Source of the DNA: Clostridia bacterium
GTDB lineage: Bacteria; Bacillota; Clostridia; Christensenellales; Aristaeellaceae
DNA: 62,518 nucleotides
NCBI GenBank assembly: GCA_017410455.1
Contig: JAFQQT010000057.1
Location: forward strand, 1-62,518
Reading direction: 5' to 3'
Below, piece by piece: positions 1-62,518 of the stretch (position 1 is its first letter; every line of letters starts with the position of its first letter). The notes under the pieces are model-generated. The model had not been told where the DNA came from. It worked only from the letters and a program-made list of their open reading frames with translations, and made no database searches. The position numbers were made by a program, and so were the translations under genes.

Positions 1-375
1 ATGCTGCGCAGCGTCCTGCCTGGCCTGCTGCCGGCGAGGCTGGCGGAGATCTTCCCACGCCTGTGCGGCTTGGATGGCGACAAGGTCTGCGCGCAGATCA
101 CCCGTGAGGAGAGGGAGACCCTGGCCCGGATGATGCAGGCGCTGCCGATCCCGCTGAAGAAGCTGGCGCCCATCGAGGAGGCCATCGTGACCCGCGGCGG
201 CGTGAGCGTGAAGGAGATCGACCCCAGCACCATGCAGAGCAAGCTCGTGGAGGGCCTGTACTTCGCGGGCGAGGTGATCGACGTGGACGCCCACACCGGC
301 GGCTACAACCTGCAGATCGCATGGTCGACCGGCGCGCTTGCGGGTATCTGCGCCGCAGAAGAACCCCTGATGTAA
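1..375 (+). CDS. HI0933-family FAD/NAD(P)-dependent flavoprotein, C-terminal part
   Basis: The visible 124 residues are the C-terminal end of a HI0933/BaiN-type flavoprotein oxidoreductase. The closing segment carries GLYFAGEVIDVDAHTGGYNLQ followed by an AWSTGALAG stretch, which is the FAD-contacting end of the family. Family members are about 400 residues, so most of the protein lies before the window and the ATG at base 1 is probably internal. The substrate is not evident; family members are predicted oxidoreductases, one of which (BaiN) takes part in bile-acid dehydroxylation. The gene is followed by a palindrome-rich gap and then convergent ABC genes. Confidence 0.85.
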   Translation: MLRSVLPGLLPARLAEIFPRLCGLDGDKVCAQITREERETLARMMQALPIPLKKLAPIEEAIVTRGGVSVKEIDPSTMQSKLVEGLYFAGEVIDVDAHTGGYNLQIAWSTGALAGICAAEEPLM

Positions 376-717
376 AGTCCCCTACGGGGACAGTCTGCGC
401 CGCAGACAGGGGCCCCCACGCGCGCCTGGGGTCAAAGGGGCAACGCCCCTTGAGCCGCACGTCCGGCCACTATGAGCGCGGCTCGCCCTCTGCGAGCCGT
501 GCCCGCGCGGGGCGCCCGTCGCGCCCCGTGCGCCGGTCAACCATGCCCATGCTCCACGCGCGCACAGCACCAAGGGAACCCAAATACCCAAATCGCGAGA
601 ATGGGTTTCGAAAGGGACGAAGTCCCTTCGCAGGATCCAAGGGCAGCGCCCTTGGCAGGGTGCAGGGGCAGCGCCCCTGGCAGAGCGCAAGGGAAGTGCC
701 CCTGGCCGCCGGAAGCC
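376..717. repeat. Palindrome-rich intergenic repeat region
   Basis: No gene is supported in these 342 bases. The stretch holds a series of short GC-rich inverted repeats with the same plan: AAGGGACGAAGTCCCTT near 607, AAGGGCAGCGCCCTT near 640 and AGGGGCAGCGCCCCT near 662, plus AGGGGCAACGCCCCT near 436. Bases about 476-547, read on the minus strand, resemble the repeats at 29413-29546 and 29631-29764 (shared CGCGCGGGCACGGCTCGC core). The region lies between convergent genes and may serve as a transcription end, but no clear T-tract terminator was found. Short open frames here have no ribosome site and no recognisable protein. Confidence 0.7.
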
Positions 718-2475
718 TTACGCCCCGAACTGCGCGTTGTACAGCGTGGCATAGAACCCGCCCTTTGCCAGCAGCGCATCGTGGTTGCCCTGCTCGACGA
801 TGTGGCCGTCCCGCATGACGAGGATCACGTCAGCCTTGCGGATGGTGGACAGGCGGTGGGCGACGATGAAGGACGTGCGGCCCTGCATCATCTTCGCAAA
901 GGCGGACTGGATGCGCAGCTCCGTGCGGGTGTCGATGGAGGAGGTGGCCTCGTCCAGGATCAGCATGGGCGGCAGGGTCAGCATCACCCGGGCGATGCAC
1001 AGCAGCTGCTTCTGCCCCTGGGAGAGGTTGCCGCCGTTTTCGGTGACGGGGGTGTCATAGCCCTGGGGCAGGCGGCGGATGAAGGAGTGGGCGTGGGCTG
1101 CCTTTGCGGCGGCGATGATCTCCCCGTCGGTGGCGTCCGGGTTGCCGTAGGCGATGTTCTCGCGGATGGTGCCGGCCTTGAGCCAGGTGTCCTGCAGCAC
1201 CATGCCGATGTTGCGGCGCAGCTCGCGGCGGCGGATATCGCGGATGTCCGTGCCGTCCACGGAGATAGAGCCGCCGTTCACGTCGTAGAAGCGCATCAGC
1301 AGGTTGATCAGCGTGGTCTTGCCGCAGCCGGTGGGGCCCACGATGGCGATGCGCTGGCCGGGCGCGACATTCAGGGTGAGGCCGTCGATCAGCGGACGGT
1401 CGGGGACATAGCGGAAGCTGACGTTCTCCAGGGACACATGGCCCTTCGCGGCGAGGCCGGCGGCATTTTCCGCGTCGGCGGGGCGGTCCTGTTCGGCCAG
1501 CAGGTCAAAGATGCGGCGGATGCAGGCCAGGGCGTTTTGCAGCTCGGTCACCACGCCGGAGATCTCGTTGAAGGGTTTGGCGTACTGGCTGGCGTAGGAC
1601 AGGAACTTGCTCATGCCGCCCACGGTCATCACCGGGTTGGAACCGATGGCCAGCAGCGCACACACGAAGGCCACGGCGGCGTAGATGATGTTGTTCACCA
1701 GGCGGGTGGAGGGGTTCACCAGGGAGGAGAAGAAGGTGGCGTTCAGGGCCACCTTGCTCAGGCGGCCGTTGATCTCGTCGAACTCGGCCAGGCTCTCGTC
1801 CTCATGACCGAAGGCCTGGATCACTTTTGAACCCTCGATCATTTCGTTGATGAGGGCGGTCTGCTCGCCGCGCACCTTCGACTGGGCGGTGAAGTACTTG
1901 TGGGTGTTCCTGGCAATGAAGGCCGCCACGAACATGGAAAGGGGCGTCAGGACAACCACCAGCAGGGCAATATAGACGTTCAGCGCCAGCATGATGCCCA
2001 GGGTACCCGCGATGGCCACCACGCCGGTGAACAGCTGGGTGAAGCCCATCAGCAAGCCGTCGGAGAAGGCGTCCACGTCGGCAATGACGCGGCTGACCAG
2101 ATCGCCCGTGGGGTGCCTGTCCAGATAGGAAAGGGGCAGACGCTGGATTTTCGCGCTCACCTCGTTGCGGATGTCCCGGCTGACGCAGTAGGCGATGCGG
2201 TTGTTGCTGGTGGCCAGCACCTGCTGGGCGACGGCGGAGACGAGGGTGATGGCGGCAATCCACAGGGCGTTATGCAGGATGCCGGTGAAGTCCACCTGGC
2301 CGACGCCGATCATGCAGTCGATGGCGTTGCCGGAGAAGATAGGGATCAGCAGGGCTGCCGCGGCGGTGATGGCCGCGCAGATGAGGGACAGCAGCGCCTG
2401 CAGCCGGTAGGGCTGCAAATAGGGGAAAACCAGCTTCAGGGCCGCCAGATCAAGGGCGTTCTTCTGCTTGCTCAT
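718..2475 (-). CDS. ABC exporter, fused permease/ATPase subunit (consensus-site partner)
   Basis: A 585-residue half-transporter with an N-terminal six-helix exporter domain (residues about 15-320) and a C-terminal ATPase. The ATPase carries Walker A GPTGCGKTT, a signature motif written LSQGQKQ, Walker B LILDEATSSID with the catalytic Glu, and the H-loop histidine in IVAHRLSTI. It probably pairs with the upstream gene as a heterodimeric exporter in the cytoplasmic membrane; the cargo (drug, lipid or peptide) is unknown. The start at 2475 is chosen because its ATG overlaps the stop of the upstream gene (ATGA), a normal coupling arrangement. A longer frame reaching 2544 would only read through the repeat in the upstream gene. 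Confidence 0.9.
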   Translation of the reverse strand: MSKQKNALDLAALKLVFPYLQPYRLQALLSLICAAITAAAALLIPIFSGNAIDCMIGVGQVDFTGILHNALWIAAITLVSAVAQQVLATSNNRIAYCVSRDIRNEVSAKIQRLPLSYLDRHPTGDLVSRVIADVDAFSDGLLMGFTQLFTGVVAIAGTLGIMLALNVYIALLVVVLTPLSMFVAAFIARNTHKYFTAQSKVRGEQTALINEMIEGSKVIQAFGHEDESLAEFDEINGRLSKVALNATFFSSLVNPSTRLVNNIIYAAVAFVCALLAIGSNPVMTVGGMSKFLSYASQYAKPFNEISGVVTELQNALACIRRIFDLLAEQDRPADAENAAGLAAKGHVSLENVSFRYVPDRPLIDGLTLNVAPGQRIAIVGPTGCGKTTLINLLMRFYDVNGGSISVDGTDIRDIRRRELRRNIGMVLQDTWLKAGTIRENIAYGNPDATDGEIIAAAKAAHAHSFIRRLPQGYDTPVTENGGNLSQGQKQLLCIARVMLTLPPMLILDEATSSIDTRTELRIQSAFAKMMQGRTSFIVAHRLSTIRKADVILVMRDGHIVEQGNHDALLAKGGFYATLYNAQFGA

Positions 2476-4328
2476 GCCTGCACCCCCTCTTCGGCCATCC
2501 CCGCCGCAGGGGCGGTGCTGGCTACGCTCGGCGATTGCAAGCAATCGCTCTCGCTAGTCGGGGGCTGTGCCCCCTCCCTCCGGAATTGGGATTCGTGAAT
2601 CTCGCGGTACACATCACAGCTTGCCATCAGCTCGTCGTGGGTGCCGCAGCCTGCCAGCTCGCCGTCGTCCATGACGAGGATCTGGTCGGCGTGGCGGATG
2701 GAGGAGGTGCGCTGGGAGACGATGAAGGTGGTGGTGCCTGCGGGCAGTTGCCGCAGGGCGCTGCGCAGGGCTGCGTCGGTGGCGTAGTCCAGGGCGGAGG
2801 CGCTGTCGTCCAGGATGAGGATCTCCGGTTCGCTCACCAGTGCGCGGGCGATGGTCAGGCGCTGCTTTTGTCCGCCGGAGAGGTTGCGGCCGCCCTGCTC
2901 CACGGGTTCATCCAGCCCGCCGGGCTTCTGGCGGACGAACTCCGCCGCCTGGGCGGTCTCCAGGCAGGCCCAGAGGAAGTCGTCGGTCACCTGGTCAGCG
3001 GTTTTTTCGCCTGCCGCCAGGCCGTAAAGCAGATTGCTGCGGATGGTGCCCTTGAACAGCTGCGCCTTCTGCGGCACGATGGCGATACGGTCGCGCAGCT
3101 CCTCATGGGGCCAGTCGGTGATGGGGCGGCCCATGAGGGACACGCGGCCCTTGGTGGCGTCATAGAAGCGGGGGATCAGGTTGACCACGGTGGATTTGCC
3201 GCTGCCGGTGCCGCCGATGACGCCGATTGTTGATCCGCGCAGGGCGCAGAAGGAGACGCCGGTGATGCTCTCGTCGCCCGCGCCCTTGTAGGTCAGGGAC
3301 ACATGGTCAAAGCGCACGGCCTCGGTTGCGGAGTCGGGCAGCGCGGCCTTCTCCGGGTACACCATGGAGGTTTCGGTGTCCAGCACTGCGGCGCAGCGGC
3401 CCAGGCTGGTGTACGCCTTCGTCAGCAGCACGATCAGGTTGGCCAGCTTCACCAGTTCGACGAGGATCTGGCTCATGTAGTTCAGCAGCGCCACCACGTC
3501 GCCGGAGGCCAGGTCGCCCAGGCGCACCTTGTCGCCGCCGGTGTACAGCAGGGCGATGATGCCCAGGTTGATCACCGCATAGGTCAGCGGATTGGTCAGC
3601 GCGGCGATGCGGCCCACCTTCAGCTGCGCGGCGGTCAGTTCGCCGTTGGCGGCGGCGAAGCGCTCCGCCTCGGCCTCCTCGCGGCCAAAGGCACGCACCA
3701 CGCGCACGCCGGTCAGATTCTCGCGGGTCGCGCCGGTGACGGCGTCCAGCCGCTGCTGCACCTTCCTGTACAGGGGGCTGGTCACCTTCATCACGCCAAA
3801 GACGATCACCGACAGCACGGGGATCGTCACCACGAACACCCACGCCGCCTCCATATCAATGGTGAAGGCGGCGATCATCGCGCCGATGACGATGAAGGGG
3901 CTGCGCAGGAACAGGCGCAGGAACATGTTCACGCCATTCTGCACCTGGTTCACGTCCGCCGTCATGCGGGTGATGAGGGTCGATGCGCCGATGCTGTCCA
4001 GCTCCGTGTGGGAGAGGGTCTGGATATGGCCCATCAGGTGATGGCGAAGCTGGGTGGAGGTGCCGATGGCGGCGCGGGCGGCGAAGTACTGCGCGGTAAA
4101 CGAGCAGGCAAGGCCAATCAGCGCCATCAGCACCAGCAGGCCGCACTGGCCCAGGATCCAGGGCACACGGGCGGCCTCGTCCGCAAATTCGCCGCAGATG
4201 CCCGTGTTGATGATGCGCGCCACGATCAGCGGCACCCGCAGGTCGAAGAAGGCCTCCAGCATCTTGAACAGCGGCGCCAGGATGCTCTCGGCCCGGTACT
4301 TTTTCAGGTAGGAAAACAGGTACTTCAA
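2472..4328 (-). CDS. ABC exporter, fused permease/ATPase subunit (degenerate-site partner)
   Basis: A 618-residue half-transporter with an N-terminal transmembrane exporter domain and a C-terminal ATPase (Walker A GGTGSGKST, signature LSGGQKQ). The Walker B region reads LILDDSASALD, so the catalytic Glu is Asp, and the H-loop reads IVSQRTSSI with Gln in place of His. These are the usual marks of the degenerate site in heterodimeric exporters and fit pairing with the downstream gene. The last ~35 residues after HESQFRR are odd: they are encoded by a palindromic repeat (2491-2574) and contain SDCLQSPSVAST, which also occurs in the unrelated protein at 54898-55995. The start has AGGAGG-like GGAGGACATCCCC spacing. 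Confidence 0.9.
   Translation of the reverse strand: MKYLFSYLKKYRAESILAPLFKMLEAFFDLRVPLIVARIINTGICGEFADEAARVPWILGQCGLLVLMALIGLACSFTAQYFAARAAIGTSTQLRHHLMGHIQTLSHTELDSIGASTLITRMTADVNQVQNGVNMFLRLFLRSPFIVIGAMIAAFTIDMEAAWVFVVTIPVLSVIVFGVMKVTSPLYRKVQQRLDAVTGATRENLTGVRVVRAFGREEAEAERFAAANGELTAAQLKVGRIAALTNPLTYAVINLGIIALLYTGGDKVRLGDLASGDVVALLNYMSQILVELVKLANLIVLLTKAYTSLGRCAAVLDTETSMVYPEKAALPDSATEAVRFDHVSLTYKGAGDESITGVSFCALRGSTIGVIGGTGSGKSTVVNLIPRFYDATKGRVSLMGRPITDWPHEELRDRIAIVPQKAQLFKGTIRSNLLYGLAAGEKTADQVTDDFLWACLETAQAAEFVRQKPGGLDEPVEQGGRNLSGGQKQRLTIARALVSEPEILILDDSASALDYATDAALRSALRQLPAGTTTFIVSQRTSSIRHADQILVMDDGELAGCGTHDELMASCDVYREIHESQFRREGAQPPTSESDCLQSPSVASTAPAAGMAEEGVQA
2491..2574 (-). repeat. Palindromic element forming the C-terminal tail of an ABC exporter
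   Basis: This stretch contains the perfect palindrome GCGATTGCAAGCAATCGC (2531-2548), a flanking hairpin GGGGGC-TGT-GCCCCC (2559-2573) and a third weak hairpin near 2500-2515. The same arrangement is found at 55491-55672. It is translated in frame as PTSESDCLQSPSVASTAP at the end of the exporter gene on the minus strand. Confidence 0.8.
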
Positions 4329-4454
4329 GGGGATGTCCTCCTGTGGATTGATACCGTATCAGTATAGCGCAAAAGAGACGATTTGGGAAGTGAGACATGA
4401 ATAAAGTCCCCGCAGTTATTGCAGGGACAAAGAGCCTTGTATCATATGTGGCAA

Positions 4455-4667
4455 TCAACGATTGACGTCGGGGTTATCGGTTCTGCAGAGTATGTAGTCG
4501 ATGCTGACATCGAAGAAATCTGCCAGACGAACGAGTGTCTCAGTTGGCGGGACGCGCTCGTTGTTTTCATACTTGGATAATAACGCCTGTTCAATTCCTG
4601 TTTGCATCTGCAGAGCCACCTGCGTGAGCTTCTTGCTTTTGCGTAATTGCCTGAGCCGATTATCCAT
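4455..4667 (-). CDS. XRE-family helix-turn-helix repressor, small
   Basis: A 70-residue protein that is essentially one Cro/C1-type helix-turn-helix domain: NRLRQLRKSKKLTQVALQ, then LLSKYENNERVPP and LADFFDVSIDYIL. It likely binds DNA as a dimer and represses its own divergent intergenic region. The start at 4667 (MDNRL) is preferred because GGGTGA lies just upstream, while the ATG at 4685 has no ribosome site and lies inside an operator-like palindrome. The divergent neighbour at 4765 encodes a small membrane protein, probably its regulatory target. An overlapping frame at 4442-4675 is a shadow. Confidence 0.85.
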   Translation of the reverse strand: MDNRLRQLRKSKKLTQVALQMQTGIEQALLSKYENNERVPPTETLVRLADFFDVSIDYILCRTDNPDVNR

Positions 4668-4678
4668 AAAATCACCCG

Positions 4679-4693
4679 ATGACATTATGTCAT
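4679..4693. promoter_or_regulatory. Operator-like palindrome O1 (ATGAC-N5-GTCAT)
   Basis: Perfect 5-bp arms ATGAC/GTCAT with a 5-base centre, just upstream of the repressor start at 4667. The identical motif recurs at 4711-4725 with centres 32 bp apart, about three helical turns. Likely a binding site for the adjacent XRE protein (inference). Confidence 0.6.
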
Positions 4694-4701
4694 AATTCTA
4701 C

Positions 4702-4730
4702 TTGACAAATATGACAAGTAGTCATATAAT
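4702..4730 (+). promoter_or_regulatory. Sigma-A promoter for the small membrane protein gene
   Basis: Consensus -35 TTGACA (4702-4707), a 17-base spacer and consensus -10 TATAAT (4725-4730). The operator-like palindrome O2 fills the spacer and touches the -10, so a bound repressor would block it. On the minus strand TTGTCA (4717-4712), a 17-base spacer and TATGAC could serve the repressor gene. Confidence 0.8.
4711..4725. promoter_or_regulatory. Operator-like palindrome O2 (ATGAC-N5-GTCAT)
   Basis: Second copy of the ATGAC-N5-GTCAT palindrome, lying between the -35 and -10 of the rightward promoter. Its placement suggests direct repression by the divergent XRE protein. Confidence 0.6.
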
Positions 4731-4764
4731 GGAGCTGCACATTAGCAAACATGGAGGTGCTACA

Positions 4765-4965
4765 ATGGAGAAGAGAGGTAATGTGTGGATTTGGTTCGGA
4801 ATTATCTGTTTGATCATTCTTTTTCTCATAGGGAGTTCGCAGGAGAGCGAATATGAACAGGCTGGTAATTCTTTCAGCACATGGGTGAATACGGATCCCA
4901 ACGACTGGACTGATACACAGAGAGAATACTACAACAATTTCCGGGATTGGGCGGACAATAACTGA
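4765..4965 (+). CDS. Small single-pass membrane protein, XRE-controlled
   Basis: A 66-residue protein with one strongly hydrophobic segment near the N-terminus (residues about 7-23, WIWFGIICLIILFLIG) and a polar, acidic, tryptophan-rich tail (NDWTDTQREYYNNFRDW). The start at 4765 has GGAGGTGCTACA directly upstream; an earlier in-frame TTG at 4702 is the promoter -35 and is rejected. It has its own consensus promoter overlapped by two palindromes and lies divergent from an XRE repressor, so expression is probably tightly controlled. The size and layout resemble a regulator/small-toxin or stress-peptide pair, but no family was recognised. Confidence 0.7.
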   Translation: MEKRGNVWIWFGIICLIILFLIGSSQESEYEQAGNSFSTWVNTDPNDWTDTQREYYNNFRDWADNN

Positions 4966-4993
4966 GTGAATCAGCTGAGCTGTCGGATGTGTC

Positions 4994-5055
4994 ATTCTCA
5001 ATAAGCGGTTTCCCCAGCATACACGGAGGCGATGGCCTCCTTTTTTATTGAGAAT
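4994..5055 (+). terminator. Intrinsic terminator nested in an 11-bp outer inverted repeat
   Basis: Inner stem GGAGGC (5025-5030) pairs with GCCTCC (5035-5040) and is followed by six T. Around it ATTCTCAATAA (4994-5004) is perfectly complementary to TTATTGAGAAT (5045-5055), which overlaps the T-tract. The inner hairpin ends the gene at 4765; the outer arm could fold with or compete against the terminator. Confidence 0.7.
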
Positions 5056-5145
5056 CATAATCATCTATTTCTGCAGAATCGTGGAAGAATCAGAAGCCTC
5101 GTTGCGTTATGTCAGGTAGAAACACATTTATCAGGAGGCAATCCT

Positions 5146-6030
5146 ATGAAAATGCTCATCGCGTTGCTGTTGTTGCTGACCCTTCCCCTGTCCTCCGCCC
5201 AGGCCACCATCCTGCCCGCCGCGGGCGTGGACGAGGGGTTTGCCGCCAGGACGGGCATCGCCTGCACCCCCGCCGTGATCCTCTGCGAGAACCTGAGCGT
5301 CTACGACGCCCGGGGCGATCAGGGCGGCAAAAAGGTGGACACCCTGCATTATTCCGGCCAGACCATCCCCGTCATCGAGAGCTGGGACGGCTATGCCCTC
5401 ATTTACTATGCTGACGGCACGAAAACCGGCTGGGTACACAGCGAGTACCTGCTCTTTGACCCGGCGTGGTATGTCTGCGATCAGGGCACGCCGGTGTATG
5501 CCTACCCGGATACCATGGCGCCCCGCGTGGGCTACCTCGCCACGGGCACGGAGGCGCCCATCATCACCGAATATGACGATGGCCGCAAGGAGTGGGTGTG
5601 CGTCAGCCTGCGCGGCGCGTCGGGCTGGATCCGCAAGACCGCCAGGGACACGGAGGCTCAGACCCGGTTCCACCCGACGATGCTGGCTGAGATTGAGTCT
5701 GCCGTGCTGACCTGGCGGGGCGAGGCCATCTTCTCCAATGTACAGGAGCGCATGGCGACGCTTTCCACCCTCCTGACCCATGCCAGCGACCTGGGTGCGG
5801 AGGTCTCCGGCTGCCCCTTTGAAGCGACGCTGAAACTGTACCTGAAGGACGGCCGGGTGATCACCATCGGCGTGGCCACGGACTCCTGCTGCATCTACCG
5901 CGTGGATGGCCGGGACTACGAGTACGCCCTCGACATGGTTTCCTGGGATGGCAGCATGGACAACACCGTGCTGCTGGAGGTCTTCGACCTGAACAGCTGG
6001 GAGGATCTGCTCCTGCCGGCGAACGGGTGA
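5146..6030 (+). CDS. Secreted SH3b-domain protein
   Basis: A 294-residue protein with a signal peptide (KMLIALLLLLTLPLSSAQA) and two bacterial SH3-like segments: about residues 40-110 (ILCENLSVYDARG, then GTKTGWVHSEYLL) and 112-165 (GTPVYAYPD, then GASGWIRK). The C-terminal ~130 residues are not recognised. SH3b domains typically bind cell-wall peptidoglycan, so a cell-surface or wall-associated role is likely. The start is set by AGGAGG at 5133-5138; the frame extends upstream to 5032 without a ribosome site. The next gene encodes a similar protein, but an imperfect palindrome lies between, so co-transcription is uncertain. Confidence 0.75.
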   Translation: MKMLIALLLLLTLPLSSAQATILPAAGVDEGFAARTGIACTPAVILCENLSVYDARGDQGGKKVDTLHYSGQTIPVIESWDGYALIYYADGTKTGWVHSEYLLFDPAWYVCDQGTPVYAYPDTMAPRVGYLATGTEAPIITEYDDGRKEWVCVSLRGASGWIRKTARDTEAQTRFHPTMLAEIESAVLTWRGEAIFSNVQERMATLSTLLTHASDLGAEVSGCPFEATLKLYLKDGRVITIGVATDSCCIYRVDGRDYEYALDMVSWDGSMDNTVLLEVFDLNSWEDLLLPANG

Positions 6031-6031
6031 A

Positions 6032-6072
6032 CTCCCTCCGTCACCGCGGCGACACCTCCCACGGAGAGGGAG
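6032..6072. repeat. Imperfect palindrome CTCCCTC...GAGGGAG
   Basis: CTCCCTC (6032-6038) pairs with GAGGGAG (6066-6072), with a CCGCGG centre between. Elements of this type are widely dispersed between genes in gut Clostridia (general knowledge). No T-tract follows, so it is not called a terminator. Confidence 0.5.
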
Positions 6073-6129
6073 GCTGATCAGCGAAGGTTCTGCAGATTCT
6101 TAATTTTAATTTGGCTTGGAGGGGCGGAT

Positions 6130-7806
6130 ATGCGTAGGTTGCTGCTTGTTCTGCTGCTGTGCCTGCTGCCGGTGATGGCGCTGGCGGAGGAAGTCCCTGA
6201 TGGGGTGATGGCGCTGATTGACGAGTACTACGGTCAGCGGCTGCCGGTGGAGTTTGCGGAGGTCAAGTTGTCGGATGGCCGCCGGGTGGGCATCGCCATT
6301 GCGGAGAACCGCAATGCCTTTCAGGTGGAGAACCGCGGCGACGGGTGGACGATCATCGGACAGGACTATGTGATGGACGAGCTGTACCCGGCTTATCCGG
6401 AAGTCGCCGCACAGGACGGGCAGAGCGTTTGCATCGCCCAGAAGGACAACACGGTCACCCTCACCTACCGCTATGACGGGGAGCGCTTCCGCCTGGCGGC
6501 GTGGGTCATTCCCGGTTATCTGCCTGTGACGGTGGAAGGCGATGTGCTGACCTACGATACGGGCAGAACCCCCTTCACCACCGTCGTCCCCGGCGGTGTG
6601 ACCGACTGGCCCTACTGGGCGGAGGATCTGCCTCTCAGTCCGCAGGAAGCGATGGATCGCGCCGCCATCAGCGAGCAGAACGCCGCGGAGATGTTCCCCG
6701 GCTACACGCTGCGGGACTATCAGGCCTTCAATGACGGCGCCGAGGCCGATGTGGTTTATTCCCGCATCAGCAATGGTGTGCTGCTCATCAGGCGCGTGAA
6801 GCTGCAGGCCGGTCTCGACCCCGTGGTGACGGATGCGATGCCCGTGGCCCTGTCGGAGAGCCTGCTGGCCCGGCTGGAAACCGAGCCCTTCGACGACCTG
6901 ATCTGGTGCTGGACGGGCGGGGATACCTTCCTCACCCAGGTTGCCTTTGACCTGTCCCAATACCCCCTGCCCGAGGGCGCGGTCATCCTGCAAAACCGCA
7001 TCGAGACCCACAGCCTCGTTGTGCTGGCGAGGGTGGAGGGCGTGAAGTACCTCTATGTATTCGAAAATGGCCCGGCTTACGTCAGCCAGCCGCTGCCGGA
7101 GGATGCGGGCATCGACTTCTTCCACGCGGGCAGCGGCGACCTTGAATTCGAGTGGGCGCAGCAGAATATGAGCGCTTCCTTCACCCGCCGGGAGGATGGC
7201 CGGTGGCTGCTTTCCTGGTGCACCTGTTATGGCCCGTCGATGGATATCCACTTTTCTGCCAATGCCTTTGGCATCCGTCTGCATGACGCCGGCGCTGACG
7301 GGGAGGACGTTTTCCGTGTGGGCACCATGGCAAGCACCGACCTGTTTACGATCAACCTCAGTGAACTGAACGGCGCAACCCCCGAGCTGGATCAGTCCGG
7401 CTGGGCCGTGGTCAGCAACCCCGACCCGGCAGACCGCCTGCACCTGCGGGACAGGGCCGGCAAATCGGGCAACTCCCTGGGCAAGTTCTACAACGGCACC
7501 CCCGTGCTGGTGCTGGAACGTAAGGGCGACTGGACGCGGGTTCAGATCGGCTTCGGCGCCACCGCCCGCACCGGCTGGATGATGACCAAGTACCTCACCT
7601 TCGGCGCGGACATGGACACAGTCGCCGACGCCTTCCCGGAGCTGATCTTCCGCGAGGAATACGAGGCGCAGGGAACCCAGCTGGGCTACGATTACTGGGT
7701 CGTGGGCGTGGAGGAGGAAGGCCGCACCAAGCAGTACATCCTTCTGGGCAGCGATGGTATGGTGATGTATGTGGACCAGGCTTGGCTCTGGGGCGGAAAC
7801 GGGTAA
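6130..7806 (+). CDS. Secreted SH3b-domain protein, large
   Basis: A 558-residue protein starting with a signal peptide (MRRLLLVLLLCLLPVMALA, cleavage after ALA likely). The middle ~400 residues have no recognised domain. Near residues 430-495 an SH3b-like domain is visible: RLHLRDRAGKSGNSLGKFYN, then TPVLVLERKGDWTRVQIG and TGWMMTKYLTFG, matching the usual LR-G-x-L-F-G-x-V-W-GW pattern. Probably secreted and wall-bound. The start has TTGGAGGGGCGGAT upstream. A strong terminator follows at 7835-7873. Similar general design to the gene at 5146. Confidence 0.75.
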   Translation: MRRLLLVLLLCLLPVMALAEEVPDGVMALIDEYYGQRLPVEFAEVKLSDGRRVGIAIAENRNAFQVENRGDGWTIIGQDYVMDELYPAYPEVAAQDGQSVCIAQKDNTVTLTYRYDGERFRLAAWVIPGYLPVTVEGDVLTYDTGRTPFTTVVPGGVTDWPYWAEDLPLSPQEAMDRAAISEQNAAEMFPGYTLRDYQAFNDGAEADVVYSRISNGVLLIRRVKLQAGLDPVVTDAMPVALSESLLARLETEPFDDLIWCWTGGDTFLTQVAFDLSQYPLPEGAVILQNRIETHSLVVLARVEGVKYLYVFENGPAYVSQPLPEDAGIDFFHAGSGDLEFEWAQQNMSASFTRREDGRWLLSWCTCYGPSMDIHFSANAFGIRLHDAGADGEDVFRVGTMASTDLFTINLSELNGATPELDQSGWAVVSNPDPADRLHLRDRAGKSGNSLGKFYNGTPVLVLERKGDWTRVQIGFGATARTGWMMTKYLTFGADMDTVADAFPELIFREEYEAQGTQLGYDYWVVGVEEEGRTKQYILLGSDGMVMYVDQAWLWGGNG

Positions 7807-7834
7807 ATCATCCCTGCATTTTCAAACGTATAGG

Positions 7835-7873
7835 AACCGCGCAGGCCGGAGGAAACTCCGGGGCGCGGTTTTT
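7835..7873 (+). terminator. Intrinsic terminator
   Basis: AACCGCGC (7835-7842) pairs with GCGCGGTT (7863-7870); inside, CCGGAG-GAAA-CTCCGG forms a GNRA-capped hairpin; five T follow. It ends the SH3b gene at 6130-7806. Confidence 0.85.
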
Positions 7874-7976
7874 CATATGCGAACAATAAAAATTTTGCAA
7901 TTTCTTTGGGAAAGGCAGGACAAAAAAAAAAAAAACGAATATAGAAGAAAATCAGAAATTGTCAGGAGGTATCCCC

Positions 7977-9020
7977 ATGGCGCTCATCACCTGTCCCGAA
8001 TGCGGTCAGCAGATTTCTGACCGCGCAAAGGTCTGCCCTCACTGCGGCTTTGACCTGAACGCCCCCAAGTGCGCCGACTGCGGCGCGTACCTGCCCGAGG
8101 GCGCGGCGGCCTGCCCGTCCTGCGGCTGCCCGGTGGAGGCTGCTGCGCCCCAGCCCGCTCCCACGCCTGCCCCCCGGGAAGCAGCCAAGCCCGGCGTGGC
8201 CATCCTGGAGCTGCCCGGCCCGCACCCGAAGATGAAGACCGCCGAGGAATGGGTGGTGGCGGATGACGCAGGCAAGAACGTGAAGACGAAGATCAAATGG
8301 GGCGATGACCGCACGGTGGAGCTGCCCCTGACGACCTCCGAGCCCGTGTGGGTGATGCCGGAGGATCAGATGGAAGACAAGCGGAGAAAGGCTTTCTGGG
8401 CAAAGCTCTGGCCTGTCTATCGGATCCTTGCAGCGATTTTCGGCATTCTTGCAGTGGTCGGCGGTATTGGTGCACTGGCTGTGTTTTTGATTGATCTTCC
8501 GGGAACAGGTCTGATTGCCAGCATTGGATTTGCAGTCGGCCTGCTGATGATACTGATTCCGCTTTTTGTGAATTGTATACCGAAAGTATATCCGGATCCG
8601 GCAGCACGGCCGGTGTGGATTGACAAGAGCTACGACCTCATCACGCGCTACTACCCCAAGATGCTTCTGCCCGCTTCTGGTGACAAGAAGAGGTGGCAAA
8701 AGATTGTGCAGATATGTCTGCCTGTGGTTGTTCTGCTTGTCTTTGCTCTTGCATTGATCAATTTCGACTATGGTGGTGGTTGGTATCGAACGGATATATG
8801 GGACGAAACTGTGGCAGGCTGGATCGCAATGATCTGTGTAATGGTAGCATTCCTCTGTTTCGCGTTTGTAGTCATGCCGTTCTTCGTCATCGGACACCCC
8901 GTTGCACTTTTCTGCCACCGCCGCTCCAAGCACCTGCGCCTCATCATCACCCCCGGCAAGCGCTATAACCTGGTCTGGCGCAACCGCCACACCTTCTCCG
9001 TTTCCGAGTACGACGCATAA
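7977..9020 (+). CDS. Double zinc-ribbon membrane protein, copy 1
   Basis: A 347-residue protein. The N-terminus has two zinc-ribbon pairs (C6-C9/C20-C23 and C32-C35/C46-C49: CPECG, CPHCG, CADCG, CPSCG), then a Pro/Ala linker, a soluble segment and four hydrophobic helices (about residues 140-160, 175-200, 240-260 and 280-305). Function unknown; such proteins are common membrane proteins in Clostridia. The start is set by GGAGGTATCCCC before ATG. It is the first of a tandem pair: RBS, ribbons and linker start are nearly identical to the next gene, then the proteins diverge apart from a short C-terminal TPGK-Y-W match. Bases about 8390-8890 are noticeably more AT-rich than both ends, suggesting a mosaic origin. 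Confidence 0.75.
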   Translation: MALITCPECGQQISDRAKVCPHCGFDLNAPKCADCGAYLPEGAAACPSCGCPVEAAAPQPAPTPAPREAAKPGVAILELPGPHPKMKTAEEWVVADDAGKNVKTKIKWGDDRTVELPLTTSEPVWVMPEDQMEDKRRKAFWAKLWPVYRILAAIFGILAVVGGIGALAVFLIDLPGTGLIASIGFAVGLLMILIPLFVNCIPKVYPDPAARPVWIDKSYDLITRYYPKMLLPASGDKKRWQKIVQICLPVVVLLVFALALINFDYGGGWYRTDIWDETVAGWIAMICVMVAFLCFAFVVMPFFVIGHPVALFCHRRSKHLRLIITPGKRYNLVWRNRHTFSVSEYDA

Positions 9021-9038
9021 CACAAAGGAGGTATCCCC

Positions 9039-9680
9039 ATGGCGCTCATCACCTGTCCCGAATGCGGAAAGCAGATTTCCGACCGTGCAAAGGCCTGTCC
9101 CCACTGCGGTTTTGACCTGAATGCCCCCAAGTGCCCCGATTGCGGCACGTACCTGCCCGAGGGCGCGGCGGCCTGCCCGTCCTGCGGCTGCCCGGTGGAG
9201 GCTGCTGCGCCCGCTGCTGCCCCTGCCCCCGCTGTGCCAGCTGCCCCCGCGCCTGGCGGCGGAACGGTCACCATGACCTTCCCTGCGCCCCACGCTTTCT
9301 GGAGGGTTGTGCCCCAGCTGGTCATCATGGACGAGGGCGGCCACACCACCTACGGCGTGGTGGAGTGGAACAAGACGGTTACCATCGACTGCCGCCGCCC
9401 TGAAACGCTGAGCATCCGCCGCAATGATGAGGCGGAGATGCGCCGCAAGAATAAATTCAACGGCACTGGCCTGCTGGTTATGGCGGCTGCGCTGTGCCTG
9501 CTGCCTTTCGCGGTGGAGGATCTGTGGGCTGTATGGGCCTTCGCTGTGATCCTGGCTTTCTTCGGTGTGATGGTTCTGATCGAGAAGCCCACACCCATTG
9601 CGACCTTCTCCGTCACCCCTGGCAAGGCCTACGAGTTCTACTGGAACGACAAGAAGCTCGAAGCCCACCAGATCAACTGA
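9039..9680 (+). CDS. Double zinc-ribbon membrane protein, copy 2
   Basis: A 213-residue protein with the same N-terminal double zinc ribbon (CPECG, CPHCG, CPDCG, CPSCG) and Ala/Pro linker as the gene before it, a soluble segment of about 65 residues, two hydrophobic helices (about residues 148-185) and a C-terminal segment with TPGKAYEFYW that resembles the end of copy 1. It begins 18 bases after copy 1 stops, with the same GGAGGTATCCCC ribosome site, so the two are likely co-transcribed. Membrane localisation is predicted; function unknown. A palindromic terminator follows. Confidence 0.75.
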   Translation: MALITCPECGKQISDRAKACPHCGFDLNAPKCPDCGTYLPEGAAACPSCGCPVEAAAPAAAPAPAVPAAPAPGGGTVTMTFPAPHAFWRVVPQLVIMDEGGHTTYGVVEWNKTVTIDCRRPETLSIRRNDEAEMRRKNKFNGTGLLVMAAALCLLPFAVEDLWAVWAFAVILAFFGVMVLIEKPTPIATFSVTPGKAYEFYWNDKKLEAHQIN

Positions 9681-9693
9681 ACCGAATGAACAG

Positions 9694-9728
9694 GCGCGCC
9701 TCCCCGGCTGTGATGGCCAGGGGGGCGC
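9694..9728 (+). terminator. Terminator-like palindrome, family member 1
   Basis: GCGCCTCCCC (9697-9706) pairs imperfectly with the GGGGGGCGC arm ending at 9728, with a GGC-TGTGAT-GGC centre, followed by ATTCTGTTT. Nearly the same sequence occurs inverted at 23027-23067 and a relative at 38270-38312. Confidence 0.7.
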
Positions 9729-9796
9729 ATTCTGTTTCCGGGGAACCCGCGGAGGGGAGGCTGATAGCCTGCATGCGGTTTTTTCCTGATACTGGC

Positions 9797-9825
9797 TGGA
9801 CTTTCCGCATCGCATGTGGTATACT
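9797..9825 (+). promoter_or_regulatory. Extended -10 promoter upstream of a subtilase gene
   Basis: TGGTATACT (9817-9825) is an extended -10 element; a weak -35 TGGACT (9797-9802) lies 17 bases upstream. It precedes the subtilase gene at 9881 by 56 bases. Confidence 0.5.
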
Positions 9826-9880
9826 GATATACAGGTGTTTTTGAGCAAAAAAATGTAATCACAGTGGGGAGTGAGCGGAT

Positions 9881-11578
9881 ATGCAGCGTTGTTCATGGTG
9901 GACGGCCCTGTGTGCAGGGGCGTGCGTGGTGCTGCTTGCGCTGCTTCTGAGTGCGGGAGATTCCCGTGCGTGCGCCGAATCCGCGGCAGTCATCGACCAC
10001 TCGGACAGCCTCCGGGATTATGCGGAGGCGGTGGCCGGGTGGGTGAGTCAGCCGCTGTGGTACCCCCGGGATGAGGGCGCGAGAGACGCCTGCATCGTGC
10101 TCATCAGAACCCGCGGCGAACCGCCGGAGATGAGCCAGTGCCCGCCCACCGTGCTGATATCGGGGCCGAAGAACCGCTACACGGCGGTGTTCTCCTCCCG
10201 CGAGGCGGCGCTCTCGTGCGTTGCCATCCTCGGCGCGATGGAGGATATCGTCTACTGCGAGCTGGACCAGCCCATCAGCTCTGCCGGCACTGTGGCGAAT
10301 ACTGCTGAAGAGGAGTCGCAGGCGACCTTCCAGTCCTGGGGCGCGGCGCAGATGGAGTTTGCCGCCCTCAACGCCTATGCGCAGGCTGCCGGCAGCGGCT
10401 CCTGCACGGTGGCCATCATCGATTCGGGCGTGTACCGGCATCCGCTGATCCGTTCGCGCATGCCCGTGAGCGGCTTTGACTATGTGGATATCGACCTGGA
10501 CGCGACCAACGACCTCTTCGGGCACGGCACGAATGTGGCCGGCATCGTGGTGGACTGCACGCCGGATCTGCCGGTGTACATCCTGCCCATCCGCATCCTG
10601 AACAGCAGCGGCAACGGCAGCGTGGCCAATGCGGTGAACGCCATTGAGGAGGCCGTGAGCAGCGGCGCGGACGTGATCAACCTCTCCCTGTCCATGCAGG
10701 GGCACTCCGCCGCGCTGGACGACGCGATCCTCAGCGCCCGCAGCGCCGGGGCGATGGTCGTCATCGCCGCGGGCAACGATGGCATGAATACGTCCATGAT
10801 CTGCCCGGCGCATCTGCAGCAGACGGGCCTGATCGTGGTGGGCGCGGCCACCAGCGGGGATTATGTTGCCGACTACTCCAACGACGGCGTGTCCGTTGAC
10901 ATGTACGCCTACGGGGATTCGATCCGCTGCTGCTCCATCAGCGGCAGCTACACCGCAGCCAGCGGAACCTCCATGTCCACCCCGCACATCAGCGCAGCCT
11001 GCGCGACGCTGGAGGTGCTCTACCCGGGCATGACGGCCTATGCGATGGAAACATGGCTGAAGGCGGTCTGCACGGATACGGAGGCGTCGGTTCCGCGCCT
11101 GTCCAGGCTCACGCCGCAGACGCTGCCCCTGCAGCTCACGGAGCTGCACCTCCCGCCCGGGCAGGAGATTGCCCTCTTCACCCGGGCGTTCCCCCTGACC
11201 TGCCAGCAGACGCTGAACTTCGAAAGCAGCGACGCGTCGGTGGCCCTTGTGGAGGATGGCCGCCTCATCTGCCTTGCGGAGGGGACGACGACCATCACCG
11301 CCAGCGTGAACGGCTATCTGGCGCAGCGCTTCACCCTCTACGTATCGGCGGAGGCTACCGGCGTATCTGTGCTGCCTGCCGCCCTGGAGGAGATCGGCAG
11401 CGAAGCCTTCCTTGGCGACACGGGGATCACGGCGCTGCGCATACCGGACGGGGTTGCCATCGGCGAGGACCTGTTCGGTGAGGATTCCGCCGCCGTTGTG
11501 TTGTGTACGCCCGGCAGCGCCGCTCATCAGGCTGCGCTGGCACAGGGCTGGTCCTACATGCTCATCCCGCAGGAATAA
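9881..11578 (+). CDS. Secreted S8 (subtilisin-like) serine protease with Ig-like and LRR ends
   Basis: A 565-residue protease with a hydrophobic N-terminal signal segment and a propeptide-like region to about residue 165. The catalytic triad is intact: Asp in VAIIDSGVY (about 184), His in GHGTNVAGIV (about 214) and Ser in GTSMSTPHIS (about 365), with the oxyanion Asn in IAAGNDG. After the protease come a BIG2-like Ig segment (residues about 430-490) and a short BspA-like leucine-rich end (LPAALEEIGSEAF). It likely acts outside the cell. It starts the surface locus 9881-22967 and is followed after 45 bases by the giant Ig-like protein, so it may process that protein or nutrients (inference). 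Confidence 0.9.
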   Translation: MQRCSWWTALCAGACVVLLALLLSAGDSRACAESAAVIDHSDSLRDYAEAVAGWVSQPLWYPRDEGARDACIVLIRTRGEPPEMSQCPPTVLISGPKNRYTAVFSSREAALSCVAILGAMEDIVYCELDQPISSAGTVANTAEEESQATFQSWGAAQMEFAALNAYAQAAGSGSCTVAIIDSGVYRHPLIRSRMPVSGFDYVDIDLDATNDLFGHGTNVAGIVVDCTPDLPVYILPIRILNSSGNGSVANAVNAIEEAVSSGADVINLSLSMQGHSAALDDAILSARSAGAMVVIAAGNDGMNTSMICPAHLQQTGLIVVGAATSGDYVADYSNDGVSVDMYAYGDSIRCCSISGSYTAASGTSMSTPHISAACATLEVLYPGMTAYAMETWLKAVCTDTEASVPRLSRLTPQTLPLQLTELHLPPGQEIALFTRAFPLTCQQTLNFESSDASVALVEDGRLICLAEGTTTITASVNGYLAQRFTLYVSAEATGVSVLPAALEEIGSEAFLGDTGITALRIPDGVAIGEDLFGEDSAAVVLCTPGSAAHQAALAQGWSYMLIPQE

Positions 11579-11623
11579 ACAGCCCTGCCGGCTTCTGACA
11601 CCCATACGAAGGAGGACTCAACG

Positions 11624-14600
11624 ATGAAACGCATCCTGACATTGCTCTGCGTGCTCATGCTCACAGTGACGGGGATCGATTTCGGCGGCTTTGGCTTCAT
11701 TCAGGAGGCCTTCGCCGAGGCTGTCAGCGATGACACGTCGCTCCCTGCCGCTGCGCAGACGCCCGCGCCCGTCTCTTCGGGCAGCTGGGTCTACTACGTC
11801 AATGACGCAGGCTTTGCGACCATCACCGGGTATCTGGATCCGGCGGTCACATCCCTGCGCATTCCGCGTGAGATCGATGGCATTGGCGTGTCCGCGATTG
11901 CCAGCGGCGCATTCCTGAACCAGAGCGCGCTGACGAGCCTGACCGTCCCCACCAGCGTGAGCTCCCTGGGAGAGGGTCTGTTTGCCAACCCTTCTGCCGT
12001 GACGATCCGCGCCTATAACGGATCCCCTGCGCTGATCTATGCCCGGCAGCAGGGTCTGCGCAGCGCCAACCAGTCCTCCATGGATTTCAGCGGCGACGTG
12101 GTGGACCTGTCCGGCACGCCCAACTCCGCCTTCTCCTTCGGCGGGGGCCAGCTGGTGATCAACCGCCTGGACGCGGCGGCGATCCAGGTGGGCGACGTCG
12201 TCTACGCTCAGGGCCGCGATAAGTATTACCAGAACTATCTGGCCGGCTGCGTGCAGTCCATCTCCGTTTCCGGGGACAAGGCGATCATCACCTACCGCGA
12301 GGCGGAGCTTTACGAGTGGCTCTCCTCCATCCACTATGACCTGTCCAACGACGACAGCGCCATGTGGGAGATCACCGCCGTTGGCGAGGATGTGGAGCTG
12401 GATATCCCCATCGGCGCGGCCAAGCGGTTTGAAAAGTCCGGCAGCAAGTCGATGACCATCCCTGCCAAGGTGCAGAATGTTGCCGGCGGCAAGCTGACTG
12501 GCAGCATCACCCTGTCCTATAATGTGTTTGTTGACGCCACCGCGCAGTGGGACTGGCCGCCGGTGAGGGTCGACAAGGTCGAAGCCAGCGTCACGGCCAC
12601 CACCAATCTGAAATTCGTCACCACCAAGAGCTACGACAAGGAGAAGTTCCTCTTCACGGTGACGCTCTGGTCCAAGCCCGGCATCAAGGTCCGCTGCGAC
12701 GTTTATGCCGTCATCGACTTTGAGGGCAAGGTCACCATCGAGGTCAAGGACGTTTATCAGGTCGGCCTGAAGTACAAGAATGGCGGCGGCGTTTCGGCCT
12801 ACGGCTACCACACGCCCGTCAAGAGAACAGTCGACATTGACGCGACCATCCGCGCCGGCATCAAGCCGGTGATCATGCTGGAGGTCCTGGGCTACGACAT
12901 CGCCCATGTCAGCGGCGTGCTGGGCCTGCGCTTTGAGGCCAAGCTGAAGGCTGTGCAGAAGTGCCTCAACATCAAGGTCTACTTCTACGGAAAGGTCGAA
13001 GCGGGCATTGATATCCTGAAGAAATCCACCGGCTGGAAGAAGCTGGTGGACAAGAAAATCACCGAGATGCATTTTGAGGATGGGAAGAAGGTCTCTTCCT
13101 GCACCCGCGGGGATAAGAAGATCACCTTCGTCTCCAACGGCGGCACCAGCTTCTCCCCGCTGACGGTGCAGTGGGGTCAGCGCGCCACCTTCAAGAGCGT
13201 GTGTTACCGCAAGGGCTACACCTTCGCCGGATGGTACACCGACAAGGCGTGCACGAAGAAGTGGAGCTGGAGCACGCCCGTCACCAAGAACATCACGCTC
13301 TACGCGAAGTGGGTGAAGAACTCCGGTTCCAGAAGCACATCCAAGGACGGCGAAGTCGCCCTGCAGACCCCCACGCCCACGCCGACGGGGCTGACAGCCG
13401 CTGCCACCGCCACCCCTGCTCCCACGCTGCCCCCCGTGACGGGCATCGAGCTGGACGCGTCTGAGTGCACGATGTACACCATGGAGGATGGCAGCACGAG
13501 GCAGCTTGTGGCGACCGTGCTTCCTGCCATGTCGGATGATCCGCGCGTGGTCGTGTGGAGCAGCAGCGACGAATCCGTCGTGTGCGTGGATGACTGGGGT
13601 AACCTCATCCCGATCCAGCCCGGCCAGGCGGTCATCACCTGCACGGTCCTGGGCAATTCGGACGTGACGGCCTCCTGCACGGTCACCGTGCTGCAGCGCG
13701 CCATGTTCATGATCCTGGATACCAGCTATGAGGAGATCACTTCTGGCGAGCAGTTCCAGATCGTGGCGGATGTGTACCCTGAGGAAACCAGCGACAGGGC
13801 CGTCCTGTGGACGAGCAGCGATCCTGCTGTCGCCACGGTGGATGAAAACGGCGTTGTGACGGGCGTTGGCGCTGGCAGCGCCATCATCACCGCCACTGCG
13901 GCGGATGGCTCGGGCGTGTATGAGGAATGCGCCGTTGACGTGACGCAGGCCTTCGGGCTGAACGGCGCCATCGGCGATCACACCTTCTACTATTCCGACA
14001 GCAGCGACGAGCATGTGCAGAACATGCTCCAGCCCGCCGGCAGCCTTGGCACCATCGGGATCACCGGCGCATCGGCCCTGCGCATGGCCCAGCAGGGGCT
14101 CGGGCTGACCTGGACGCTGAGCAGCAGCGGAGATGGCGCATCTGCCGCCGAGCTCCTGACGTACGACAGCACCGTGGTTGTGGAGGACGAGTCGCTCGAA
14201 GTGCCCGTGGCGACGGTGGTGATCACCGACCTGCTGCGCAGCGGCTCCGACGAATACACCCTGACAGCCACGGCCGGGGATTACACCGCGCAGACGACCT
14301 TCACCGTGAATGTGGAGGAGCTGAGCGGCGACTATGCCACCCGCGTGACCCTTGCCACGACCACCTTCGAAATGGCCGAAGGCGGAACCGTGACGATCCC
14401 CTCCTGCCCCATCCGCATCCTGGGCGGCTCCGTGGTTCTGGAGAACCTGGCGCTGAACATCGTGGGCGACGCGCTGTTTGACGTGAACGCGGAGGTTGCT
14501 GAAACGGACGACGGCCTGGCAGTCACCATCGGCGAATCCGGCCAGTACCAGGCCACGGCGGTCTATACCACCGCGAACCTGCGCTACGAGGTGGCCCTGA

Positions 14601-17600
14601 CCTTCCGCGTCACGGACGGGGACGGCATGGTGAACCTGCCCGTGAACGCGGTGCAGGTCGATCCCACCGCCGCACAGCTTGTCAGCGGAGAGACCCTGCA
14701 GCTGCATGCAGCGGTGTATCCCGAAGACGCGTACAACCGCGACGTCGTTTGGACTTCGCAGGATGAGAGCGTCGCCACCGTTTCCGGGGATGGCCTGGTC
14801 ACCGCTGTGGCGGCGGGCCGGACGGTGATCATCTGCACGGCGGCCGACGGCAGCGAAGTGGCGGACTACTGCACCATCACGGTGGAAGACCTGCTGCAGC
14901 TGGCCGAGGACGAGATCGTCGCGACGGTTTACATGGATGGCGACGTGCCCGCCTGGCTCGAGGGCGTCAGCCTGACCTATGACTCTGCCGAACGCCTGGC
15001 GGCCCTGGGTCTCACGCCCGTGTGGACCGTGACCCGGAACAGCGGCGATGCGGCTGAAATTGCCATCGAGGAAGTGGATCACCAGGCCGGTGCGGATGTG
15101 ATCATCAGCGGCCACATCATTCACCTGCTGCGCCTGAATCACGCCGGGACGGATCAGTACACCGTGACCTGCACGGCCGGGACGCAGAGCGTTTCCCTCC
15201 CCCTGACCATCCATGTGGCGGAGGCTTCCCTGCCCGATGCGGTCACGCTGCCGCAGACGGCCTTCACCCTGCCCGTCGGCGAGCCTGTCACGCTGGACAT
15301 GAACATCGTGACCACGCCTGCCGGCATGCAGCTGCCTGAGGATACGATGATCTGGCTCACGGGCAGCAAGGCCTTTGGCAACGCCATGGATCCCGAACAG
15401 AGCGGCGAATGGACCTACGCGTTCCTGAAGCCGGGCGCGTTCACCGCCGAGATGCTGTTCACCGGCAGCAACTATACCTATGCGGTTCCCCTGACCTTCA
15501 CCGTGTCCGACGAGGCGGGCCAGGTGCCCGTGGCGGTGGAGTCCATTTCCCTTGCCCGGAACAGCTATACGCTGCTGACCGGCGAGTCCGTCCGGGAGGT
15601 AGCCACCGTGCTGCCCGCCAATGCGACGGATCCCTCCCTGACCTGGACGAGCTACGACCCGGAGATTGCCACGGTTACTTCGGACGGCCAGATCACTGCC
15701 GTCGCTGCGGGCGAAACGTACATCAGCGTTACCTCCGTGTCCTCGGATGTGGTGGCGCTGTGCCGCGTGGTGGTCGAGGATGGCCTGACCATGAATACCG
15801 CTGCGGATACGCTCACGGTCTACCTGGAGGGCACGACCCGCACGGAGCTGCAGCGCTACTACCTCAGCGAGGGCTCCAGCCAGCGCATCGATGGCCAGGA
15901 GGTCACCTGGACCCTGCAGCGCGTCAGCGGCGACAACCTGACGCTGTCCATGAGCGAGGCTTCCGCCGTGAACGAAAACGGCGTGACCCTGCAGGGCGCG
16001 GCTGTGTCCCTCTACAGCGTGTCCCGCACGGGCACGACCGTGTACGACCTGATCTGCACCGTCGGCGGCCAGTCCGCCGTGACGCGCCTGACGGTGAATG
16101 TCGTCAACCGCGACGATGTGATCCCCGCCTCCATCAGCCTGAGGCAGGATGTCTTCAGCGCTTCGGTGGGCGAATTGATCACCATCGTGCCGGATGTCGT
16201 GTGCTGGCCCGATAACACCCGCCTGCCGGACCAGATCCGCGTGAGCATGGTGGGCAGCGACGCCTTCAACGCCTGCGTGAACGCGGAGGACTTCCACGTC
16301 AGCCGCACGCAGAGCACCGTATCCTTTGCAGAGCCCGGCCTGTATGAGGCGGAAATCGTGTACGCCCACAGCAATGTCGCCTACCATGTGCCCGTCACCT
16401 TCCGCATTGCGGATGAAAGCGGCGCAGTGCCGGTGCGCCCCCAGGGCATGACGCTGAACGCGACGGATGTGTTCCTGCTGGCGGGCGAGAGCATTCAGCT
16501 CGCTGCCGTGTTCCAGCCTGCGGATACGACCAACCGGGCCGTCACCTGGACCAGCTCCGATCCTGCGGTGGCCACCGTGACCGCCGACGGTCTGGTGAGC
16601 GCGGTCAGCAACGGCTATGCGCGCATCACCTGCACGCCTGCGGATCCGCTGCTGCTGCCCAGGACCTGCTACATCACCGTGGAGGATCGTCTCGCGGTGA
16701 GCAGCGGCAGAGATGCATTCAAACGGTACATCCAGGGTGATCAGACCACCATCCTGACCACGGCCTGGCTCTCCACCGGAACGCTGGAGCGCCTGCTGCG
16801 CGCCGGGATCACGCCCGAATGGAGCCTGGAATGCACCGGCGACTGCGCCGACGTGTGGCTGGATGTGGTGGAGAACGGCGCGAAGGCGCATATCCGCACC
16901 ACCAGCCTGCGCACGGCCGGTACGGATACCTATGTGCTGCGCTGCACGGCAGGCGAGGACGTCTGGGAGCAGACGATCACTCTGCAGCTGATTGACCTGG
17001 TGGCAGAGGGCGCGCCGGAAACGCTGACCATCAGCAACCAGGCTGTAACGGCGGCCGTGGGCGAAACCATCCGGCTGGACTTCACCCCCGTGTGCGAGCC
17101 TGCCGGCACGACCCTGCCTGAGGACTTCCTGTTCATGCCGACCTTCGCGGGCCTGGCGGACTTCTACGACAAGCTGGACTACAGCGTCTACATGGAGGAT
17201 GGGGACGCCATCACCCTGGCCTTCACCGAACCGGGCGTGTACCTGCTCACGCGCCAGTACGCGCACCTGAACATGCGCTACACGGCCCTGTGCACCATCA
17301 CCGTCGGTGAGGCGCAGCACGCGTCGCTCCTCAAGTGCGATCAGACGGAGTACACCGTCTACCAGAACAGCCAGGCGGCTGTTGCGGGTCCTGTCACCCT
17401 CAAGGGTGCGATGATCGCCGAAGCCTTTGGCGACAGCCTGACCTGGAAGGTGGAGCGCATCAGCGGCAACAGCACGCTGGCCGGCCTCAGGGTGAATGAG
17501 GATTCCTCCGCATCGCTGGTGATCGCCGATGTGCGCAGCACGGGCACCGATGTATGGCGCCTGAGCTGCACTGTTGCCGGTCAGACGGACTATGTGGACC

Positions 17601-18880
17601 TGACCGTGCATGCGGTGATTCCGCGCAGCACCATCCCGCAGAGCATCGCCATCGCGCAGGATCACCTGCAGGGCATGATGGGCAACTGGCTCACGGCGCC
17701 CCTGGGCGTGGTTTGCCAGCCGGAAGGCAGCGCACTGCCCGAATCCGGCGATGCCTTCTGGACCCTTTCCATGAACGACTACAGCGGCCAGAAACACGCC
17801 GAATGGCGCATTGAGAACGGCACGCTGCGCATCCGTTTCAGCCAGAGCGGCTACTACGGCGCAACGCTGACCTACCAGGCCGGCAATGTCAGCTACAGCA
17901 TTCCCATGTACTTCACCATTCTCAATGAGGAGTCGGTCGTTGCCCGGCCGGAGGGCCTGCACCTGCGCCTGGCGGGCTGCAGCACGGTCTACCCCGAGGG
18001 AAGCGTCAATGTGCCGGTGGCCGATGTCCGCCTGGCGGATGACACGGGCAGCTACACCGAGAGCGCCGCTGCCGCCTATGCTGACGCCCATGGCGCGACC
18101 TGGGAGATCAGCGTTACCGACGGTTCCGCCTGCGCCCTGAGCATCAGCCAGGCTGCGCCGGGCTACGCCGTGGTGTCCCTGGAGGGCATCAACGCCCCCG
18201 GCGACGTGACCTATACCATCCGGTGCACGGTGAATGGCGAAACCTTCACCGCCACGGGCACGCTCCATGTGGCCTCCGCCGACGAGGCGCGGCCGGATCC
18301 CACCCTGACCCGCAGCAGCTACCAGACGATGATCGGCCAGCCGCTGATGATCGACCCCAGCGTGCACGAGAAGGGCGACAGCAGCTACCTGCACAGCGCC
18401 TCCGTGGAGGACTGGAGCAACGAGAGTGCCCTGGCAGCCATGGGTTACCAGGTGGATGAAACGGACGGAAAGTGGGCGGTGACCTTCTATGAAGAGGGCA
18501 CCTACCAGACCTATGTGGACGTGCTGGTGGGCAACCTTGTCTGCCGCATGCCGCTGAGCATCCGCGTTTACGGCGAGGGCGGCACGGAAATCCTGCACAC
18601 GATGAAGATGCCCACCGCGCTGACCGTCATCGGCCGCGAGGCCTTCGCAGCCACCAGCGTCAACGTGCTGGATCTGCGCGGCAGCAGGGTACACACCATT
18701 GAGGCCAAGGCCTTCAGCGGCTGCACCGACCTGATGAAGGCGTACATCCCCGCCACGGTGACCAGCATTGCGGACAACGCATTCTATGGGTGCCTGAATC
18801 TGGTGATCGTCTGCGAGCCCGGCTCGTATGCCGATACCTTTGCACAGAAGAACAACATCCCCACCGAGTACATGCAGTAA
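11624..18880 (+). CDS. Giant secreted BspA-like / BIG2 Ig-like surface protein
   Basis: A 2418-residue protein. Order: signal peptide; BspA-type leucine-rich segment (residues about 50-145); unrecognised beta-rich region (about 145-490); InlB-type B repeat (about 495-565, KGYTFAGWYTDKACTK, then ITLYAKW); Thr/Pro linker; then BIG2 domains (TWTSSDPAVATV type) starting near nucleotides 13430, 13700, 14640, 15535 and 16435. Between and after these run six pairs of about 100-residue modules: module A ends in a DxYxLxCTAG-like strand, module B contains LP-x-S/T and a G-x-Y-x-A strand. A leucine-rich end (ALTVIGREAF, then VTSIADNAFYGC) closes the protein. No LPXTG motif or C-terminal membrane anchor was seen. 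GAAGGAGGACTCAACG precedes the ATG. Probable adhesin or scaffold. Confidence 0.88.
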   Translation: MKRILTLLCVLMLTVTGIDFGGFGFIQEAFAEAVSDDTSLPAAAQTPAPVSSGSWVYYVNDAGFATITGYLDPAVTSLRIPREIDGIGVSAIASGAFLNQSALTSLTVPTSVSSLGEGLFANPSAVTIRAYNGSPALIYARQQGLRSANQSSMDFSGDVVDLSGTPNSAFSFGGGQLVINRLDAAAIQVGDVVYAQGRDKYYQNYLAGCVQSISVSGDKAIITYREAELYEWLSSIHYDLSNDDSAMWEITAVGEDVELDIPIGAAKRFEKSGSKSMTIPAKVQNVAGGKLTGSITLSYNVFVDATAQWDWPPVRVDKVEASVTATTNLKFVTTKSYDKEKFLFTVTLWSKPGIKVRCDVYAVIDFEGKVTIEVKDVYQVGLKYKNGGGVSAYGYHTPVKRTVDIDATIRAGIKPVIMLEVLGYDIAHVSGVLGLRFEAKLKAVQKCLNIKVYFYGKVEAGIDILKKSTGWKKLVDKKITEMHFEDGKKVSSCTRGDKKITFVSNGGTSFSPLTVQWGQRATFKSVCYRKGYTFAGWYTDKACTKKWSWSTPVTKNITLYAKWVKNSGSRSTSKDGEVALQTPTPTPTGLTAAATATPAPTLPPVTGIELDASECTMYTMEDGSTRQLVATVLPAMSDDPRVVVWSSSDESVVCVDDWGNLIPIQPGQAVITCTVLGNSDVTASCTVTVLQRAMFMILDTSYEEITSGEQFQIVADVYPEETSDRAVLWTSSDPAVATVDENGVVTGVGAGSAIITATAADGSGVYEECAVDVTQAFGLNGAIGDHTFYYSDSSDEHVQNMLQPAGSLGTIGITGASALRMAQQGLGLTWTLSSSGDGASAAELLTYDSTVVVEDESLEVPVATVVITDLLRSGSDEYTLTATAGDYTAQTTFTVNVEELSGDYATRVTLATTTFEMAEGGTVTIPSCPIRILGGSVVLENLALNIVGDALFDVNAEVAETDDGLAVTIGESGQYQATAVYTTANLRYEVALTFRVTDGDGMVNLPVNAVQVDPTAAQLVSGETLQLHAAVYPEDAYNRDVVWTSQDESVATVSGDGLVTAVAAGRTVIICTAADGSEVADYCTITVEDLLQLAEDEIVATVYMDGDVPAWLEGVSLTYDSAERLAALGLTPVWTVTRNSGDAAEIAIEEVDHQAGADVIISGHIIHLLRLNHAGTDQYTVTCTAGTQSVSLPLTIHVAEASLPDAVTLPQTAFTLPVGEPVTLDMNIVTTPAGMQLPEDTMIWLTGSKAFGNAMDPEQSGEWTYAFLKPGAFTAEMLFTGSNYTYAVPLTFTVSDEAGQVPVAVESISLARNSYTLLTGESVREVATVLPANATDPSLTWTSYDPEIATVTSDGQITAVAAGETYISVTSVSSDVVALCRVVVEDGLTMNTAADTLTVYLEGTTRTELQRYYLSEGSSQRIDGQEVTWTLQRVSGDNLTLSMSEASAVNENGVTLQGAAVSLYSVSRTGTTVYDLICTVGGQSAVTRLTVNVVNRDDVIPASISLRQDVFSASVGELITIVPDVVCWPDNTRLPDQIRVSMVGSDAFNACVNAEDFHVSRTQSTVSFAEPGLYEAEIVYAHSNVAYHVPVTFRIADESGAVPVRPQGMTLNATDVFLLAGESIQLAAVFQPADTTNRAVTWTSSDPAVATVTADGLVSAVSNGYARITCTPADPLLLPRTCYITVEDRLAVSSGRDAFKRYIQGDQTTILTTAWLSTGTLERLLRAGITPEWSLECTGDCADVWLDVVENGAKAHIRTTSLRTAGTDTYVLRCTAGEDVWEQTITLQLIDLVAEGAPETLTISNQAVTAAVGETIRLDFTPVCEPAGTTLPEDFLFMPTFAGLADFYDKLDYSVYMEDGDAITLAFTEPGVYLLTRQYAHLNMRYTALCTITVGEAQHASLLKCDQTEYTVYQNSQAAVAGPVTLKGAMIAEAFGDSLTWKVERISGNSTLAGLRVNEDSSASLVIADVRSTGTDVWRLSCTVAGQTDYVDLTVHAVIPRSTIPQSIAIAQDHLQGMMGNWLTAPLGVVCQPEGSALPESGDAFWTLSMNDYSGQKHAEWRIENGTLRIRFSQSGYYGATLTYQAGNVSYSIPMYFTILNEESVVARPEGLHLRLAGCSTVYPEGSVNVPVADVRLADDTGSYTESAAAAYADAHGATWEISVTDGSACALSISQAAPGYAVVSLEGINAPGDVTYTIRCTVNGETFTATGTLHVASADEARPDPTLTRSSYQTMIGQPLMIDPSVHEKGDSSYLHSASVEDWSNESALAAMGYQVDETDGKWAVTFYEEGTYQTYVDVLVGNLVCRMPLSIRVYGEGGTEILHTMKMPTALTVIGREAFAATSVNVLDLRGSRVHTIEAKAFSGCTDLMKAYIPATVTSIADNAFYGCLNLVIVCEPGSYADTFAQKNNIPTEYMQ

Positions 18881-18896
18881 GAAAGGAGTTCCTCTC

Positions 18897-21800
18897 ATGA
18901 AGCGAAGAGCGTGGCTGTTGGCGCTGCTGATTCTGTTTTCATGCGTTGTGCTGGCCTCTGCCGATACGGGTAAGGTGACCATTCCCGCCAGCACGACGGC
19001 CATCGAAGCGGAAGCGTTCTGCTCAGTGGGCAGCGTAACGACCGTTGAGATCCCCGACAGCGTTGTCAGCATTGGCAGCAGAGCTTTTGCGGATTGCGCC
19101 GCCCTGAAGGCAGTCTATCTGCCTTCGGGGGCGGTCAGCATCGCCCCTGACGCCTTTGAGGGCAGCAAGAACGTGGTCCTGTATGTGAAGGATCAGAGCC
19201 CCGCGTACGTCTTCGCGGTGGCCAATGGCTTTGCGTACGAGCTGGTGGGCAACGCCGCTTCCTTCCTGGAGCGTTCGGCGGAGCTGACTGCGGCTACGGG
19301 CAAGCCTGCCGGCGCATATCAAAGCGGGCAGTTCGCCCTCAAGCGCCTGCTGGTGCGCATGGAGTCCTCCTCGACCCGCCTGCCCCCCATTGCCCAGTTC
19401 AACCCCACTGACATCCTCTACGATGGCGACGGTCTCTATGTGCTGCAGTTCGCTACCCCGGGTGAGGCGAACCGCTGCAACGCCTACCTGGAGAACGCCA
19501 GCGGTGTGCTGTATGTGTCCGAGGACAGGTATCTGTCCTCCAGCATTAACTCTGCTGAGCTGAATGCGGCGGGCCTGAGCAGCGCCTGGAACAATGGTGA
19601 CCCAATGGGATTTGCCGAGTACTCGGCCTACGTCAAGGAGAACTATACCGGCACGGTCACCGTTGCGGTCATCGACTCCGGCGTGGGGTATAATGCTGCG
19701 CTGGATTCCCGCGTGCGCTCTGATGGGTACGATTTCGTAGACGGGCTCTATGGAGCGCGCTATGACCCTGTGGGTCATGGCACCCAGATCGCCGCGCTCA
19801 TCCTGGAGCTGGTGGGAGAGAACAACGTGCGGATTCTGCCTATCCGTGCCTTTGACGCGGATGGCTGTATCACAGTTCACGGTTTGGCTGTAACCATAAA
19901 TTATGCTTGTCAAAAGGGTGCGAGCATCATCAACCTGAGCAGCCTCGTTGATTATGACCCCCATGTGGCTAATGCGATCAACAACTGTGGCGCCACGGTT
20001 ATTGTGTCCGCGGGCAACGCTAACAAGGACTGTGCGACCGAGTTCCCGGCCAACCAGAGCAGCGTCATCACCGTTGGCGGCGTTGCGCCCGATGGCTCCG
20101 GCGGTGTGATCCGCTGGAAGGACAACGATGCCGTCGGATCCAACTACGGCGACTGTGTTGACTATGCGGCCCCGGCCACGGGTGTGATCGCCGGCAGCGG
20201 CTATTCCGAGGCCTACGGCACCTCCTTTGCCGCGCCCCACATCGCCGCCGCCTACGCCCTGCTCACGCTGGATCAGGAGCACAATGCGGCAGACATGCGC
20301 GAAACCTGCCTGGAGATTCCCGGCGCGCAGCTGGGCGCGGGCATGCCCGTGCTGAGCGAGCTGGCCGCCGAGCATGTGACCGGCATCAGCCTGAGCAGCC
20401 CGCCGGCCTCCGTCATGGGCGTGGGGCAGTACTACGCGGGCCTGCTGAAGGTCACTCCGGCGGATGCGACGAATCCCGCGCTTGCCGTTGAATCCAGCAA
20501 TGCCGCAGTCGTGAATGCCAGCGTCACCGCGGATGGCATCCTCGTCCTCACGGCGCTCAAGCCTGGCAATGCGACGGTGACCGTCACCGCCTGCGATGGC
20601 GGCGGCGCACAGCTGATGCTGGACATCACCGTGGTGCAGCAGGTCACCCAGATCAACCTTTCCCATGAGGGCGACAGCACCCTTTACCTGGACACCACCC
20701 GCCAGCTGTACGTGCAGGTGCTCCCGGCCACGGCTGCCCAGAAGGGCGTGGAATGGAGCGTTTCGCCCCAGGGCGCGGCCACGGTGACCGATGGCCTCGT
20801 CAAGCCCCTGAAGGAGGGCGAGGTCACCATCACCGCCACGGCCACCGACGGCTTTGGCGCGACGGGTTCCGTCACCTTCAATGTGGTGGAGCGGCCTGAG
20901 CCCGAGACGGTGGAGATCGGCGGCGACCACCGCACGCTGAACATCGGCGACATCGTCCAGCTGACTGTGACCGTCCTGCCGGAGGAGGCCAACCAGGCCG
21001 TCACATGGACGAGCAGCGATACCACCGTTGCGACGATCGACAAAAACGGCGTTCTGACGGCGGAGGCGGCAGGCTTCTCCATCATCGAAGCCGAGGCGGT
21101 CAATGGCGAGCATGACTCCATCCTCGTGACCGTCGTTCAGCCGCCCAGGAGCGTTTCCATCTCTGGCGTATCCACCCTGAATGTGGGGCAGACCGCCACC
21201 CTGACGGCGACGGTGCTTCCCGCAGACGCCACTGACAGGACCGTTGCATGGAGCAGCAGCAACACCGCTGTGGCCACCGTGGATGCAGCAACGGGTGTTG
21301 TGACGGCGGTTTCCCGTGGCGAAGTGACCATCACGGCCACCTGCAATGCGGATGCGACCGTTGCAGCCGGCTGGACCATGACCATCAGGCAGCCCGTGAT
21401 CGGCATTGCCATCAGCGGCACGACCACGCTGACGGAAGGCGCGACCACCAGGCTGTCGGCCGTCGTGTCCCCCGCCAACGCCAACGATGCCTCCCTGACC
21501 TGGGCCAGCAGCGATGAAGGCGTGGCCAAGGTGGACGCCAACGGCGTTGTGACCGCCGTTGCGCCGGGCACGGCCAGCATCACCGCCAGGGCGCAGGACG
21601 GCAGCGGCGTGAGCAGCAATCCGCTGACCATCACCGTCAAGCCCCAGACCTTCACGGTGACCTTCAACGCCAACGGCGGCTCCTGCGCCACCGCCAGCAT
21701 GACGGCCACCCGTACCGTGGCCCTGGGCACCCTGCCCGTGCCCACCCGCGATTACTACAACTTCACCGGCTGGTACACCGCGGCCAGCGGCGGAACGCAG

Positions 21801-22967
21801 GTGACGAGCGCAACGGCGTACAGCGTGGCCAGCAACGTGACGCTCTACGCGCAGTGGAGCGGAAAGCCCTACACCATCACCTTCACCAACGGCAGCTCCA
21901 CCCAGACCCTGACCGGCTATGTCGATGAGCCCATCGGCACGCTGCCCACGGCCAGCCGCGATTCCTACACCTTCACGGGCTGGTACATGGCGGATGGCAC
22001 GAAGCTCACGGCGGACTACACCCAGAGCGTGGTGAAGGACTTCAGCGTCACGGCGAAGTTCTCGCCCAAGCCCTACACGCTGTACTTTGACGCCAACGGC
22101 GGCGTGTGCGCTGAAACTTCGCGCACCTGCTATGTTGACACGGCGATCGGTGAGCTGCCCGTGCCGACCCGCGATTACTATACCTTCCAGGGCTGGTATC
22201 TGCCACTTGTTGGTGTGAAGGTGACGTCCAGCTACACGTTGCCCTCGAATGACAGCAACCTCATTCTGGAAGCCCACTGGAGTGAAAACCCGCTTTCAGA
22301 ATGGATTCTGCCCGATGGGGTCCCGGAAGATGCGCGCGTGGTGAACACCAAATGGACCTATACTGAGGTAGTGGAGTCCATTGAAGGCGTTCCCGAAGGC
22401 GAGGGCTGGACTGCAACGCCTGTCGAGTGGACGCAGGTCGGCGAAGGCAGCATGAGATATGCTGAGTTCACCAGCGGATTCGATAAGAGCAGCAGCCTGT
22501 ACACGAAGTACAGCGGAACGCCCCTTGAAGCATACGAAAACGAAGACGAGAAGCGGACGGTGACGAATGAGCGCGTGAGCTACATCTACTGGCACTGGAT
22601 GTACGATGTGGATACGGCAAACGGCTTTGTGAACCGTGCCATCTACTTCAAGAAGGGAACTGGTTCCTCGTCTGCGACGGGTAACACGTACGAGTACAAG
22701 TATTTCGAGGCCTTTGAGTCCACGGAAAGCTGCACCAAGCAGACGGACAAGAACTGGAACCAGGACGACACCCTCTATGCGTGGTACAAGGTGTACAAGT
22801 CGGGTTATCGCAGCGGTTGGTTCTATCGCACCGACATCTACGAGAACTCGTATGTGGAATACAAAATGATGTACCGCTACACCAGGGAATGCGAAACCAC
22901 CACAGAACCCACCGCCTCCGAGTCCATCACGGACATCGTGGAGCTCGTCCAATACCAGCTCAAGTAA
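18897..22967 (+). CDS. Secreted S8 subtilase with BspA, BIG2 and InlB-repeat domains
   Basis: A 1356-residue protein. Order: signal peptide (LLALLILFSCVVLASA); BspA-type leucine-rich segment (residues about 20-110); S8 protease with Asp in VAVIDSGVGYN (about 260), His in GHGTQIAALI (about 295), Asn in VSAGNAN and Ser in GTSFAAPHIA (about 444); about five BIG2 Ig-like domains (about 500-915, for example AVTWTSSDTTVATI); three InlB B repeats (about 920-1130, each ending in LYAQW, VTAKF or LEAHW); and an unrecognised ~230-residue Tyr/Trp-rich C-terminal region. The triad looks intact. It starts 16 bases after the giant protein, with AAAGGAG upstream, so the genes are likely one unit. Not seen: sortase signal or membrane anchor. 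Confidence 0.9.
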   Translation: MKRRAWLLALLILFSCVVLASADTGKVTIPASTTAIEAEAFCSVGSVTTVEIPDSVVSIGSRAFADCAALKAVYLPSGAVSIAPDAFEGSKNVVLYVKDQSPAYVFAVANGFAYELVGNAASFLERSAELTAATGKPAGAYQSGQFALKRLLVRMESSSTRLPPIAQFNPTDILYDGDGLYVLQFATPGEANRCNAYLENASGVLYVSEDRYLSSSINSAELNAAGLSSAWNNGDPMGFAEYSAYVKENYTGTVTVAVIDSGVGYNAALDSRVRSDGYDFVDGLYGARYDPVGHGTQIAALILELVGENNVRILPIRAFDADGCITVHGLAVTINYACQKGASIINLSSLVDYDPHVANAINNCGATVIVSAGNANKDCATEFPANQSSVITVGGVAPDGSGGVIRWKDNDAVGSNYGDCVDYAAPATGVIAGSGYSEAYGTSFAAPHIAAAYALLTLDQEHNAADMRETCLEIPGAQLGAGMPVLSELAAEHVTGISLSSPPASVMGVGQYYAGLLKVTPADATNPALAVESSNAAVVNASVTADGILVLTALKPGNATVTVTACDGGGAQLMLDITVVQQVTQINLSHEGDSTLYLDTTRQLYVQVLPATAAQKGVEWSVSPQGAATVTDGLVKPLKEGEVTITATATDGFGATGSVTFNVVERPEPETVEIGGDHRTLNIGDIVQLTVTVLPEEANQAVTWTSSDTTVATIDKNGVLTAEAAGFSIIEAEAVNGEHDSILVTVVQPPRSVSISGVSTLNVGQTATLTATVLPADATDRTVAWSSSNTAVATVDAATGVVTAVSRGEVTITATCNADATVAAGWTMTIRQPVIGIAISGTTTLTEGATTRLSAVVSPANANDASLTWASSDEGVAKVDANGVVTAVAPGTASITARAQDGSGVSSNPLTITVKPQTFTVTFNANGGSCATASMTATRTVALGTLPVPTRDYYNFTGWYTAASGGTQVTSATAYSVASNVTLYAQWSGKPYTITFTNGSSTQTLTGYVDEPIGTLPTASRDSYTFTGWYMADGTKLTADYTQSVVKDFSVTAKFSPKPYTLYFDANGGVCAETSRTCYVDTAIGELPVPTRDYYTFQGWYLPLVGVKVTSSYTLPSNDSNLILEAHWSENPLSEWILPDGVPEDARVVNTKWTYTEVVESIEGVPEGEGWTATPVEWTQVGEGSMRYAEFTSGFDKSSSLYTKYSGTPLEAYENEDEKRTVTNERVSYIYWHWMYDVDTANGFVNRAIYFKKGTGSSSATGNTYEYKYFEAFESTESCTKQTDKNWNQDDTLYAWYKVYKSGYRSGWFYRTDIYENSYVEYKMMYRYTRECETTTEPTASESITDIVELVQYQLK

Positions 22968-22980
22968 TCCCCCGCCCCCG

Positions 22981-23003
22981 GGCAGGCGGTGCTGCTGCCT
23001 GCC
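22981..23003. other. Hairpin GGCAGGC...GCCTGCC
   Basis: GGCAGGC (22981-22987) is perfectly complementary to GCCTGCC (22997-23003) with a 9-base loop. It lies just after the subtilase stop and before the main terminator; no T-tract follows directly. Confidence 0.5.
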
Positions 23004-23026
23004 CCGCCCGATCCCCCAACGACAGA

Positions 23027-23067
23027 ACGCGCCTCCCCAGCCATCACAGCCGGGGAGGCGCGCTTTT
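23027..23067. terminator. Terminator-like palindrome, family member 2 (inverted relative to 9694)
   Basis: CGCGCCTCCCC pairs with GGGGAGGCGCG, then TTTTAT. Its reverse complement matches 9694-9735 almost base for base, including the GGCTGTGATGGC centre and the TTCTG flank. It separates convergent genes (subtilase and rfbB) and can act in both directions. Confidence 0.8.
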
Positions 23068-23118
23068 ATGTTGCTGCGGGTGAACATGCATGATGGAAGG
23101 GTGATCTGCAGCGGGTGA

Positions 23119-24138
23119 TCAGCCTTCGCCGTACATGCGGGCGTAGTAGTGCCGGTATTCGCCGGAAACGATCTCCTCCCACCAGGAGCGGTTGTGCTGA
23201 TACCAGTCGATGGTGCGGCGCATGCCCTCTTCGAAGGGGGTCTGGGGCAGCCAGCCCAGCTCCCGGTGGATCTTCGCCGGGTCGATGGCGTAGCGCAGGT
23301 CATGCCCCTTGCGGTCGGCAACGTGGCGGATGAGGCTCTCGGGCTTGCCCACCCCGTGGCAGATCAGGCGCACGACGTCGATGTTGCGGCGCTCGTTGTG
23401 GCCGCCGATGTTGTACACCTCGCCCGGGCGGCCACGCTGGAGGATGAGATCGATGGCGCAGCAGTGGTCATCCACATAGAGCCAGTCGCGGATGTTCTCG
23501 CCTGTGCCATAGACGGGCAGGGGCTTGTCTGCCAGGGCGTTGATGATTATCAGGGGGATCATCTTCTCCGGGAACTGGCAGGGGCCGTAGTTGTTGGAGC
23601 AGCGGCTGATGGTGGCCGGGAAGCCGTAGGTGCGGCAGTAGGCCAGCACCAGCAGATCCGCAGCGGCCTTGGAGGCGGCATAGGGGCTGGAGGTGCGGAT
23701 GGGCGTTTCCTCGGTGAAGAGGAGGTCGGGGCGGTCCAGGGGGAGATCGCCGTAGACCTCGTCGGTGGAAACCTGATGGAAGCGGGGCACGCCATGCTCG
23801 CGGCAGCAGTCCATGAGCGTCTGCACCCCCAGGACGTTCGTGCGCAGGAAGACGGCCGGATCCTCGATGGAGCGGTCCACATGGGTCTCGGCGGCGAAGT
23901 TGACCACCGCGTCCGGCCTTTCCTCGGCGATGAGGGCGCTCATGGCTTCCCGGTCGCAGATATCCGCCTTCACGAAGCGGAAGTCCGGCGCGTCCAGCAG
24001 CCCCTGCAGCGTGGAGAGGTTGCCCGCGTAGGTCAGCTTGTCCACGCACACGATGCGGATCCCGGCATGGGCGCTGCGCATGCAGCGGATGAAGTTGCTG
24101 CCGATGAAGCCGGCGCCGCCGGTGACAATGAGGGTCAT
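23119..24138 (-). CDS. rfbB: dTDP-glucose 4,6-dehydratase
   Basis: A 339-residue extended short-chain dehydrogenase. It converts dTDP-glucose to dTDP-4-keto-6-deoxyglucose for surface polysaccharide sugars. Seen: NAD-binding TGGAGFIGSNF at the N-terminus, the STDEVYGDL motif carrying the catalytic Asp-Glu pair, and the YAASKAA catalytic Tyr/Lys. Length is normal for RfbB/RmlB. It starts 1 base after rfbA ends, so the two are translationally close, and it ends at a strong terminator. No rfbC or rfbD is present in the window, so the final deoxysugar (L-rhamnose or another) cannot be assigned from here. Confidence 0.95.
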   Translation of the reverse strand: MTLIVTGGAGFIGSNFIRCMRSAHAGIRIVCVDKLTYAGNLSTLQGLLDAPDFRFVKADICDREAMSALIAEERPDAVVNFAAETHVDRSIEDPAVFLRTNVLGVQTLMDCCREHGVPRFHQVSTDEVYGDLPLDRPDLLFTEETPIRTSSPYAASKAAADLLVLAYCRTYGFPATISRCSNNYGPCQFPEKMIPLIIINALADKPLPVYGTGENIRDWLYVDDHCCAIDLILQRGRPGEVYNIGGHNERRNIDVVRLICHGVGKPESLIRHVADRKGHDLRYAIDPAKIHRELGWLPQTPFEEGMRRTIDWYQHNRSWWEEIVSGEYRHYYARMYGEG

Positions 24139-24139
24139 G

Positions 24140-25012
24140 TCAGATATCCTCCTTGACCAGGGAGATGAGGTACTGGCCGTAGTCGGTCATGGCGAGGCTC
24201 TCGCCGATGGCCTGGAGCTCAGCGGTGGTGATGAAGCCGCGCCGCCATGCGATCTCCTCGATGCAGGCGATGTAGAAGCCCTGCCGTTCCTGCACTGTCT
24301 GAACGAAGGTGGAGGCCTTGAGCATCCCGCCGGGCGTGCCCGTGTCCAGCCAGACCATGCCACGGCCCAGCAGCACCACGTTCAGCTCGTTCATGGCCAG
24401 ATAGGCGTTGTTCACCGCCGTGATCTCGATTTCGCCCCGGGCGGAGGGCTGCACCTGCCGGGCGATCTCCACCACCCGGTTGTCGTAGAAGTACAGCCCC
24501 GGCACCGCGTAGCTGGATCTGGGGTGCTCCGGCTTCTCCTCGATGGACAGCACGCGGTTGTGCTCATCGAAGCTCACCACGCCAAAGGCGCGGGGGTCCT
24601 TCACCGGGTAGCCGAAGATGGTCGCGCCGGCGGTGCAGTCCATGCCCTGGCGCAGCAGGCGGGTCATCTCCTGCCCGTAGAACACATTGTCCCCCAGGAT
24701 GAGGCACACGCGGTCGTCCCCGATGAAATCCGCGCCGAGGATGAAGGCGTCCGCCAGCCCCCGGGGCGTATCCTGCACGGCGTAGCACAGCCGCACGCCG
24801 ATGCGGCTGCCATCCCCCAGCAGCGCCTGGTAGGCGGGCGTATCCTCCGGGGTGGAGATGATGAGGATCTCGCGGATGCCCAGCAGCAGCAGCACCGACA
24901 GGGGGTAGTAGATCAGGGGCTTGTCATAGATGGGCAGCAGCTGCTTGGAGACCGCTTTTGTGATGGGATAGAGGCGGGTGCCGCGTCCACCGGCGAGAAT
25001 GATGCCTTTCAT
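24140..25012 (-). CDS. rfbA: Glucose-1-phosphate thymidylyltransferase
   Basis: A 290-residue nucleotidyltransferase that makes dTDP-glucose from dTTP and glucose-1-phosphate, the step before RfbB. Seen: GIILAGGRGTRLYPITKAVS at the N-terminus (nucleotide-binding loop), LILGDNVFYG with the metal-binding Asp, and YFYDNRVVEIA. The start at 25012 is chosen because AAAGGAGGCAGC precedes it; the frame also runs to 25030. It lies between the sugar transferase (33 bases upstream) and rfbB (1 base downstream), on the same strand, so a three-gene operon is likely. Confidence 0.95.
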   Translation of the reverse strand: MKGIILAGGRGTRLYPITKAVSKQLLPIYDKPLIYYPLSVLLLLGIREILIISTPEDTPAYQALLGDGSRIGVRLCYAVQDTPRGLADAFILGADFIGDDRVCLILGDNVFYGQEMTRLLRQGMDCTAGATIFGYPVKDPRAFGVVSFDEHNRVLSIEEKPEHPRSSYAVPGLYFYDNRVVEIARQVQPSARGEIEITAVNNAYLAMNELNVVLLGRGMVWLDTGTPGGMLKASTFVQTVQERQGFYIACIEEIAWRRGFITTAELQAIGESLAMTDYGQYLISLVKEDI

Positions 25013-25045
25013 GCTGCCTCCTTTATGCATGGCAGTCGGGCGGGG

Positions 25046-25714
25046 TCATGCATCCTGCCCCTTGCGTCCGGCTGAATGGTCGAATACCTTCGGGATGGTC
25101 GAAAACAGGATGCGGATATCCGTCCACAGCCCGAACTGCTTCAGATAGCGCGTGTCCCAGCGTACCTTTTCCACCGGGGAGAGGGCGTCGCGCCCGTTGA
25201 TCTGCGCCAGCCCCGTGAGCCCGGGGCGCACGCCGTACACGCCGCAGCGCATGCGCAACTCGTGCACCTCGCGCTCGTCGCTGATCAGCGGCCGGGGCCC
25301 CACCAGGGACATATCGCCCAGCAGCACGTTGAGCAGCTGCGGCAGCTCGTCGATGGAGCAGCGGCGCAGGAAGCGGCCGACCCGGGTGACGTATCTGTCC
25401 GGGTCTTCTGCTGCGGTGGCGAGGTTTCCTGGGGCGGCCATGCGCATCGAGCGGAATTTGAAGATGCGGAAGGGCTTGCCATCCCGTCCTACGCGGTACT
25501 GCCGGAAGAGCACCGGGCCCGGGTCGTCCACATAGATGATCAGCATCACCAGCAGCAGCGGCAGCGCCAGCACCAGCAGTCCCGCCAGCGTGCAGAGGAC
25601 GTCCAGCGCCCGCTTGAGGCCGTGATACCTGCTGGATGTGACGTCCACATATTCCAGCCCGTCCGCTTCGCCTTTGGGGTGCGGGCCGCGCCGGTTTTCA
25701 GGGTTTGCCTGCAA
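25046..25714 (-). CDS. Bacterial sugar transferase (undecaprenyl-phosphate priming type), TTG start
   Basis: A 222-residue priming glycosyltransferase of the WcaJ/PglC-like sugar-phosphate transferase family. It would place the first sugar phosphate on a lipid carrier at the membrane for exopolysaccharide or glycoprotein glycan assembly. Seen: one N-terminal hydrophobic segment (LAGLLVLALPLLLVMLII), then FKFRSMR, RRCSIDELPQLLNVLLGDMS, LVGPRP and RPGLTGLAQINGR. It is the short form lacking the extra N-terminal helices of WcaJ. The start appears to be TTG at 25714 with AGAGG 9 bases upstream; a nearby ATG (25719) is out of frame. It is first in the operon with rfbA and rfbB. Confidence 0.88.
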   Translation of the reverse strand: MQANPENRRGPHPKGEADGLEYVDVTSSRYHGLKRALDVLCTLAGLLVLALPLLLVMLIIYVDDPGPVLFRQYRVGRDGKPFRIFKFRSMRMAAPGNLATAAEDPDRYVTRVGRFLRRCSIDELPQLLNVLLGDMSLVGPRPLISDEREVHELRMRCGVYGVRPGLTGLAQINGRDALSPVEKVRWDTRYLKQFGLWTDIRILFSTIPKVFDHSAGRKGQDA

Positions 25715-25996
25715 TGCATTTCGCCTCTTTCTGCAGGTGGGATGTGCTGTGTACAGCAGGCGGACTGCCGCGCGCCGGGAGCCGGAACGCAGCGTCCATC
25801 AAGGTTCATGTTAGCATAGGCGTCTGATTCTGTCAACCTGCGGGGCACGCCTGATGGCGCGAAGCTGCAGGCCGGGATCCCGACATATCCCGCGGTGCGC
25901 TGTGTCCCCTGCACGCGCCACATACCCCGCCGCCCCCGCGCATACCCTTCAGCAGCGGGCAGGAGCCAGCTGCCCCGCCGAAACGGAGGAATGCGC

Positions 25997-26689
25997 ATGT
26001 TCCCGATGGGATCGCTCCTGACGGAGTGCCTGTTTTTTCTGGGCTACATCACCGGTCGCTCCGAATTCCCAAAGCAGCTGTCCCGGGCGGAGGAGGAGGC
26101 GCTGGTCGCCCGCATGGCACAGGGCGACGAGGAGGCCCGCCAGCGGCTCATCACCCACAACCTGCGGCTGGTGAGCCACATCGCCCGCAAGTACACCGTG
26201 CCCGGCTACGGCCCGGATGACCTGATCTCCATCGGGGTGATCGGGCTGATCAAGGCTGTGGGCAGCTACAAGCCGGACAGCGGCACGAGCCTGGGAACCT
26301 ACGCGGCGCGGTGCATTGCCAACGAGATCCTCATGACCCTCAGGGCCAGCCGCAAGCGGCAGGGGGATGTGTCCCTGCAGGATCCCATCGGCACCGATGG
26401 CGAGGGCAACGACGTGACCTACATGGACATCCTGGGCACGGAGCCGGACGCGGTGGAGCAGGATGTGATCCGCCACCTGACGCTGGAAAGGGTGCAGCAG
26501 GTGCTGGGGAGCCTCCCCGCCCGCGAGCGCCTCGTGCTGGAGATGCGCTACGGCCTGACCGACGGCAAACAGCACCCCCAGCACGAGATCGCAAAGCTCC
26601 TGGGCATCAGCCGGAGCTATGTGTCCCGGGTGGAAACGCGGGCGGTGAAGCTGCTGCGGGAGGCGGTGGGAGGGGGTGGAAATTATTAA
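25997..26689 (+). CDS. sigK: Sporulation sigma factor SigK-type
   Basis: A 230-residue sigma-70 family factor. The N-terminus (LLTECLFFLGYITGRSEFP, then LSRAEEEALVARMAQGDEEA) and the continuous sequence match the mother-cell factor sigma-K. Region 2 is DLISIGVIGLIKAVGSYKP with TYAARCIANEILM; region 4 has EIAKLLGISRSYVSRVE. Sigma-K drives late spore-coat genes. GGAGGA lies 6 bases before the ATG at 25997; the ATG at 25991 is too close to it. The first ~15 residues are hydrophobic and could be a pro-sequence (inference). The gene is not split by a skin element. It is divergent from the sugar transferase gene. Confidence 0.88.
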   Translation: MFPMGSLLTECLFFLGYITGRSEFPKQLSRAEEEALVARMAQGDEEARQRLITHNLRLVSHIARKYTVPGYGPDDLISIGVIGLIKAVGSYKPDSGTSLGTYAARCIANEILMTLRASRKRQGDVSLQDPIGTDGEGNDVTYMDILGTEPDAVEQDVIRHLTLERVQQVLGSLPARERLVLEMRYGLTDGKQHPQHEIAKLLGISRSYVSRVETRAVKLLREAVGGGGNY

Positions 26690-26715
26690 TTATGAATTAT
26701 GAATTATGAATTGGG
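26690..26715. repeat. AATTATG direct repeats
   Basis: Three and a half tandem copies of a GAATTAT heptamer follow the sigK stop. The tract is AT-rich against a GC-rich background. Similar tracts are commonly seen between genes in Firmicutes. Confidence 0.6.
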
Positions 26716-26720
26716 GATGA

Positions 26721-26754
26721 AAAGGCCCCCGGCTGGTTGGCCAGGGGGTGGGGG
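26721..26754 (-). terminator. Terminator of the ald / lipoprotein unit
   Basis: On the minus strand CCCCCTGGCC pairs with GCCGGGGGCC around an AACCA-type loop, then TTTT. It lies directly after the small lipoprotein stop and is convergent with sigK. Its arms resemble those of the 9694/23027/38270 palindromes. Confidence 0.65.
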
Positions 26755-26889
26755 TCAGTTTTCGGGGGTGCTGACGATGACGACCGTCGGGCCGTCGGCG
26801 CCGCCGATGACGCCCAGGGAGGCGTCCGTGGCGCAGCCGGTCAGCAGCAGCGCTGCCAGCAGGGTCATGAGCAGGGTCAGCTTCTTCAT
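26755..26889 (-). CDS. 44-residue lipoprotein with IGGADGPT motif
   Basis: A short gene coding 44 residues: charged start MKKLT, a hydrophobic core, lipobox LLTGC (Cys19), then ASLGVIGGADGPTVVIVS. The Cys would be lipidated and the mature peptide of ~26 residues would sit outside the cytoplasmic membrane. GAAAGGAGCCCGCC gives a good ribosome site, and the gene begins 19 bases after the alanine dehydrogenase stop, on the same strand, followed by a terminator. The IGGADGPT segment resembles a conserved motif of the beta subunit of sodium-pumping decarboxylases (OadB). Whether this is homology or chance is unknown; function not assigned. Confidence 0.75.
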   Translation of the reverse strand: MKKLTLLMTLLAALLLTGCATDASLGVIGGADGPTVVIVSTPEN

Positions 26890-26908
26890 GGCGGGCTCCT
26901 TTCGCGCT

Positions 26909-28021
26909 TTACAGCGCCTCGGCCACGGGGGTGTACTCCAGCTGCAGGCTGGTGGCGACGTTCTGGTTGACGCACTTGCCGCAGTAGATGTTCAGGCCGT
27001 TGGCCAGGTGCACGTCGCGGCGGCAGGCCTCCTCCAGGCCGTATCTGGCGATGTTCATCGCGTGGCGGATGGTGGTGTTGCCCAGAGCCACGGTGGAGGT
27101 GCGCGGCACGGCGCCGGGCATGTTGCCCACGCAGTAGTGCACCACGCCCTCCTCGATGTAGACGGGGTCGGAGTGCAGCGTCGTGTGGCTGGACTCGCAG
27201 CAGCCGCCCTGGTCAATGGCGATATCGACGATGACGGAGCCGGGCTTCATCAGCTTCAGGTGCTCGCGGCGCACCAGCTTGGGGGCCGCCGCACCGGGGA
27301 TCAGCACCGAGCCGATGACCAGGTCCGCCTCCTGCAGCGCCCGGCGGATGTTCCGCTCGGTGGAGTAGAGGGTCGTCACGTCGTTGCCGAACAGGTCGTC
27401 CAGGTAGGCCAGGCGGCTCAGGTTCACGTCCAGCAGGGTGATCCTCGCGCCGATGCCCACGGCCGCCTTGGCGGCATAGGTGCCCGCCACGCCGCCGCCG
27501 ATGATGACGATGTGGCCGTTCTCCACGCCGGGCACGCCGCCCAGCAGCACGCCGCGGCCGCCGAAGCAGCGCTCGAGGTACTTCGCGCCCTCCTGAATGC
27601 TCAGGCGGCCGGCGATCTGGCTCATCGGGCGCAGGCAGGGGAGGTTGCCCTCCTTGTCGGTGATGGTTTCATAAGCCACGGCCTTGACCTTGCGCCTGAT
27701 GAGGAACTCCGTCAGCGGGCGGTTGGGGGCCAGGTGCAGGTAGGTGTAGAGGATCTGCCCCTCGCGCAGCAGCTCCCACTCGCATTCCTCCGGCTCCTTG
27801 ACCTTGATGATCATTTCCGCGCGGTCGAAGACCTCCTTCGCCGTGGCGATGATCTCGCAGCCCGCCTCCGCGTATTCTGCGTCCATGAAGCTCGCGCCCT
27901 CGCCCGCGCCGGTCTCGATCAGCACGGTGTTGCCCGCGTCCACCAGCATGGCGGCGTTGTCGGGGGTCAGGCCAACGCGGTATTCGTGATCCTTGAGTTC
28001 CCGGGTGCATCCGATAATCAT
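26909..28021 (-). CDS. ald: Alanine dehydrogenase
   Basis: A 370-residue NAD-dependent dehydrogenase interconverting L-alanine and pyruvate plus ammonia. Seen: N-terminal ELKDHEYRVGLTP, the catalytic Lys in IIKVKEP (about 75) and His in YLHLAPN (about 96), the Rossmann motif IIGGGVAGTYAAKAA, and the NMPGAVPRTST segment. Length fits the family. The start at 28021 is chosen for GAAGGAGTGG just upstream; the frame extends to 28048 without a better site. In spore formers this enzyme supports growth on alanine and sporulation. The small IGGADGPT lipoprotein gene follows in the same unit. Confidence 0.95.
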   Translation of the reverse strand: MIIGCTRELKDHEYRVGLTPDNAAMLVDAGNTVLIETGAGEGASFMDAEYAEAGCEIIATAKEVFDRAEMIIKVKEPEECEWELLREGQILYTYLHLAPNRPLTEFLIRRKVKAVAYETITDKEGNLPCLRPMSQIAGRLSIQEGAKYLERCFGGRGVLLGGVPGVENGHIVIIGGGVAGTYAAKAAVGIGARITLLDVNLSRLAYLDDLFGNDVTTLYSTERNIRRALQEADLVIGSVLIPGAAAPKLVRREHLKLMKPGSVIVDIAIDQGGCCESSHTTLHSDPVYIEEGVVHYCVGNMPGAVPRTSTVALGNTTIRHAMNIARYGLEEACRRDVHLANGLNIYCGKCVNQNVATSLQLEYTPVAEAL

Positions 28022-28219
28022 GGGTATCCACTCCTTCAATGATGTCAACAGCTTTCGGGTTCATTATATCCCCTTTTCCTGTGCATTGCAATGTTTTTTC
28101 GCTGTACGGCGGGTAAATTGCTTTCCCTTCTGCCGCATGCAGCGGACGCTGCCGCTCTCCGCATGGCCCTGCTCCGCCGTGAATCGCCCGTCCACCGTCG
28201 CGGACTGGCCTGCCATGCC

Positions 28220-28249
28220 TTGCCAAAGCATGCGCCGGTATGCTATAAT
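28220..28249 (+). promoter_or_regulatory. Promoter of the sugar kinase gene
   Basis: TTGCCA (28220-28225), an 18-base spacer and extended -10 TGCTATAAT (28241-28249). ATGC...GCAT arms (28215-28231) overlap the -35 and could be an operator. The rest of the 282-base divergent gap (28022-28303) shows no other feature. Confidence 0.65.
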
Positions 28250-28303
28250 GAGGGCAACCACAAGCGTTCATCCACATTCACCATAGAGAAAGAAGGCGTC
28301 ATC

Positions 28304-29392
28304 ATGGAACACCGCAATCCCCTGCTGAGCGCGAAGCCCGGCCAGAAGAAGTTCATCACCATGGGCGAGATCATGCTCCGCCTGACCCCTCCCAACTACG
28401 AGAAGATCCGCATGGCCACCAACTTCGGCCTTTCCTACGGCGGCTCGGAGGCCAACATCGCCCTGGCACTGGCGAACCTCGGCGTGGACAGCACGTTCTT
28501 CTCCGTCGTGCCCAACAACTCCCTGGGCAAGTCCGCCGTGCGCAGCCTGCGCTCCAATGATGTGCACTGCACGCCCATGATCCTCTCCACCCCCGAGGAG
28601 ACCCCCACCCACCGCCTGGGCACCTACTATCTGGAGACCGGCTACGGCGTGCGCACCTCCAAGGTCATCTACGACCGCAAGCATTCCGCCCTGACGGAGT
28701 ATGACTTCTCCAAGGTTGACTTGCGCGCCCTGCTGACGGGTTACGACTGGCTGCACCTTTCCGGCATCACCCCGGCGCTGGCTCCCAACTGCCGCCAGCT
28801 CGTGCTGGATATGCTCAAGGTTGCCAACGAGCTGGGCATGACCGTGTCCTTCGACGGCAACTTCCGCTCCACCCTGTGGACCTGGGAGGAGGCCCGCGAC
28901 TTCTGCACCGAGTGCCTGCCCTACGTCAACATCCTCCTGGGCATTGAGCCCTACCACCTCTGGAAGGACGAGAACGACCACGCCAAGGGCGACTGGAAGG
29001 ACGGCGTGCCGCTGCATCCCTCCTACGAGCAGCAGGACGAGGTATTCCAGCATTTTGTTGAGCGCTACCCCAACATCAAGTGCATCGCCCGGCACGTCCG
29101 CTACGCCCATTCCGGCTCGGAAAACAGCCTCAAGGCCTACATGTGGTACGAGGGCCACACCTTCGAGTCGAAGCTCTTCACCTTCAACATCCTCGACCGC
29201 GTGGGCGGCGGCGACGCCTTCGCCTCCGGCCTCATCTATGCCATGATCCACGGCTACAAGCCCATGGACATGGTCAACTTCGCCGTTGCCTCCTCCGTCA
29301 TCAAGCACACCATCCACGGCGACGCCAACATCACCGACGACGTCAAGTCCATCAAGAACCTCGCCAACATGAACTACGACATCAAGCGCTGA
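28304..29392 (+). CDS. kdgK: PfkB-family sugar kinase, 2-keto-3-deoxygluconate kinase-like
   Basis: A 362-residue ribokinase-fold kinase. It most resembles KDG kinases, which phosphorylate 2-keto-3-deoxygluconate from uronic-acid breakdown. Seen: MGEIMLRLTPPNYEKI at the N-terminus, the sugar-binding GGSEANIALALANLG, and the ATP/anion-hole motif VGGGDAFASGLIYAM with the catalytic Asp. Start is ATG 28304 with GAAGG upstream; upstream frame is rejected because it crosses the promoter. The protein is somewhat longer than the usual ~320 residues. No uronate lyase or KDPG aldolase is nearby, so the substrate assignment is moderate. Confidence 0.8.
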   Translation: MEHRNPLLSAKPGQKKFITMGEIMLRLTPPNYEKIRMATNFGLSYGGSEANIALALANLGVDSTFFSVVPNNSLGKSAVRSLRSNDVHCTPMILSTPEETPTHRLGTYYLETGYGVRTSKVIYDRKHSALTEYDFSKVDLRALLTGYDWLHLSGITPALAPNCRQLVLDMLKVANELGMTVSFDGNFRSTLWTWEEARDFCTECLPYVNILLGIEPYHLWKDENDHAKGDWKDGVPLHPSYEQQDEVFQHFVERYPNIKCIARHVRYAHSGSENSLKAYMWYEGHTFESKLFTFNILDRVGGGDAFASGLIYAMIHGYKPMDMVNFAVASSVIKHTIHGDANITDDVKSIKNLANMNYDIKR

Positions 29393-29914
29393 CCAGCGTG
29401 CCGCTGGACCCAGCTCGCGATTGGGTTGAGTGCCTTCGGCCATGGGCTGAGTCGCGTGGGGCTGTGGCATGGTTGCGCGGCGCACGGGACACGGAGGGTG
29501 TCCCGCGCGGGCACGGCTCGCGGAGGGCGAGCCGCGCTGGAGTTGAGCGGAGACCGGCGAGATTTGGCGCGCTGCCGCGCTGGGCAGCGTGCCACTGCAC
29601 CCGGCTCGCGGCAGGCTGAGCCTGCACCCGGCCCGCGATTGGGTTGGGCGCCTTCGGCCATGGGCTGAGTCGCGTGGGGCTGGGCCGTGCTTGCGCGTCG
29701 CACGGGACACGGAGGGTGTCCCGCGCGGGCACGGCTCGCGACAGGCGAGCCGCGCTGGAGTTGACTTCTGCCCTGCATAGACTTTAGAACGCTGCGGCGC
29801 AGAGTGGCGTGATGCCGATCCCCGGCCTGCGATCCGGTTGCACGTCGCACAGAACGCGACAGACTCTTCACCGACGCGTCCTGCGCACGGTTTGAAACGA
29901 AAGGAGAAATTCTC
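29393..29914. repeat. Non-coding repeat region with two 134-bp direct repeats
   Basis: No gene is supported in these 522 bases. Two near-identical 134-bp units lie at 29413-29546 and 29631-29764, exactly 218 bases apart, with no insertions or deletions between them. Each contains palindromic cores such as GGGACACGGAGGGTGTCCC and GGCTCGC...GCGAGCC. A diverged inverted copy of the right half lies at 476-547. Open frames here are artefacts of high GC. The last 130 bases lead into the ribosome site of the next gene. Confidence 0.75.
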
Positions 29915-30391
29915 ATGGAGTATAACAGCAACACCCCCGTCGTGGACATGCCCATGAAGTGGCATAAGTTTCTCATCTACTTTTCCCTTTGGGCCAGCAT
30001 GGTCATGAATGTCCTCAATGCGTTCATGATGTTCAACGGTTCCCAATACGGCGGCGAATCCGAGGCCCGCATGGTTTACAACTACTTCGACGGCCTCAAG
30101 GGACTGGACATCTTCATGGGCGTCGCGTTCATCGTCATGGCTGTGTTTGCCATCGTGACCCGTTTCTCCCTGGCGAAGTACCAGGCGAAGGGCCCCAAGC
30201 TGCTCATGGCAGCTTACGCCCTGAACGCCGCCCTGCCGCTGATCTATCTGCTGCTGGCTTCCAGCATGATCGGCATGGAGTTGGGACAGGTCATGGATTC
30301 TTCCACCATCAGCAGCATTGTGACTTCCGTCGTGATGATCTTCGCCAACAGAACCTACTACAACAACCGCGCACACCTCTTCGTCAACTGA
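29915..30391 (+). CDS. Four-helix membrane protein, unknown
   Basis: A 158-residue protein with four predicted membrane helices: residues about 19-42, 66-86, 100-118 and 128-145. The N-terminal ~15 residues are polar (NSNTPVVDMPMKWHKFL) and resemble small multi-pass proteins of Clostridia. AAAGGAGAAATTCTC precedes the ATG. No motif allows a function to be named. It follows a long repeat region and is followed 56 bases later by another small gene on the same strand. Confidence 0.65.
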   Translation: MEYNSNTPVVDMPMKWHKFLIYFSLWASMVMNVLNAFMMFNGSQYGGESEARMVYNYFDGLKGLDIFMGVAFIVMAVFAIVTRFSLAKYQAKGPKLLMAAYALNAALPLIYLLLASSMIGMELGQVMDSSTISSIVTSVVMIFANRTYYNNRAHLFVN

Positions 30392-30447
30392 TTCACCGGA
30401 GTCGATGCCGCTTGGCATGTGCTAATGGCGGCAAAGGAGTGAACAGC

Positions 30448-30711
30448 ATGGAAAGCTGCAATCCGCTCGGGATCCTTCGCCGCTTCTGGCAGACGCGTGG
30501 AAAGAGACGCTTTACCATGGCAAAGCAGGGAATCCTTCCGCCGCTGGTCGAATGGCGGGTGGATGCGAAGGTGAGATCCCTGATCGGCAAGCCCGGGATG
30601 ATCGGGTATTGCCGCGTCTTTTGGCAGCACAAGAAGCGCATTCTCCTGGACGAATACGGCCTTGACTGGAAATCCCCTGCCGATTTGAACCCTGCGGTCA
30701 GCTTCGATTGA
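30448..30711 (+). CDS. Conserved-looking small protein (WKSPADLNP motif)
   Basis: An 87-residue basic protein with no signal peptide or membrane helix. Its C-terminal half reads GMIGYCRVFWQHKKRILLDE, then YGLDWKSPADLNPAVSFD; similar GYCxxYWxxKKxIL..YGIDWKSPxExNP endings are remembered from uncharacterised clostridial proteins (general recollection, not checked). GCAAAGGAGTGAACAGC precedes the ATG at 30448. A longer frame starting at 29989 overlaps the previous gene and is rejected. A perfect 10-bp terminator follows at 30733. Confidence 0.6.
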   Translation: MESCNPLGILRRFWQTRGKRRFTMAKQGILPPLVEWRVDAKVRSLIGKPGMIGYCRVFWQHKKRILLDEYGLDWKSPADLNPAVSFD

Positions 30712-30732
30712 CCGCGTTGCTGACACAACAGA

Positions 30733-30770
30733 GAAGCCCCGCCCGCAGCACACGCCGCGAGCGGGGCTTC
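30733..30770. terminator. Bidirectional terminator between convergent genes
   Basis: GAAGCCCCGC (30733-30742) is perfectly complementary to GCGGGGCTTC (30761-30770). TTCCTTATGCTATTTTA follows on the plus side. It can serve both the small gene at 30448 and the hydrolase at 30785-31957. Confidence 0.75.
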
Positions 30771-30784
30771 CTTATGCTATTTTA

Positions 30785-31957
30785 TCAGATCTCCCCACGG
30801 CTGAGCGCCGCCAGCACCGCGTTGCGCACCCGACGCACATAGGGGCTGGTGCCGCAGTCGGTGGTGTTCTGCATGGAGAGGATGGTGATGCCCTGCTCGG
30901 GCATGTTGCAGAAGTAGCTGCCCAGCCAGCCGTCCCAGCCGTACTCGCCCTTCACGGCGAAGCCCGCCATGCGCTCCGGCGCGTCGCAGATGCGCATGAG
31001 CTTGCCGTAGTTGTAGCCTGCCAGGGAGTCCCACAGGTCGCGGCGGACGGCCTCGTCCAGCTGCGGCGTGGTCAGAAACTCCACGCTCTTGGGGCTGAGG
31101 AAGCGCCGTCCTGCGTACACGCCGCCGTTCAGCAGCATGTCGGCGAAGTGGCTGTAGTCCTCCAGCGTGGAGACAAGGCCCGCGCCGCCGCTTTCAAAGG
31201 CCGGGTCGCGGTCATACACGCCGCAGGCCAGGTTCTGATCCAGCCAGGGCAGCAAACCCTCCGGCGTGCGCCTGTAGCAGGTCACGAAGCGCTCCCGCTT
31301 CTCCGGCGGCACCCAGAAGCCGGTGTCCACCATATCCAGGGGCTCAAAGAGCTCCTCGCGCAGGAAGTCGCCAAAGCGCTTGCCGGTGACCACCTCGATC
31401 ACCGCGCCCAGCACGTCCGCGCAGGTGGAATAGCGCCAGTGCGTCCCCGGCTGAAAGGCCAGGGGCTGCTCGCCCAGGCGGTTCATGAATTCCACCGTGG
31501 GGATGCCGCCGCCGGCGAGAATCTGCGCGTGGGCGTCCTCAAAGACCCGCGCGGCGCACTGCCCTGCCGGGTCCTCCCCCGGATAGGACAGCCCAGCGGT
31601 CATGCCCAGCAATTCGATGATCCACGGCGCGCGGTACGCGGGGGTGATGTTCCCCTCGCCATCGATGACCTTCGGGTCGCGGAAGCCGGGCAGGTACTTG
31701 TCCACGCCGTCCATCAGGTCGATCAGGCCGCGCTCGACCAGGATCATCGTGGCCGCGGCGGTGACGGGCTTGGATTGGCTGTACAGGCGGAAGATGCTGT
31801 CCTCCGACACGGGCTTCTCCGAGGCAATGTCGGCCATGCCGGCCTGGGCATACAGCACGTCCTCCCCGTTCCGGCGGACGAGGACGGTCATGCCCGCGCA
31901 CTGCTCTTCCGCCACGGCGGCGGCGAGGATGGCGTCGATCTGGGATTGAAGGGTCAT
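30785..31957 (-). CDS. Serine hydrolase of the class C beta-lactamase / DD-peptidase family
   Basis: A 390-residue beta-lactamase-related protein without a signal peptide. The nucleophile motif SQSK (SxxK, Ser about 60) is present in IFRLYSQSKPVTAAATMILV, and the second Tyr motif is in HWRYSTCADVLG (YST in place of the usual YSN). The third motif (HxG type) is not clear. Members are often esterases or peptidases rather than true beta-lactamases; absence of a signal peptide favours a cytoplasmic esterase-like role. AGGAGGCTATTTCA precedes the ATG at 31957. It follows the decayed LRR gene on the same strand. Confidence 0.85.
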   Translation of the reverse strand: MTLQSQIDAILAAAVAEEQCAGMTVLVRRNGEDVLYAQAGMADIASEKPVSEDSIFRLYSQSKPVTAAATMILVERGLIDLMDGVDKYLPGFRDPKVIDGEGNITPAYRAPWIIELLGMTAGLSYPGEDPAGQCAARVFEDAHAQILAGGGIPTVEFMNRLGEQPLAFQPGTHWRYSTCADVLGAVIEVVTGKRFGDFLREELFEPLDMVDTGFWVPPEKRERFVTCYRRTPEGLLPWLDQNLACGVYDRDPAFESGGAGLVSTLEDYSHFADMLLNGGVYAGRRFLSPKSVEFLTTPQLDEAVRRDLWDSLAGYNYGKLMRICDAPERMAGFAVKGEYGWDGWLGSYFCNMPEQGITILSMQNTTDCGTSPYVRRVRNAVLAALSRGEI

Positions 31958-31981
31958 TGAAATAGCCTCCTGTTCTTCGGA

Positions 31982-32286
31982 TTACATCGCGCCCACCATT
32001 TTCAGCTTCATTTTCTGGAGAAGGGGGAGGTTGGTGCAGCCCATGAACGCCCACGCTTCAATACTCGTCACACCCCTGGGGATACTCACGCTCGTCAGGC
32101 TTTCATGAGCAATAAAGGCAAAAGCCCCGATCGTCACAACCTTTTTCCCTCTGATGGTCTGGGGAATACGCACCTCCCCGCCTGGGGCCGGCAGTTGATG
32201 GTGCTGCAGGCCGGGCAGCAGATGAGCTCCTGTCCCGGGGGGATGGACAGCTCGCGGCCGCAGGTGCGGCAGATGATGACGGACAT
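31982..32286 (-). pseudogene. Decayed copy of the zinc-ribbon/LRR protein
   Basis: From ATG 32286 the minus strand encodes MSVIICRTCGRELSIPPG and CCPACSTINCRPQ, the same zinc-ribbon start as the gene at 32309-35149, and then runs to a stop at 32134. In another frame, from about 32173 to 31982, a BspA-like leucine-rich tail is visible (IRGKKVVTIGAFAF, then SIPRGVTSIEAWAFMGCTNL). The central TPR-like and TIR parts are missing. This looks like an internally deleted, frameshifted duplicate lying 22 bases downstream of the intact gene. A very short zinc-ribbon peptide could still be made. Confidence 0.7.
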
Positions 32287-32308
32287 GGCGGGCCTCCTTG
32301 GCGGGCGC

Positions 32309-35149
32309 TCAGCTCAGGGAGCTGAGGTAGCGGGCGACGTCGAGGGTGTATTCCTCGCCGGCCTTCATCTCGGTGGGGAAAATGTTGTTCAGGCCGCCGC
32401 GGGTGTTCCAGTTGACATTGCCCACCGTGGGCTTGAGTTTGATATCGATCCGGATATGGCCGGGCTTCAGCTTCCGGAGCACGTAGCTCTCCCCGTTGCC
32501 GATCTGGAACAGCTCCTGGCCTTCCACGCGGACGCAGATCTTGCGCGACGCATAGGAGGGAAGCAGCGAACGCCTGATGTGCAGGGTCGCATACTGGGCG
32601 GGGTCGCCCGCCGGTTGCCGGGGCGCGGGGGCAGGGGCAGGAGCCGGAACCGAGGCCGGGGCGGCGGGCCGGGGCGCGTCCAGCAGCTCAGAGCGCAGGC
32701 TGTTCTGCTGGGCATACTGGTGGGCGAAGGTCTGGCTGTACACACGCAGGGTGAGGCCGGGGCAGAGGTCAAAGGCCCATTCGCCGATGCTGGTCACGCC
32801 GGCGTGGAGGGTCACGCTCTTCAGGCTGGTGCAGCCGCGGAACGCGCACGGGCCGATGGCCTTCACATCCTCCGGGAGTGTGAACTCCGGGGCCGTCAGG
32901 CCGGCGGGGCAGCACACCAGCGTGCCGTCGCGGGTCATGAGCGTGCCGTTGCGGGCGATGTATACCGGGTTGGCGGCGGAGATGACGAAGGTGTGCAGCG
33001 CCGTGCAGCCCATGAAGGGGTTGCCGGTGATGCTGCTCAGGCTGGCGGGGAGGTGGATGCGCTCCAGGCTGGTGCAGTTCATGAAGGCCTGCTTGCCCAG
33101 GTGCATCACGCCCTCGGGGAGGATCACCCGCTTCAGGGCTTTGCAGCCCATGAAAGCACAATCGTCGATGCTGGCCAGGGTGGTGGGGAGGCTGACGCCC
33201 GTCAGGCTGCTGCAGCCATGGAAGACCCAGTCGCCCAGATCCGTCACGCCCTCGGGGAGGGTGATGCCTGTCAGCGCGGTGCAGTCCTTGAACGCGCCAT
33301 CCCCGATGCTCCTCACGCTCCCGGGAATGACGATGGCCGTCAGCGCACGGCAGCCATCAAAGGCGCGATTCCCGATGCGCGTAAGCCCCTGGGGGAGTTC
33401 CAGATGGGTGATTGTGGAGGCCGTGGAACGGCTGACGTCCCAGTTCATCTCGATGGGGCGGCCTGCGGCCAGGCCGTAGTCGGCAATGGCGACCACCGGC
33501 TTGCCGCCGATGGCAGCGGGGATGGTCACATCGCCGCCGGGGCCGGTGTAGTCGGTGATGGCCAGGCCGCCGGGGGCCGGCGCGGTGACGAAGTCCATCT
33601 CCGGCGTGTGGGTGGAGATGGCTTCAAAGGGGAAGCTGTTTTCCAGCGCATACTGCTGGGCAGGGGTGTTCTCGTGGGCGCGGATGGCGAGGGCAGCACA
33701 GCCGCTGAAGGCGCCCCGGGCGATGAAGCGCACCGTATCCGGGAAGGTCACGCGGCGCAGGGCGAGGCAGCCTGCAAAGGCGTTCTGCCAGGCCGCGAGG
33801 GTGCCCTCGGATACTTCGAATTCCTCCTCCGTCAGTCCGGCAGGGTAGCAGACCAGCGCGTTGCCGGTGGTGTACAGCACGCTGCCGCGCAGGGAGAAGC
33901 TGGTGTTGCCCGGCGCGAGCAGCAGGGTTTTCAGCGCCGTGCAGGAGCCGAAGGCGCCCTGGGCGATGCTGGTGAGGCTGGCGGGGAGCTGCACGAAACG
34001 CAGGCCCGGGCAGTTCCAGAAGGCGGAGGCGGCCACGCGGCGCACGCCCTCGGGGATGTTCACCGCGGCGATGGTGGCATTGTCGCGGAAGGCGTTTTCG
34101 CCGATTTCCACCACCGGCTGGTCGTTGATGAAGGCGGGGATCTCCAGGTTTCCGCCGGGGCCGTTGTAGCTGGTGATGCACAGGCCGCCCTCCGCCGGCT
34201 CGGTGGTATAGGGACCCTGGGGCTTGCGTGAGGTGCAGTAGGTCCTGAGCACCCGGATCAGGCTGTCATGGGCGGTGGGGCCGTCCATGGTGATGCCCTG
34301 CAGCTTGCGCACGGCGAACTCCTGCGGCAGCAGGGAAGCCTTCATACCGCCATAGAACAGCGGCCGCAGCGCCCGCTGAGCCGGCCGCAGGGGATCGGCG
34401 TCCTTTTCCATCTGCGCCATGAAGCGCTGCCACTCGCTCTTGACCCAGCAGCTGTTGAGATAATCCGGGTCGGAGCAGATCACCAGCATCACCCGGGAGG
34501 TCTGCAGGGCATAGGTGATGCCGGCGCCGTAATTTGAGCCGAGCACGCCCTGCAGCTCCCTGGGGGCAAAGAATACGTTGAAGCCCTGGTTGGTCAGGTA
34601 GTGGTACAGCTGGGAGGCATGGTCGTAGTCATCGGTCTTCAGGCCGTTGGTGCCGGGCAGGGTGGTCTTGTGGCAGAGGAAAACGTCGTATGGCGGAACG
34701 TTCTCGGCCATCAGGCGGAGTTCGGCCTGCTCATTGTCCACATAGGCCGCGTCGGCCTCATACTGGCTGCGGATCTCCGGCGGGGCCAGGCGACAGGCCT
34801 GCTGGAAGTCCGAGGTGGACTGCATGGGCACGCGCCGGGGCCGGTGTACGATCAGGATCCGCTCCTGGCCGTCATCCCTGTCGATGGATTCCACGCCATA
34901 GTGGCACAGCAGGCGGCCCCAGAGGGCTTCGTGCTGATCGTCAAGCTCGGACAGCATGGTCTGATAGCACTGCTCGGCCTCGTCGAACTCCTTGTCCAGG
35001 CGCAGACGGGTGGCGCGGTTGAGCTTTTCCACCCTGGGGGTCTGGGGGCGGCTGTTGCTGGTGCTGCAGCCGGGGCAGTTGATGAGATTCTGGCCGTCAC
35101 GGAGCTCCAGCTCCCGGCCGCAGGTGCGGCAGATGATGATGGTGGACAT
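32309..35149 (-). CDS. Zinc-ribbon / TIR / leucine-rich-repeat protein
   Basis: A 946-residue cytoplasmic protein. Order: zinc ribbon (CRTCG and CPGC, residues 7-28); TPR-like helical region with FDEAEQCYQTML (about 40-150); TIR domain (about 152-300) with YDVFLCHK, FNVFFAPREL and VMLVICSDPDYLNSCWVKSE; BspA-type leucine-rich repeats (about 315-860, for example SLTSIAQGAFGSCTAL); Pro/Ala linker; and a ~70-residue beta-rich end. TIR domains sense or hydrolyse NAD+ in immune systems. Related clostridial TIRs carry YEPYI at the glutamate site; here it reads YGAGI (Gly208), so NADase activity is doubtful. The start is set by GCAGGAGGTTCATCC; a frame extending to 35554 is rejected. Function unknown; possible defence or signalling role. 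Confidence 0.85.
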   Translation of the reverse strand: MSTIIICRTCGRELELRDGQNLINCPGCSTSNSRPQTPRVEKLNRATRLRLDKEFDEAEQCYQTMLSELDDQHEALWGRLLCHYGVESIDRDDGQERILIVHRPRRVPMQSTSDFQQACRLAPPEIRSQYEADAAYVDNEQAELRLMAENVPPYDVFLCHKTTLPGTNGLKTDDYDHASQLYHYLTNQGFNVFFAPRELQGVLGSNYGAGITYALQTSRVMLVICSDPDYLNSCWVKSEWQRFMAQMEKDADPLRPAQRALRPLFYGGMKASLLPQEFAVRKLQGITMDGPTAHDSLIRVLRTYCTSRKPQGPYTTEPAEGGLCITSYNGPGGNLEIPAFINDQPVVEIGENAFRDNATIAAVNIPEGVRRVAASAFWNCPGLRFVQLPASLTSIAQGAFGSCTALKTLLLAPGNTSFSLRGSVLYTTGNALVCYPAGLTEEEFEVSEGTLAAWQNAFAGCLALRRVTFPDTVRFIARGAFSGCAALAIRAHENTPAQQYALENSFPFEAISTHTPEMDFVTAPAPGGLAITDYTGPGGDVTIPAAIGGKPVVAIADYGLAAGRPIEMNWDVSRSTASTITHLELPQGLTRIGNRAFDGCRALTAIVIPGSVRSIGDGAFKDCTALTGITLPEGVTDLGDWVFHGCSSLTGVSLPTTLASIDDCAFMGCKALKRVILPEGVMHLGKQAFMNCTSLERIHLPASLSSITGNPFMGCTALHTFVISAANPVYIARNGTLMTRDGTLVCCPAGLTAPEFTLPEDVKAIGPCAFRGCTSLKSVTLHAGVTSIGEWAFDLCPGLTLRVYSQTFAHQYAQQNSLRSELLDAPRPAAPASVPAPAPAPAPRQPAGDPAQYATLHIRRSLLPSYASRKICVRVEGQELFQIGNGESYVLRKLKPGHIRIDIKLKPTVGNVNWNTRGGLNNIFPTEMKAGEEYTLDVARYLSSLS

Positions 35150-35250
35150 GGATGAACCTCCTGCAGGGAGTGATGTGTGTATCAACGGAAAATCTCGTTC
35201 GGATTCTTTAAAAAATTCGACATGAAGGGCCATTTCTCCTCCCGTGGGAA

Positions 35251-35285
35251 GGAAAAAAGCCCTCCCCGACGGTGAGGAGGGCTTG
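35251..35285 (-). terminator. Intrinsic terminator
   Basis: On the minus strand AAGCCCTCC (35284-35276) pairs with GGAGGGCTT (35265-35257), followed by TTTTCC. It ends the gene at 35305-36126 before the TIR gene. Confidence 0.8.
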
Positions 35286-35304
35286 CGGCGGCCGCAGAGG
35301 ATGC

Positions 35305-36126
35305 TCATTGCACGAGCATCTGCTCGAATGCCAGCGGGTCGATTGCGAATCGGGTGAAAAAGTGGTTCAGGTCCGCTGTGGTTGTGGCGCCGCCATCGTG
35401 CACCATCAGCGCGAAGTAGATAAACGCCTGCGCTTCCGGGTCGCACAGGATCAGCCCCACGCGGGCGGACTCGATGTTGCGGTCGTCCGTTGCGGGTTCG
35501 CCTTCGTGGCGTTCGGCCTGCGTCCAGGTGTCCATGTCCGCTGCGATCAGCCACATCTCATACCGTGCATCGAAGGGGAAGAGCTGCGGCTCGCCATGCT
35601 GCGCAAGTCCGGCATAATGGGCGGCGAAGGCGGCCTCATCCGGCAGGGCGAATTCCAGATATGCCTCGCAGCCGGTGCTGTCAAACTTCTTGGCCTTGTA
35701 GCGCCAGACCGGGTCAGCAAAATCCGCCCCGATCTCCGCCGGGAAGAAGCTGTCGATGAAGGCCTGCGGGCGCTCGTTGTTGTAGTTGCCGGTGATGACG
35801 CGGTAGTCCGCGAGGGTGCCGGTTTCATAAACCTCGCCCGCCGGGAGCGTCAGGAGCAGGCTGCCCACCCACAGCATCACACACAGCACCATACCGCCCA
35901 CGGCCCGCAGCGCACCGCCGATCCAGCCCCAGCGGCGGATGCAAAGCACCAGCAGACACAGCGGCGCGCACAGCACCGTAAACACTGACCACAAAAGCAA
36001 TGCGCCCACATTCTTGCCAAAGCTGCGTTCCTTCCACAGAATCTCTTTGCCCATCAGCAAGCAGCAGCATACCAACGGCGCAGCAGACGTAATCAGCAGA
36101 AGTATCACGCCAATGATTTCTACCAT
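35305..36126 (-). CDS. Membrane protein with a large soluble domain, unknown
   Basis: A 273-residue protein. The N-terminal ~95 residues hold three hydrophobic helices (about 5-24, 40-64 and 70-95, including VLLLITSAAPLVCCCLLMG). A soluble C-terminal domain of ~170 residues follows, with features such as VITGNYNNERPQAFIDSFFP and NHFFTRFAIDPLAFEQMLV. No family recognised. AAAGGAGGAGAGAAT precedes the ATG at 36126, so the longer frame to 36177 is rejected. It has its own terminator and is divergent from the aconitase gene. Confidence 0.65.
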   Translation of the reverse strand: MVEIIGVILLLITSAAPLVCCCLLMGKEILWKERSFGKNVGALLLWSVFTVLCAPLCLLVLCIRRWGWIGGALRAVGGMVLCVMLWVGSLLLTLPAGEVYETGTLADYRVITGNYNNERPQAFIDSFFPAEIGADFADPVWRYKAKKFDSTGCEAYLEFALPDEAAFAAHYAGLAQHGEPQLFPFDARYEMWLIAADMDTWTQAERHEGEPATDDRNIESARVGLILCDPEAQAFIYFALMVHDGGATTTADLNHFFTRFAIDPLAFEQMLVQ

Positions 36127-36259
36127 ATTCTCTCCTCCTTTGCAGGCTTCACCAATATGTACGCAGCCGAATGCCAAAACGTTTCATTTCCTTTCTTCGC
36201 CATCCGCTGCGCCATCCCTGCTCCCGGGGTATTTCCTATGTTTTTTCGCCCGGAATCGG

Positions 36260-36288
36260 TTGACGCGCCCCGGTCCATGGGCTATGAT
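36260..36288 (+). promoter_or_regulatory. Aconitase promoter
   Basis: -35 TTGACG (36260-36265), 17-base spacer, -10 TATGAT (36283-36288). The transcript start would be ~30 bases before the aconitase ATG. Confidence 0.7.
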
Positions 36289-36325
36289 AGGAGGCGAATC
36301 GCATCAATTCAGGAGGAAACCCGTT

Positions 36326-38257
36326 ATGAACCTTACGCAGAAGATCCTCGCCGCGCATCTGCTCTCCGGCGAGCTTGTCCCCGGCACGGAAATCTCCATC
36401 CGCATCGACCAGACCCTCACCCAGGACTCCACCGGCACCATGGCCTACCTGCAGTTCGAGGCCATGGGCGTTGACCGCGTGAAGACGAAGAAGTCCGTCG
36501 CCTATATCGACCACAACACGCTGCAAACCGGCTTTGAAAACGCCGATGACCACCAGTACATCCAGTCCGTGGCCAAGAAGCACGGCATTTATTGCTCCAA
36601 GCCCGGCAACGGCATCTGCCATCAGGTGCAGCTGGAGCGCATCGGCGTACCCGGCTGGACGCTCCTGGGCAGCGACAGCCACACCCCCACCGGCGGCGGC
36701 ATCGGCATGCTGGCCATCGGCGCGGGCGGCCTGGACGTGGCGGTGGCCATGGGCGGCGGCGCATACTTCCTCAGCTGCCCCAAGGTGGTGGGTGTGAAGC
36801 TGACCGGCAAGCTGCCCTACGGCGTGGCCGCCAAGGACATCATCCTCGAAGTCCTGCGCCGCCTGACCGTCAAGGGCGGCGTGGGCAAGGTGATGGAGTA
36901 CATCGGCGACGGCGTGGCCTCCCTGACTGTCCCTGAGCGCGCCACCATCACCAACATGGGCGCGGAGCTGGGCGCGACCACCTCCATCTTCCCCTCCGAC
37001 GACGTGACCCGCGCGTTCCTGAAGGCGCAGGGCCGCGAGCAGGACTGGACGGAGCTGAAGCCCGACGCCGACGCCGCCTATGACGAAATGGTGGAGATCG
37101 ACCTGAACACCCTGGTGCCCCTGGTGGCCAAGCCCCACATGCCCGACATCGTGGAGACCGTGGAGCAGTGCGGCCCCATCAAGGTGGATCAGGTGTTCAT
37201 CGGCTCCTGCACCAACTCCTCCTACACCGATATGATGCGCGTGGCCCGGATTTTGAAGGGCAAGTCCGTGCACCCCGACGTGAGCCTGGTCATCGGCCCC
37301 GGCTCCAAGCAGGTGCTGACCATGCTGGCCCGCAACGGCGCCCTGGCGGACATGATCGCCGCCGGCGCGCGCATCCTTGAATCCGCCTGCGGCCCCTGCA
37401 TCGGCATGGGTCAGGCGCCCAAGAGCAACGCCATTTCCGTGCGCACCAACAACCGCAACTTCTTTGGCCGCAGCGGCACCAAGAGCGCGGGCATCTACCT
37501 CGTCTCCTGCGAGACGGCCGCCGTCACCGCCCTCACCGGCGTGCTGACCGATCCCCGGTGCCTGGACATCGACCTGGACGTGGAGCTGCCCGAGCAGTTT
37601 GACGTCAACGACAACCTCATCATCCCCCCCGTGGCTCCCGGCGCGGAGGACACGGTGGAGGTCGTGCGCGGCCCCAACATCAAGCCCTTCCCCATGGGCA
37701 AGGCCCTGCCTGCGGACGTCTCCGGCAAGGTGCTGCTGAAGATGGAGGACAACATCACCACCGACCACATCGCCCCCTCGGACGCGAAGCTCCTGCCCTT
37801 CCGCTCCAACGTGCCCTACCTGAGCGACTTCTGCCTGACCCCCGTGGACAAGGATTTCCCGGCCCGCGCCAAGGCGGAGGGCGGCGGCATCCTGGTGGCC
37901 GGCAGCAACTACGGCCAGGGCTCCAGCCGTGAGCATGCGGCGCTGGTGCCCCTGTACCTGGGCATCCGCGCGGTCATCGCCAAGTCCTTCGCCCGCATCC
38001 ATCAGGCGAACCTGATCAACAACGGCATCCTGCCCATGACCTTCGCCAACGAGGCGGACTACGACCGCATTGACTTCGGCGACGAGCTGACCCTCCCCGG
38101 CGTGCGCGCTTTGGTGGAATCCGGCAGCGAGGAATTCGTGCTGCACAACGCCACAAAGAACGAGGACTACAAGGTGCTCCTGCCCCTCACCGAGCGCCAG
38201 AAGGGCTGCATCCTCTGCGGCGGTCTGCTGAACTATACGCGTGAGAGCAGCAAGTAA
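36326..38257 (+). CDS. acnA: Aconitate hydratase (643-residue bacterial type)
   Basis: An iron-sulfur dehydratase that interconverts citrate and isocitrate. The three cluster-binding cysteines are visible in GSCTNSS and ACGPCIGMG; the substrate region includes LGSDSHTPTGGGIGML and NITTDHIAPSDAK, and the swivel domain contains SNYGQGSSREHAAL. At 643 residues it matches the shorter putative-aconitase group found in Clostridia rather than the ~890-residue AcnA; homoaconitase activity cannot be excluded. AGGAGGAAACCCGTT precedes the ATG. It has its own promoter and terminator; no citrate synthase or isocitrate dehydrogenase is adjacent. Confidence 0.93.
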   Translation: MNLTQKILAAHLLSGELVPGTEISIRIDQTLTQDSTGTMAYLQFEAMGVDRVKTKKSVAYIDHNTLQTGFENADDHQYIQSVAKKHGIYCSKPGNGICHQVQLERIGVPGWTLLGSDSHTPTGGGIGMLAIGAGGLDVAVAMGGGAYFLSCPKVVGVKLTGKLPYGVAAKDIILEVLRRLTVKGGVGKVMEYIGDGVASLTVPERATITNMGAELGATTSIFPSDDVTRAFLKAQGREQDWTELKPDADAAYDEMVEIDLNTLVPLVAKPHMPDIVETVEQCGPIKVDQVFIGSCTNSSYTDMMRVARILKGKSVHPDVSLVIGPGSKQVLTMLARNGALADMIAAGARILESACGPCIGMGQAPKSNAISVRTNNRNFFGRSGTKSAGIYLVSCETAAVTALTGVLTDPRCLDIDLDVELPEQFDVNDNLIIPPVAPGAEDTVEVVRGPNIKPFPMGKALPADVSGKVLLKMEDNITTDHIAPSDAKLLPFRSNVPYLSDFCLTPVDKDFPARAKAEGGGILVAGSNYGQGSSREHAALVPLYLGIRAVIAKSFARIHQANLINNGILPMTFANEADYDRIDFGDELTLPGVRALVESGSEEFVLHNATKNEDYKVLLPLTERQKGCILCGGLLNYTRESSK

Positions 38258-38269
38258 GAGAATATGAAA

Positions 38270-38312
38270 ATGCGCCTCCCCTGACCTGTCATGGCCCGGG
38301 GAGGCGCGTTTG
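38270..38312. terminator. Terminator-like palindrome, family member 3
   Basis: GCGCCTCCCC (38272-38281) is perfectly complementary to GGGGAGGCGC (38298-38307), then GTTTGTG; the loop is TGACCTGTCATGGCCC. It lies between convergent genes and is related to 9694-9728 and 23027-23067. Confidence 0.8.
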
Positions 38313-38333
38313 TGTTATGCGGTTGTGCTGGGC

Positions 38334-39506
38334 TTACTCCAGCGCGTCCTCCACGCCGTTGTCGTTGCGGTCGCAGGCGCGGCAGAAGGGGTCGGCTTCG
38401 CTGCGGGTGATGTAGGGGCAGGTGCCGTCCTTGCCCTGGCAGGGGTAGGTGGGGGAATCCGGAATGGGGGATTCGGGATCCGGAATCTCCGTGGTGGGTT
38501 CAGCGGTGGCCTCCGGTGCAGAGGTGGCTGTGGCAGCTTCGGTGGCGGTGGCCTCCGGCGCGGGGGTCGCGGTGACCTCCGGCGTGGCGGTGGCTTCGGG
38601 TTCTGCTGTGGGGGTGGGCGTTGCCACGGGTGCGGGGGTTGCCGTGGGGGCAGGCGTTGCGGTGGGCGCGGGGGTGGGCTCCGCTGTGGGGGCAGGCGTT
38701 GCCGTGGCGGTGACCTCCTCAGGCACCCAGGGCATCAGGAAGCAATGGACGTAGTAGGTATACTTGTTGCTGGCGCCGTCGGAGGGCTTGGCGGTGGGGA
38801 TGGAGTAATCCACATAGGTGCTCTCGGGCAGGGTGCGCTCGCTTTCGGGGATGACGGTGAGGTTGGTGGACTTGCGGTTGTTGGTGTTGATGGTGGCGTT
38901 CATGTCGTAGTCGCGGATGTACATCTTCACCCGGTTGGACATGTTGCCCTCCAGGGTGGTGATGCGGTAGCGGCCGCCGCCCAGGTCGATCACGTCATAC
39001 ACCAGGCCCACGTGGATGGTCTTGTTGTAGGAGCAGCCGTAAACCAGGATGTAGCCCGGCTGGGGGATCATGGTGGTGCGGTTCATGCGCTGATAGGCGC
39101 GCAGGAGCTTGCCCACGCCGGCCTCCTGAACGTGCATCACGCCCTCCACGGGGTAGAAGCCCTCTGCGGTGTCGTTCGAGGTGTCCAGGAAGTGCTCGAT
39201 CTCATACTGGGGCACGCCGGCCTCCATCATGCACCAGGTGATGTACCCGGCGCACCAGCCGAAGCTGACGCCCTTGCCGCGCCACTCGGTGTACTTGTTG
39301 GTGCGCGAGAGGGTCTTGCCGGCCAGTTCCTCCCACTCGGCGTAGGCGATGTCCAGCATATCGCGGATGATCTGCGGGGGCTCGGCGGGGGTCTGGCGGA
39401 TGACCACCGGGGACGGGGTGGGCGTGGAAGCTGCCTGTGCGGCGGGCAGCACTGCCAGCATGAGCAGCAGCGTCAGGCTGAGCAGGCGCATCATTCGCTT
39501 CATCAT
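38334..39506 (-). CDS. Secreted CHAP-like protein with long Thr/Pro/Ala linker
   Basis: A 390-residue exported protein: signal peptide (LLSLTLLLMLAVLPAAQA); CHAP-like domain (about residues 50-190) with the likely catalytic Cys in GWCAGYITWCM and His in TIHVGLVYDVI; then a ~90-residue TPAPTATPAPTA-type linker (about 270-360) and a Cys-rich end with a calcium-loop-like DRNDNGVEDALE. CHAP enzymes are cysteine amidases or peptidases of the cell wall, so peptidoglycan turnover is likely. GAAAGGAGATACCCG precedes the two adjacent ATGs. It is convergent with aconitase across a shared terminator. Confidence 0.8.
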   Translation of the reverse strand: MMKRMMRLLSLTLLLMLAVLPAAQAASTPTPSPVVIRQTPAEPPQIIRDMLDIAYAEWEELAGKTLSRTNKYTEWRGKGVSFGWCAGYITWCMMEAGVPQYEIEHFLDTSNDTAEGFYPVEGVMHVQEAGVGKLLRAYQRMNRTTMIPQPGYILVYGCSYNKTIHVGLVYDVIDLGGGRYRITTLEGNMSNRVKMYIRDYDMNATINTNNRKSTNLTVIPESERTLPESTYVDYSIPTAKPSDGASNKYTYYVHCFLMPWVPEEVTATATPAPTAEPTPAPTATPAPTATPAPVATPTPTAEPEATATPEVTATPAPEATATEAATATSAPEATAEPTTEIPDPESPIPDSPTYPCQGKDGTCPYITRSEADPFCRACDRNDNGVEDALE

Positions 39507-39651
39507 CGGGTATCTCCTTTCGCGGGTCGCAGGGCTGCGCCCGGGTTACGGTTGATCTGCATACCCTTCTATGATACCACGTTCCCGGGCAAAAGGGAAG
39601 CCATCGCGCAGCATTTTACATCCGGGCCGCCGGATTTCTTTCTCCGCCGTC

Positions 39652-39680
39652 TTGAACTGCCGGGTGGAAAATGGTATACT
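39652..39680 (+). promoter_or_regulatory. Promoter of the coiled-coil gene pair
   Basis: -35 TTGAAC (39652-39657), 17-base spacer, -10 TATACT (39675-39680), 89 bases before the ATG at 39769. Confidence 0.65.
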
Positions 39681-39768
39681 GACAGCAAGCGAAAAGAATG
39701 CGCCGGGGGATGTGAAAGCAGCGCTCCGCCAGCGTTGTAGAGCATGAAACGGGAAAGGAGGGCCGGCC

Positions 39769-41010
39769 ATGACTGCCCTTGAAATGTACAGGGAGGACCT
39801 CGCTGTCCGCCGCGATGCTGAGAACCGCACGCCCAGGCAGGAGTACTTCATCCGCCTGAGGGATACGCTGCACCAGGAGCTGGCCGTGGATGGCCGCAGC
39901 GAATTCCTGGAGGAGATGATCTCCGGGTGTACGGGCGCGGCCCTGCCTGCGCTGGAGTTTGCGGTGCTGCGGGAGTGCTTCGCCGCCATCGTGGATGGCC
40001 GCCGCATGAAGGACGCCTCGCAGCATGTGCCCCATATCCTCCGGGGCCCGGACGCTCCGCTGACCTGGGCGGAAATGGAGAAGCACCCGGGCTTCCGCGT
40101 GGACGACGCGCAGATGCCCGAGATGCTCCTGCGGCTGCGCAACATCAGCTGGCAGCTGGTGTCGGCGCGGGATCAGACCCCCGCGGTGATGGCCGAACGC
40201 GCTGTCAGCCGCGAGATCGCCGGCCTGCGGGCCGTCAACCGCGCACTGGAGGAGGATAACCGCGCCCTGCGCACCGAGCGGGACGAGCTCCTGGAGCGCG
40301 TGACGGTGCTGGAGGAGGGCGTGATCACCAGGCAGCTGCAGAACAAGATCGATGCGCGGCGCTATCAGATGGAGAGCGATCTGGCCGCTGAGATGGCCCT
40401 GAAGCGCGCGCAGGCCGAGCAGGAGATGCACAGCGCCCTCATGCAGGCTGCGCAGCAGGAACAGCAGGGCCGGGAGGCAGCCCGCCGCGAGGCCATGCAG
40501 GAGGACGCCCGCCGGGCTGCCGCCTGCGCCGCCCATACCCGCGAGCTGCTGGAAACGCTGGATGAGCGCCTGCAGGAATACCGCAAGCGCCTGGCGGAGG
40601 CGGATTATCACTTCCTCGCGCAGGCCTATGCAGGGCTGCTGGCCACCACCAGCCGGGAGACGCCCGCTCTGGTGGGGCAGGCGCAGGCCCACGGCGCGGA
40701 CGAGCAGTTCCTGCAGCAGCTGGCGGCCTTCTCCGCGCAGCTCAATGTGCAGATGAACCGGATGGAACAGGCGCTGCTGCAGCTGGGGCTGCAGGTGGTG
40801 TCGCCGGAGGCCGGCAGCGGATTTGACAGCCAGCAGCACAGCCCCGCCAACGCCACGGGCAGCGATGGCCCGGCGCAGGAGCAGGAGATCGCCTCGGTGG
40901 AGACCCCGGGGATGCAGACCATCGACGCGGACGGTCAGGCAAGCACCCTCCTGCGGCCGGTGGTGCGCACGAGGCGCAGGTCGGCGGCCTACATGAGCGA
41001 TGAGCAATAG
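39769..41010 (+). CDS. Coiled-coil protein A, unknown
   Basis: A 413-residue protein rich in Glu, Gln, Arg and Ala with no signal peptide or membrane helix. An N-terminal globular part (about residues 1-140, with LEFAVLRECFAAIVDGRR and ILRGPDAPLTWAEMEKHPG) precedes a long heptad-type coiled coil (about 145-285, for example ALEEDNRALRTERDELLER). The C-terminus is polar and probably disordered. GGGAAAGGAGGGCCGGCC precedes the ATG. The next gene, 28 bases on, is built the same way, and short stretches of their N-termini align (LW/LRECYEG or CFAA, then ITWPE/LTWAEME), so the two are likely paralogues or partners. No family recognised. Confidence 0.75.
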   Translation: MTALEMYREDLAVRRDAENRTPRQEYFIRLRDTLHQELAVDGRSEFLEEMISGCTGAALPALEFAVLRECFAAIVDGRRMKDASQHVPHILRGPDAPLTWAEMEKHPGFRVDDAQMPEMLLRLRNISWQLVSARDQTPAVMAERAVSREIAGLRAVNRALEEDNRALRTERDELLERVTVLEEGVITRQLQNKIDARRYQMESDLAAEMALKRAQAEQEMHSALMQAAQQEQQGREAARREAMQEDARRAAACAAHTRELLETLDERLQEYRKRLAEADYHFLAQAYAGLLATTSRETPALVGQAQAHGADEQFLQQLAAFSAQLNVQMNRMEQALLQLGLQVVSPEAGSGFDSQQHSPANATGSDGPAQEQEIASVETPGMQTIDADGQASTLLRPVVRTRRRSAAYMSDEQ

Positions 41011-41038
41011 GGATGACGAACATAAAGGAGACAGGACG

Positions 41039-42151
41039 ATGAAGGCATACGAGCTTTTCTGCCAGGATCTGCGGGGGGATGAACTCGTCCGCAGCAACAC
41101 AAACCGCAAGACTTATTACAACACCCTGCGCGAGGCCCTGCGCGCGGAGCTGACTGCTGGCGCCTCCTGCGAGCTGCTGGCGCACTATGCCCGGCGGCTG
41201 GAGGATGGCGCGCCTGGCTACATGTACCTGCTGGACGCCGCCGCGCTCTGGGAGTGCTACGAGGGCGTGCTCAACGGCCCCCGCCGCTTCCCGCGCGATA
41301 TCGGGCCGGGCTTCCCCTTCACCATGGCCAGTGGCGTGCGCATCACCTGGCCGGAGGTGCAGCGCCAGTCCGACATGGGCGTTCTGCCCGTGGCGGTGGT
41401 GGATGACGCGCTGCGCGCCCGCATCAGCGGCCTGGTGGTCTGCATGAACACGCCCGTGGCGGAGCGTGCCGCCAGGCTGAGCGCGACGGCGGCCGACCCC
41501 CGCGAGAAGATCGCCATGGCGGATGCCAGCGCTGCGGGCAAGATCCCCGTGCCTGGCGAGGAAACGCCCGAAAAGCCCGCCATTGCCCCGGAGGGCACCG
41601 CCCTGCAGGCGCAGCTGGCGGAGTGCCAGCAGGCCCTGGCGAAGATGCGCCGCGAGTATGATGCCATCCACACCGAGCTGACGCAGCTGCGCAGCCAGCC
41701 CCGGCAGAGCAACGAGGAGATGGTGCAGCTGGTGGAGATGATCCTCCACGGGCAGATGACGGAGGCGGCTGCGCTGGCCCAGCGCCTGGGCGGCGAGGTG
41801 AACGAGATCGTACAGCGCGTGCATGAGACGCAGAAGACCGTCACGCTGCTCAAGGGTGAGCTGGACAAGGCCACGGAGCAGCTGCAGGCGGACACCGCGC
41901 AGCATGAGGCGATCATGCGGCAGTATGACAACATCACGCACCGTATGGCGGAGGTCCGTCAGGCCTGTGAGCAGGCGCAGACGGACGCCGCAGCCGTGCA
42001 GCAGGAGAACCGCGAGGCGGAGAAGCAGCTCTCCGAGGCGATGGAGACCCTGCGCAGCGAGAATGCCCGCCTGCGGGAGATCCAGACCCGCATGGCCCGC
42101 GTCAACGCCGCCGCCGACCTGACCCGCCGCCAGGCCGACCACCTCTCCTGA
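41039..42151 (+). CDS. Coiled-coil protein B, paralogue of A
   Basis: A 370-residue protein with an N-terminal globular part (about residues 1-150; DAAALWECYEGVLNGPRRFP, then GVRITWPEVQ) and a C-terminal coiled coil (about 180-370), rich in Gln and Glu, for example LLKGELDKATEQLQADTAQ. No signal peptide or membrane helix. ATAAAGGAGACAGGACG sets the start at 41039; an upstream in-frame ATG at 41000 overlaps the stop region of gene A and has no ribosome site. Probably co-transcribed with A and ended by a UUCG-capped terminator. Function unknown; a structural or partner-binding role is possible. Confidence 0.75.
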   Translation: MKAYELFCQDLRGDELVRSNTNRKTYYNTLREALRAELTAGASCELLAHYARRLEDGAPGYMYLLDAAALWECYEGVLNGPRRFPRDIGPGFPFTMASGVRITWPEVQRQSDMGVLPVAVVDDALRARISGLVVCMNTPVAERAARLSATAADPREKIAMADASAAGKIPVPGEETPEKPAIAPEGTALQAQLAECQQALAKMRREYDAIHTELTQLRSQPRQSNEEMVQLVEMILHGQMTEAAALAQRLGGEVNEIVQRVHETQKTVTLLKGELDKATEQLQADTAQHEAIMRQYDNITHRMAEVRQACEQAQTDAAAVQQENREAEKQLSEAMETLRSENARLREIQTRMARVNAAADLTRRQADHLS

Positions 42152-42166
42152 GGTCAATCAGATACG

Positions 42167-42198
42167 GGACGTACCGGTTCGCCGGTGCGTCCTTTTTT
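42167..42198 (+). terminator. UUCG-capped intrinsic terminator
   Basis: GGACGTACCGG (42167-42177), loop TTCG, CCGGTGCGTCC (42182-42192), then six T. Very stable; ends the coiled-coil pair. Confidence 0.9.
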
Positions 42199-42210
42199 GC
42201 TGCCCGGATG

Positions 42211-42325
42211 GGCGCGGTGCATTGATGGGCGCGAAGATTTGCGGCCTGTCGGTCGCTGCCAACCCTGCAGCGATCCGACCCGCTGCGACAGGGGCGCACG
42301 CGCAGGCAGCCGCGCCGCCTTTTTT
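42211..42325 (+). ncRNA. Candidate structured RNA
   Basis: Nested complementary segments: outer GGCGCGGTGC (42211-42220) with GCA-g-CCGCGCC (42306-42316); inner CCTGTCG (42245-42251) with CGACAGG (42286-42292); and an apical hairpin GGTCGCTGC (42251-42259) with GCAGCGATC (42267-42275) around a 7-base loop. Six T follow at 42320-42325. No promoter or known RNA family was recognised, and GC-rich sequence folds easily, so this is tentative. Confidence 0.3.
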
Positions 42326-42380
42326 CGACAAAGGTAGTGCGTAAGCGACAGGATTTCCCGTTTCCCGCGGCGTGGCGGCG

Positions 42381-42389
42381 TGCTATACT
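42381..42389 (+). promoter_or_regulatory. Extended -10 upstream of the Spo0A_C-type gene
   Basis: TGCTATACT (42381-42389) is an extended -10; no good -35 is present 17 bases upstream. It lies 57 bases before the ATG at 42446. Confidence 0.5.
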
Positions 42390-42445
42390 GGCCTCACAGG
42401 CGGAAGAAACACGAAGCTGTACGATTTTTGCGGGGAGGCGCCGGG

Positions 42446-42958
42446 ATGGATATGTTCAGGCTTTGCTGGCCGGAGGGCGGGAGCGGCATGCTGCTGCTGG
42501 TGGCGGTGGATGCGCATTCGGAGCGGATGGAAGGGGCTGTGCCCTGCCGGGTGGTGGGGCGCGTGACGGCGGGAAGCCCCTTTGCACAGGCGGAGGAGCA
42601 GTCCCCTCCGGCGCGGGTCGCATCGCTGCTGACGGCGGTGGGCGTGCCCACGAACCTGCGGGGCTATGGGTACCTGCGCACGGCGCTGACGCTGGCGCTG
42701 GAGCAGCCGGAGGTGCTCAGGGGGCTGGGCCGCCGCCTTTACCCGGCCATCGCCCGGGAGCATGGGGCTTCTGCGTCGGCGGTGGAGCGGGGGATCCGCC
42801 ATGCCGTGGCCGTCACCTGGGAGCGGGGCGGCGGCGAACGCTGCCGGCAGCTGATGGGCCGCGCCTTCAGCTGCGTGGCGGACTGCCCCAGCAATGGCGA
42901 GTTCCTGACCCTGCTGGCGCAGTGGCTGACGCTGCACAGGGAGATCCCGGCGGGCTGA
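42446..42958 (+). CDS. Stand-alone Spo0A C-terminal-type DNA-binding protein
   Basis: A 170-residue protein. Residues about 55-165 match the Spo0A effector domain: VASLLTAVGVPTNLRGYGYL, LRTALTLALEQPEVL, LGRRLYPAIAREHG, then SAVERGIRHAVAVTWERGG and CPSNGEFLTLLAQWLTL. This domain binds 0A-box DNA through a helix-turn-helix. The normal N-terminal receiver domain with its phospho-Asp is absent, replaced by ~50 residues (RLCWPEGGSGMLLLVAVD) of unknown type. It could be a constitutive or antagonistic relative of Spo0A. GGGGAGG sits 7 bases before the ATG at 42446. Expressed alone between two promoters. Confidence 0.82.
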   Translation: MDMFRLCWPEGGSGMLLLVAVDAHSERMEGAVPCRVVGRVTAGSPFAQAEEQSPPARVASLLTAVGVPTNLRGYGYLRTALTLALEQPEVLRGLGRRLYPAIAREHGASASAVERGIRHAVAVTWERGGGERCRQLMGRAFSCVADCPSNGEFLTLLAQWLTLHREIPAG

Positions 42959-42978
42959 GCATCCCGCAAAGATTCCTG

Positions 42979-43006
42979 TTGCCCTCCGGCGGATGTGTGA
43001 TATAAT
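42979..43006 (+). promoter_or_regulatory. Promoter of the first GH43 gene
   Basis: TTGCCC (42979-42984), 16-base spacer and extended -10 TGATATAAT (42998-43006). It lacks the TGTATACA site seen at 49063 and 52672. Confidence 0.6.
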
Positions 43007-43037
43007 GGAGAAAACGATCCGTTGAGGTGAAACGGCG

Positions 43038-44585
43038 ATGCTGCACAATCCCCTTCTGCCGGGGTTCTACCCGGATCCGTCCATCTGCCGCGTGGGCGGA
43101 GACTTCTACATGGTCACATCCACCTTCAGCTACTTCCCGGGCGTGCCGGTGTTCCACAGCCGCGACCTGGTGCACTGGGAGCAGCTGGGGCATTGCCTCG
43201 ACCGTCCGGAGCAGCTGCCGCTGGACTGGCGATACATGTCCGGCGGCGTATACGCCCCCACCATCCGCCATCATGACGGGCTGTTCTACATGGTCACAAC
43301 CAACGTGAGCGGCATGGGCAACTTCTACGTCACGGCGGAGGATCCTGCGGGCCCCTGGAGCGAGCCCCATGTGATCCGGGGCGCTGAGGGCATCGACCCC
43401 TCCTTCTTCTGGGATGAGGATGGCCGCTGCTACATGACCGCCACGACGGACTGGGCGGAGCACGACCCCGGCGTGTGGGTGGCGGGGATCGATCTGGCGC
43501 GGGACTGCATCGTGGGTGAGCGGGTGCTGGCCTGGAAGGGCGCGATGGTGAACGCCTGGAGCCCGGAGGCGCCGCATATCTACCGGAAGGATGGCTGGTA
43601 CTACCTGCTCATCGCCGAGGGCGGCACGGAGGATTACCATGCCGTGACCATCGCCCGCAGCCGCAGCCTGCTGGGGCCCTACGAGGGCTACCCGGGCAAC
43701 CCTATCCTGACCCACCGGCACCTGGGGCTGGATTACCCCATCTGCAACGTGGGCCACGCGGACCTGGTGCAGCTGGAGGATGGCGCGTGGTACATGGTGG
43801 CGCTGGCTTCGCGGCTCATCGGCGGGTATCACAAGAACATGGGGCGGGAGACCTTCATTGCCCCGGTGGACTGGTCGGGGGAATGGCCGGTGGTCAGCCC
43901 CGGCACGGGCCGCGTGGAGTGGCTCTACCCCGCGCCCGCGCTGCCGCAGCGTCCCTTCCCGCCCGTGGATCAGGATGACTTCACCGCCCTGTGCTGGAAC
44001 ACCCTGGGCACGCCCGCGCCGGAAACCTTCGTGGCCCGGAGGCACGCGCTGACCCTGCGCAGCCCGCTGGACTGGCTCGTCCCGGATGATCTGCCCCGCA
44101 TGCCTGTCCCCAATGGCTGCCCGGGCTTTTATGGCCGCCGGCAGCAGCACAGCGCATTTGCGGCGGAGGTGACGCTCACCGCCCCCGAATCGGGCGAGGC
44201 CGGCTTCATGCTGCTGCAGAACGGCTTCAACCACCTCCGGGTGGGCGTGACACGAACGGCGCAGGGTGTGGTGGCCCGCGCGGTGCGCAGCGAGAAGTGC
44301 GGCAAACCCGACTACCTCAACCCCCGCGAGTATCCCCGGCATGTGGATGTGCTCTGGGAGGGCGCGGCGGAGGCGGAAGTCCGCGTGGGCATTGCCGCCT
44401 GCGGGCAGGCGCATCGCCTGCTGGTGAACGGTGCGGAGGTGGCCCTGGCGGACGGCAGCTTCCTGGGGAGCGAGACCGCCGGCGGGTTCATCGGCGCCTA
44501 TGTGGGCTGCTATGTCAGCGGCGCGGGGGCGGAGGCGACCTTCCGCGACTTCCGCTACACAGGAGAGGAGGAGGCACATGGCTGA
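43038..44585 (+). CDS. Glycoside hydrolase family 43 (beta-xylosidase / arabinofuranosidase-like), cytoplasmic
   Basis: A 515-residue enzyme without a signal peptide. The five-bladed propeller (about residues 1-300) begins NPLLPGFYPDPSICRVGGDF, with the base Asp in YPDPS; the second Asp is in GIDPSFFWD (about 128) and the acid Glu in SPEAPHIYRKDG (about 178). A C-terminal beta-sandwich of ~200 residues follows. The architecture fits GH43 xylosidases/arabinofuranosidases cutting xylo- or arabino-oligosaccharides inside the cell. GAGGTGAAACGGCG precedes the ATG. Its last 8 bases overlap the start of the next gene. Confidence 0.9.
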   Translation: MLHNPLLPGFYPDPSICRVGGDFYMVTSTFSYFPGVPVFHSRDLVHWEQLGHCLDRPEQLPLDWRYMSGGVYAPTIRHHDGLFYMVTTNVSGMGNFYVTAEDPAGPWSEPHVIRGAEGIDPSFFWDEDGRCYMTATTDWAEHDPGVWVAGIDLARDCIVGERVLAWKGAMVNAWSPEAPHIYRKDGWYYLLIAEGGTEDYHAVTIARSRSLLGPYEGYPGNPILTHRHLGLDYPICNVGHADLVQLEDGAWYMVALASRLIGGYHKNMGRETFIAPVDWSGEWPVVSPGTGRVEWLYPAPALPQRPFPPVDQDDFTALCWNTLGTPAPETFVARRHALTLRSPLDWLVPDDLPRMPVPNGCPGFYGRRQQHSAFAAEVTLTAPESGEAGFMLLQNGFNHLRVGVTRTAQGVVARAVRSEKCGKPDYLNPREYPRHVDVLWEGAAEAEVRVGIAACGQAHRLLVNGAEVALADGSFLGSETAGGFIGAYVGCYVSGAGAEATFRDFRYTGEEEAHG

Positions 44586-45270
44586 TATGAATCGCGCGCC
44601 CTGGCCGGAGGTGGAGCCTCCCAGGGGCTGGAAGAAGAACCCCCGCGTGGGACAGCGGCTGACGTGGATCCTGATCGGAACGGTGATCGCAGCAGGCGGT
44701 GTGACGGTGATTTCTGCCGGAAAGAGCGAGGTGCTGCCGGTGATCTGCTTCCTGGCGCTGGTGGCGCTGCCCTTCGCCGCGCCTGCGCTCTCCCGCATCG
44801 GCTGCGGCACGGACACGCCGGAAACCCGGACGCTGCACACCGCCACAGCGGCGGACGTCACGCTGGACGAAACGGGCTGCATCACGCGCTGCCGCGGGCC
44901 CTACCAGCAGCTGAGCATCCCGGAGGAGCTTGGCGGCATCCCGGTGACTGGCGCTGCACCGGGGCTGTTTTCGGGCAACCGCGTGCTGGCCTTCATCCAC
45001 CTGCCCCAGGGGCTGCAGGAAATCCCGGAGCGCATGTTCTCCGGCTGCGATAACCTGCCGGCCATCGTGATCCCCCCGCAGGTGCGTGTCATCGGCCCCC
45101 GCGCCTTCGCCCGATGCAGCGACCTGAAGGACGTTTACCTGCCGGACGCGGTGGAGGAGATCGCCCCGGACGCCTTCGAGGGCTGCGGGAATGTGCTGAT
45201 GCATGTCCACCCCGGCTCGGCGGCGGAGCGGATCGCCCGTGAGCAGGGGTTCATGTGCGCCAATGGGTGA
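44578..45270 (+). CDS. Membrane-anchored BspA-like leucine-rich protein
   Basis: A 230-residue protein. The N-terminus is polar and basic (residues 1-28) followed by two close hydrophobic helices (about 30-48 and 54-72), then a leucine-rich region of BspA type (about 100-225): GLFSGNRVLAFIHLPQGLQ, EIPERMFSGCDNLPAIVIPP, then VIGPRAFARCSDL. No signal peptide of classical type; it is probably anchored by the hairpin of helices. AGGAGAGGAGGAGGCAC precedes the ATG, which overlaps the end of the GH43 gene by 8 bases, so translation is probably coupled. Function unknown; BspA repeats often bind proteins. Confidence 0.78.
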   Translation: MADMNRAPWPEVEPPRGWKKNPRVGQRLTWILIGTVIAAGGVTVISAGKSEVLPVICFLALVALPFAAPALSRIGCGTDTPETRTLHTATAADVTLDETGCITRCRGPYQQLSIPEELGGIPVTGAAPGLFSGNRVLAFIHLPQGLQEIPERMFSGCDNLPAIVIPPQVRVIGPRAFARCSDLKDVYLPDAVEEIAPDAFEGCGNVLMHVHPGSAAERIAREQGFMCANG

Positions 45271-45274
45271 TGGC

Positions 45275-45337
45275 TCCCGAAAACCACCCCATTCCCGAAA
45301 AATACCCCCGGTAACGAATGAATCCCGAAAATTACCC
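45275..45337 (+). repeat. Three TCCCGAAAANNACCC direct repeats
   Basis: The 15-base motif occurs at 45275, 45293 and 45323, 18 and 30 bases apart, between convergent genes. No gene or promoter is apparent. Confidence 0.6.
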
Positions 45338-45351
45338 TGATACAGCAACAC

Positions 45352-45392
45352 AAAAACCCCCGGCGACCTCTTGAGAAGGGTCGTCGGGGGTT
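45352..45392 (-). terminator. Intrinsic terminator
   Basis: On the minus strand AACCCCCGACGACC pairs with GGTCGCCGGGGGTT, then TTTG, with one mismatch in the stem. It ends the secreted protein gene at 45404-46234. Confidence 0.85.
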
Positions 45393-45403
45393 CGGTGCAT
45401 CTG

Positions 45404-46234
45404 TCAGCCCACGGCTTCGTTGGCGGTGGTCAGCATCATCATTTCCCACAGCTCGCGCTGCTCCTTCAGGAAGTGGGAATCCTCCTGGAAGGGCTGGGCG
45501 GTGGTTTCGTCGTAGGAAACGGTCAGCTGCACCACCACGGCGGCATAGGGGGAGCCGTGCAGGTCAATGGCGCGGTTCAGCTTCGCCTTCGTGCCGGTGA
45601 AGCGGTTGGTGCCCAGGGTTGCGGCGGTCACGGCGTCCCGGGCGACATACACCGTGGCTTTCTCGATTGTGCCATCCACCGTCAGCACGGCGGAAACGGT
45701 CAGCTGGCCATCCTCCACGGTGAGGTTGGCGTAGCCCAGCTGCATGCCGTTGCTGGTCAGGGGCACGGTGAGGGTGCTGCCCTCCAGGGCGTAGACGTCC
45801 ATCAGCACGGCGGCCTTGTTGTCCCGCCTGCCGGTGATTTCCGAAAGGGGCATGCCGTTGGCGGTCACGCCGGTGTCCGTCAGCCGGGGCGCGGTGCGGG
45901 TCACGCGGAACTGGTAGGCGTCGCTGCCGCAGCTCAGGCTCACCGTGTAGGTGACGCTGCTGCCGTCCAGGCGCAGGTACACGTCTTCGGAGCAGAACTC
46001 GCCGCTGCACAGGCCGTAGTCCCGCTGATAGAGCAGGTACCCCCAGCTGTCGCGGATGGTGAGGGTCACCGGGACGCTGCCGTCCAGCGGGCAGCGCACG
46101 CGCAGGTAGCTGCAGTCGGTGCTCAGGGAGGAGGCCGTGGCGGCATTCTTCACCACGCACACGTCCTCGGCCAGCGCGGGCGCGGCCAGCAGCACCATTA
46201 CAAGAAGGAGCAGAAGGGGTCTGAGGATTCTCAT
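45404..46234 (-). CDS. Secreted protein, unknown, beta-rich
   Basis: A 276-residue exported protein with a signal peptide (LLLLLVMVLLAAPALA). The mature part has many short beta-type segments (VTLTIRDSWGYLLYQRDYG, then VYLRLDGSSVTYTVSLSCG) and ends with a charged, helical tail ending EMMMLTTANEAVG. No catalytic motif or repeat family recognised; a beta-sandwich binding domain is plausible. GAGGTGATCCTG precedes the ATG at 46234; the frame extends to 46267 without a better site. Divergent from the WG-repeat gene and ended by a strong terminator. Confidence 0.65.
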   Translation of the reverse strand: MRILRPLLLLLVMVLLAAPALAEDVCVVKNAATASSLSTDCSYLRVRCPLDGSVPVTLTIRDSWGYLLYQRDYGLCSGEFCSEDVYLRLDGSSVTYTVSLSCGSDAYQFRVTRTAPRLTDTGVTANGMPLSEITGRRDNKAAVLMDVYALEGSTLTVPLTSNGMQLGYANLTVEDGQLTVSAVLTVDGTIEKATVYVARDAVTAATLGTNRFTGTKAKLNRAIDLHGSPYAAVVVQLTVSYDETTAQPFQEDSHFLKEQRELWEMMMLTTANEAVG

Positions 46235-46381
46235 CAGGATCACCTCGCGGGGGTTATTCAACCACATAACGGATGGGGTCCGGTATTTCTTCCATCCTAC
46301 GGTTCATTCGCTGCAGCGGGGGTGAATTCCTGCCGCCGCAGCCCGCTCAGGACGACAAAATTCGTCGCCGGATGCGCGGGG

Positions 46382-46410
46382 GTGACAAACCCGCAGGGCT
46401 GTGGTATCAT
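46382..46410 (+). promoter_or_regulatory. Promoter of the WG-repeat gene
   Basis: -35 GTGACA (46382-46387), 17-base spacer, extended -10 TGGTATCAT (46402-46410). The WG-repeat gene starts 31 bases on. Confidence 0.65.
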
Positions 46411-46440
46411 AAGGATAACGACCCACGGGAGGGATGAACG

Positions 46441-47979
46441 ATGATGAAGAAGATGCTGGCGCTGCTGTGCGCCGTGCTGCTGCTGTGCCCCTGCGCGATG
46501 GCAGAGGAAACGCCCGCTGCGCGCTACGAGGCGGCGACGCTGCTGATGCTCGCCGGCGACTATGCCGGGGCAGCGGAGGCCTTCGCGGCCCTCACTGGCT
46601 ACATGGATGCGCCGCAGATGGCCATCTACTGCCGGGGCCTGGCCTTTGCTGAAGCCGGGGATCACGACGTGGCTGTGGCGGCCTTCACGGCCCTTGGGGA
46701 CTTCAAGGACAGCGCGGTGCAGGCGGCCTGGCACACCGGCATGGGGGCCTGGATGAAGGCGGAAGCGGCCCTCGCCCGGGGCACGCTGGCGGATCTGGAG
46801 GCGGCGCAGTCCCTGCTGGCCACGGCGGAGGCGGCCTTTGCGGCCCTGCCCTACCTGCCGGATGCGCCTGTGCGGCTGGAAAGCTGCCGCAGCCTTCTGG
46901 CGCAGGTGAATGTGGCGCTGCCCGCCCTTCGCCGCGCCCATGAGTACGATGATGTGGGCGTGATGCATGGGGAGTACATCGCCGTGAAGCGGGATGGCCA
47001 GTGGGGCGTGATGCGCCTGGATGGCGAGCTGGTGGTTCCCTGCGAGTGGGATGACGTGGATGCTATCGGCGATGGCATGGCGATCGTGAGCAGTTACGAG
47101 CTGGACAGCCGTGGCCGCCGCGATGGGATCTGCTATGGTGCGGTCGACCTGCAGGGCCATGTGATCGTCCCCTGTGAGATGCAGATGGCCTACTTCATCG
47201 CGGATTGGCTGGACCGGTTCGTTCTGGCGGTGGATGAGCAGGGGGAAATGCACCTCTATGATGCCCATGGCCGGCTGGTCGCAGTGGATACGGAGGAGAT
47301 CACCTACATGAACGGTGAGGTCCGGCGCGTGCAGATCGCCCCGGCGCGGTATCTGCAGTGGTATGACCAGGGCTGGGTGCTGGCCGATGACGCGGGCAAC
47401 ATCCTCTATGTGGATGAGGCGGTACATGGTTACTATGTGGCGGAGTCCGGGAACCTGTGGCTGGCAACGCGTGAGGATACATGGCTGTTCGGCCTGCTCT
47501 CGGCGGATGGCGAGATGCTGCTGCCGGTGGCGTATGAAAGAAACACCTACGAGTTGTTCCGGGTGCAGGATTACGAGTATGCGGTGCTGACCGGCCCCGA
47601 CGGCGTGACGGCGGCATATGCTGCAGATGGCCGCATGTGCTTTGTCAGCAGCTGGGAGGACCTGATCTATACGGGCGGGGGCCGGTTCATCGTCGATGAT
47701 GGCGAGCTGTACGGCGTGGTGGACGCGCAGGGGCAGCCGGTCGTCCCCTGCATGTATGATGAGATCGACACGGCCGTGGGCGGCTTCTTCATCGCGGTGA
47801 ATGAGCTGGAGGAGGACGACCTGGTGTACGTCCTCAACCGGGATGGCAGGGTTCTGCTGACCGTCACGGGGGATGAGGCTGATGCATGGTCTTCCTGCAA
47901 CGCGACAGAGGAGCACTTCGCCTGGGTGACAGACGGCATGCTGCACATCATCGACCAGCAGGGCGAAGAGGTCTGGTGA
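46441..47979 (+). CDS. Secreted TPR / WG-repeat protein
   Basis: A 512-residue exported protein. After a signal peptide (MLALLCAVLLLCPCAMA) comes a TPR-like helical part (about residues 25-160, with LMLAGDYAGAAEAFAALTGY and CRGLAFAEAGDHDVAVAAF). The rest holds WG repeats: GQWGVMRLDGELVVPCEWDD, YGAVDLQGHVIVPCEM and LYGVVDAQGQPVVPCMYDEI. WG repeats form beta blades and are thought to bind ligands or proteins. GGGAGGGATGAACG precedes two adjacent ATGs (46441/46444). A leucine-rich exported gene follows ~100 bases later on the same strand. Confidence 0.8.
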   Translation: MMKKMLALLCAVLLLCPCAMAEETPAARYEAATLLMLAGDYAGAAEAFAALTGYMDAPQMAIYCRGLAFAEAGDHDVAVAAFTALGDFKDSAVQAAWHTGMGAWMKAEAALARGTLADLEAAQSLLATAEAAFAALPYLPDAPVRLESCRSLLAQVNVALPALRRAHEYDDVGVMHGEYIAVKRDGQWGVMRLDGELVVPCEWDDVDAIGDGMAIVSSYELDSRGRRDGICYGAVDLQGHVIVPCEMQMAYFIADWLDRFVLAVDEQGEMHLYDAHGRLVAVDTEEITYMNGEVRRVQIAPARYLQWYDQGWVLADDAGNILYVDEAVHGYYVAESGNLWLATREDTWLFGLLSADGEMLLPVAYERNTYELFRVQDYEYAVLTGPDGVTAAYAADGRMCFVSSWEDLIYTGGGRFIVDDGELYGVVDAQGQPVVPCMYDEIDTAVGGFFIAVNELEEDDLVYVLNRDGRVLLTVTGDEADAWSSCNATEEHFAWVTDGMLHIIDQQGEEVW

Positions 47980-48077
47980 GCGTGGCGCAGGGGGAATCTG
48001 CCCCCGTCCATGCGTTGATCGGGATGAAAAGCCCTGCGGCTGTGCGCTGCAGGAGCATGAACCGGAGGCTGTGAAGG

Positions 48078-48961
48078 ATGAGGAAGCTGATGATCTGCCT
48101 GCTGGTGCTGGCGCTGTGCCTGCCCTGCGCCCTGGCGGAAACGGAGATGACCCGGCATATCAGCGGCAACTGGGTCTATGTGCTGCAGGAGGACGGTACG
48201 GCGGAGCTTGTGGACTATCTGGACGACATGGCCCGCATTGATCTGGTGATCCCTGCGGAGGTGGACGGCTATGCCGTCACGGCTATCGGTGACAGGGCGA
48301 TGCAGGAGAATGTGTTCCAGTCCGTGGTGATCCCCGAGGGCGTGACCCGCATCGGCGTCGGCGCCTTCTACTGGAGCTACGAGATGACGGCCGTGACGCT
48401 GCCCTCCACGCTCCGGGAGATCGGGGATTACGCCTTCAAGTGGTGCGCGGAGGTGGAGGTGTTCGCGATTCCCGAGGGCGTGCGCGCCATCGGCAGGGAG
48501 GCCTTCCAGGGCAACTACAGCATGGTTTCCCTGACGCTGCCGGATTCGCTGGAGCACATCGGCATGCTGGCCTTTCATGGCTGCAGCAACCTGACGACCC
48601 TCGTTCTTCCTGCGAATGTGAAAACCATCGGGGAGCGGGCTTTCGACAGCTGCATCGGGCTGATGGCGGTGACGCTGCCGGACTCTCTGGAGTACATCGG
48701 CGTGGACGCCTTCGCCAACTGCACGGCGCTGACGGAGATCACCCTGCCGCAGAGCCTGGTGGAGATGGCGGACTATCCCTTCCGGGGCTGCACGATGCTG
48801 GACATGGAAGCCCTGCTGGCGGCCTGGCCCGCATATCAGATCATCGGCGGCGTGGTGTACGACATGCAGGAGATGGCCCTGTGCTGGTGGTCCGCGAGGG
48901 GAGCAAGGCTGCGCAGCTGGCGCAGGAGCACGGGTTCAGCTTCGCTTATTCGCAGGAGTGA
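48078..48961 (+). CDS. Secreted BspA-like leucine-rich protein, frameshifted near its end
   Basis: After a signal peptide (LMICLLVLALCLPCALA) the protein has about seven BspA-type leucine-rich repeats (SVVIPEGVTRIGVGAF, then MTAVTLPSTLREIGDYAF and LTTLVLPANVKTIGERAF). The frame runs cleanly to about 48880, after which the expected ending (LVVREGSKAAQLAQEHGFS, stop at 48961) lies in another frame. One missing base in CTG-TGCTGGTG would explain it: with one base restored the gene is exactly 295 codons. Uncorrected, the frame runs on to 49175 and overlaps the next gene by 41 bases with nonsense-like sequence. A real mutation or a sequencing error are both possible. GGAGGCTGTGAAGG precedes the ATG. 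Confidence 0.75.
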
Positions 48962-48993
48962 GGCGGCGTGCGGCACCTTCCATTCGGCAAAGT

Positions 48994-49007
48994 TTGCATA
49001 CAATGCA
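48994..49007. promoter_or_regulatory. Palindrome TGCAT-ACA-ATGCA
   Basis: Five-base arms TGCAT/ATGCA (48995-48999, 49003-49007) around ACA, ~40 bases upstream of the GH43 -10. Possible second regulator site. Confidence 0.4.
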
Positions 49008-49040
49008 GCAACGGTTAAGAAGTCATCCGCCGATCATTCC

Positions 49041-49072
49041 TGCTATGATATCAGCAGAGAACATTGTATACA
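49041..49072 (+). promoter_or_regulatory. Promoter and TGTATACA operator of the second GH43 gene
   Basis: Extended -10 TGCTATGAT (49041-49049), then ATTGTATACA (49063-49072) close after the expected transcript start. The same pair with similar spacing occurs at 52646-52681. TTGTATACAA-type palindromes are typical of GntR-family sites, so a GntR repressor is plausible. Confidence 0.5.
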
Positions 49073-49134
49073 GCGGGCATTGCCCGAATTGCACAGGTTG
49101 ACGACCGATCTGCCATCAACAGGAGGTGCCACCC

Positions 49135-50595
49135 ATGAAGGGAATCAACCCTGTCATTCACGCCGACTATCCTGATCCGGACGTCGTGCGCGTGGGAGAT
49201 GCATACTACATGAGCTCCACGTCGATGCACATGTTCCCCGGCTGCCAGATCCTTAGCAGCTACGACCTGATGCACTGGGAGCACTGCGGCTATGTCTACG
49301 ATGCGCTGGGCGAAACGGCCCGGCAGCGCATGGACGAGGGCCACATCTACGGCAAGGGCATGTGGGCCTCCTCCCTCAAACACGATGGGCGGCTGTTCCA
49401 CATCGTCTTTACGTCCAATGATACAGGACACTCCTACCACTTCACCGCGGAGGATGCGGCGGGCCCCTGGGTTCGCCAGGAGATGAACGGCTTCTGGTAC
49501 GACCCCGGCCTGCTCTTTGACGATGACGGGCGGGTCTACATCGCCCACGGCAACCGCCACGTCCGCGTGACGGAGCTGACGGCCGACCTCTGCGCAAGGA
49601 AGGCGGACGGGATCGAGTCCACCGTGGTGGTGGACGACAACCCCCGCCTGGGCTGGGAGGGCAGCCACATGCTGAAGCATGACGGCTGGTACTACGTCTT
49701 CTGCATCCACTGGGCGCCGGAGGAGATGCGCGCGATGGGCTGCTTCCGCGCCCGCACGCCCGCAGGCCCCTGGGAGGGCGGCAAGTTCATGGAGCTGGAT
49801 CTGGACGGCCGCCACGCCGGCGTGGCCCAGGGCGGCCCCGTGCAGCTCCACGATGGCAGCTGGGCGCTGTTCCTCTTTCAGGATCACGGCGCGGTGGGGC
49901 GCATCCCGGTGGTGGTTCCCATGCGCTGGGTGGATGGCTGGCCGGTGGTGGATGAAGTCCCCAAACAGCTGGATCTGCCCTCCTCCCGCCCGGAGCACGC
50001 GTACGCGCCGCTGTTCACCTCTGACCCGCTGACGGAGGGCTGGAGCGTGCTGTGGCAGTGGAACCACGAGCCGCACCCGGGCCTGGTGGAAAGCGACGCT
50101 GACGGCCTGCACATCATGACCGACCGCCTCGCCGGGGACTGCACCCAGACCATCAACACCCTGACCCAGCGCTGCTTCGGCCCGGCCATGACGGCAGAGG
50201 TCACCGTGGACGGCAGCGGTCTCAACGTGGGCGACCACGCGGGCCTGTGCGCCCTGCAGGGCTGCTTCAGCCAGCTGGGCCTGACCCGCACGGAGGACGG
50301 CTTCGCCCTCAGCCTCGTCAGCAAGGCTGCGGCAAAGGACGCTGTCCCTGCGGAGGTCGTGCGCATCCCCGCCCCCGGCGCCGCCGTCCGCCTCCGCGCC
50401 GATTTCGATTTTGACGCGGACACGGTGCGCTTCTCCTTCCTCGCGGGCGAAAGCTGGCAGGGCGTGGGAGACACGCACCAGCTGGTCTACCGGCTGGATC
50501 ACTTCATGGGCTGCCGCGTCGGCCTGTTCACCTGTTCCACCCGGGCGTGGGGCGGCAGTGCCTGCTTCCGCGACTTCACCATGGATATCCGCTGA
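49135..50595 (+). CDS. Glycoside hydrolase family 43, cytoplasmic
   Basis: A 486-residue enzyme without signal peptide. The propeller begins NPVIHADYPDPDVVRVGDAY (base Asp in YPDPD), followed by the second Asp in FWYDPGLLFDDDG and the acid Glu in GWEGSHMLKHDGWYYVFC. A C-terminal beta-sandwich (about residues 300-486) includes AGLCALQGCFSQLGLTRTED. Likely removes xylose or arabinose side groups from oligosaccharides; exact specificity unknown. The start is ATG 49135, preceded by AGGAGGTGCCACC (a GTG inside that site is rejected). It lies after a frameshifted LRR gene and 15 bases before a secreted GH43 gene. Confidence 0.9.
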   Translation: MKGINPVIHADYPDPDVVRVGDAYYMSSTSMHMFPGCQILSSYDLMHWEHCGYVYDALGETARQRMDEGHIYGKGMWASSLKHDGRLFHIVFTSNDTGHSYHFTAEDAAGPWVRQEMNGFWYDPGLLFDDDGRVYIAHGNRHVRVTELTADLCARKADGIESTVVVDDNPRLGWEGSHMLKHDGWYYVFCIHWAPEEMRAMGCFRARTPAGPWEGGKFMELDLDGRHAGVAQGGPVQLHDGSWALFLFQDHGAVGRIPVVVPMRWVDGWPVVDEVPKQLDLPSSRPEHAYAPLFTSDPLTEGWSVLWQWNHEPHPGLVESDADGLHIMTDRLAGDCTQTINTLTQRCFGPAMTAEVTVDGSGLNVGDHAGLCALQGCFSQLGLTRTEDGFALSLVSKAAAKDAVPAEVVRIPAPGAAVRLRADFDFDADTVRFSFLAGESWQGVGDTHQLVYRLDHFMGCRVGLFTCSTRAWGGSACFRDFTMDIR

Positions 50596-50610
50596 CAGGG
50601 AGGTAACGAT

Positions 50611-52539
50611 ATGAAGAAGCTCATCATCCTGCTGGCATGTCTGCTGCTGGCCTGTGCCGTGGCCTGCGCCGAGGTGCAGAGCTACGAATCCGACTTCACC
50701 ACAAACACCGACGGCTGGTATGGCCGCGGCTGCTCCGTGCTCATCTGCGCCGATGGCCTCTACGTCGGCGGGCGCACCGCCACGTGGAACTCCCCCGGCC
50801 GCCCCTTCGACCTGGAGCCCGGCACGACCTACGAGATCTCCGTGGAAGTGAAGCAGAGCCAGATCGACTCCGGCCGCTTCATCCTCTCCTGCGAGCGCAA
50901 GCTGGGCGGCGAGACCTCCTATGAGAACATCGCCTTTGCCGAGGTGAAGAAGGGCGAGTGGGCCACCATCTCCGCCACCTGGACGGCGGGCGATTACGAC
51001 TCCTTCATCCTCTATGTGGAGGGCGGCGAGGCCAAGACGAACTTCATCATCCGCAACTTCTGCCTCTACGCGGCAGATGTGGCCCCCGTGGCCGCAGCGG
51101 ACGAGGTGACCTACGAGCCCTTTGTTATGCCCGAAAGCGCGGAGGAGCTGGCCGCGTACTTCGACGCCCTGACCCTGCAGACCGGCTACAAGAAGGCCGG
51201 TAATGGCAATCCCCTCTTCACCCAGCGCTTCGGTGCCGATCCGGGCTACCTGGTCTGGAACGACCGCCTCTATGTCTACACCACCAACGACGTGATCGAG
51301 TACGCCGCCGATGGCACGGTGAAGGAGAACAGCTACGGCCAGGTCAACAAGATCAACTGCATCTCCTCGGCTGACCTGGTCAACTGGACGGATCACGGCG
51401 CGATCCCGGTGGCGGGCCGCAAGGGCATTGCCACCTGGGCCAGCAACTCCTGGGCGCCCTGTGCCGCCCACAAGGTGATCAACGGCGAGGACAAGTTCTT
51501 CCTCTACTGCTGCAACAATGGCAATGGCGTGATCGTCCTCACGGCGGACGACCCAGCCGGCCCCTGGACGGACCCGCTGGGCCATGCCCTCATCTCCCGC
51601 TCCACCCCCAACTGCGCCGATGTGGTGTGGCTCTTTGACCCGGCGGTGTTCGTCGATGAGGACGGCACCGGCTACCTCTACTTCGGCGGCGGCGTGCCTG
51701 CGGGCCAGGACGCCGACCCCGGCACCGCCCGCGTGGTGCAGCTGGGGGAGGACATGATCTCCATCGTCGGCGAACCGCAGGTCATCGACGTGCCCTACCT
51801 CTTTGAGGACAGCGGCATGAACAAGATCGGCGACGCCTACTACTACAGCTACTGCTCCAACTGGAACACGGGCGGCAATCCTTACGGCATGGAGTCCGGC
51901 GCGATCCAGTACATGGTGTCCGACAGCCCCATGGGCCCCTTCACCTACGGCGGGCAGCTCTTCGCCAATCAGGGCAAGTTCTTCGGCCTGTATGGCAACA
52001 ACCATCACTCCATCGTCGAGTTCCGCGATACGTTCTATCTCCTGTACCACAATCGCCCGGTGGAGCAGGCCATGGGCATCACCGGCAACTACCGCAGCCC
52101 GCAGATCGACGTGCTGCCCGTGAATGGCGATGGCTCCCTCGGCCCGGTGAAGGGCACGATGACGGGCGTTGCGCAGCTGATGGCGCTGGATCCCTACCAG
52201 CAGGTTTCCGCGCAGACCATGGCCCGCCAGGCGGGCCTTGAGGTCACCGGCTATGCCGATGCGGCCCTGACCGTTGCCACCACCGGCGACTGGCTGGAGG
52301 TTTCCGGCGCGGATTTCTCCTGCGGCGCGGCGGACTTCACGCTCTGTGCGGCCTCTGAAAACGGCGGCGCGGTGCGCGTGATGGCTGGCGATGCGGTACT
52401 GTGCGAGATCGCCCTGGCGGCGGGCACGGCCATGGGGGAGATCACCGTCCCCTGTGCCTCCGTCAGCGGCCAGACCAATGTCACCCTCGTCTTCGCAGGC
52501 GACGTGACGGCCAGCTGGTGGCAGTTCACCGGCGAGTAA
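50611..52539 (+). CDS. Secreted glycoside hydrolase family 43 with flanking carbohydrate-binding modules
   Basis: A 642-residue exported enzyme. The signal segment ends ACAVACAE, which also resembles a lipobox. An N-terminal CBM4/9-like sandwich (about residues 25-155, YESDFTTNTDGWYGRGCSVL) precedes the GH43 propeller (about 185-500): base Asp in GADPGYLVWNDRLYVYTTND, second Asp in WLFDPAVFVDEDG, acid Glu in LFEDSGMNKIGDAYYYSYC. A C-terminal CBM6-like domain follows (about 535-642). This resembles arabinoxylan-debranching enzymes. It acts outside the cell and probably feeds sugars to the two cytoplasmic GH43 enzymes. ACAGGGAGGTAACGAT precedes the ATG. Confidence 0.88.
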   Translation: MKKLIILLACLLLACAVACAEVQSYESDFTTNTDGWYGRGCSVLICADGLYVGGRTATWNSPGRPFDLEPGTTYEISVEVKQSQIDSGRFILSCERKLGGETSYENIAFAEVKKGEWATISATWTAGDYDSFILYVEGGEAKTNFIIRNFCLYAADVAPVAAADEVTYEPFVMPESAEELAAYFDALTLQTGYKKAGNGNPLFTQRFGADPGYLVWNDRLYVYTTNDVIEYAADGTVKENSYGQVNKINCISSADLVNWTDHGAIPVAGRKGIATWASNSWAPCAAHKVINGEDKFFLYCCNNGNGVIVLTADDPAGPWTDPLGHALISRSTPNCADVVWLFDPAVFVDEDGTGYLYFGGGVPAGQDADPGTARVVQLGEDMISIVGEPQVIDVPYLFEDSGMNKIGDAYYYSYCSNWNTGGNPYGMESGAIQYMVSDSPMGPFTYGGQLFANQGKFFGLYGNNHHSIVEFRDTFYLLYHNRPVEQAMGITGNYRSPQIDVLPVNGDGSLGPVKGTMTGVAQLMALDPYQQVSAQTMARQAGLEVTGYADAALTVATTGDWLEVSGADFSCGAADFTLCAASENGGAVRVMAGDAVLCEIALAAGTAMGEITVPCASVSGQTNVTLVFAGDVTASWWQFTGE

Positions 52540-52560
52540 GACCGACACAATGAATCCCGG

Positions 52561-52595
52561 AGGGCGCGTCTGCCAGCGTGGCGGCGCGCCCTTTT
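52561..52595 (+). terminator. Intrinsic terminator after the GH43 pair
   Basis: AGGGCGCG (52561-52568) pairs with CGCGCCCT (52585-52592), then TTTT. It ends the GH43 unit. Confidence 0.75.
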
Positions 52596-52625
52596 GCCTG
52601 CCGGAACGGGGGAACTCACTTTCTC

Positions 52626-52681
52626 TTTACAAATCAGCAGCGCTGTGCTATGATGAAGTATCATGTGTTGCATTGTATACA
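52626..52681 (+). promoter_or_regulatory. Promoter and TGTATACA operator of the ADP-ribosylglycohydrolase gene
   Basis: -35 TTTACA (52626-52631), 17-base spacer, extended -10 TGCTATGAT (52646-52654), then ATTGTATACA (52672-52681) touching the AGGAGG ribosome site. The -10 and operator match those at 49041-49072. Confidence 0.65.
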
Positions 52682-52694
52682 GGAGGTATCTGCG

Positions 52695-53585
52695 ATGTGC
52701 GTGAATCCTACCCTCCGGGCGTGGGCTGATCCTTCCAGGACGGATCTGACTGTCATGATGGGCGTGGCCTGCGGCGATACCGCGGGGTCCATCTATGAGC
52801 TGCGCAACATCCGCTACAGGCTTGATGACGCGCACCTGATCGCCGAGGGTGCGCATTACACGGATGATACCGTGCTGAGCTGCGCGGTGGCCCGCGGGCT
52901 GCATGCGGGGCTGGCGCATCTGCCGCAGGACTGGATGGCGGCCCCGGAAGCTGAGCAGGTGCTGACGGACGCGGTGCGCCTGGAGCTGCGGCGCTTTGGT
53001 CAGCGGTTCCCGGCGGCGGGATACGGGAGCAAATTCTGCGACTGGATGATGAGCGATGATCCGCAGCCCTACGGCAGCTGGGGCAATGGCTCGGCCATGC
53101 GCGTGTCCTACGCGGGCTGGGTGGCCCGGACCCTTGAGGAAGCGGAAAAGCTGGGCGAGATCTCCGCTGCCGTGACCCACAACCACCCCGAGGGCGTTAA
53201 GGGTGCGGCTGTCGTGGCCGGGTGCATCTTCCTCCTGCGCCAGACCGGGGACAAGGAGGCCGTCCGCGCCTACGCAGGCCGCCATTATGATCTCAACTTC
53301 ACCCTCAACGAGATCCGCGATACCTACACGTTCAACGCCTCCTGCCAGGGGTCCGTGCCCCAGGCCATCGTGGCCTTCCTGGAGGCGGCTGACTTTACCG
53401 ACGCCATCTCCGGCGCCATCTCCATCGGCGGCGACAGCGATACCATCGCCGCCATCGCTGCCAGCCTGGCCGAGGTCATCTACCCCATCCCGGCGGAGAT
53501 GCTGGAGGAAGTGACCGGCCGCATGGACGATCCGCTGCTGGCGGCCATCGCCGGGGCGGTGGAGTTTGCACGGAACCGGGCATAG
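52695..53585 (+). CDS. ADP-ribosylglycohydrolase family protein
   Basis: A 296-residue DraG-type enzyme. Seen: MMGVACGDTAGSIYE near the N-terminus, the metal-binding YTDDTVLSCAVARG, the THNHPEGVKGA segment and the C-terminal metal-binding GGDSDTIAAIAASLAE. Family members remove ADP-ribose from proteins, or act on free ADP-ribose derivatives or nucleosides. AGGAGGTATCTGCG precedes the ATG at 52695; the frame extends upstream but crosses the promoter. The promoter/operator resembles that of the GH43 gene at 49135, suggesting shared control with glycan use. A GNAT gene follows. Confidence 0.9.
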   Translation: MCVNPTLRAWADPSRTDLTVMMGVACGDTAGSIYELRNIRYRLDDAHLIAEGAHYTDDTVLSCAVARGLHAGLAHLPQDWMAAPEAEQVLTDAVRLELRRFGQRFPAAGYGSKFCDWMMSDDPQPYGSWGNGSAMRVSYAGWVARTLEEAEKLGEISAAVTHNHPEGVKGAAVVAGCIFLLRQTGDKEAVRAYAGRHYDLNFTLNEIRDTYTFNASCQGSVPQAIVAFLEAADFTDAISGAISIGGDSDTIAAIAASLAEVIYPIPAEMLEEVTGRMDDPLLAAIAGAVEFARNRA

Positions 53586-53653
53586 GCCGCATGACAACAC
53601 AGGCCGCCTCGCTTTTCCGGGGCGGCCGTTGACGTATACGGGAGGCGCATCGC

Positions 53654-54154
53654 ATGGTTCTCAGGGCGTACCGGCCGGAAGACGCGGCCGTCATCTGCAG
53701 CTGGATCCGGAGCGAGGAGGAGCTGTACCGCTGGTCTGCGGACCGGTTCAACAGGTTCCCGCTGACGGGAGCGGACGTGAACGGCCAGTATGCGCAGCAG
53801 GCGGCGACGGGCCGGTTCTTTCCGCTGATGGCTGCGGATGAGGATGGCCGCCTGCTGGGGCACTTCATCATCCGCTATCCCCGCGAGGATGACGACGACA
53901 CCGTCCGCTTCGGCTTCGTCATCGTGAATCCGGCGATGCGGGGCCGGGGCTGCGGCAGCGGGATGCTCCGCCTTGGCGTGCAGTACGTCAGGGAGCATCT
54001 GCATGCCAGCCGGATTGATCTGGGCGTGTTTGCCGGCAACGAAAACGCCAGACGCTGCTATGAGGCCGTCGGCTTCCGCGAGTATGGCCGGCGGGACTGC
54101 GCGATGCCCATCGGCACGTGGGAATGCATCGACATGGAACTGTTCGTGGACTGA
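53654..54154 (+). CDS. GNAT-family N-acetyltransferase
   Basis: A 166-residue acetyl-CoA-dependent transferase. Seen: N-terminal VLRAYRPEDAAVICSWIRSE, the beta-4 strand FVIVNPAMRGRGCGSGML forming the acetyl-CoA loop (R-G-x-G-C-G), and the C-terminal FAGNENARRCYEAVGFREYG. It matches RimJ/L-type GNATs that acetylate small molecules or protein N-termini; the substrate is not known. GGGAGGCGCATCGC precedes the ATG. A GGCCGCC/GGCGGCC hairpin (53602-53627) separates it from the gene before, so it may use its own promoter. Confidence 0.9.
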   Translation: MVLRAYRPEDAAVICSWIRSEEELYRWSADRFNRFPLTGADVNGQYAQQAATGRFFPLMAADEDGRLLGHFIIRYPREDDDDTVRFGFVIVNPAMRGRGCGSGMLRLGVQYVREHLHASRIDLGVFAGNENARRCYEAVGFREYGRRDCAMPIGTWECIDMELFVD

Positions 54155-54158
54155 ATGG

Positions 54159-54195
54159 AAAGGGCCGCTCCCTGATTTGACGGGAGCGGCCTTTT
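54159..54195. terminator. Bidirectional terminator
   Basis: GGCCGCTCCC (54163-54172) pairs perfectly with GGGAGCGGCC (54182-54191), then TTTT; A-rich on the other side. It ends the GNAT gene and the nagA operon. Confidence 0.85.
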
Positions 54196-54202
54196 GCGTG
54201 CC

Positions 54203-54895
54203 TCAGAAGTAATGGTTCATATCGCTGAAGCGCCGGTAGTGCAGCATATCCGCCGACAGCGCCAGGTGCACGGGCGGCAGCTGGTTGATGCGCCGCAGCG
54301 CCTCCGCCAGTGCGTCCACCATATCGCGCCCATAGCTGCCGGGCTTGTAGTACGCCAGGGTCACATGGGGCGTGAGGGGGTAGTTCAGGCGCACCACATC
54401 CTGATAGCGGGCGTGCAGGGCCATGATGGCCGCGCAGTCCGCCTCCGTGTCCGGCGCGAAGCCCAGGGCCACGCTGCCATTCACCATGTTGAAGGCGGCC
54501 ACGGAGGTCAGGCGGATGGGCGGCGTGATCTCCCGGCGGATATCGCTGAGGATGGCCTCCGCCTGTGCGCCGGTGTGCGCCACGCCGTCTTGCAGGGCCG
54601 CCTCGTCCGTGCCGTTGAGCAGGTCGTGGAGGGTCAGGTGCAGCGTGTCGGTGGAGAGCGGCTCGGCCAGGAACCAGCCGCCAAGGTGGTGCAGCTGCGT
54701 CTGCATGCTGCCGATCATCACCTTGACCGCATCGGGCAGGTCATAGATCATCGTGTTGCCGAAGAAGGGCAGCATCCGCCCGTCCGGCGCGACCTTCTCC
54801 CTGAGGGGTTCGCGGGTGAGGAAGCCGCCCTCCCGCGGCAGGCTGTCATGCATGAAGCCATCCACCCGGGCGTGAAATGCAGCAAGGTTTTCCAT
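54203..54895 (-). CDS. 2H phosphoesterase / LigT (2'-5' RNA ligase)-like protein
   Basis: A 230-residue protein with two HxT motifs typical of 2H phosphoesterases: LHLTLHDLLNG and PHVTLAYYKPG. Such proteins cleave cyclic or 2'-5' phosphodiester bonds in RNA ends or nucleotides. The N-terminal ~50 residues are helical and not shared with short LigT proteins. ATG at 54895 has GGGAGGA 6 bases upstream; the ATG at 54901 overlaps the previous stop (ATGA) but sits directly on the ribosome site. It is last in the nagA/GH2/FliB-like operon and is followed by a terminator. Confidence 0.8.
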   Translation of the reverse strand: MENLAAFHARVDGFMHDSLPREGGFLTREPLREKVAPDGRMLPFFGNTMIYDLPDAVKVMIGSMQTQLHHLGGWFLAEPLSTDTLHLTLHDLLNGTDEAALQDGVAHTGAQAEAILSDIRREITPPIRLTSVAAFNMVNGSVALGFAPDTEADCAAIMALHARYQDVVRLNYPLTPHVTLAYYKPGSYGRDMVDALAEALRRINQLPPVHLALSADMLHYRRFSDMNHYF

Positions 54896-54897
54896 CG

Positions 54898-55995
54898 TCA
54901 TTCCTCCCAGAGCGTGTCCAGCAGCGCGGCGATGTTCTCCTCCGAGTACTCGATCTCGGCGGAGTACATGCGGGCCAGGTCGATGCAGTCCTCCGGCGTG
55001 CAGCCCGGCTTTGCGGCGCACAGGGCCATCAGCATGCGCGTGGACAGCACGCAGAAGGCGACCCGGCCGGGGACGTCCTCGTCCTCCATCGCGCCGGGGA
55101 GATGCCGGTAGAGCAGGTACGCGCAGAAGTTCGCCAGGGGCACATCCAGCGCGGGGGACAGCGCATGCTGCGCTCCGGCGAGGCTGTCCAGCGCCGCATC
55201 CCACGCGGGATCGAGCCGCTCCAGCTCGCGGTAGATCTGCGGCCAGTTCATTTCCGGAATGGGCAGCCCGCCCAGCATCAGCACCTCGTCCAGCCGCTCC
55301 TGCAGGGGCGTGTCATGCTCCTGCATAAGGGTGATCAGCGTGTCGCGGATGGCCAGCAGGGCCTCATCCTCCTCGTCCAGCGCGTCATCCGCGCCGTCGT
55401 CCTCCAGGGTGAGGAGCTCCATGGGCGTTTCGCGGGTGAGGATGAGCCGCGCGGCCTCCTCGCAGCACAGGCCCAGACCGCCCTCTGTTCTCGGCCATCC
55501 CTCGGCACAGGGCCGAGTGCTGGCTACGCTCGGCGATTGCAAGCAATCGCTGTCGCTAGTCGGGCTTTGCCCGACCTTTGTTCTCGGCCATCCCTCGGCA
55601 CAGGGCCGAGTGCTGGCTACGCTCGGCGATTGCAAGCAATCGCTGTCGCTAGTCGGGCTATGCCCGACCTTCGACTGTCCCCAGAAATTCCGGAATCGCG
55701 GGTGATCAGCGCAGATCTGGCACAGCGCGCTCTCGCCCAGCTGGGTGATCAGGTCGCACAGGCCGCTCGGATTCAGCATCGCGCAGCGTCCATCCGCGCA
55801 GAGGCGGAAAACGGGGTATTCTCCGCTGTCGTCGATGGCGGCGTTTAGCCGCTCGCCGAATGCGCCGGGGACACGGCGGTACTGCTCCCGCGTGTCCGGG
55901 TCGATGTCGATCTCCCAGCCGATGCAGCAGCTGTGGCGGCACTTGTCCGCGATGCAGCGGAATTCAGGGTAGTAATCGGGAGCAATCAGCTTCAT
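54898..55995 (-). CDS. FliB-like (lysine-N-methylase type) Fe-S cluster protein with a repeat insertion
   Basis: A 365-residue protein of the FliB/YkgJ-like group. The N-terminus has the Cys cluster FRCIADKCRHSCCIGWEIDID, with further cysteines in LCADGRCAML, GLCDL and LCQICADHPRFRN. FliB methylates flagellin lysines in Salmonella; clostridial relatives are mostly uncharacterised and no flagellar gene lies near. Residues about 108-170 are two tandem 31-residue repeats (GWPRTKVGQSPTSDSD type) inserted just before the conserved GLGLCCEEAARLIL; the flanks read as normal family sequence. The start overlaps the GH2 stop (ATGA) with GGAGG upstream. It follows GH2 in the operon. Confidence 0.85.
   Translation of the reverse strand: MKLIAPDYYPEFRCIADKCRHSCCIGWEIDIDPDTREQYRRVPGAFGERLNAAIDDSGEYPVFRLCADGRCAMLNPSGLCDLITQLGESALCQICADHPRFRNFWGQSKVGHSPTSDSDCLQSPSVASTRPCAEGWPRTKVGQSPTSDSDCLQSPSVASTRPCAEGWPRTEGGLGLCCEEAARLILTRETPMELLTLEDDGADDALDEEDEALLAIRDTLITLMQEHDTPLQERLDEVLMLGGLPIPEMNWPQIYRELERLDPAWDAALDSLAGAQHALSPALDVPLANFCAYLLYRHLPGAMEDEDVPGRVAFCVLSTRMLMALCAAKPGCTPEDCIDLARMYSAEIEYSEENIAALLDTLWEE
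55491..55672 (-). repeat. Tandem 2 x 93-bp palindromic element inside a coding gene
   Basis: Two copies with exact 93-base period (31 codons) lie within the FliB-like gene. Each has CTCGGC...GCCGAG, GCGATTGCAAGCAATCGC (55533-55550 and 55626-55643) and GTCGGGC...GCCCGAC hairpins. The element matches 2491-2574, on the same strand and in the same reading frame. Confidence 0.85.
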
Positions 55996-58655
55996 GTCAG
56001 AGCCTCCAGCAGGGACGCGGCAAAGGCGCGGATGGTAACGTCGCCAGGGTTCTCCCACAGGCGGAAGGTCATGTGGGGCACGCCGTCCTCGACCCACAGC
56101 AGGTTCAGCCGCTGGCAGCGCTCGGTGTTGTCGATCATTTGCACGATGGGGTCGTGGATGGCGGAGGGCTCGCAGTGCGCCGTCTGAATCAGCTCATACC
56201 ACGCCGGCGTGGTGTAATCTTCGCCCGTGAAGCCCGCCAGATACGGGCTTTCCGTATCGATGCACAGGCCCAGCGTGCCGATGGGCACGGGCTTGCCCAT
56301 GCTTTCGGAGATCGAGCGGAACATCGGGTAGCACCAGAAGTCGCTGGCGTAGGTGGCAGGCAGCTTGCCCTCGGCGGACGGAACCACAATGGCGGGCGCA
56401 TCGCTGGCCTTCGCCTCGGCGATGGATCTCACAAAACATACCCTCTTTTCTCCCATAATGATACCATTCTGGGAGATGCTGATCTCCCTGTGCTCCGGGA
56501 AGACCCAGATGGGGTACTTATTGTGGGTGCCGTCATCCAGCGTCAGGCGGACGGTGAGGCGCACGGGGCGGTTCGCATGGGCCCAGACCTGCCCGAAGCT
56601 GACGCCCACAGCCTGGCTCAGGCGGCGTCCGGTGGGCAGGACGGGGATGGTCTGTGCGGCCAGCTGTGTATCGCCCTCCAGCAGCTCGCAGATGACGTGG
56701 GTGTGCACCCGGCTCGGATCACACTCACTGACCTGCACGGAGAAGCGCAGTTCCTCGCCGTCCGCATACACAAAGCGGTCAAACCCGCCCAGCACCACCG
56801 TGGAGGCGCAGAACTGCCGCCATTCCTCCGGCGCAAGCAGCCCCTTCGATTCCATGAAGGCGTTCAGCACGCCCACCAGCGCGGTGCCCTGGCCGGTGAA
56901 GTCCTGCAGATCGAGGAGCTGGAAGCCGCTTAGCTCGCTGGTGCGCAGGAAGGCCTCGATCTCCCGGCGGTAGCAGTCAATGGCCAGCTGCCCGGCGCAG
57001 CGGAAGAAGCGCTCGTGATCCTCCCACAGCCCGGCGGCCATCAGCCGTTCGCGGAAGACCTCGAAATTGCGGGCCTTCAGCGGGCCGGTGTACTTTTCGA
57101 TCTCGTCAAAATCGGGGTAGAACTGGTACTGGCCGACCTCGTGGCTGATGACGGGTACCTCGGGAACGAAGGCCTGCGCGTCCTCTGTGTCGACCCACTT
57201 CACGCCCGTGCCGTACTGGATGGCGATCTTCCCCGCCTTGCCGGTGGCCTCGCCGGAGGCGATTTCCGGGGCGATCATGCGGTCATAATTGGTCACGGAC
57301 TCCGGCGCGGTGGTCTGCACAATGCCCTGGGGCGCGTCGCACATGGCGTAGCTGCCGCGGATGAGCCGCTCGCCCGACAGGCGCACGCCCACGAACACGT
57401 CCTCCTCCTGAAGCACCTCCGGCACCCACTGGAAGTTGTTCGCGCCGGATACGTAGAGCTTGTCCGGGTCGAAGGCGCGGTAGGCCGCCAGCATGCGGTT
57501 CAGCTCCTTCTTTGAGCCCCACAGCTCATTGCCCAGGGACATGAACACGAAGGACGGGTGATGGCCGAATTCGCCCAGCATCCGCAGGCCCTCGCCGAAG
57601 AGGAAGGTGCTCTCGGCCTCGTCGTAACCCTCCTCGCCCGGCTCGCGGATGGTGCCCCAGAAGGGCAGCTCCGGGGACATGACGACGCCCAGCTCATCTG
57701 CCGCGATGAAAGCGGCTTCCGGCGGGCAGCAGGTGTGGAAGCGGTAGTGGTTGACGCCGTAGTCCTTCGCGGTCTGCAGCACCCTGCGCCAGCTTTCGAC
57801 GTCCGTGGGTGCGTAGCCCGTCAGGGGGAAGATCAGGCCGTCGTGCTTGCCGCGCAGGAACACCTCCCGGCCGTTGCACAGCAGGCTCCGGCCCTTCGTC
57901 TCGAACTTGCGCAGGCCGAAGGTCGTTTCGTACACGTCGCCCTCCACGTCGATGGTGAGGGTGTGGACATTCGGCGCGAACTCATCCCACAGGGCCTCGC
58001 TGCCGGTGAGGGGCAGCGTGCCCTCCAGCGTATGGCCGCTGACGGGGATGAGCTGCTCCATCTGCCCGGGCAGGCCCACGGAGGCAAAGCCGCTGTGCTC
58101 GCCCTCCACATACGCCCGCAGGCGGATGCTGCCGCCCGCAATGTCCGGGAAGATCTGCACGCCGGTGACGATGCACTTGCCCACCGTCAGGCTGATTTCA
58201 CCTGTGATGCCGTTCCAGTTGGACTGTGTATCCTGGCTGGTGAGGTGGCCGCCGCGGGTAGGGTAATCGGTGTTGTCCACGCGGATGACGAGGGTGTGCG
58301 TCCCTGCCGCCATGCCGTGCAGGAAATACAGGTGGGGCGCGCAGAGGGAGCAGTGACTGCCGATCTCCTCGCCGTCGAGCCACACGGTGGTCTTGCGGGT
58401 GCGCTCCAGGCGCAGGAGGATGGTCATGTCCTGCCAGTTGCCGGCCTCGAAGGTGCGCATGAACCACGCATAGCCCTCGAACCTGTGCGCGTCGGTGAGG
58501 AAGTAGGTCTCCCGGGCGGGATTCTCCGGGCCGAGTCCGGCGGCGGAGGTGGTGCCGGGGAGCGTCATTTCATCCGGGTAAACGTCGGGGAGCTCCGGCT
58601 TTTTCTCCGCGTCCAGATACACCCGCCACAGGCCGGAAAGGTCGATCTTCTGCAT
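55992..58655 (-). CDS. Glycoside hydrolase family 2-type enzyme
   Basis: An 887-residue enzyme without a signal peptide. N-terminal jelly-roll (about residues 1-150, with GLWRVYLDAEKKPELPDVYP and VWLDGEEIGSH), Ig-like segment, then a TIM barrel with YRFHTCCPPEAAFIAADELG, the acid/base Glu in MSLGNELWG and the likely nucleophile Glu in PVISHEVGQYQFYPDF. A long C-terminal region follows. The fold and residues fit GH2 beta-galactosidase/glucuronidase/mannosidase relatives; specificity is unknown. Start 58655 (MQKIDLSGLW) has TTGGAGGATAAAGCG upstream; a TTG at 58670 lies in that site. Starts 4 bases after nagA stops and overlaps the FliB-like gene by ATGA. Confidence 0.88.
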   Translation of the reverse strand: MQKIDLSGLWRVYLDAEKKPELPDVYPDEMTLPGTTSAAGLGPENPARETYFLTDAHRFEGYAWFMRTFEAGNWQDMTILLRLERTRKTTVWLDGEEIGSHCSLCAPHLYFLHGMAAGTHTLVIRVDNTDYPTRGGHLTSQDTQSNWNGITGEISLTVGKCIVTGVQIFPDIAGGSIRLRAYVEGEHSGFASVGLPGQMEQLIPVSGHTLEGTLPLTGSEALWDEFAPNVHTLTIDVEGDVYETTFGLRKFETKGRSLLCNGREVFLRGKHDGLIFPLTGYAPTDVESWRRVLQTAKDYGVNHYRFHTCCPPEAAFIAADELGVVMSPELPFWGTIREPGEEGYDEAESTFLFGEGLRMLGEFGHHPSFVFMSLGNELWGSKKELNRMLAAYRAFDPDKLYVSGANNFQWVPEVLQEEDVFVGVRLSGERLIRGSYAMCDAPQGIVQTTAPESVTNYDRMIAPEIASGEATGKAGKIAIQYGTGVKWVDTEDAQAFVPEVPVISHEVGQYQFYPDFDEIEKYTGPLKARNFEVFRERLMAAGLWEDHERFFRCAGQLAIDCYRREIEAFLRTSELSGFQLLDLQDFTGQGTALVGVLNAFMESKGLLAPEEWRQFCASTVVLGGFDRFVYADGEELRFSVQVSECDPSRVHTHVICELLEGDTQLAAQTIPVLPTGRRLSQAVGVSFGQVWAHANRPVRLTVRLTLDDGTHNKYPIWVFPEHREISISQNGIIMGEKRVCFVRSIAEAKASDAPAIVVPSAEGKLPATYASDFWCYPMFRSISESMGKPVPIGTLGLCIDTESPYLAGFTGEDYTTPAWYELIQTAHCEPSAIHDPIVQMIDNTERCQRLNLLWVEDGVPHMTFRLWENPGDVTIRAFAASLLEALT

Positions 58656-58659
58656 CGCT

Positions 58660-59784
58660 TTATCCTCCAATGATATCGATGAAATGCCAGTCCTTCGTCC
58701 AGCGCGTCAGCGGCGCGGGGCTGCCCGGGACGATCTGCCCGAGGGTTCTTTCCCCGATGCACTCCGCCGGCGTGCGGGTACACATGCGCACCGCGTCAAA
58801 GGGCGCAATGCCGAAACGGTGGATGAGATTTTCCAGCGCCTGACGCATCGTCAGCACCGAGCCTGCCAGCGTGCCGTCGGCCAGCCGCGCTTCGCCGCCG
58901 AGCACCGTCACCGGCTGGCCGCCCAGCTGATACGCGCCGTCGGGGAGCCCTGCGGCCTCCATCGCGTCGGTGATGGCCACGGCTTTCTCCGCGCCCTTGC
59001 AGCGCACGAGCAGCCGCACGATATCCCCGTGCAGGTGCACGCCGTCGGCAATGAACTCCGCATAGAGGCGGTCATCCACCATCGCTGCACCGGCCAGGCC
59101 GGGGGTGCGGTGGTGCAGGAGCGGCTGGGCGTTGAAGGTGTGGGTAACGCGGGTCGCGCCCCAGTCGGCAGCGGCATGGGTCTGTTCCGCTGTGGCGGCG
59201 CTGTGCCCCAGCGACACGGAGATCCCCGCCTGCGCCGCCTGCCGGATGAAGGCCTCCGCCCCGGGCAGCTCCGGCGCGAGGGTGACCGTCCGCACGGCGG
59301 ATATGTCCCCGCCCGTCAGGCCGAGGAAGGTCTGCCAGTCCGGCGGGCACAGGTGCTCCGGCTGTTGTGCGCCGCACTTCGCCGGGTTCAGGAAGGGCGC
59401 TTCCATGTGTGCGCCCAGCACCCGCGCGCCCTGCGCTTCCGGCTTGTCCATCACCGCGCGGATGGCGGCGACGGCACGGCGCGTCTCCGCCGGGGAGGCG
59501 CTCATGGTCGTGGGCAGGAAGGCCGCTACGCCCTCCCGGTACAGCGCGCGGCTCATCGCGCGCAGGGCCGCCTCGCCCTGCATGGCGTCGTGCCCGCCAT
59601 GGGCGTGGATGTGCACGTCCACAAAGCCCGGCAGGAGGCAGTCCCCCGCCAGGTCGAGGATATCCTCGCCCGCCGCCGGGATCAGGTACCCGGCCACTTC
59701 AGCCACATGGCCATCCGTCAGCCGCACGCACATCCCGGCCCGGAAGCCCTCTTCCGTGGGGATCACCGCATTGGTCAGCAGCAT
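58660..59784 (-). CDS. nagA: N-acetylglucosamine-6-phosphate deacetylase
   Basis: A 374-residue amidohydrolase that converts GlcNAc-6-phosphate to glucosamine-6-phosphate and acetate. Seen: metal site GFVDVHIHAHGGHDAMQG, substrate-loop HMEAPFLNPAKCGAQQPEHL (the usual GAH/GAHQ reads GAQQ), SLGHSAAT, THTFNAQPLLHHRTPGLAG and the catalytic Asp in AITDAMEAAGLPDG. The start at 59784 has AAGGGAGGCGCGGCG; MSKTK at 59811 has no ribosome site. First gene of the operon with GH2, FliB-like and LigT-like genes. No nagB is nearby. Confidence 0.92.
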   Translation of the reverse strand: MLLTNAVIPTEEGFRAGMCVRLTDGHVAEVAGYLIPAAGEDILDLAGDCLLPGFVDVHIHAHGGHDAMQGEAALRAMSRALYREGVAAFLPTTMSASPAETRRAVAAIRAVMDKPEAQGARVLGAHMEAPFLNPAKCGAQQPEHLCPPDWQTFLGLTGGDISAVRTVTLAPELPGAEAFIRQAAQAGISVSLGHSAATAEQTHAAADWGATRVTHTFNAQPLLHHRTPGLAGAAMVDDRLYAEFIADGVHLHGDIVRLLVRCKGAEKAVAITDAMEAAGLPDGAYQLGGQPVTVLGGEARLADGTLAGSVLTMRQALENLIHRFGIAPFDAVRMCTRTPAECIGERTLGQIVPGSPAPLTRWTKDWHFIDIIGG

Positions 59785-59892
59785 CGCCGCGCCTCCCTTC
59801 GTTTTGCTCATCTCACATTATAGCGGCTGCAGGCTGTTTTTTCAATTCGATGTGAACAAGTTGGTAAATTTCTGTTTTCTGTTCATATTCGG

Positions 59893-59920
59893 TTGAAAAT
59901 TCCTGAGTATACTCTATAAT
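59893..59920 (+). promoter_or_regulatory. Promoter of the zinc-ribbon / DUF5685 / J-domain unit
   Basis: -35 TTGAAA (59893-59898), 16-base spacer, -10 TATAAT (59915-59920); an alternative TATACT overlaps upstream. It lies 36 bases before the ATG at 59956. The region 59785-59955 is AT-rich and divergent from nagA. Confidence 0.7.
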
Positions 59921-59955
59921 GTATAAGGATGCTATTTCCTAAGGAGGCTTATTTC

Positions 59956-60363
59956 ATGGGTTTCTTCACTCGTTTCCAGATGATGATGGCGCGCTTCATG
60001 GTGGGGCGCAACGGCATGGACAACATGGCCTTCCATGCCCTGTGGGGGAGCGTCATCATTTCCATCCTTTCGATGTTCCTGCCCATTCCGGGCATCATCA
60101 GCACGGTGCTGATGGTTTATGCCATCTTCCGCATGCTCAGCCGCAACGTGGCAAAGCGCCGGGACGAGAACCAGCGCTACATTGAGTTCACGGAGAAAAT
60201 CACCCGCGAGGTGAAGCAGTTCTTCCTGCGCCTGAAGGGCAGGAAGACCCACAAGTACTTCCGCTGCCCCTCCTGCCGCAACCGCCTGCGCATGAAGCGC
60301 GGCTCGGGCGAGAAGATGATCACCTGCCCGGTGTGCCGCAACCAGTTCAGCCAGAAAGCGTGA
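59956..60363 (+). CDS. Membrane protein with C-terminal zinc ribbon
   Basis: A 135-residue protein with hydrophobic segments at about residues 33-50 and 52-65 (SVIISILSMFLPIPGIISTV) and a charged linker. The C-terminus is a zinc ribbon with CPSCRNRLRMKRGSGEKMITCP (Cys pairs at about 107/110 and 124/127) and ends NQFSQKA. Probably an inner-membrane protein facing inward. Similar short proteins occur next to DnaJ/DnaK-like genes in Clostridia. AAGGAGGCTTATTTC precedes the ATG; it has its own promoter. Function unknown. Confidence 0.78.
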   Translation: MGFFTRFQMMMARFMVGRNGMDNMAFHALWGSVIISILSMFLPIPGIISTVLMVYAIFRMLSRNVAKRRDENQRYIEFTEKITREVKQFFLRLKGRKTHKYFRCPSCRNRLRMKRGSGEKMITCPVCRNQFSQKA

Positions 60364-60378
60364 TGAGGGCCTGAAACG

Positions 60379-61251
60379 ATGTTTGGTTATGTAAGGCCCG
60401 ATCTGACCACCCTGACGGAGGGGGAACAGGCCCGCTACCGCAGCGTGTACTGCGGCCTGTGCCATGCGCTGGGGAAGCGCCACGGGCAGCTCAGCCGCCT
60501 GATGCTCACCTACGACCTGACCTACCTGACGCTGTTCCTGTCCTCCCTCTACGAGCCGGAGGAAGCCACGGGCGAGGCCCGCTGCCTGCCCCACCCTGTG
60601 AAGAAGCATGCCTGGGCGGCCAGCTCCATCACCGATTACGCCGCGGACATGACCATCGCCCTGACGTACCACAAGTGCCGCGACGACTGGGCGGATGACC
60701 GCAGCCTGCCTGCGAAGGCGACTGCCGCCCTGCTGAAGAAGCACTATGCGCATGTGAAGAACCGCTGGCCCCGGCAGTGCGCCGCCATCGAAGCGGCCAT
60801 GGAGGAGCAGGCGGAGATCGAAAAGCGCCGGGACGATACGCCGGATGCGGCGCCGGCCTGCTTCGGGCGGCTGATGGCTGCCCTCTTCGTGATGGAAGCG
60901 GACTTCTGGGCCCCTGCCCTGGCCGCATTCGGGGACTCTCTGGGGCGGTATATCTACATGCTGGACGCGGTCTGCGACCAGGAGAAGGACAGCCGGAAGG
61001 GCAGCTACAACCCCGTGCTGCTCATGGGCAGGGAGCCGGAGGACATGCGCCCGACGCTGGAGATGCTGCTGGGCGGCGCCTCGGTGGCCTTCGAGCGCCT
61101 GCCGCTGGTGCAGGATGAGGGGATCCTGCGCAACATCCTCTATTCCGGCCTGTGGCAGGGCTATGATGATTGCCTGCGCCGCCGGGAAAAAGCACGAATG
61201 AAGAAAAGAAACAAGGACAAGGAAAGCGAGGTGGACGGCCATGGTGAATAA
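60379..61251 (+). CDS. DUF5685-like protein
   Basis: A 290-residue cytoplasmic protein resembling DUF5685 proteins of Firmicutes. Conserved-looking features: N-terminal [50 protein letters not shown] and the Cys at [10 protein letters not shown], then [20 protein letters not shown] and GSYNP. The spacing of Asp residues ([14 protein letters not shown]) suggests a helical metal-binding fold, but this is inference. It starts 15 bases after the zinc-ribbon gene and overlaps the J-domain gene by 11 bases, so the three are co-transcribed. Function unknown; position suggests a chaperone link. Confidence 0.8.
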
Positions 61252-62065
61252 CCCGTATCAGCTGCTGGGCGTGTCGGAAAACGCGACCCAGGAGGAGATC
61301 AAGCGGGCCTACCGCCGCAAGGCGAAGGAGTGCCATCCCGACCTGCACCCCAATGACCCCAATGCCGCCCGCAGGATGAACGAACTCAACGAAGCCTATG
61401 ATATGCTGATGAACCCGGAGAAGTACGCCGCCCGCCAGCAGCAGAGCAATCCCTATGGCGGCAACCCCTTCAGCGGGTATGGCCAGGGCGGCTACGGCGG
61501 CCAGGGCAGCTATGGCGGCCAGCAGAGCGGCTACAACCCCTATGGCCAGCGCCAGCAGGGCGGCTACGGCGGCCAGCAGTACGGCGGCCAGGGCGGCTGG
61601 CAGAGTGACTTCGGCGGCTTCGGCTTCGAGGACCTCTTCGGCTTCGGCAGCTTCCAGACTTACCAGGCGGCCCCGCCCACCGTGCAGCCCGGCGACACCG
61701 AGCTGGTGTGCCAGGCCATTCACGCCATCACCCAGCGGCAGTACCAGGCCGCCATCGCTCACCTGCAAAACGTGGTCAGCGCCCAGCGCAACGCCCGCTG
61801 GTTCTACCTCTCCGGCGTGGCCAACCACGGCGCGGGCAACACCATCCAGGCGGCTGAGCACATGACCCGCGCCTGCCAGATGGACCCGAACAACGGCCTG
61901 TACCGAAGCCTGCTCAGCCAGTATCGCCGCGCCGGGCAGACCTATGCGGCCAACGGCCAGGGCTACAGCCGCGCGGGCTTCAACCCCATGACGCTGTGCT
62001 ACCTGTGCTGCCTGATGAACATGTGCAGCGGCGGAGGCTGCGTGCCGCTGTTCCTGTGCTGCTGA
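61241..62065 (+). CDS. J-domain (DnaJ-type) co-chaperone with Gly/Tyr-rich and Cys-rich ends
   Basis: A 274-residue protein. The N-terminal J domain (about residues 3-65) reads [20 protein letters not shown] and has the HPD tripeptide in CHPDLHPND, which stimulates Hsp70 ATPase. A Gly/Tyr/Gln-rich low-complexity stretch follows (about 70-145, [13 protein letters not shown]), then a TPR-like part (about 155-225, [17 protein letters not shown]) and a Cys-rich tail ([15 protein letters not shown]). It lacks the DnaJ zinc-finger region, so it is not DnaJ itself. It lies 62 bases before dnaK, its likely partner. GAGGTGGACGGCC precedes the ATG. Confidence 0.88.
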
Positions 62066-62127
62066 CCGGGGCAGGATGCTGGCTGACACATTCACAGACC
62101 ATTTACATATAGAAGGGACTGACACCT

Positions 62128-62518
62128 ATGGGCAAGGTCATCGGCATCGACCTGGGTACCACCAACAGCTGCGTCGCCGTGGTGGAGGGCGGCGTGGCGA
62201 CCATCATCCCCAATGACAAGGGCGAGCGCACCACCCCCAGCGTCGTGGCCTTCACCGACAGCGGCGAGCGTCTGGTGGGTACCGCTGCGCGCCGCCAGGC
62301 GGCGGTGAACGCCAACCGCACCGTGGCCTCCATCAAGCGCCACATGGGTACCGACTGGCGCAGGGAGCTGGGCGGGAAGCTGTACAATCCCCAGGAGATC
62401 AGCGCGATGATCCTGCGCAAGCTCCGCGAGGACGCCGAAAGCTACCTGGGCGAGAAGGTGACCGACGCGGTCATCACCGTTCCGGCCTACTTCAATGACA
62501 TTCAGCGCCAGGCCACCA
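62128..62518 (+). CDS. dnaK: Hsp70-type chaperone DnaK, N-terminal part
   Basis: The first 130 codons are visible; the gene runs off the window and has no stop here. It begins [20 protein letters not shown] (phosphate-1 loop of the Hsp70 ATPase) and includes [20 protein letters not shown] and [16 protein letters not shown] (connect-1/phosphate region). GAAGGGACTGACACCT precedes the ATG. It lies behind the J-domain gene, so the pair may form a dedicated Hsp70 system. Because grpE and dnaJ are absent here, it may be a second DnaK or a HscC-like relative rather than the main one; sequence favours DnaK-type. Confidence 0.93.

Follow-up and report, generated by a model that had tools for sequence, protein, structure and literature searches.

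A dispersed three-hairpin palindromic element found in frame in protein genes of Clostridia

The DNA analysed here (the window) is a stretch of 62,518 nt that forms contig C45 in the 3.30-Mb draft assembly of a Clostridia bacterium (93 contigs, 92% complete). On its minus strand lies a gene for a FliB-type flagellin lysine-N-methylase that is interrupted, without loss of frame, by two copies of a 93-bp palindromic unit. The question raised by this locus is whether the unit is native to the protein or is a mobile element that has entered a coding region and, if the latter, where else it resides and how it might have spread. The original prediction had likened the unit to the protein-coding palindromic elements of Rickettsia, and the results described below support its reading as a palindromic repeat, dispersed in a clostridial genome, that enters protein genes without breaking the frame.

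A tandem insert in a FliB gene

The gene (54898..55995, minus strand; start set at the Met of MKLIAPDYYP) was assigned to flagellin lysine-N-methylase FliB by NCBIfam NF038110, with 182.4 bits against a cut-off of 85, and by alignment with FliB proteins; a Pfam search of its product gave no match at 1e-3. A tandem repeat with a period of 93 and 97% match was detected at 55478-55671, its units lying head to tail, and the in-frame array of two units spans 55486..55671 (minus strand), corresponding to 62 inserted codons. The minus-strand open reading frame runs from FRNFWGQS into the unit KVGHSPTSDSDCLQSPSVASTRPCAEGWPRT, then the unit KVGQSPTSDSDCLQSPSVASTRPCAEGWPRT, and then the conserved segment EGGLGLCCEEAARLIL. 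Each unit amounts to 31 codons, and the pair ends directly before this segment. One reading frame is open through the array on the coding strand and two are open on the opposite strand. These observations confirm the earlier description of two 31-codon units ahead of a conserved segment of a FliB-like protein, with a single stop-free frame on the coding strand.

Three hairpins had also been predicted for each unit. A single FliB unit folds at -45.7 kcal/mol, compared with a mean of -32.5 for shuffled sequences (z -3.85; none of 200 shuffles was equally stable), and the three hairpins were located in both copies, with no strand assigned to them. In the copy closer to the gene's 5′ end (55584..55670, minus strand; 108.1 bits and E 6.3e-20 with our covariance model R1), H1 (GTCGGGC/GCCCGAC) occupies 55652..55668, H2 (GCGATTGC/GCAATCGC) 55626..55643, and H3 (outer GGCCA, inner CTCGG) 55586..55618. 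In the second copy (55491..55577, minus strand; 107.9 bits, E 7.3e-20) the same hairpins lie at 55559-55575, 55533-55550 and 55493-55525, respectively.

Comparison with other FliB proteins reveals that the insert is exceptional. In 13 of 15 aligned proteins, the source protein being among the 15, DHPRFRNF-like residues run directly into DRTEIGLGLCCEEA-like residues without an insert. The one other filled protein, which belongs to another species (genome G016), has one unit, placed at the codon where the source gene has its double unit. In the FliB tree, the source gene clusters with an empty gene from G010 (support 100/98) and the filled G016 gene is placed elsewhere, and two changes are therefore required. 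These changes might be a double insertion, a precise loss or a transfer, among which the tree gives no preference.

A third copy of the element is present in the window at 2491..2575 (minus strand), in sense and directly upstream of a gene start at about 2475, between two same-strand genes that appear by eye to be ABC transporter-like. The hairpin-forming sequence GCGATTGCAAGCAATCGC occurs in both FliB copies and once elsewhere in the window, at 2531-2548; when up to three mismatches are allowed, there are six matches in the window (three places, both strands) versus 0.18 expected. Separately, the window holds two 187-nt stretches that are 94% alike (7964-8150 and 9026-9212), near the starts of neighbouring genes whose products resemble zinc-ribbon proteins by eye.

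Structure and distribution of the element

The complete element is approximately 89 bp long and is built from three hairpins. In an alignment of 33 copies, 25 base pairs are formed and 99.2% of 791 cells are paired, with changes on both sides at 19 of the 25 pairs; shuffling the columns gives 7.9 such pairs, and sliding the pairing gives no more than eight. Pairing is maintained across all 225 copies that we collected from the genus, at 96.8% of cells or more in every positional class, the lowest value being that of in-frame sense copies. A non-standard co-change was also observed: columns 21 and 54 are T-T in 178 of the 225 copies and G-A in 22. The ends of the element match each other over 6 nt at best (TCGGGC/TCGGCC), and since they agree in TCGGSC alone its terminal inverted repeats are weak. 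A search of seven element loci against Rfam at E up to 10 returned tRNAs and chance matches, none of them on the element.

The element is a multi-copy repeat in the source genome, where R1 has 32 matches at E 0.001. Neither of the two outcomes named as contrary to the original prediction, native residues in all orthologues or a unit missing from the rest of the genome, was observed. At this threshold it is present in 16 of 18 genomes of the genus, including G016 (147 matches), G002 (98) and G011 (26), and R1 has no match in G007 or G014. Among 120 sampled genomes of the family, 16 carry the element, three of these belonging to the genus. Two of 297 genomes in a sample of the order were positive at 1e-6, one being the source genome itself, in a screen that scored 15 candidates per genome and may therefore have missed copies. 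The genomes named here are MAGs, all genomes are drafts, and contig ends coincide with some of the copies. Most of the named records that contain the motif are MAGs of Clostridia, and many of them come from the guts of goat, sheep and deer. Eight of 74 pattern stretches were named outside Clostridia and were rejected as chance matches, six of them scoring 28.6 bits or less and two having no model score.

No match was found when plasmid and phage records were searched with one copy of the element. Seven copies lie on six predicted viral contigs, two pairs of which have the same sequence around the element. Two of these copies immediately precede, in sense, a Sak4-like and a RusA-like gene, so the element reaches phage DNA. 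On two predicted viral contigs (L245:952-1038 and L249:5615-5701) a longer direct repeat, GACATCCGYGATTTGAA, borders the copy on both sides in imperfect form.

Copies in protein genes, leaders and RNA genes

In-frame copies are found in conserved genes whose orthologues lack them. The host genes encode FliB, UvrC, QueA, a PurL-type FGAM synthase, UDP-galactopyranose mutase, a response regulator, an ABC-F protein, a B12-radical SAM protein with three copies, a beta-lactamase-fold hydrolase and others. In 13 of the 14 in-frame sense arrays, judged by eye, the frame used is the one that encodes SPTSDSDCLQSPSVAS-like peptides or worn forms of these. An automated comparison flagged 45 sites with an empty orthologue; because copies internal to tandems, a self-match and a repeat family with the element in its own hairpin are among them, we used only the named pairs. 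Relative to their empty orthologues, five filled genes, representing four sites, have net inserts of 183, 90, 90, 87 and 93 bp, all divisible by three.

Two of these genes offer filled and empty states across many genomes. Judged from query coverage, 3 of the 16 genomes that gave a match have a filled QueA, and a residue-by-residue reading of ten genomes gave three filled and seven empty genes. Transfer of a filled allele was considered for the shared QueA sites and rejected, as identity beside the insert is not in excess. Among 18 genomes, UvrC is full in two (three units in G011 and one in the source genome), retains in-frame remnants in three and is empty in 13. The remnants in G002, G009 and G010 exceed the empty length by 20, 10 and 3 residues. 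The UvrC series is best read as one old insertion wearing away in frame, although the 3-residue case proves little by itself.

Some individual hosts may be mentioned. The B12-binding radical SAM gene at L218:5622-7586 contains three separate in-frame copies, one antisense and two sense, the first of which directly follows a CPFQCAFCL motif. In the source genome, an ABC-F gene resembling those for Lsa-type ribosome protection proteins (L011:259-2052) carries the element in frame.

The positions of the 225 copies, which form 191 arrays, were classed with a home-made codon model that was built from genes with ribosome-binding sites and had no outside control. It placed 60 arrays in leaders in sense and 13 in antisense, 14 in frame in sense and 7 in frame in antisense; both flanks were coding otherwise for one array, one flank was coding otherwise for 13, no coding was in reach for 68 and a flank was too short for 15. 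When similar flanks were collapsed and classes assigned by majority, 124 independent sites remained. Leader copies are in sense at 48 of these and in antisense at 9 (p 1.5e-7). Seventeen further sites are in frame, one has both flanks coding otherwise, 12 have one coding flank and 35 have none; broken genes might be concealed among the 12 of the one-flank class.

The spacing of the sense leader copies is narrow, since at 44 of 51 sites the element ends 14-25 nt before the start codon, which is just upstream of the ribosome-binding site. This location makes the element a candidate translation regulator at many genes. Together with the covarying fold and the in-frame deletion of copies, the sense leaders near start codons go beyond what was originally predicted.

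The element also resides within structured RNAs. RNase P RNA contains it in G004 and G006 (L044, L045), and cobalamin riboswitches contain it at three loci (L035, which is in the source genome, L190 and L350); at two others (L193, L204) it crosses the 5′ edge of the riboswitch match. Three T-box leaders (L134, L330, L349) contain it as well, in matches of 51.5-59.7 bits (E 1.6e-10 to 2e-8) that fall under the gathering score of 93. All ten copies in RNase P RNAs, cobalamin riboswitches and T-boxes are in sense, and they collapse to few independent sites. Spacers between 5S rRNA and tRNA genes provide three more copies, in antisense, at like sites in three genomes.

These locations raise the possibility that the element is a cis-acting regulatory or mRNA-processing RNA, whose sense copies in 5′ leaders protect the transcript or control translation and whose coding copies are by-catch. 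The 48 to 9 leader bias, the tight distances to the start codon, the covariation with its co-change of columns 21 and 54, and the sense copies in two phage leaders are all in keeping with such a role. The in-frame copies, tandem arrays and patchy presence, however, suit a selfish element, and a preference for RAGG targets could by itself produce an identical leader bias. We therefore regard a primary regulatory function as rather unlikely, though it is the alternative that fares best.

Movement and relationship to known elements

We favour the interpretation that the element is a non-autonomous mobile palindrome of the MITE class, that its insertions in frame and in RNA genes are tolerated, that the FliB unit has doubled and that copies erode. 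We assign this interpretation a probability of roughly 85%. It occurs in one genus of gut Clostridia and in scattered relatives. A single strand of the approximately 89-bp element folds into three hairpins, a fold kept during its spread, and an enzyme acting in trans would copy it to new places. The targets are perhaps purine-rich RAGG sites, which resemble Shine-Dalgarno sequences, with about 9 bp being duplicated. Insertions into genes would survive if the frame is kept, with some 30 extra residues presumably translated and tolerated. Those into structured RNAs may survive because the element, as we propose, forms its own fold within a helix at the periphery. In FliB, one inserted unit would later have been doubled by a tandem duplication of exactly 31 codons, and copies at other sites erode through in-frame deletions.

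Evidence for target duplication is statistical. The left and right flanks resemble each other beyond chance over 9 bp with RAGG as the last bases, the identity being 0.374 versus 0.337 when shuffled (p 0.0005, 79 independent sites). Nine repeat lengths were tested, and 5, 7, 8 and 10 bp also gave p < 0.03. An exact, non-tandem 9-bp repeat, GAAAGGAGG, flanks the element at two sites (L018 and L251), and RAGG is not clear at the empty FliB site. A search for a mobilising enzyme, in which Y1 transposase was the sole family sought, found none. A self-comparison of 26 loci from five genomes revealed short mosaic repeats alone, with no longer repeat block that could accommodate a transposase as part of a parent insertion sequence.

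Certain hairpin features of the element recall REP sequences and REPINs, which consist of hairpins with a GTAG foot and reach many copies per genome, and GTAG next to a bulged hairpin is a REP-like feature. The clostridial element shares the GTAG-footed hairpins and high copy number: GTAG precedes H3, and on the opposite strand H1 is preceded by CTAG. It might thus be a REPIN- or BIME-like element moved by a RAYT-type Y1 transposase. Consistent with this notion, the six of 18 genus genomes with Y1 hold 12-98 copies versus a median of 4 in the 12 without (Mann-Whitney p 0.043). However, Y1 has no match in the source genome (92% complete; 32 copies) and is absent from G016 (147 copies) and G011 (26 copies). 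RAYT genes usually have their REPs on either side, whereas no copy was found near seven Y1 loci of relatives (19,884 bases, E 1). The clostridial element further differs in its central third hairpin and its coding insertions. The statistical flank duplication also counts against Y1, as a duplication of this kind is generally not expected of Y1 transposition. Mobilization by a RAYT is accordingly improbable in our estimation.

A SINE-like element, in which the folded transcript is the mobile form, inserts in sense into loops or Shine-Dalgarno stretches and is then copied into DNA, seems slightly less probable again. If true, this model would explain several features together: the RNA-type fold with its co-varying contact, the preference for sense copies, the weakness of the terminal repeats and the short duplication of the flanks. 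A RAGG-targeting DNA element explains the sense bias equally well, and the antisense orientation of copies within genes and of those in the 5S-tRNA spacer argues for DNA as the mobile form.

An assembly artefact is very improbable: the genomes are drafts and part of the copies lie at contig ends, but the same junctions recur across species (three for QueA, two each for UvrC and FliB) with substitutions of their own. Least credible is a native functional linker of FliB that evolved within the lineage, for which the identical codon filled in two species might be cited, as it is refuted by dispersed copies of the unit in unrelated genes, leaders and RNA genes and sits poorly with the many FliB orthologues that lack it.

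The mobile palindrome that we favour has its closest counterpart in the Rickettsia palindromic elements (RPE), to which the original prediction had likened it. According to reviews, RPE are repeats of 105-150 bp whose frame is continuous with that of numerous host genes (Ogata et al. 2000, 2002; PMC2229807, PMC10969869), and they are also present in tmRNA and RNase P RNA genes (PMC2229807). As an analogy this likeness is supported, and it extends to RNase P RNA: both elements are short, palindromic and dispersed, and both occur between genes, in frame in conserved genes and in an RNase P RNA gene. In this sense the element works like an RPE. The two differ in host and length, the clostridial element being about 89 bp, and in form, as RPE are described as long stem-loops with 12-bp terminal inverted repeats (PMC2229807) whereas the clostridial element has three separate hairpins. 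The latter also occurs in sense leaders, riboswitches and T-boxes, and the review passages on RPE contain no mention of riboswitch or T-box copies.

Other small repeats share some of these properties. Enterobacterial RU-1/ERIC, RU-2 and RU-3 and other bacterial MITEs are described as having open frames fused in frame to genes (PMC2759123, PMC2229807), and they are likewise non-autonomous. ERIC, RUP and Correia elements are listed in a review's table with terminal inverted repeats and target duplications, whereas the ends of the clostridial element match over at most 6 nt and its duplication is statistical. The titles and abstracts of the open-licence PMC papers listed in our searches yielded no description of the element or of such riboswitch insertions.

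The pattern described here is the one known from Rickettsia, yet its hosts are gut Clostridia whose genomes measure 2.1-3.3 Mb, and the loci affected include uvrC, queA, purL and RNase P RNA. High-frequency in-frame palindromic elements are best known from Rickettsia, which are obligate parasites with reduced genomes, and the tolerance of junk peptides there could be blamed on weak selection. Because sister species differ in whether an orthologue is filled, eroding or empty, they provide a test bed for the effects on an enzyme and the loss of 30-residue inserts.

Repeats of other kinds accompany some copies. At L161-L163 (G156) and L151-L155 (G079) the surroundings of the copies share recurring mosaics of short repeats, in blocks that reach some hundred bases. 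A second repeat, for which the scanned loci gave no convincing Rfam match, is of a hairpin type, GTTTTCCGC...GCGGAAAAC followed by ATTCCTTACG. It is present at L066, L132, L303, L304, L305, L327, L328, L329, L333 and L339, and its loop contains the element in many cases but is free of it elsewhere.
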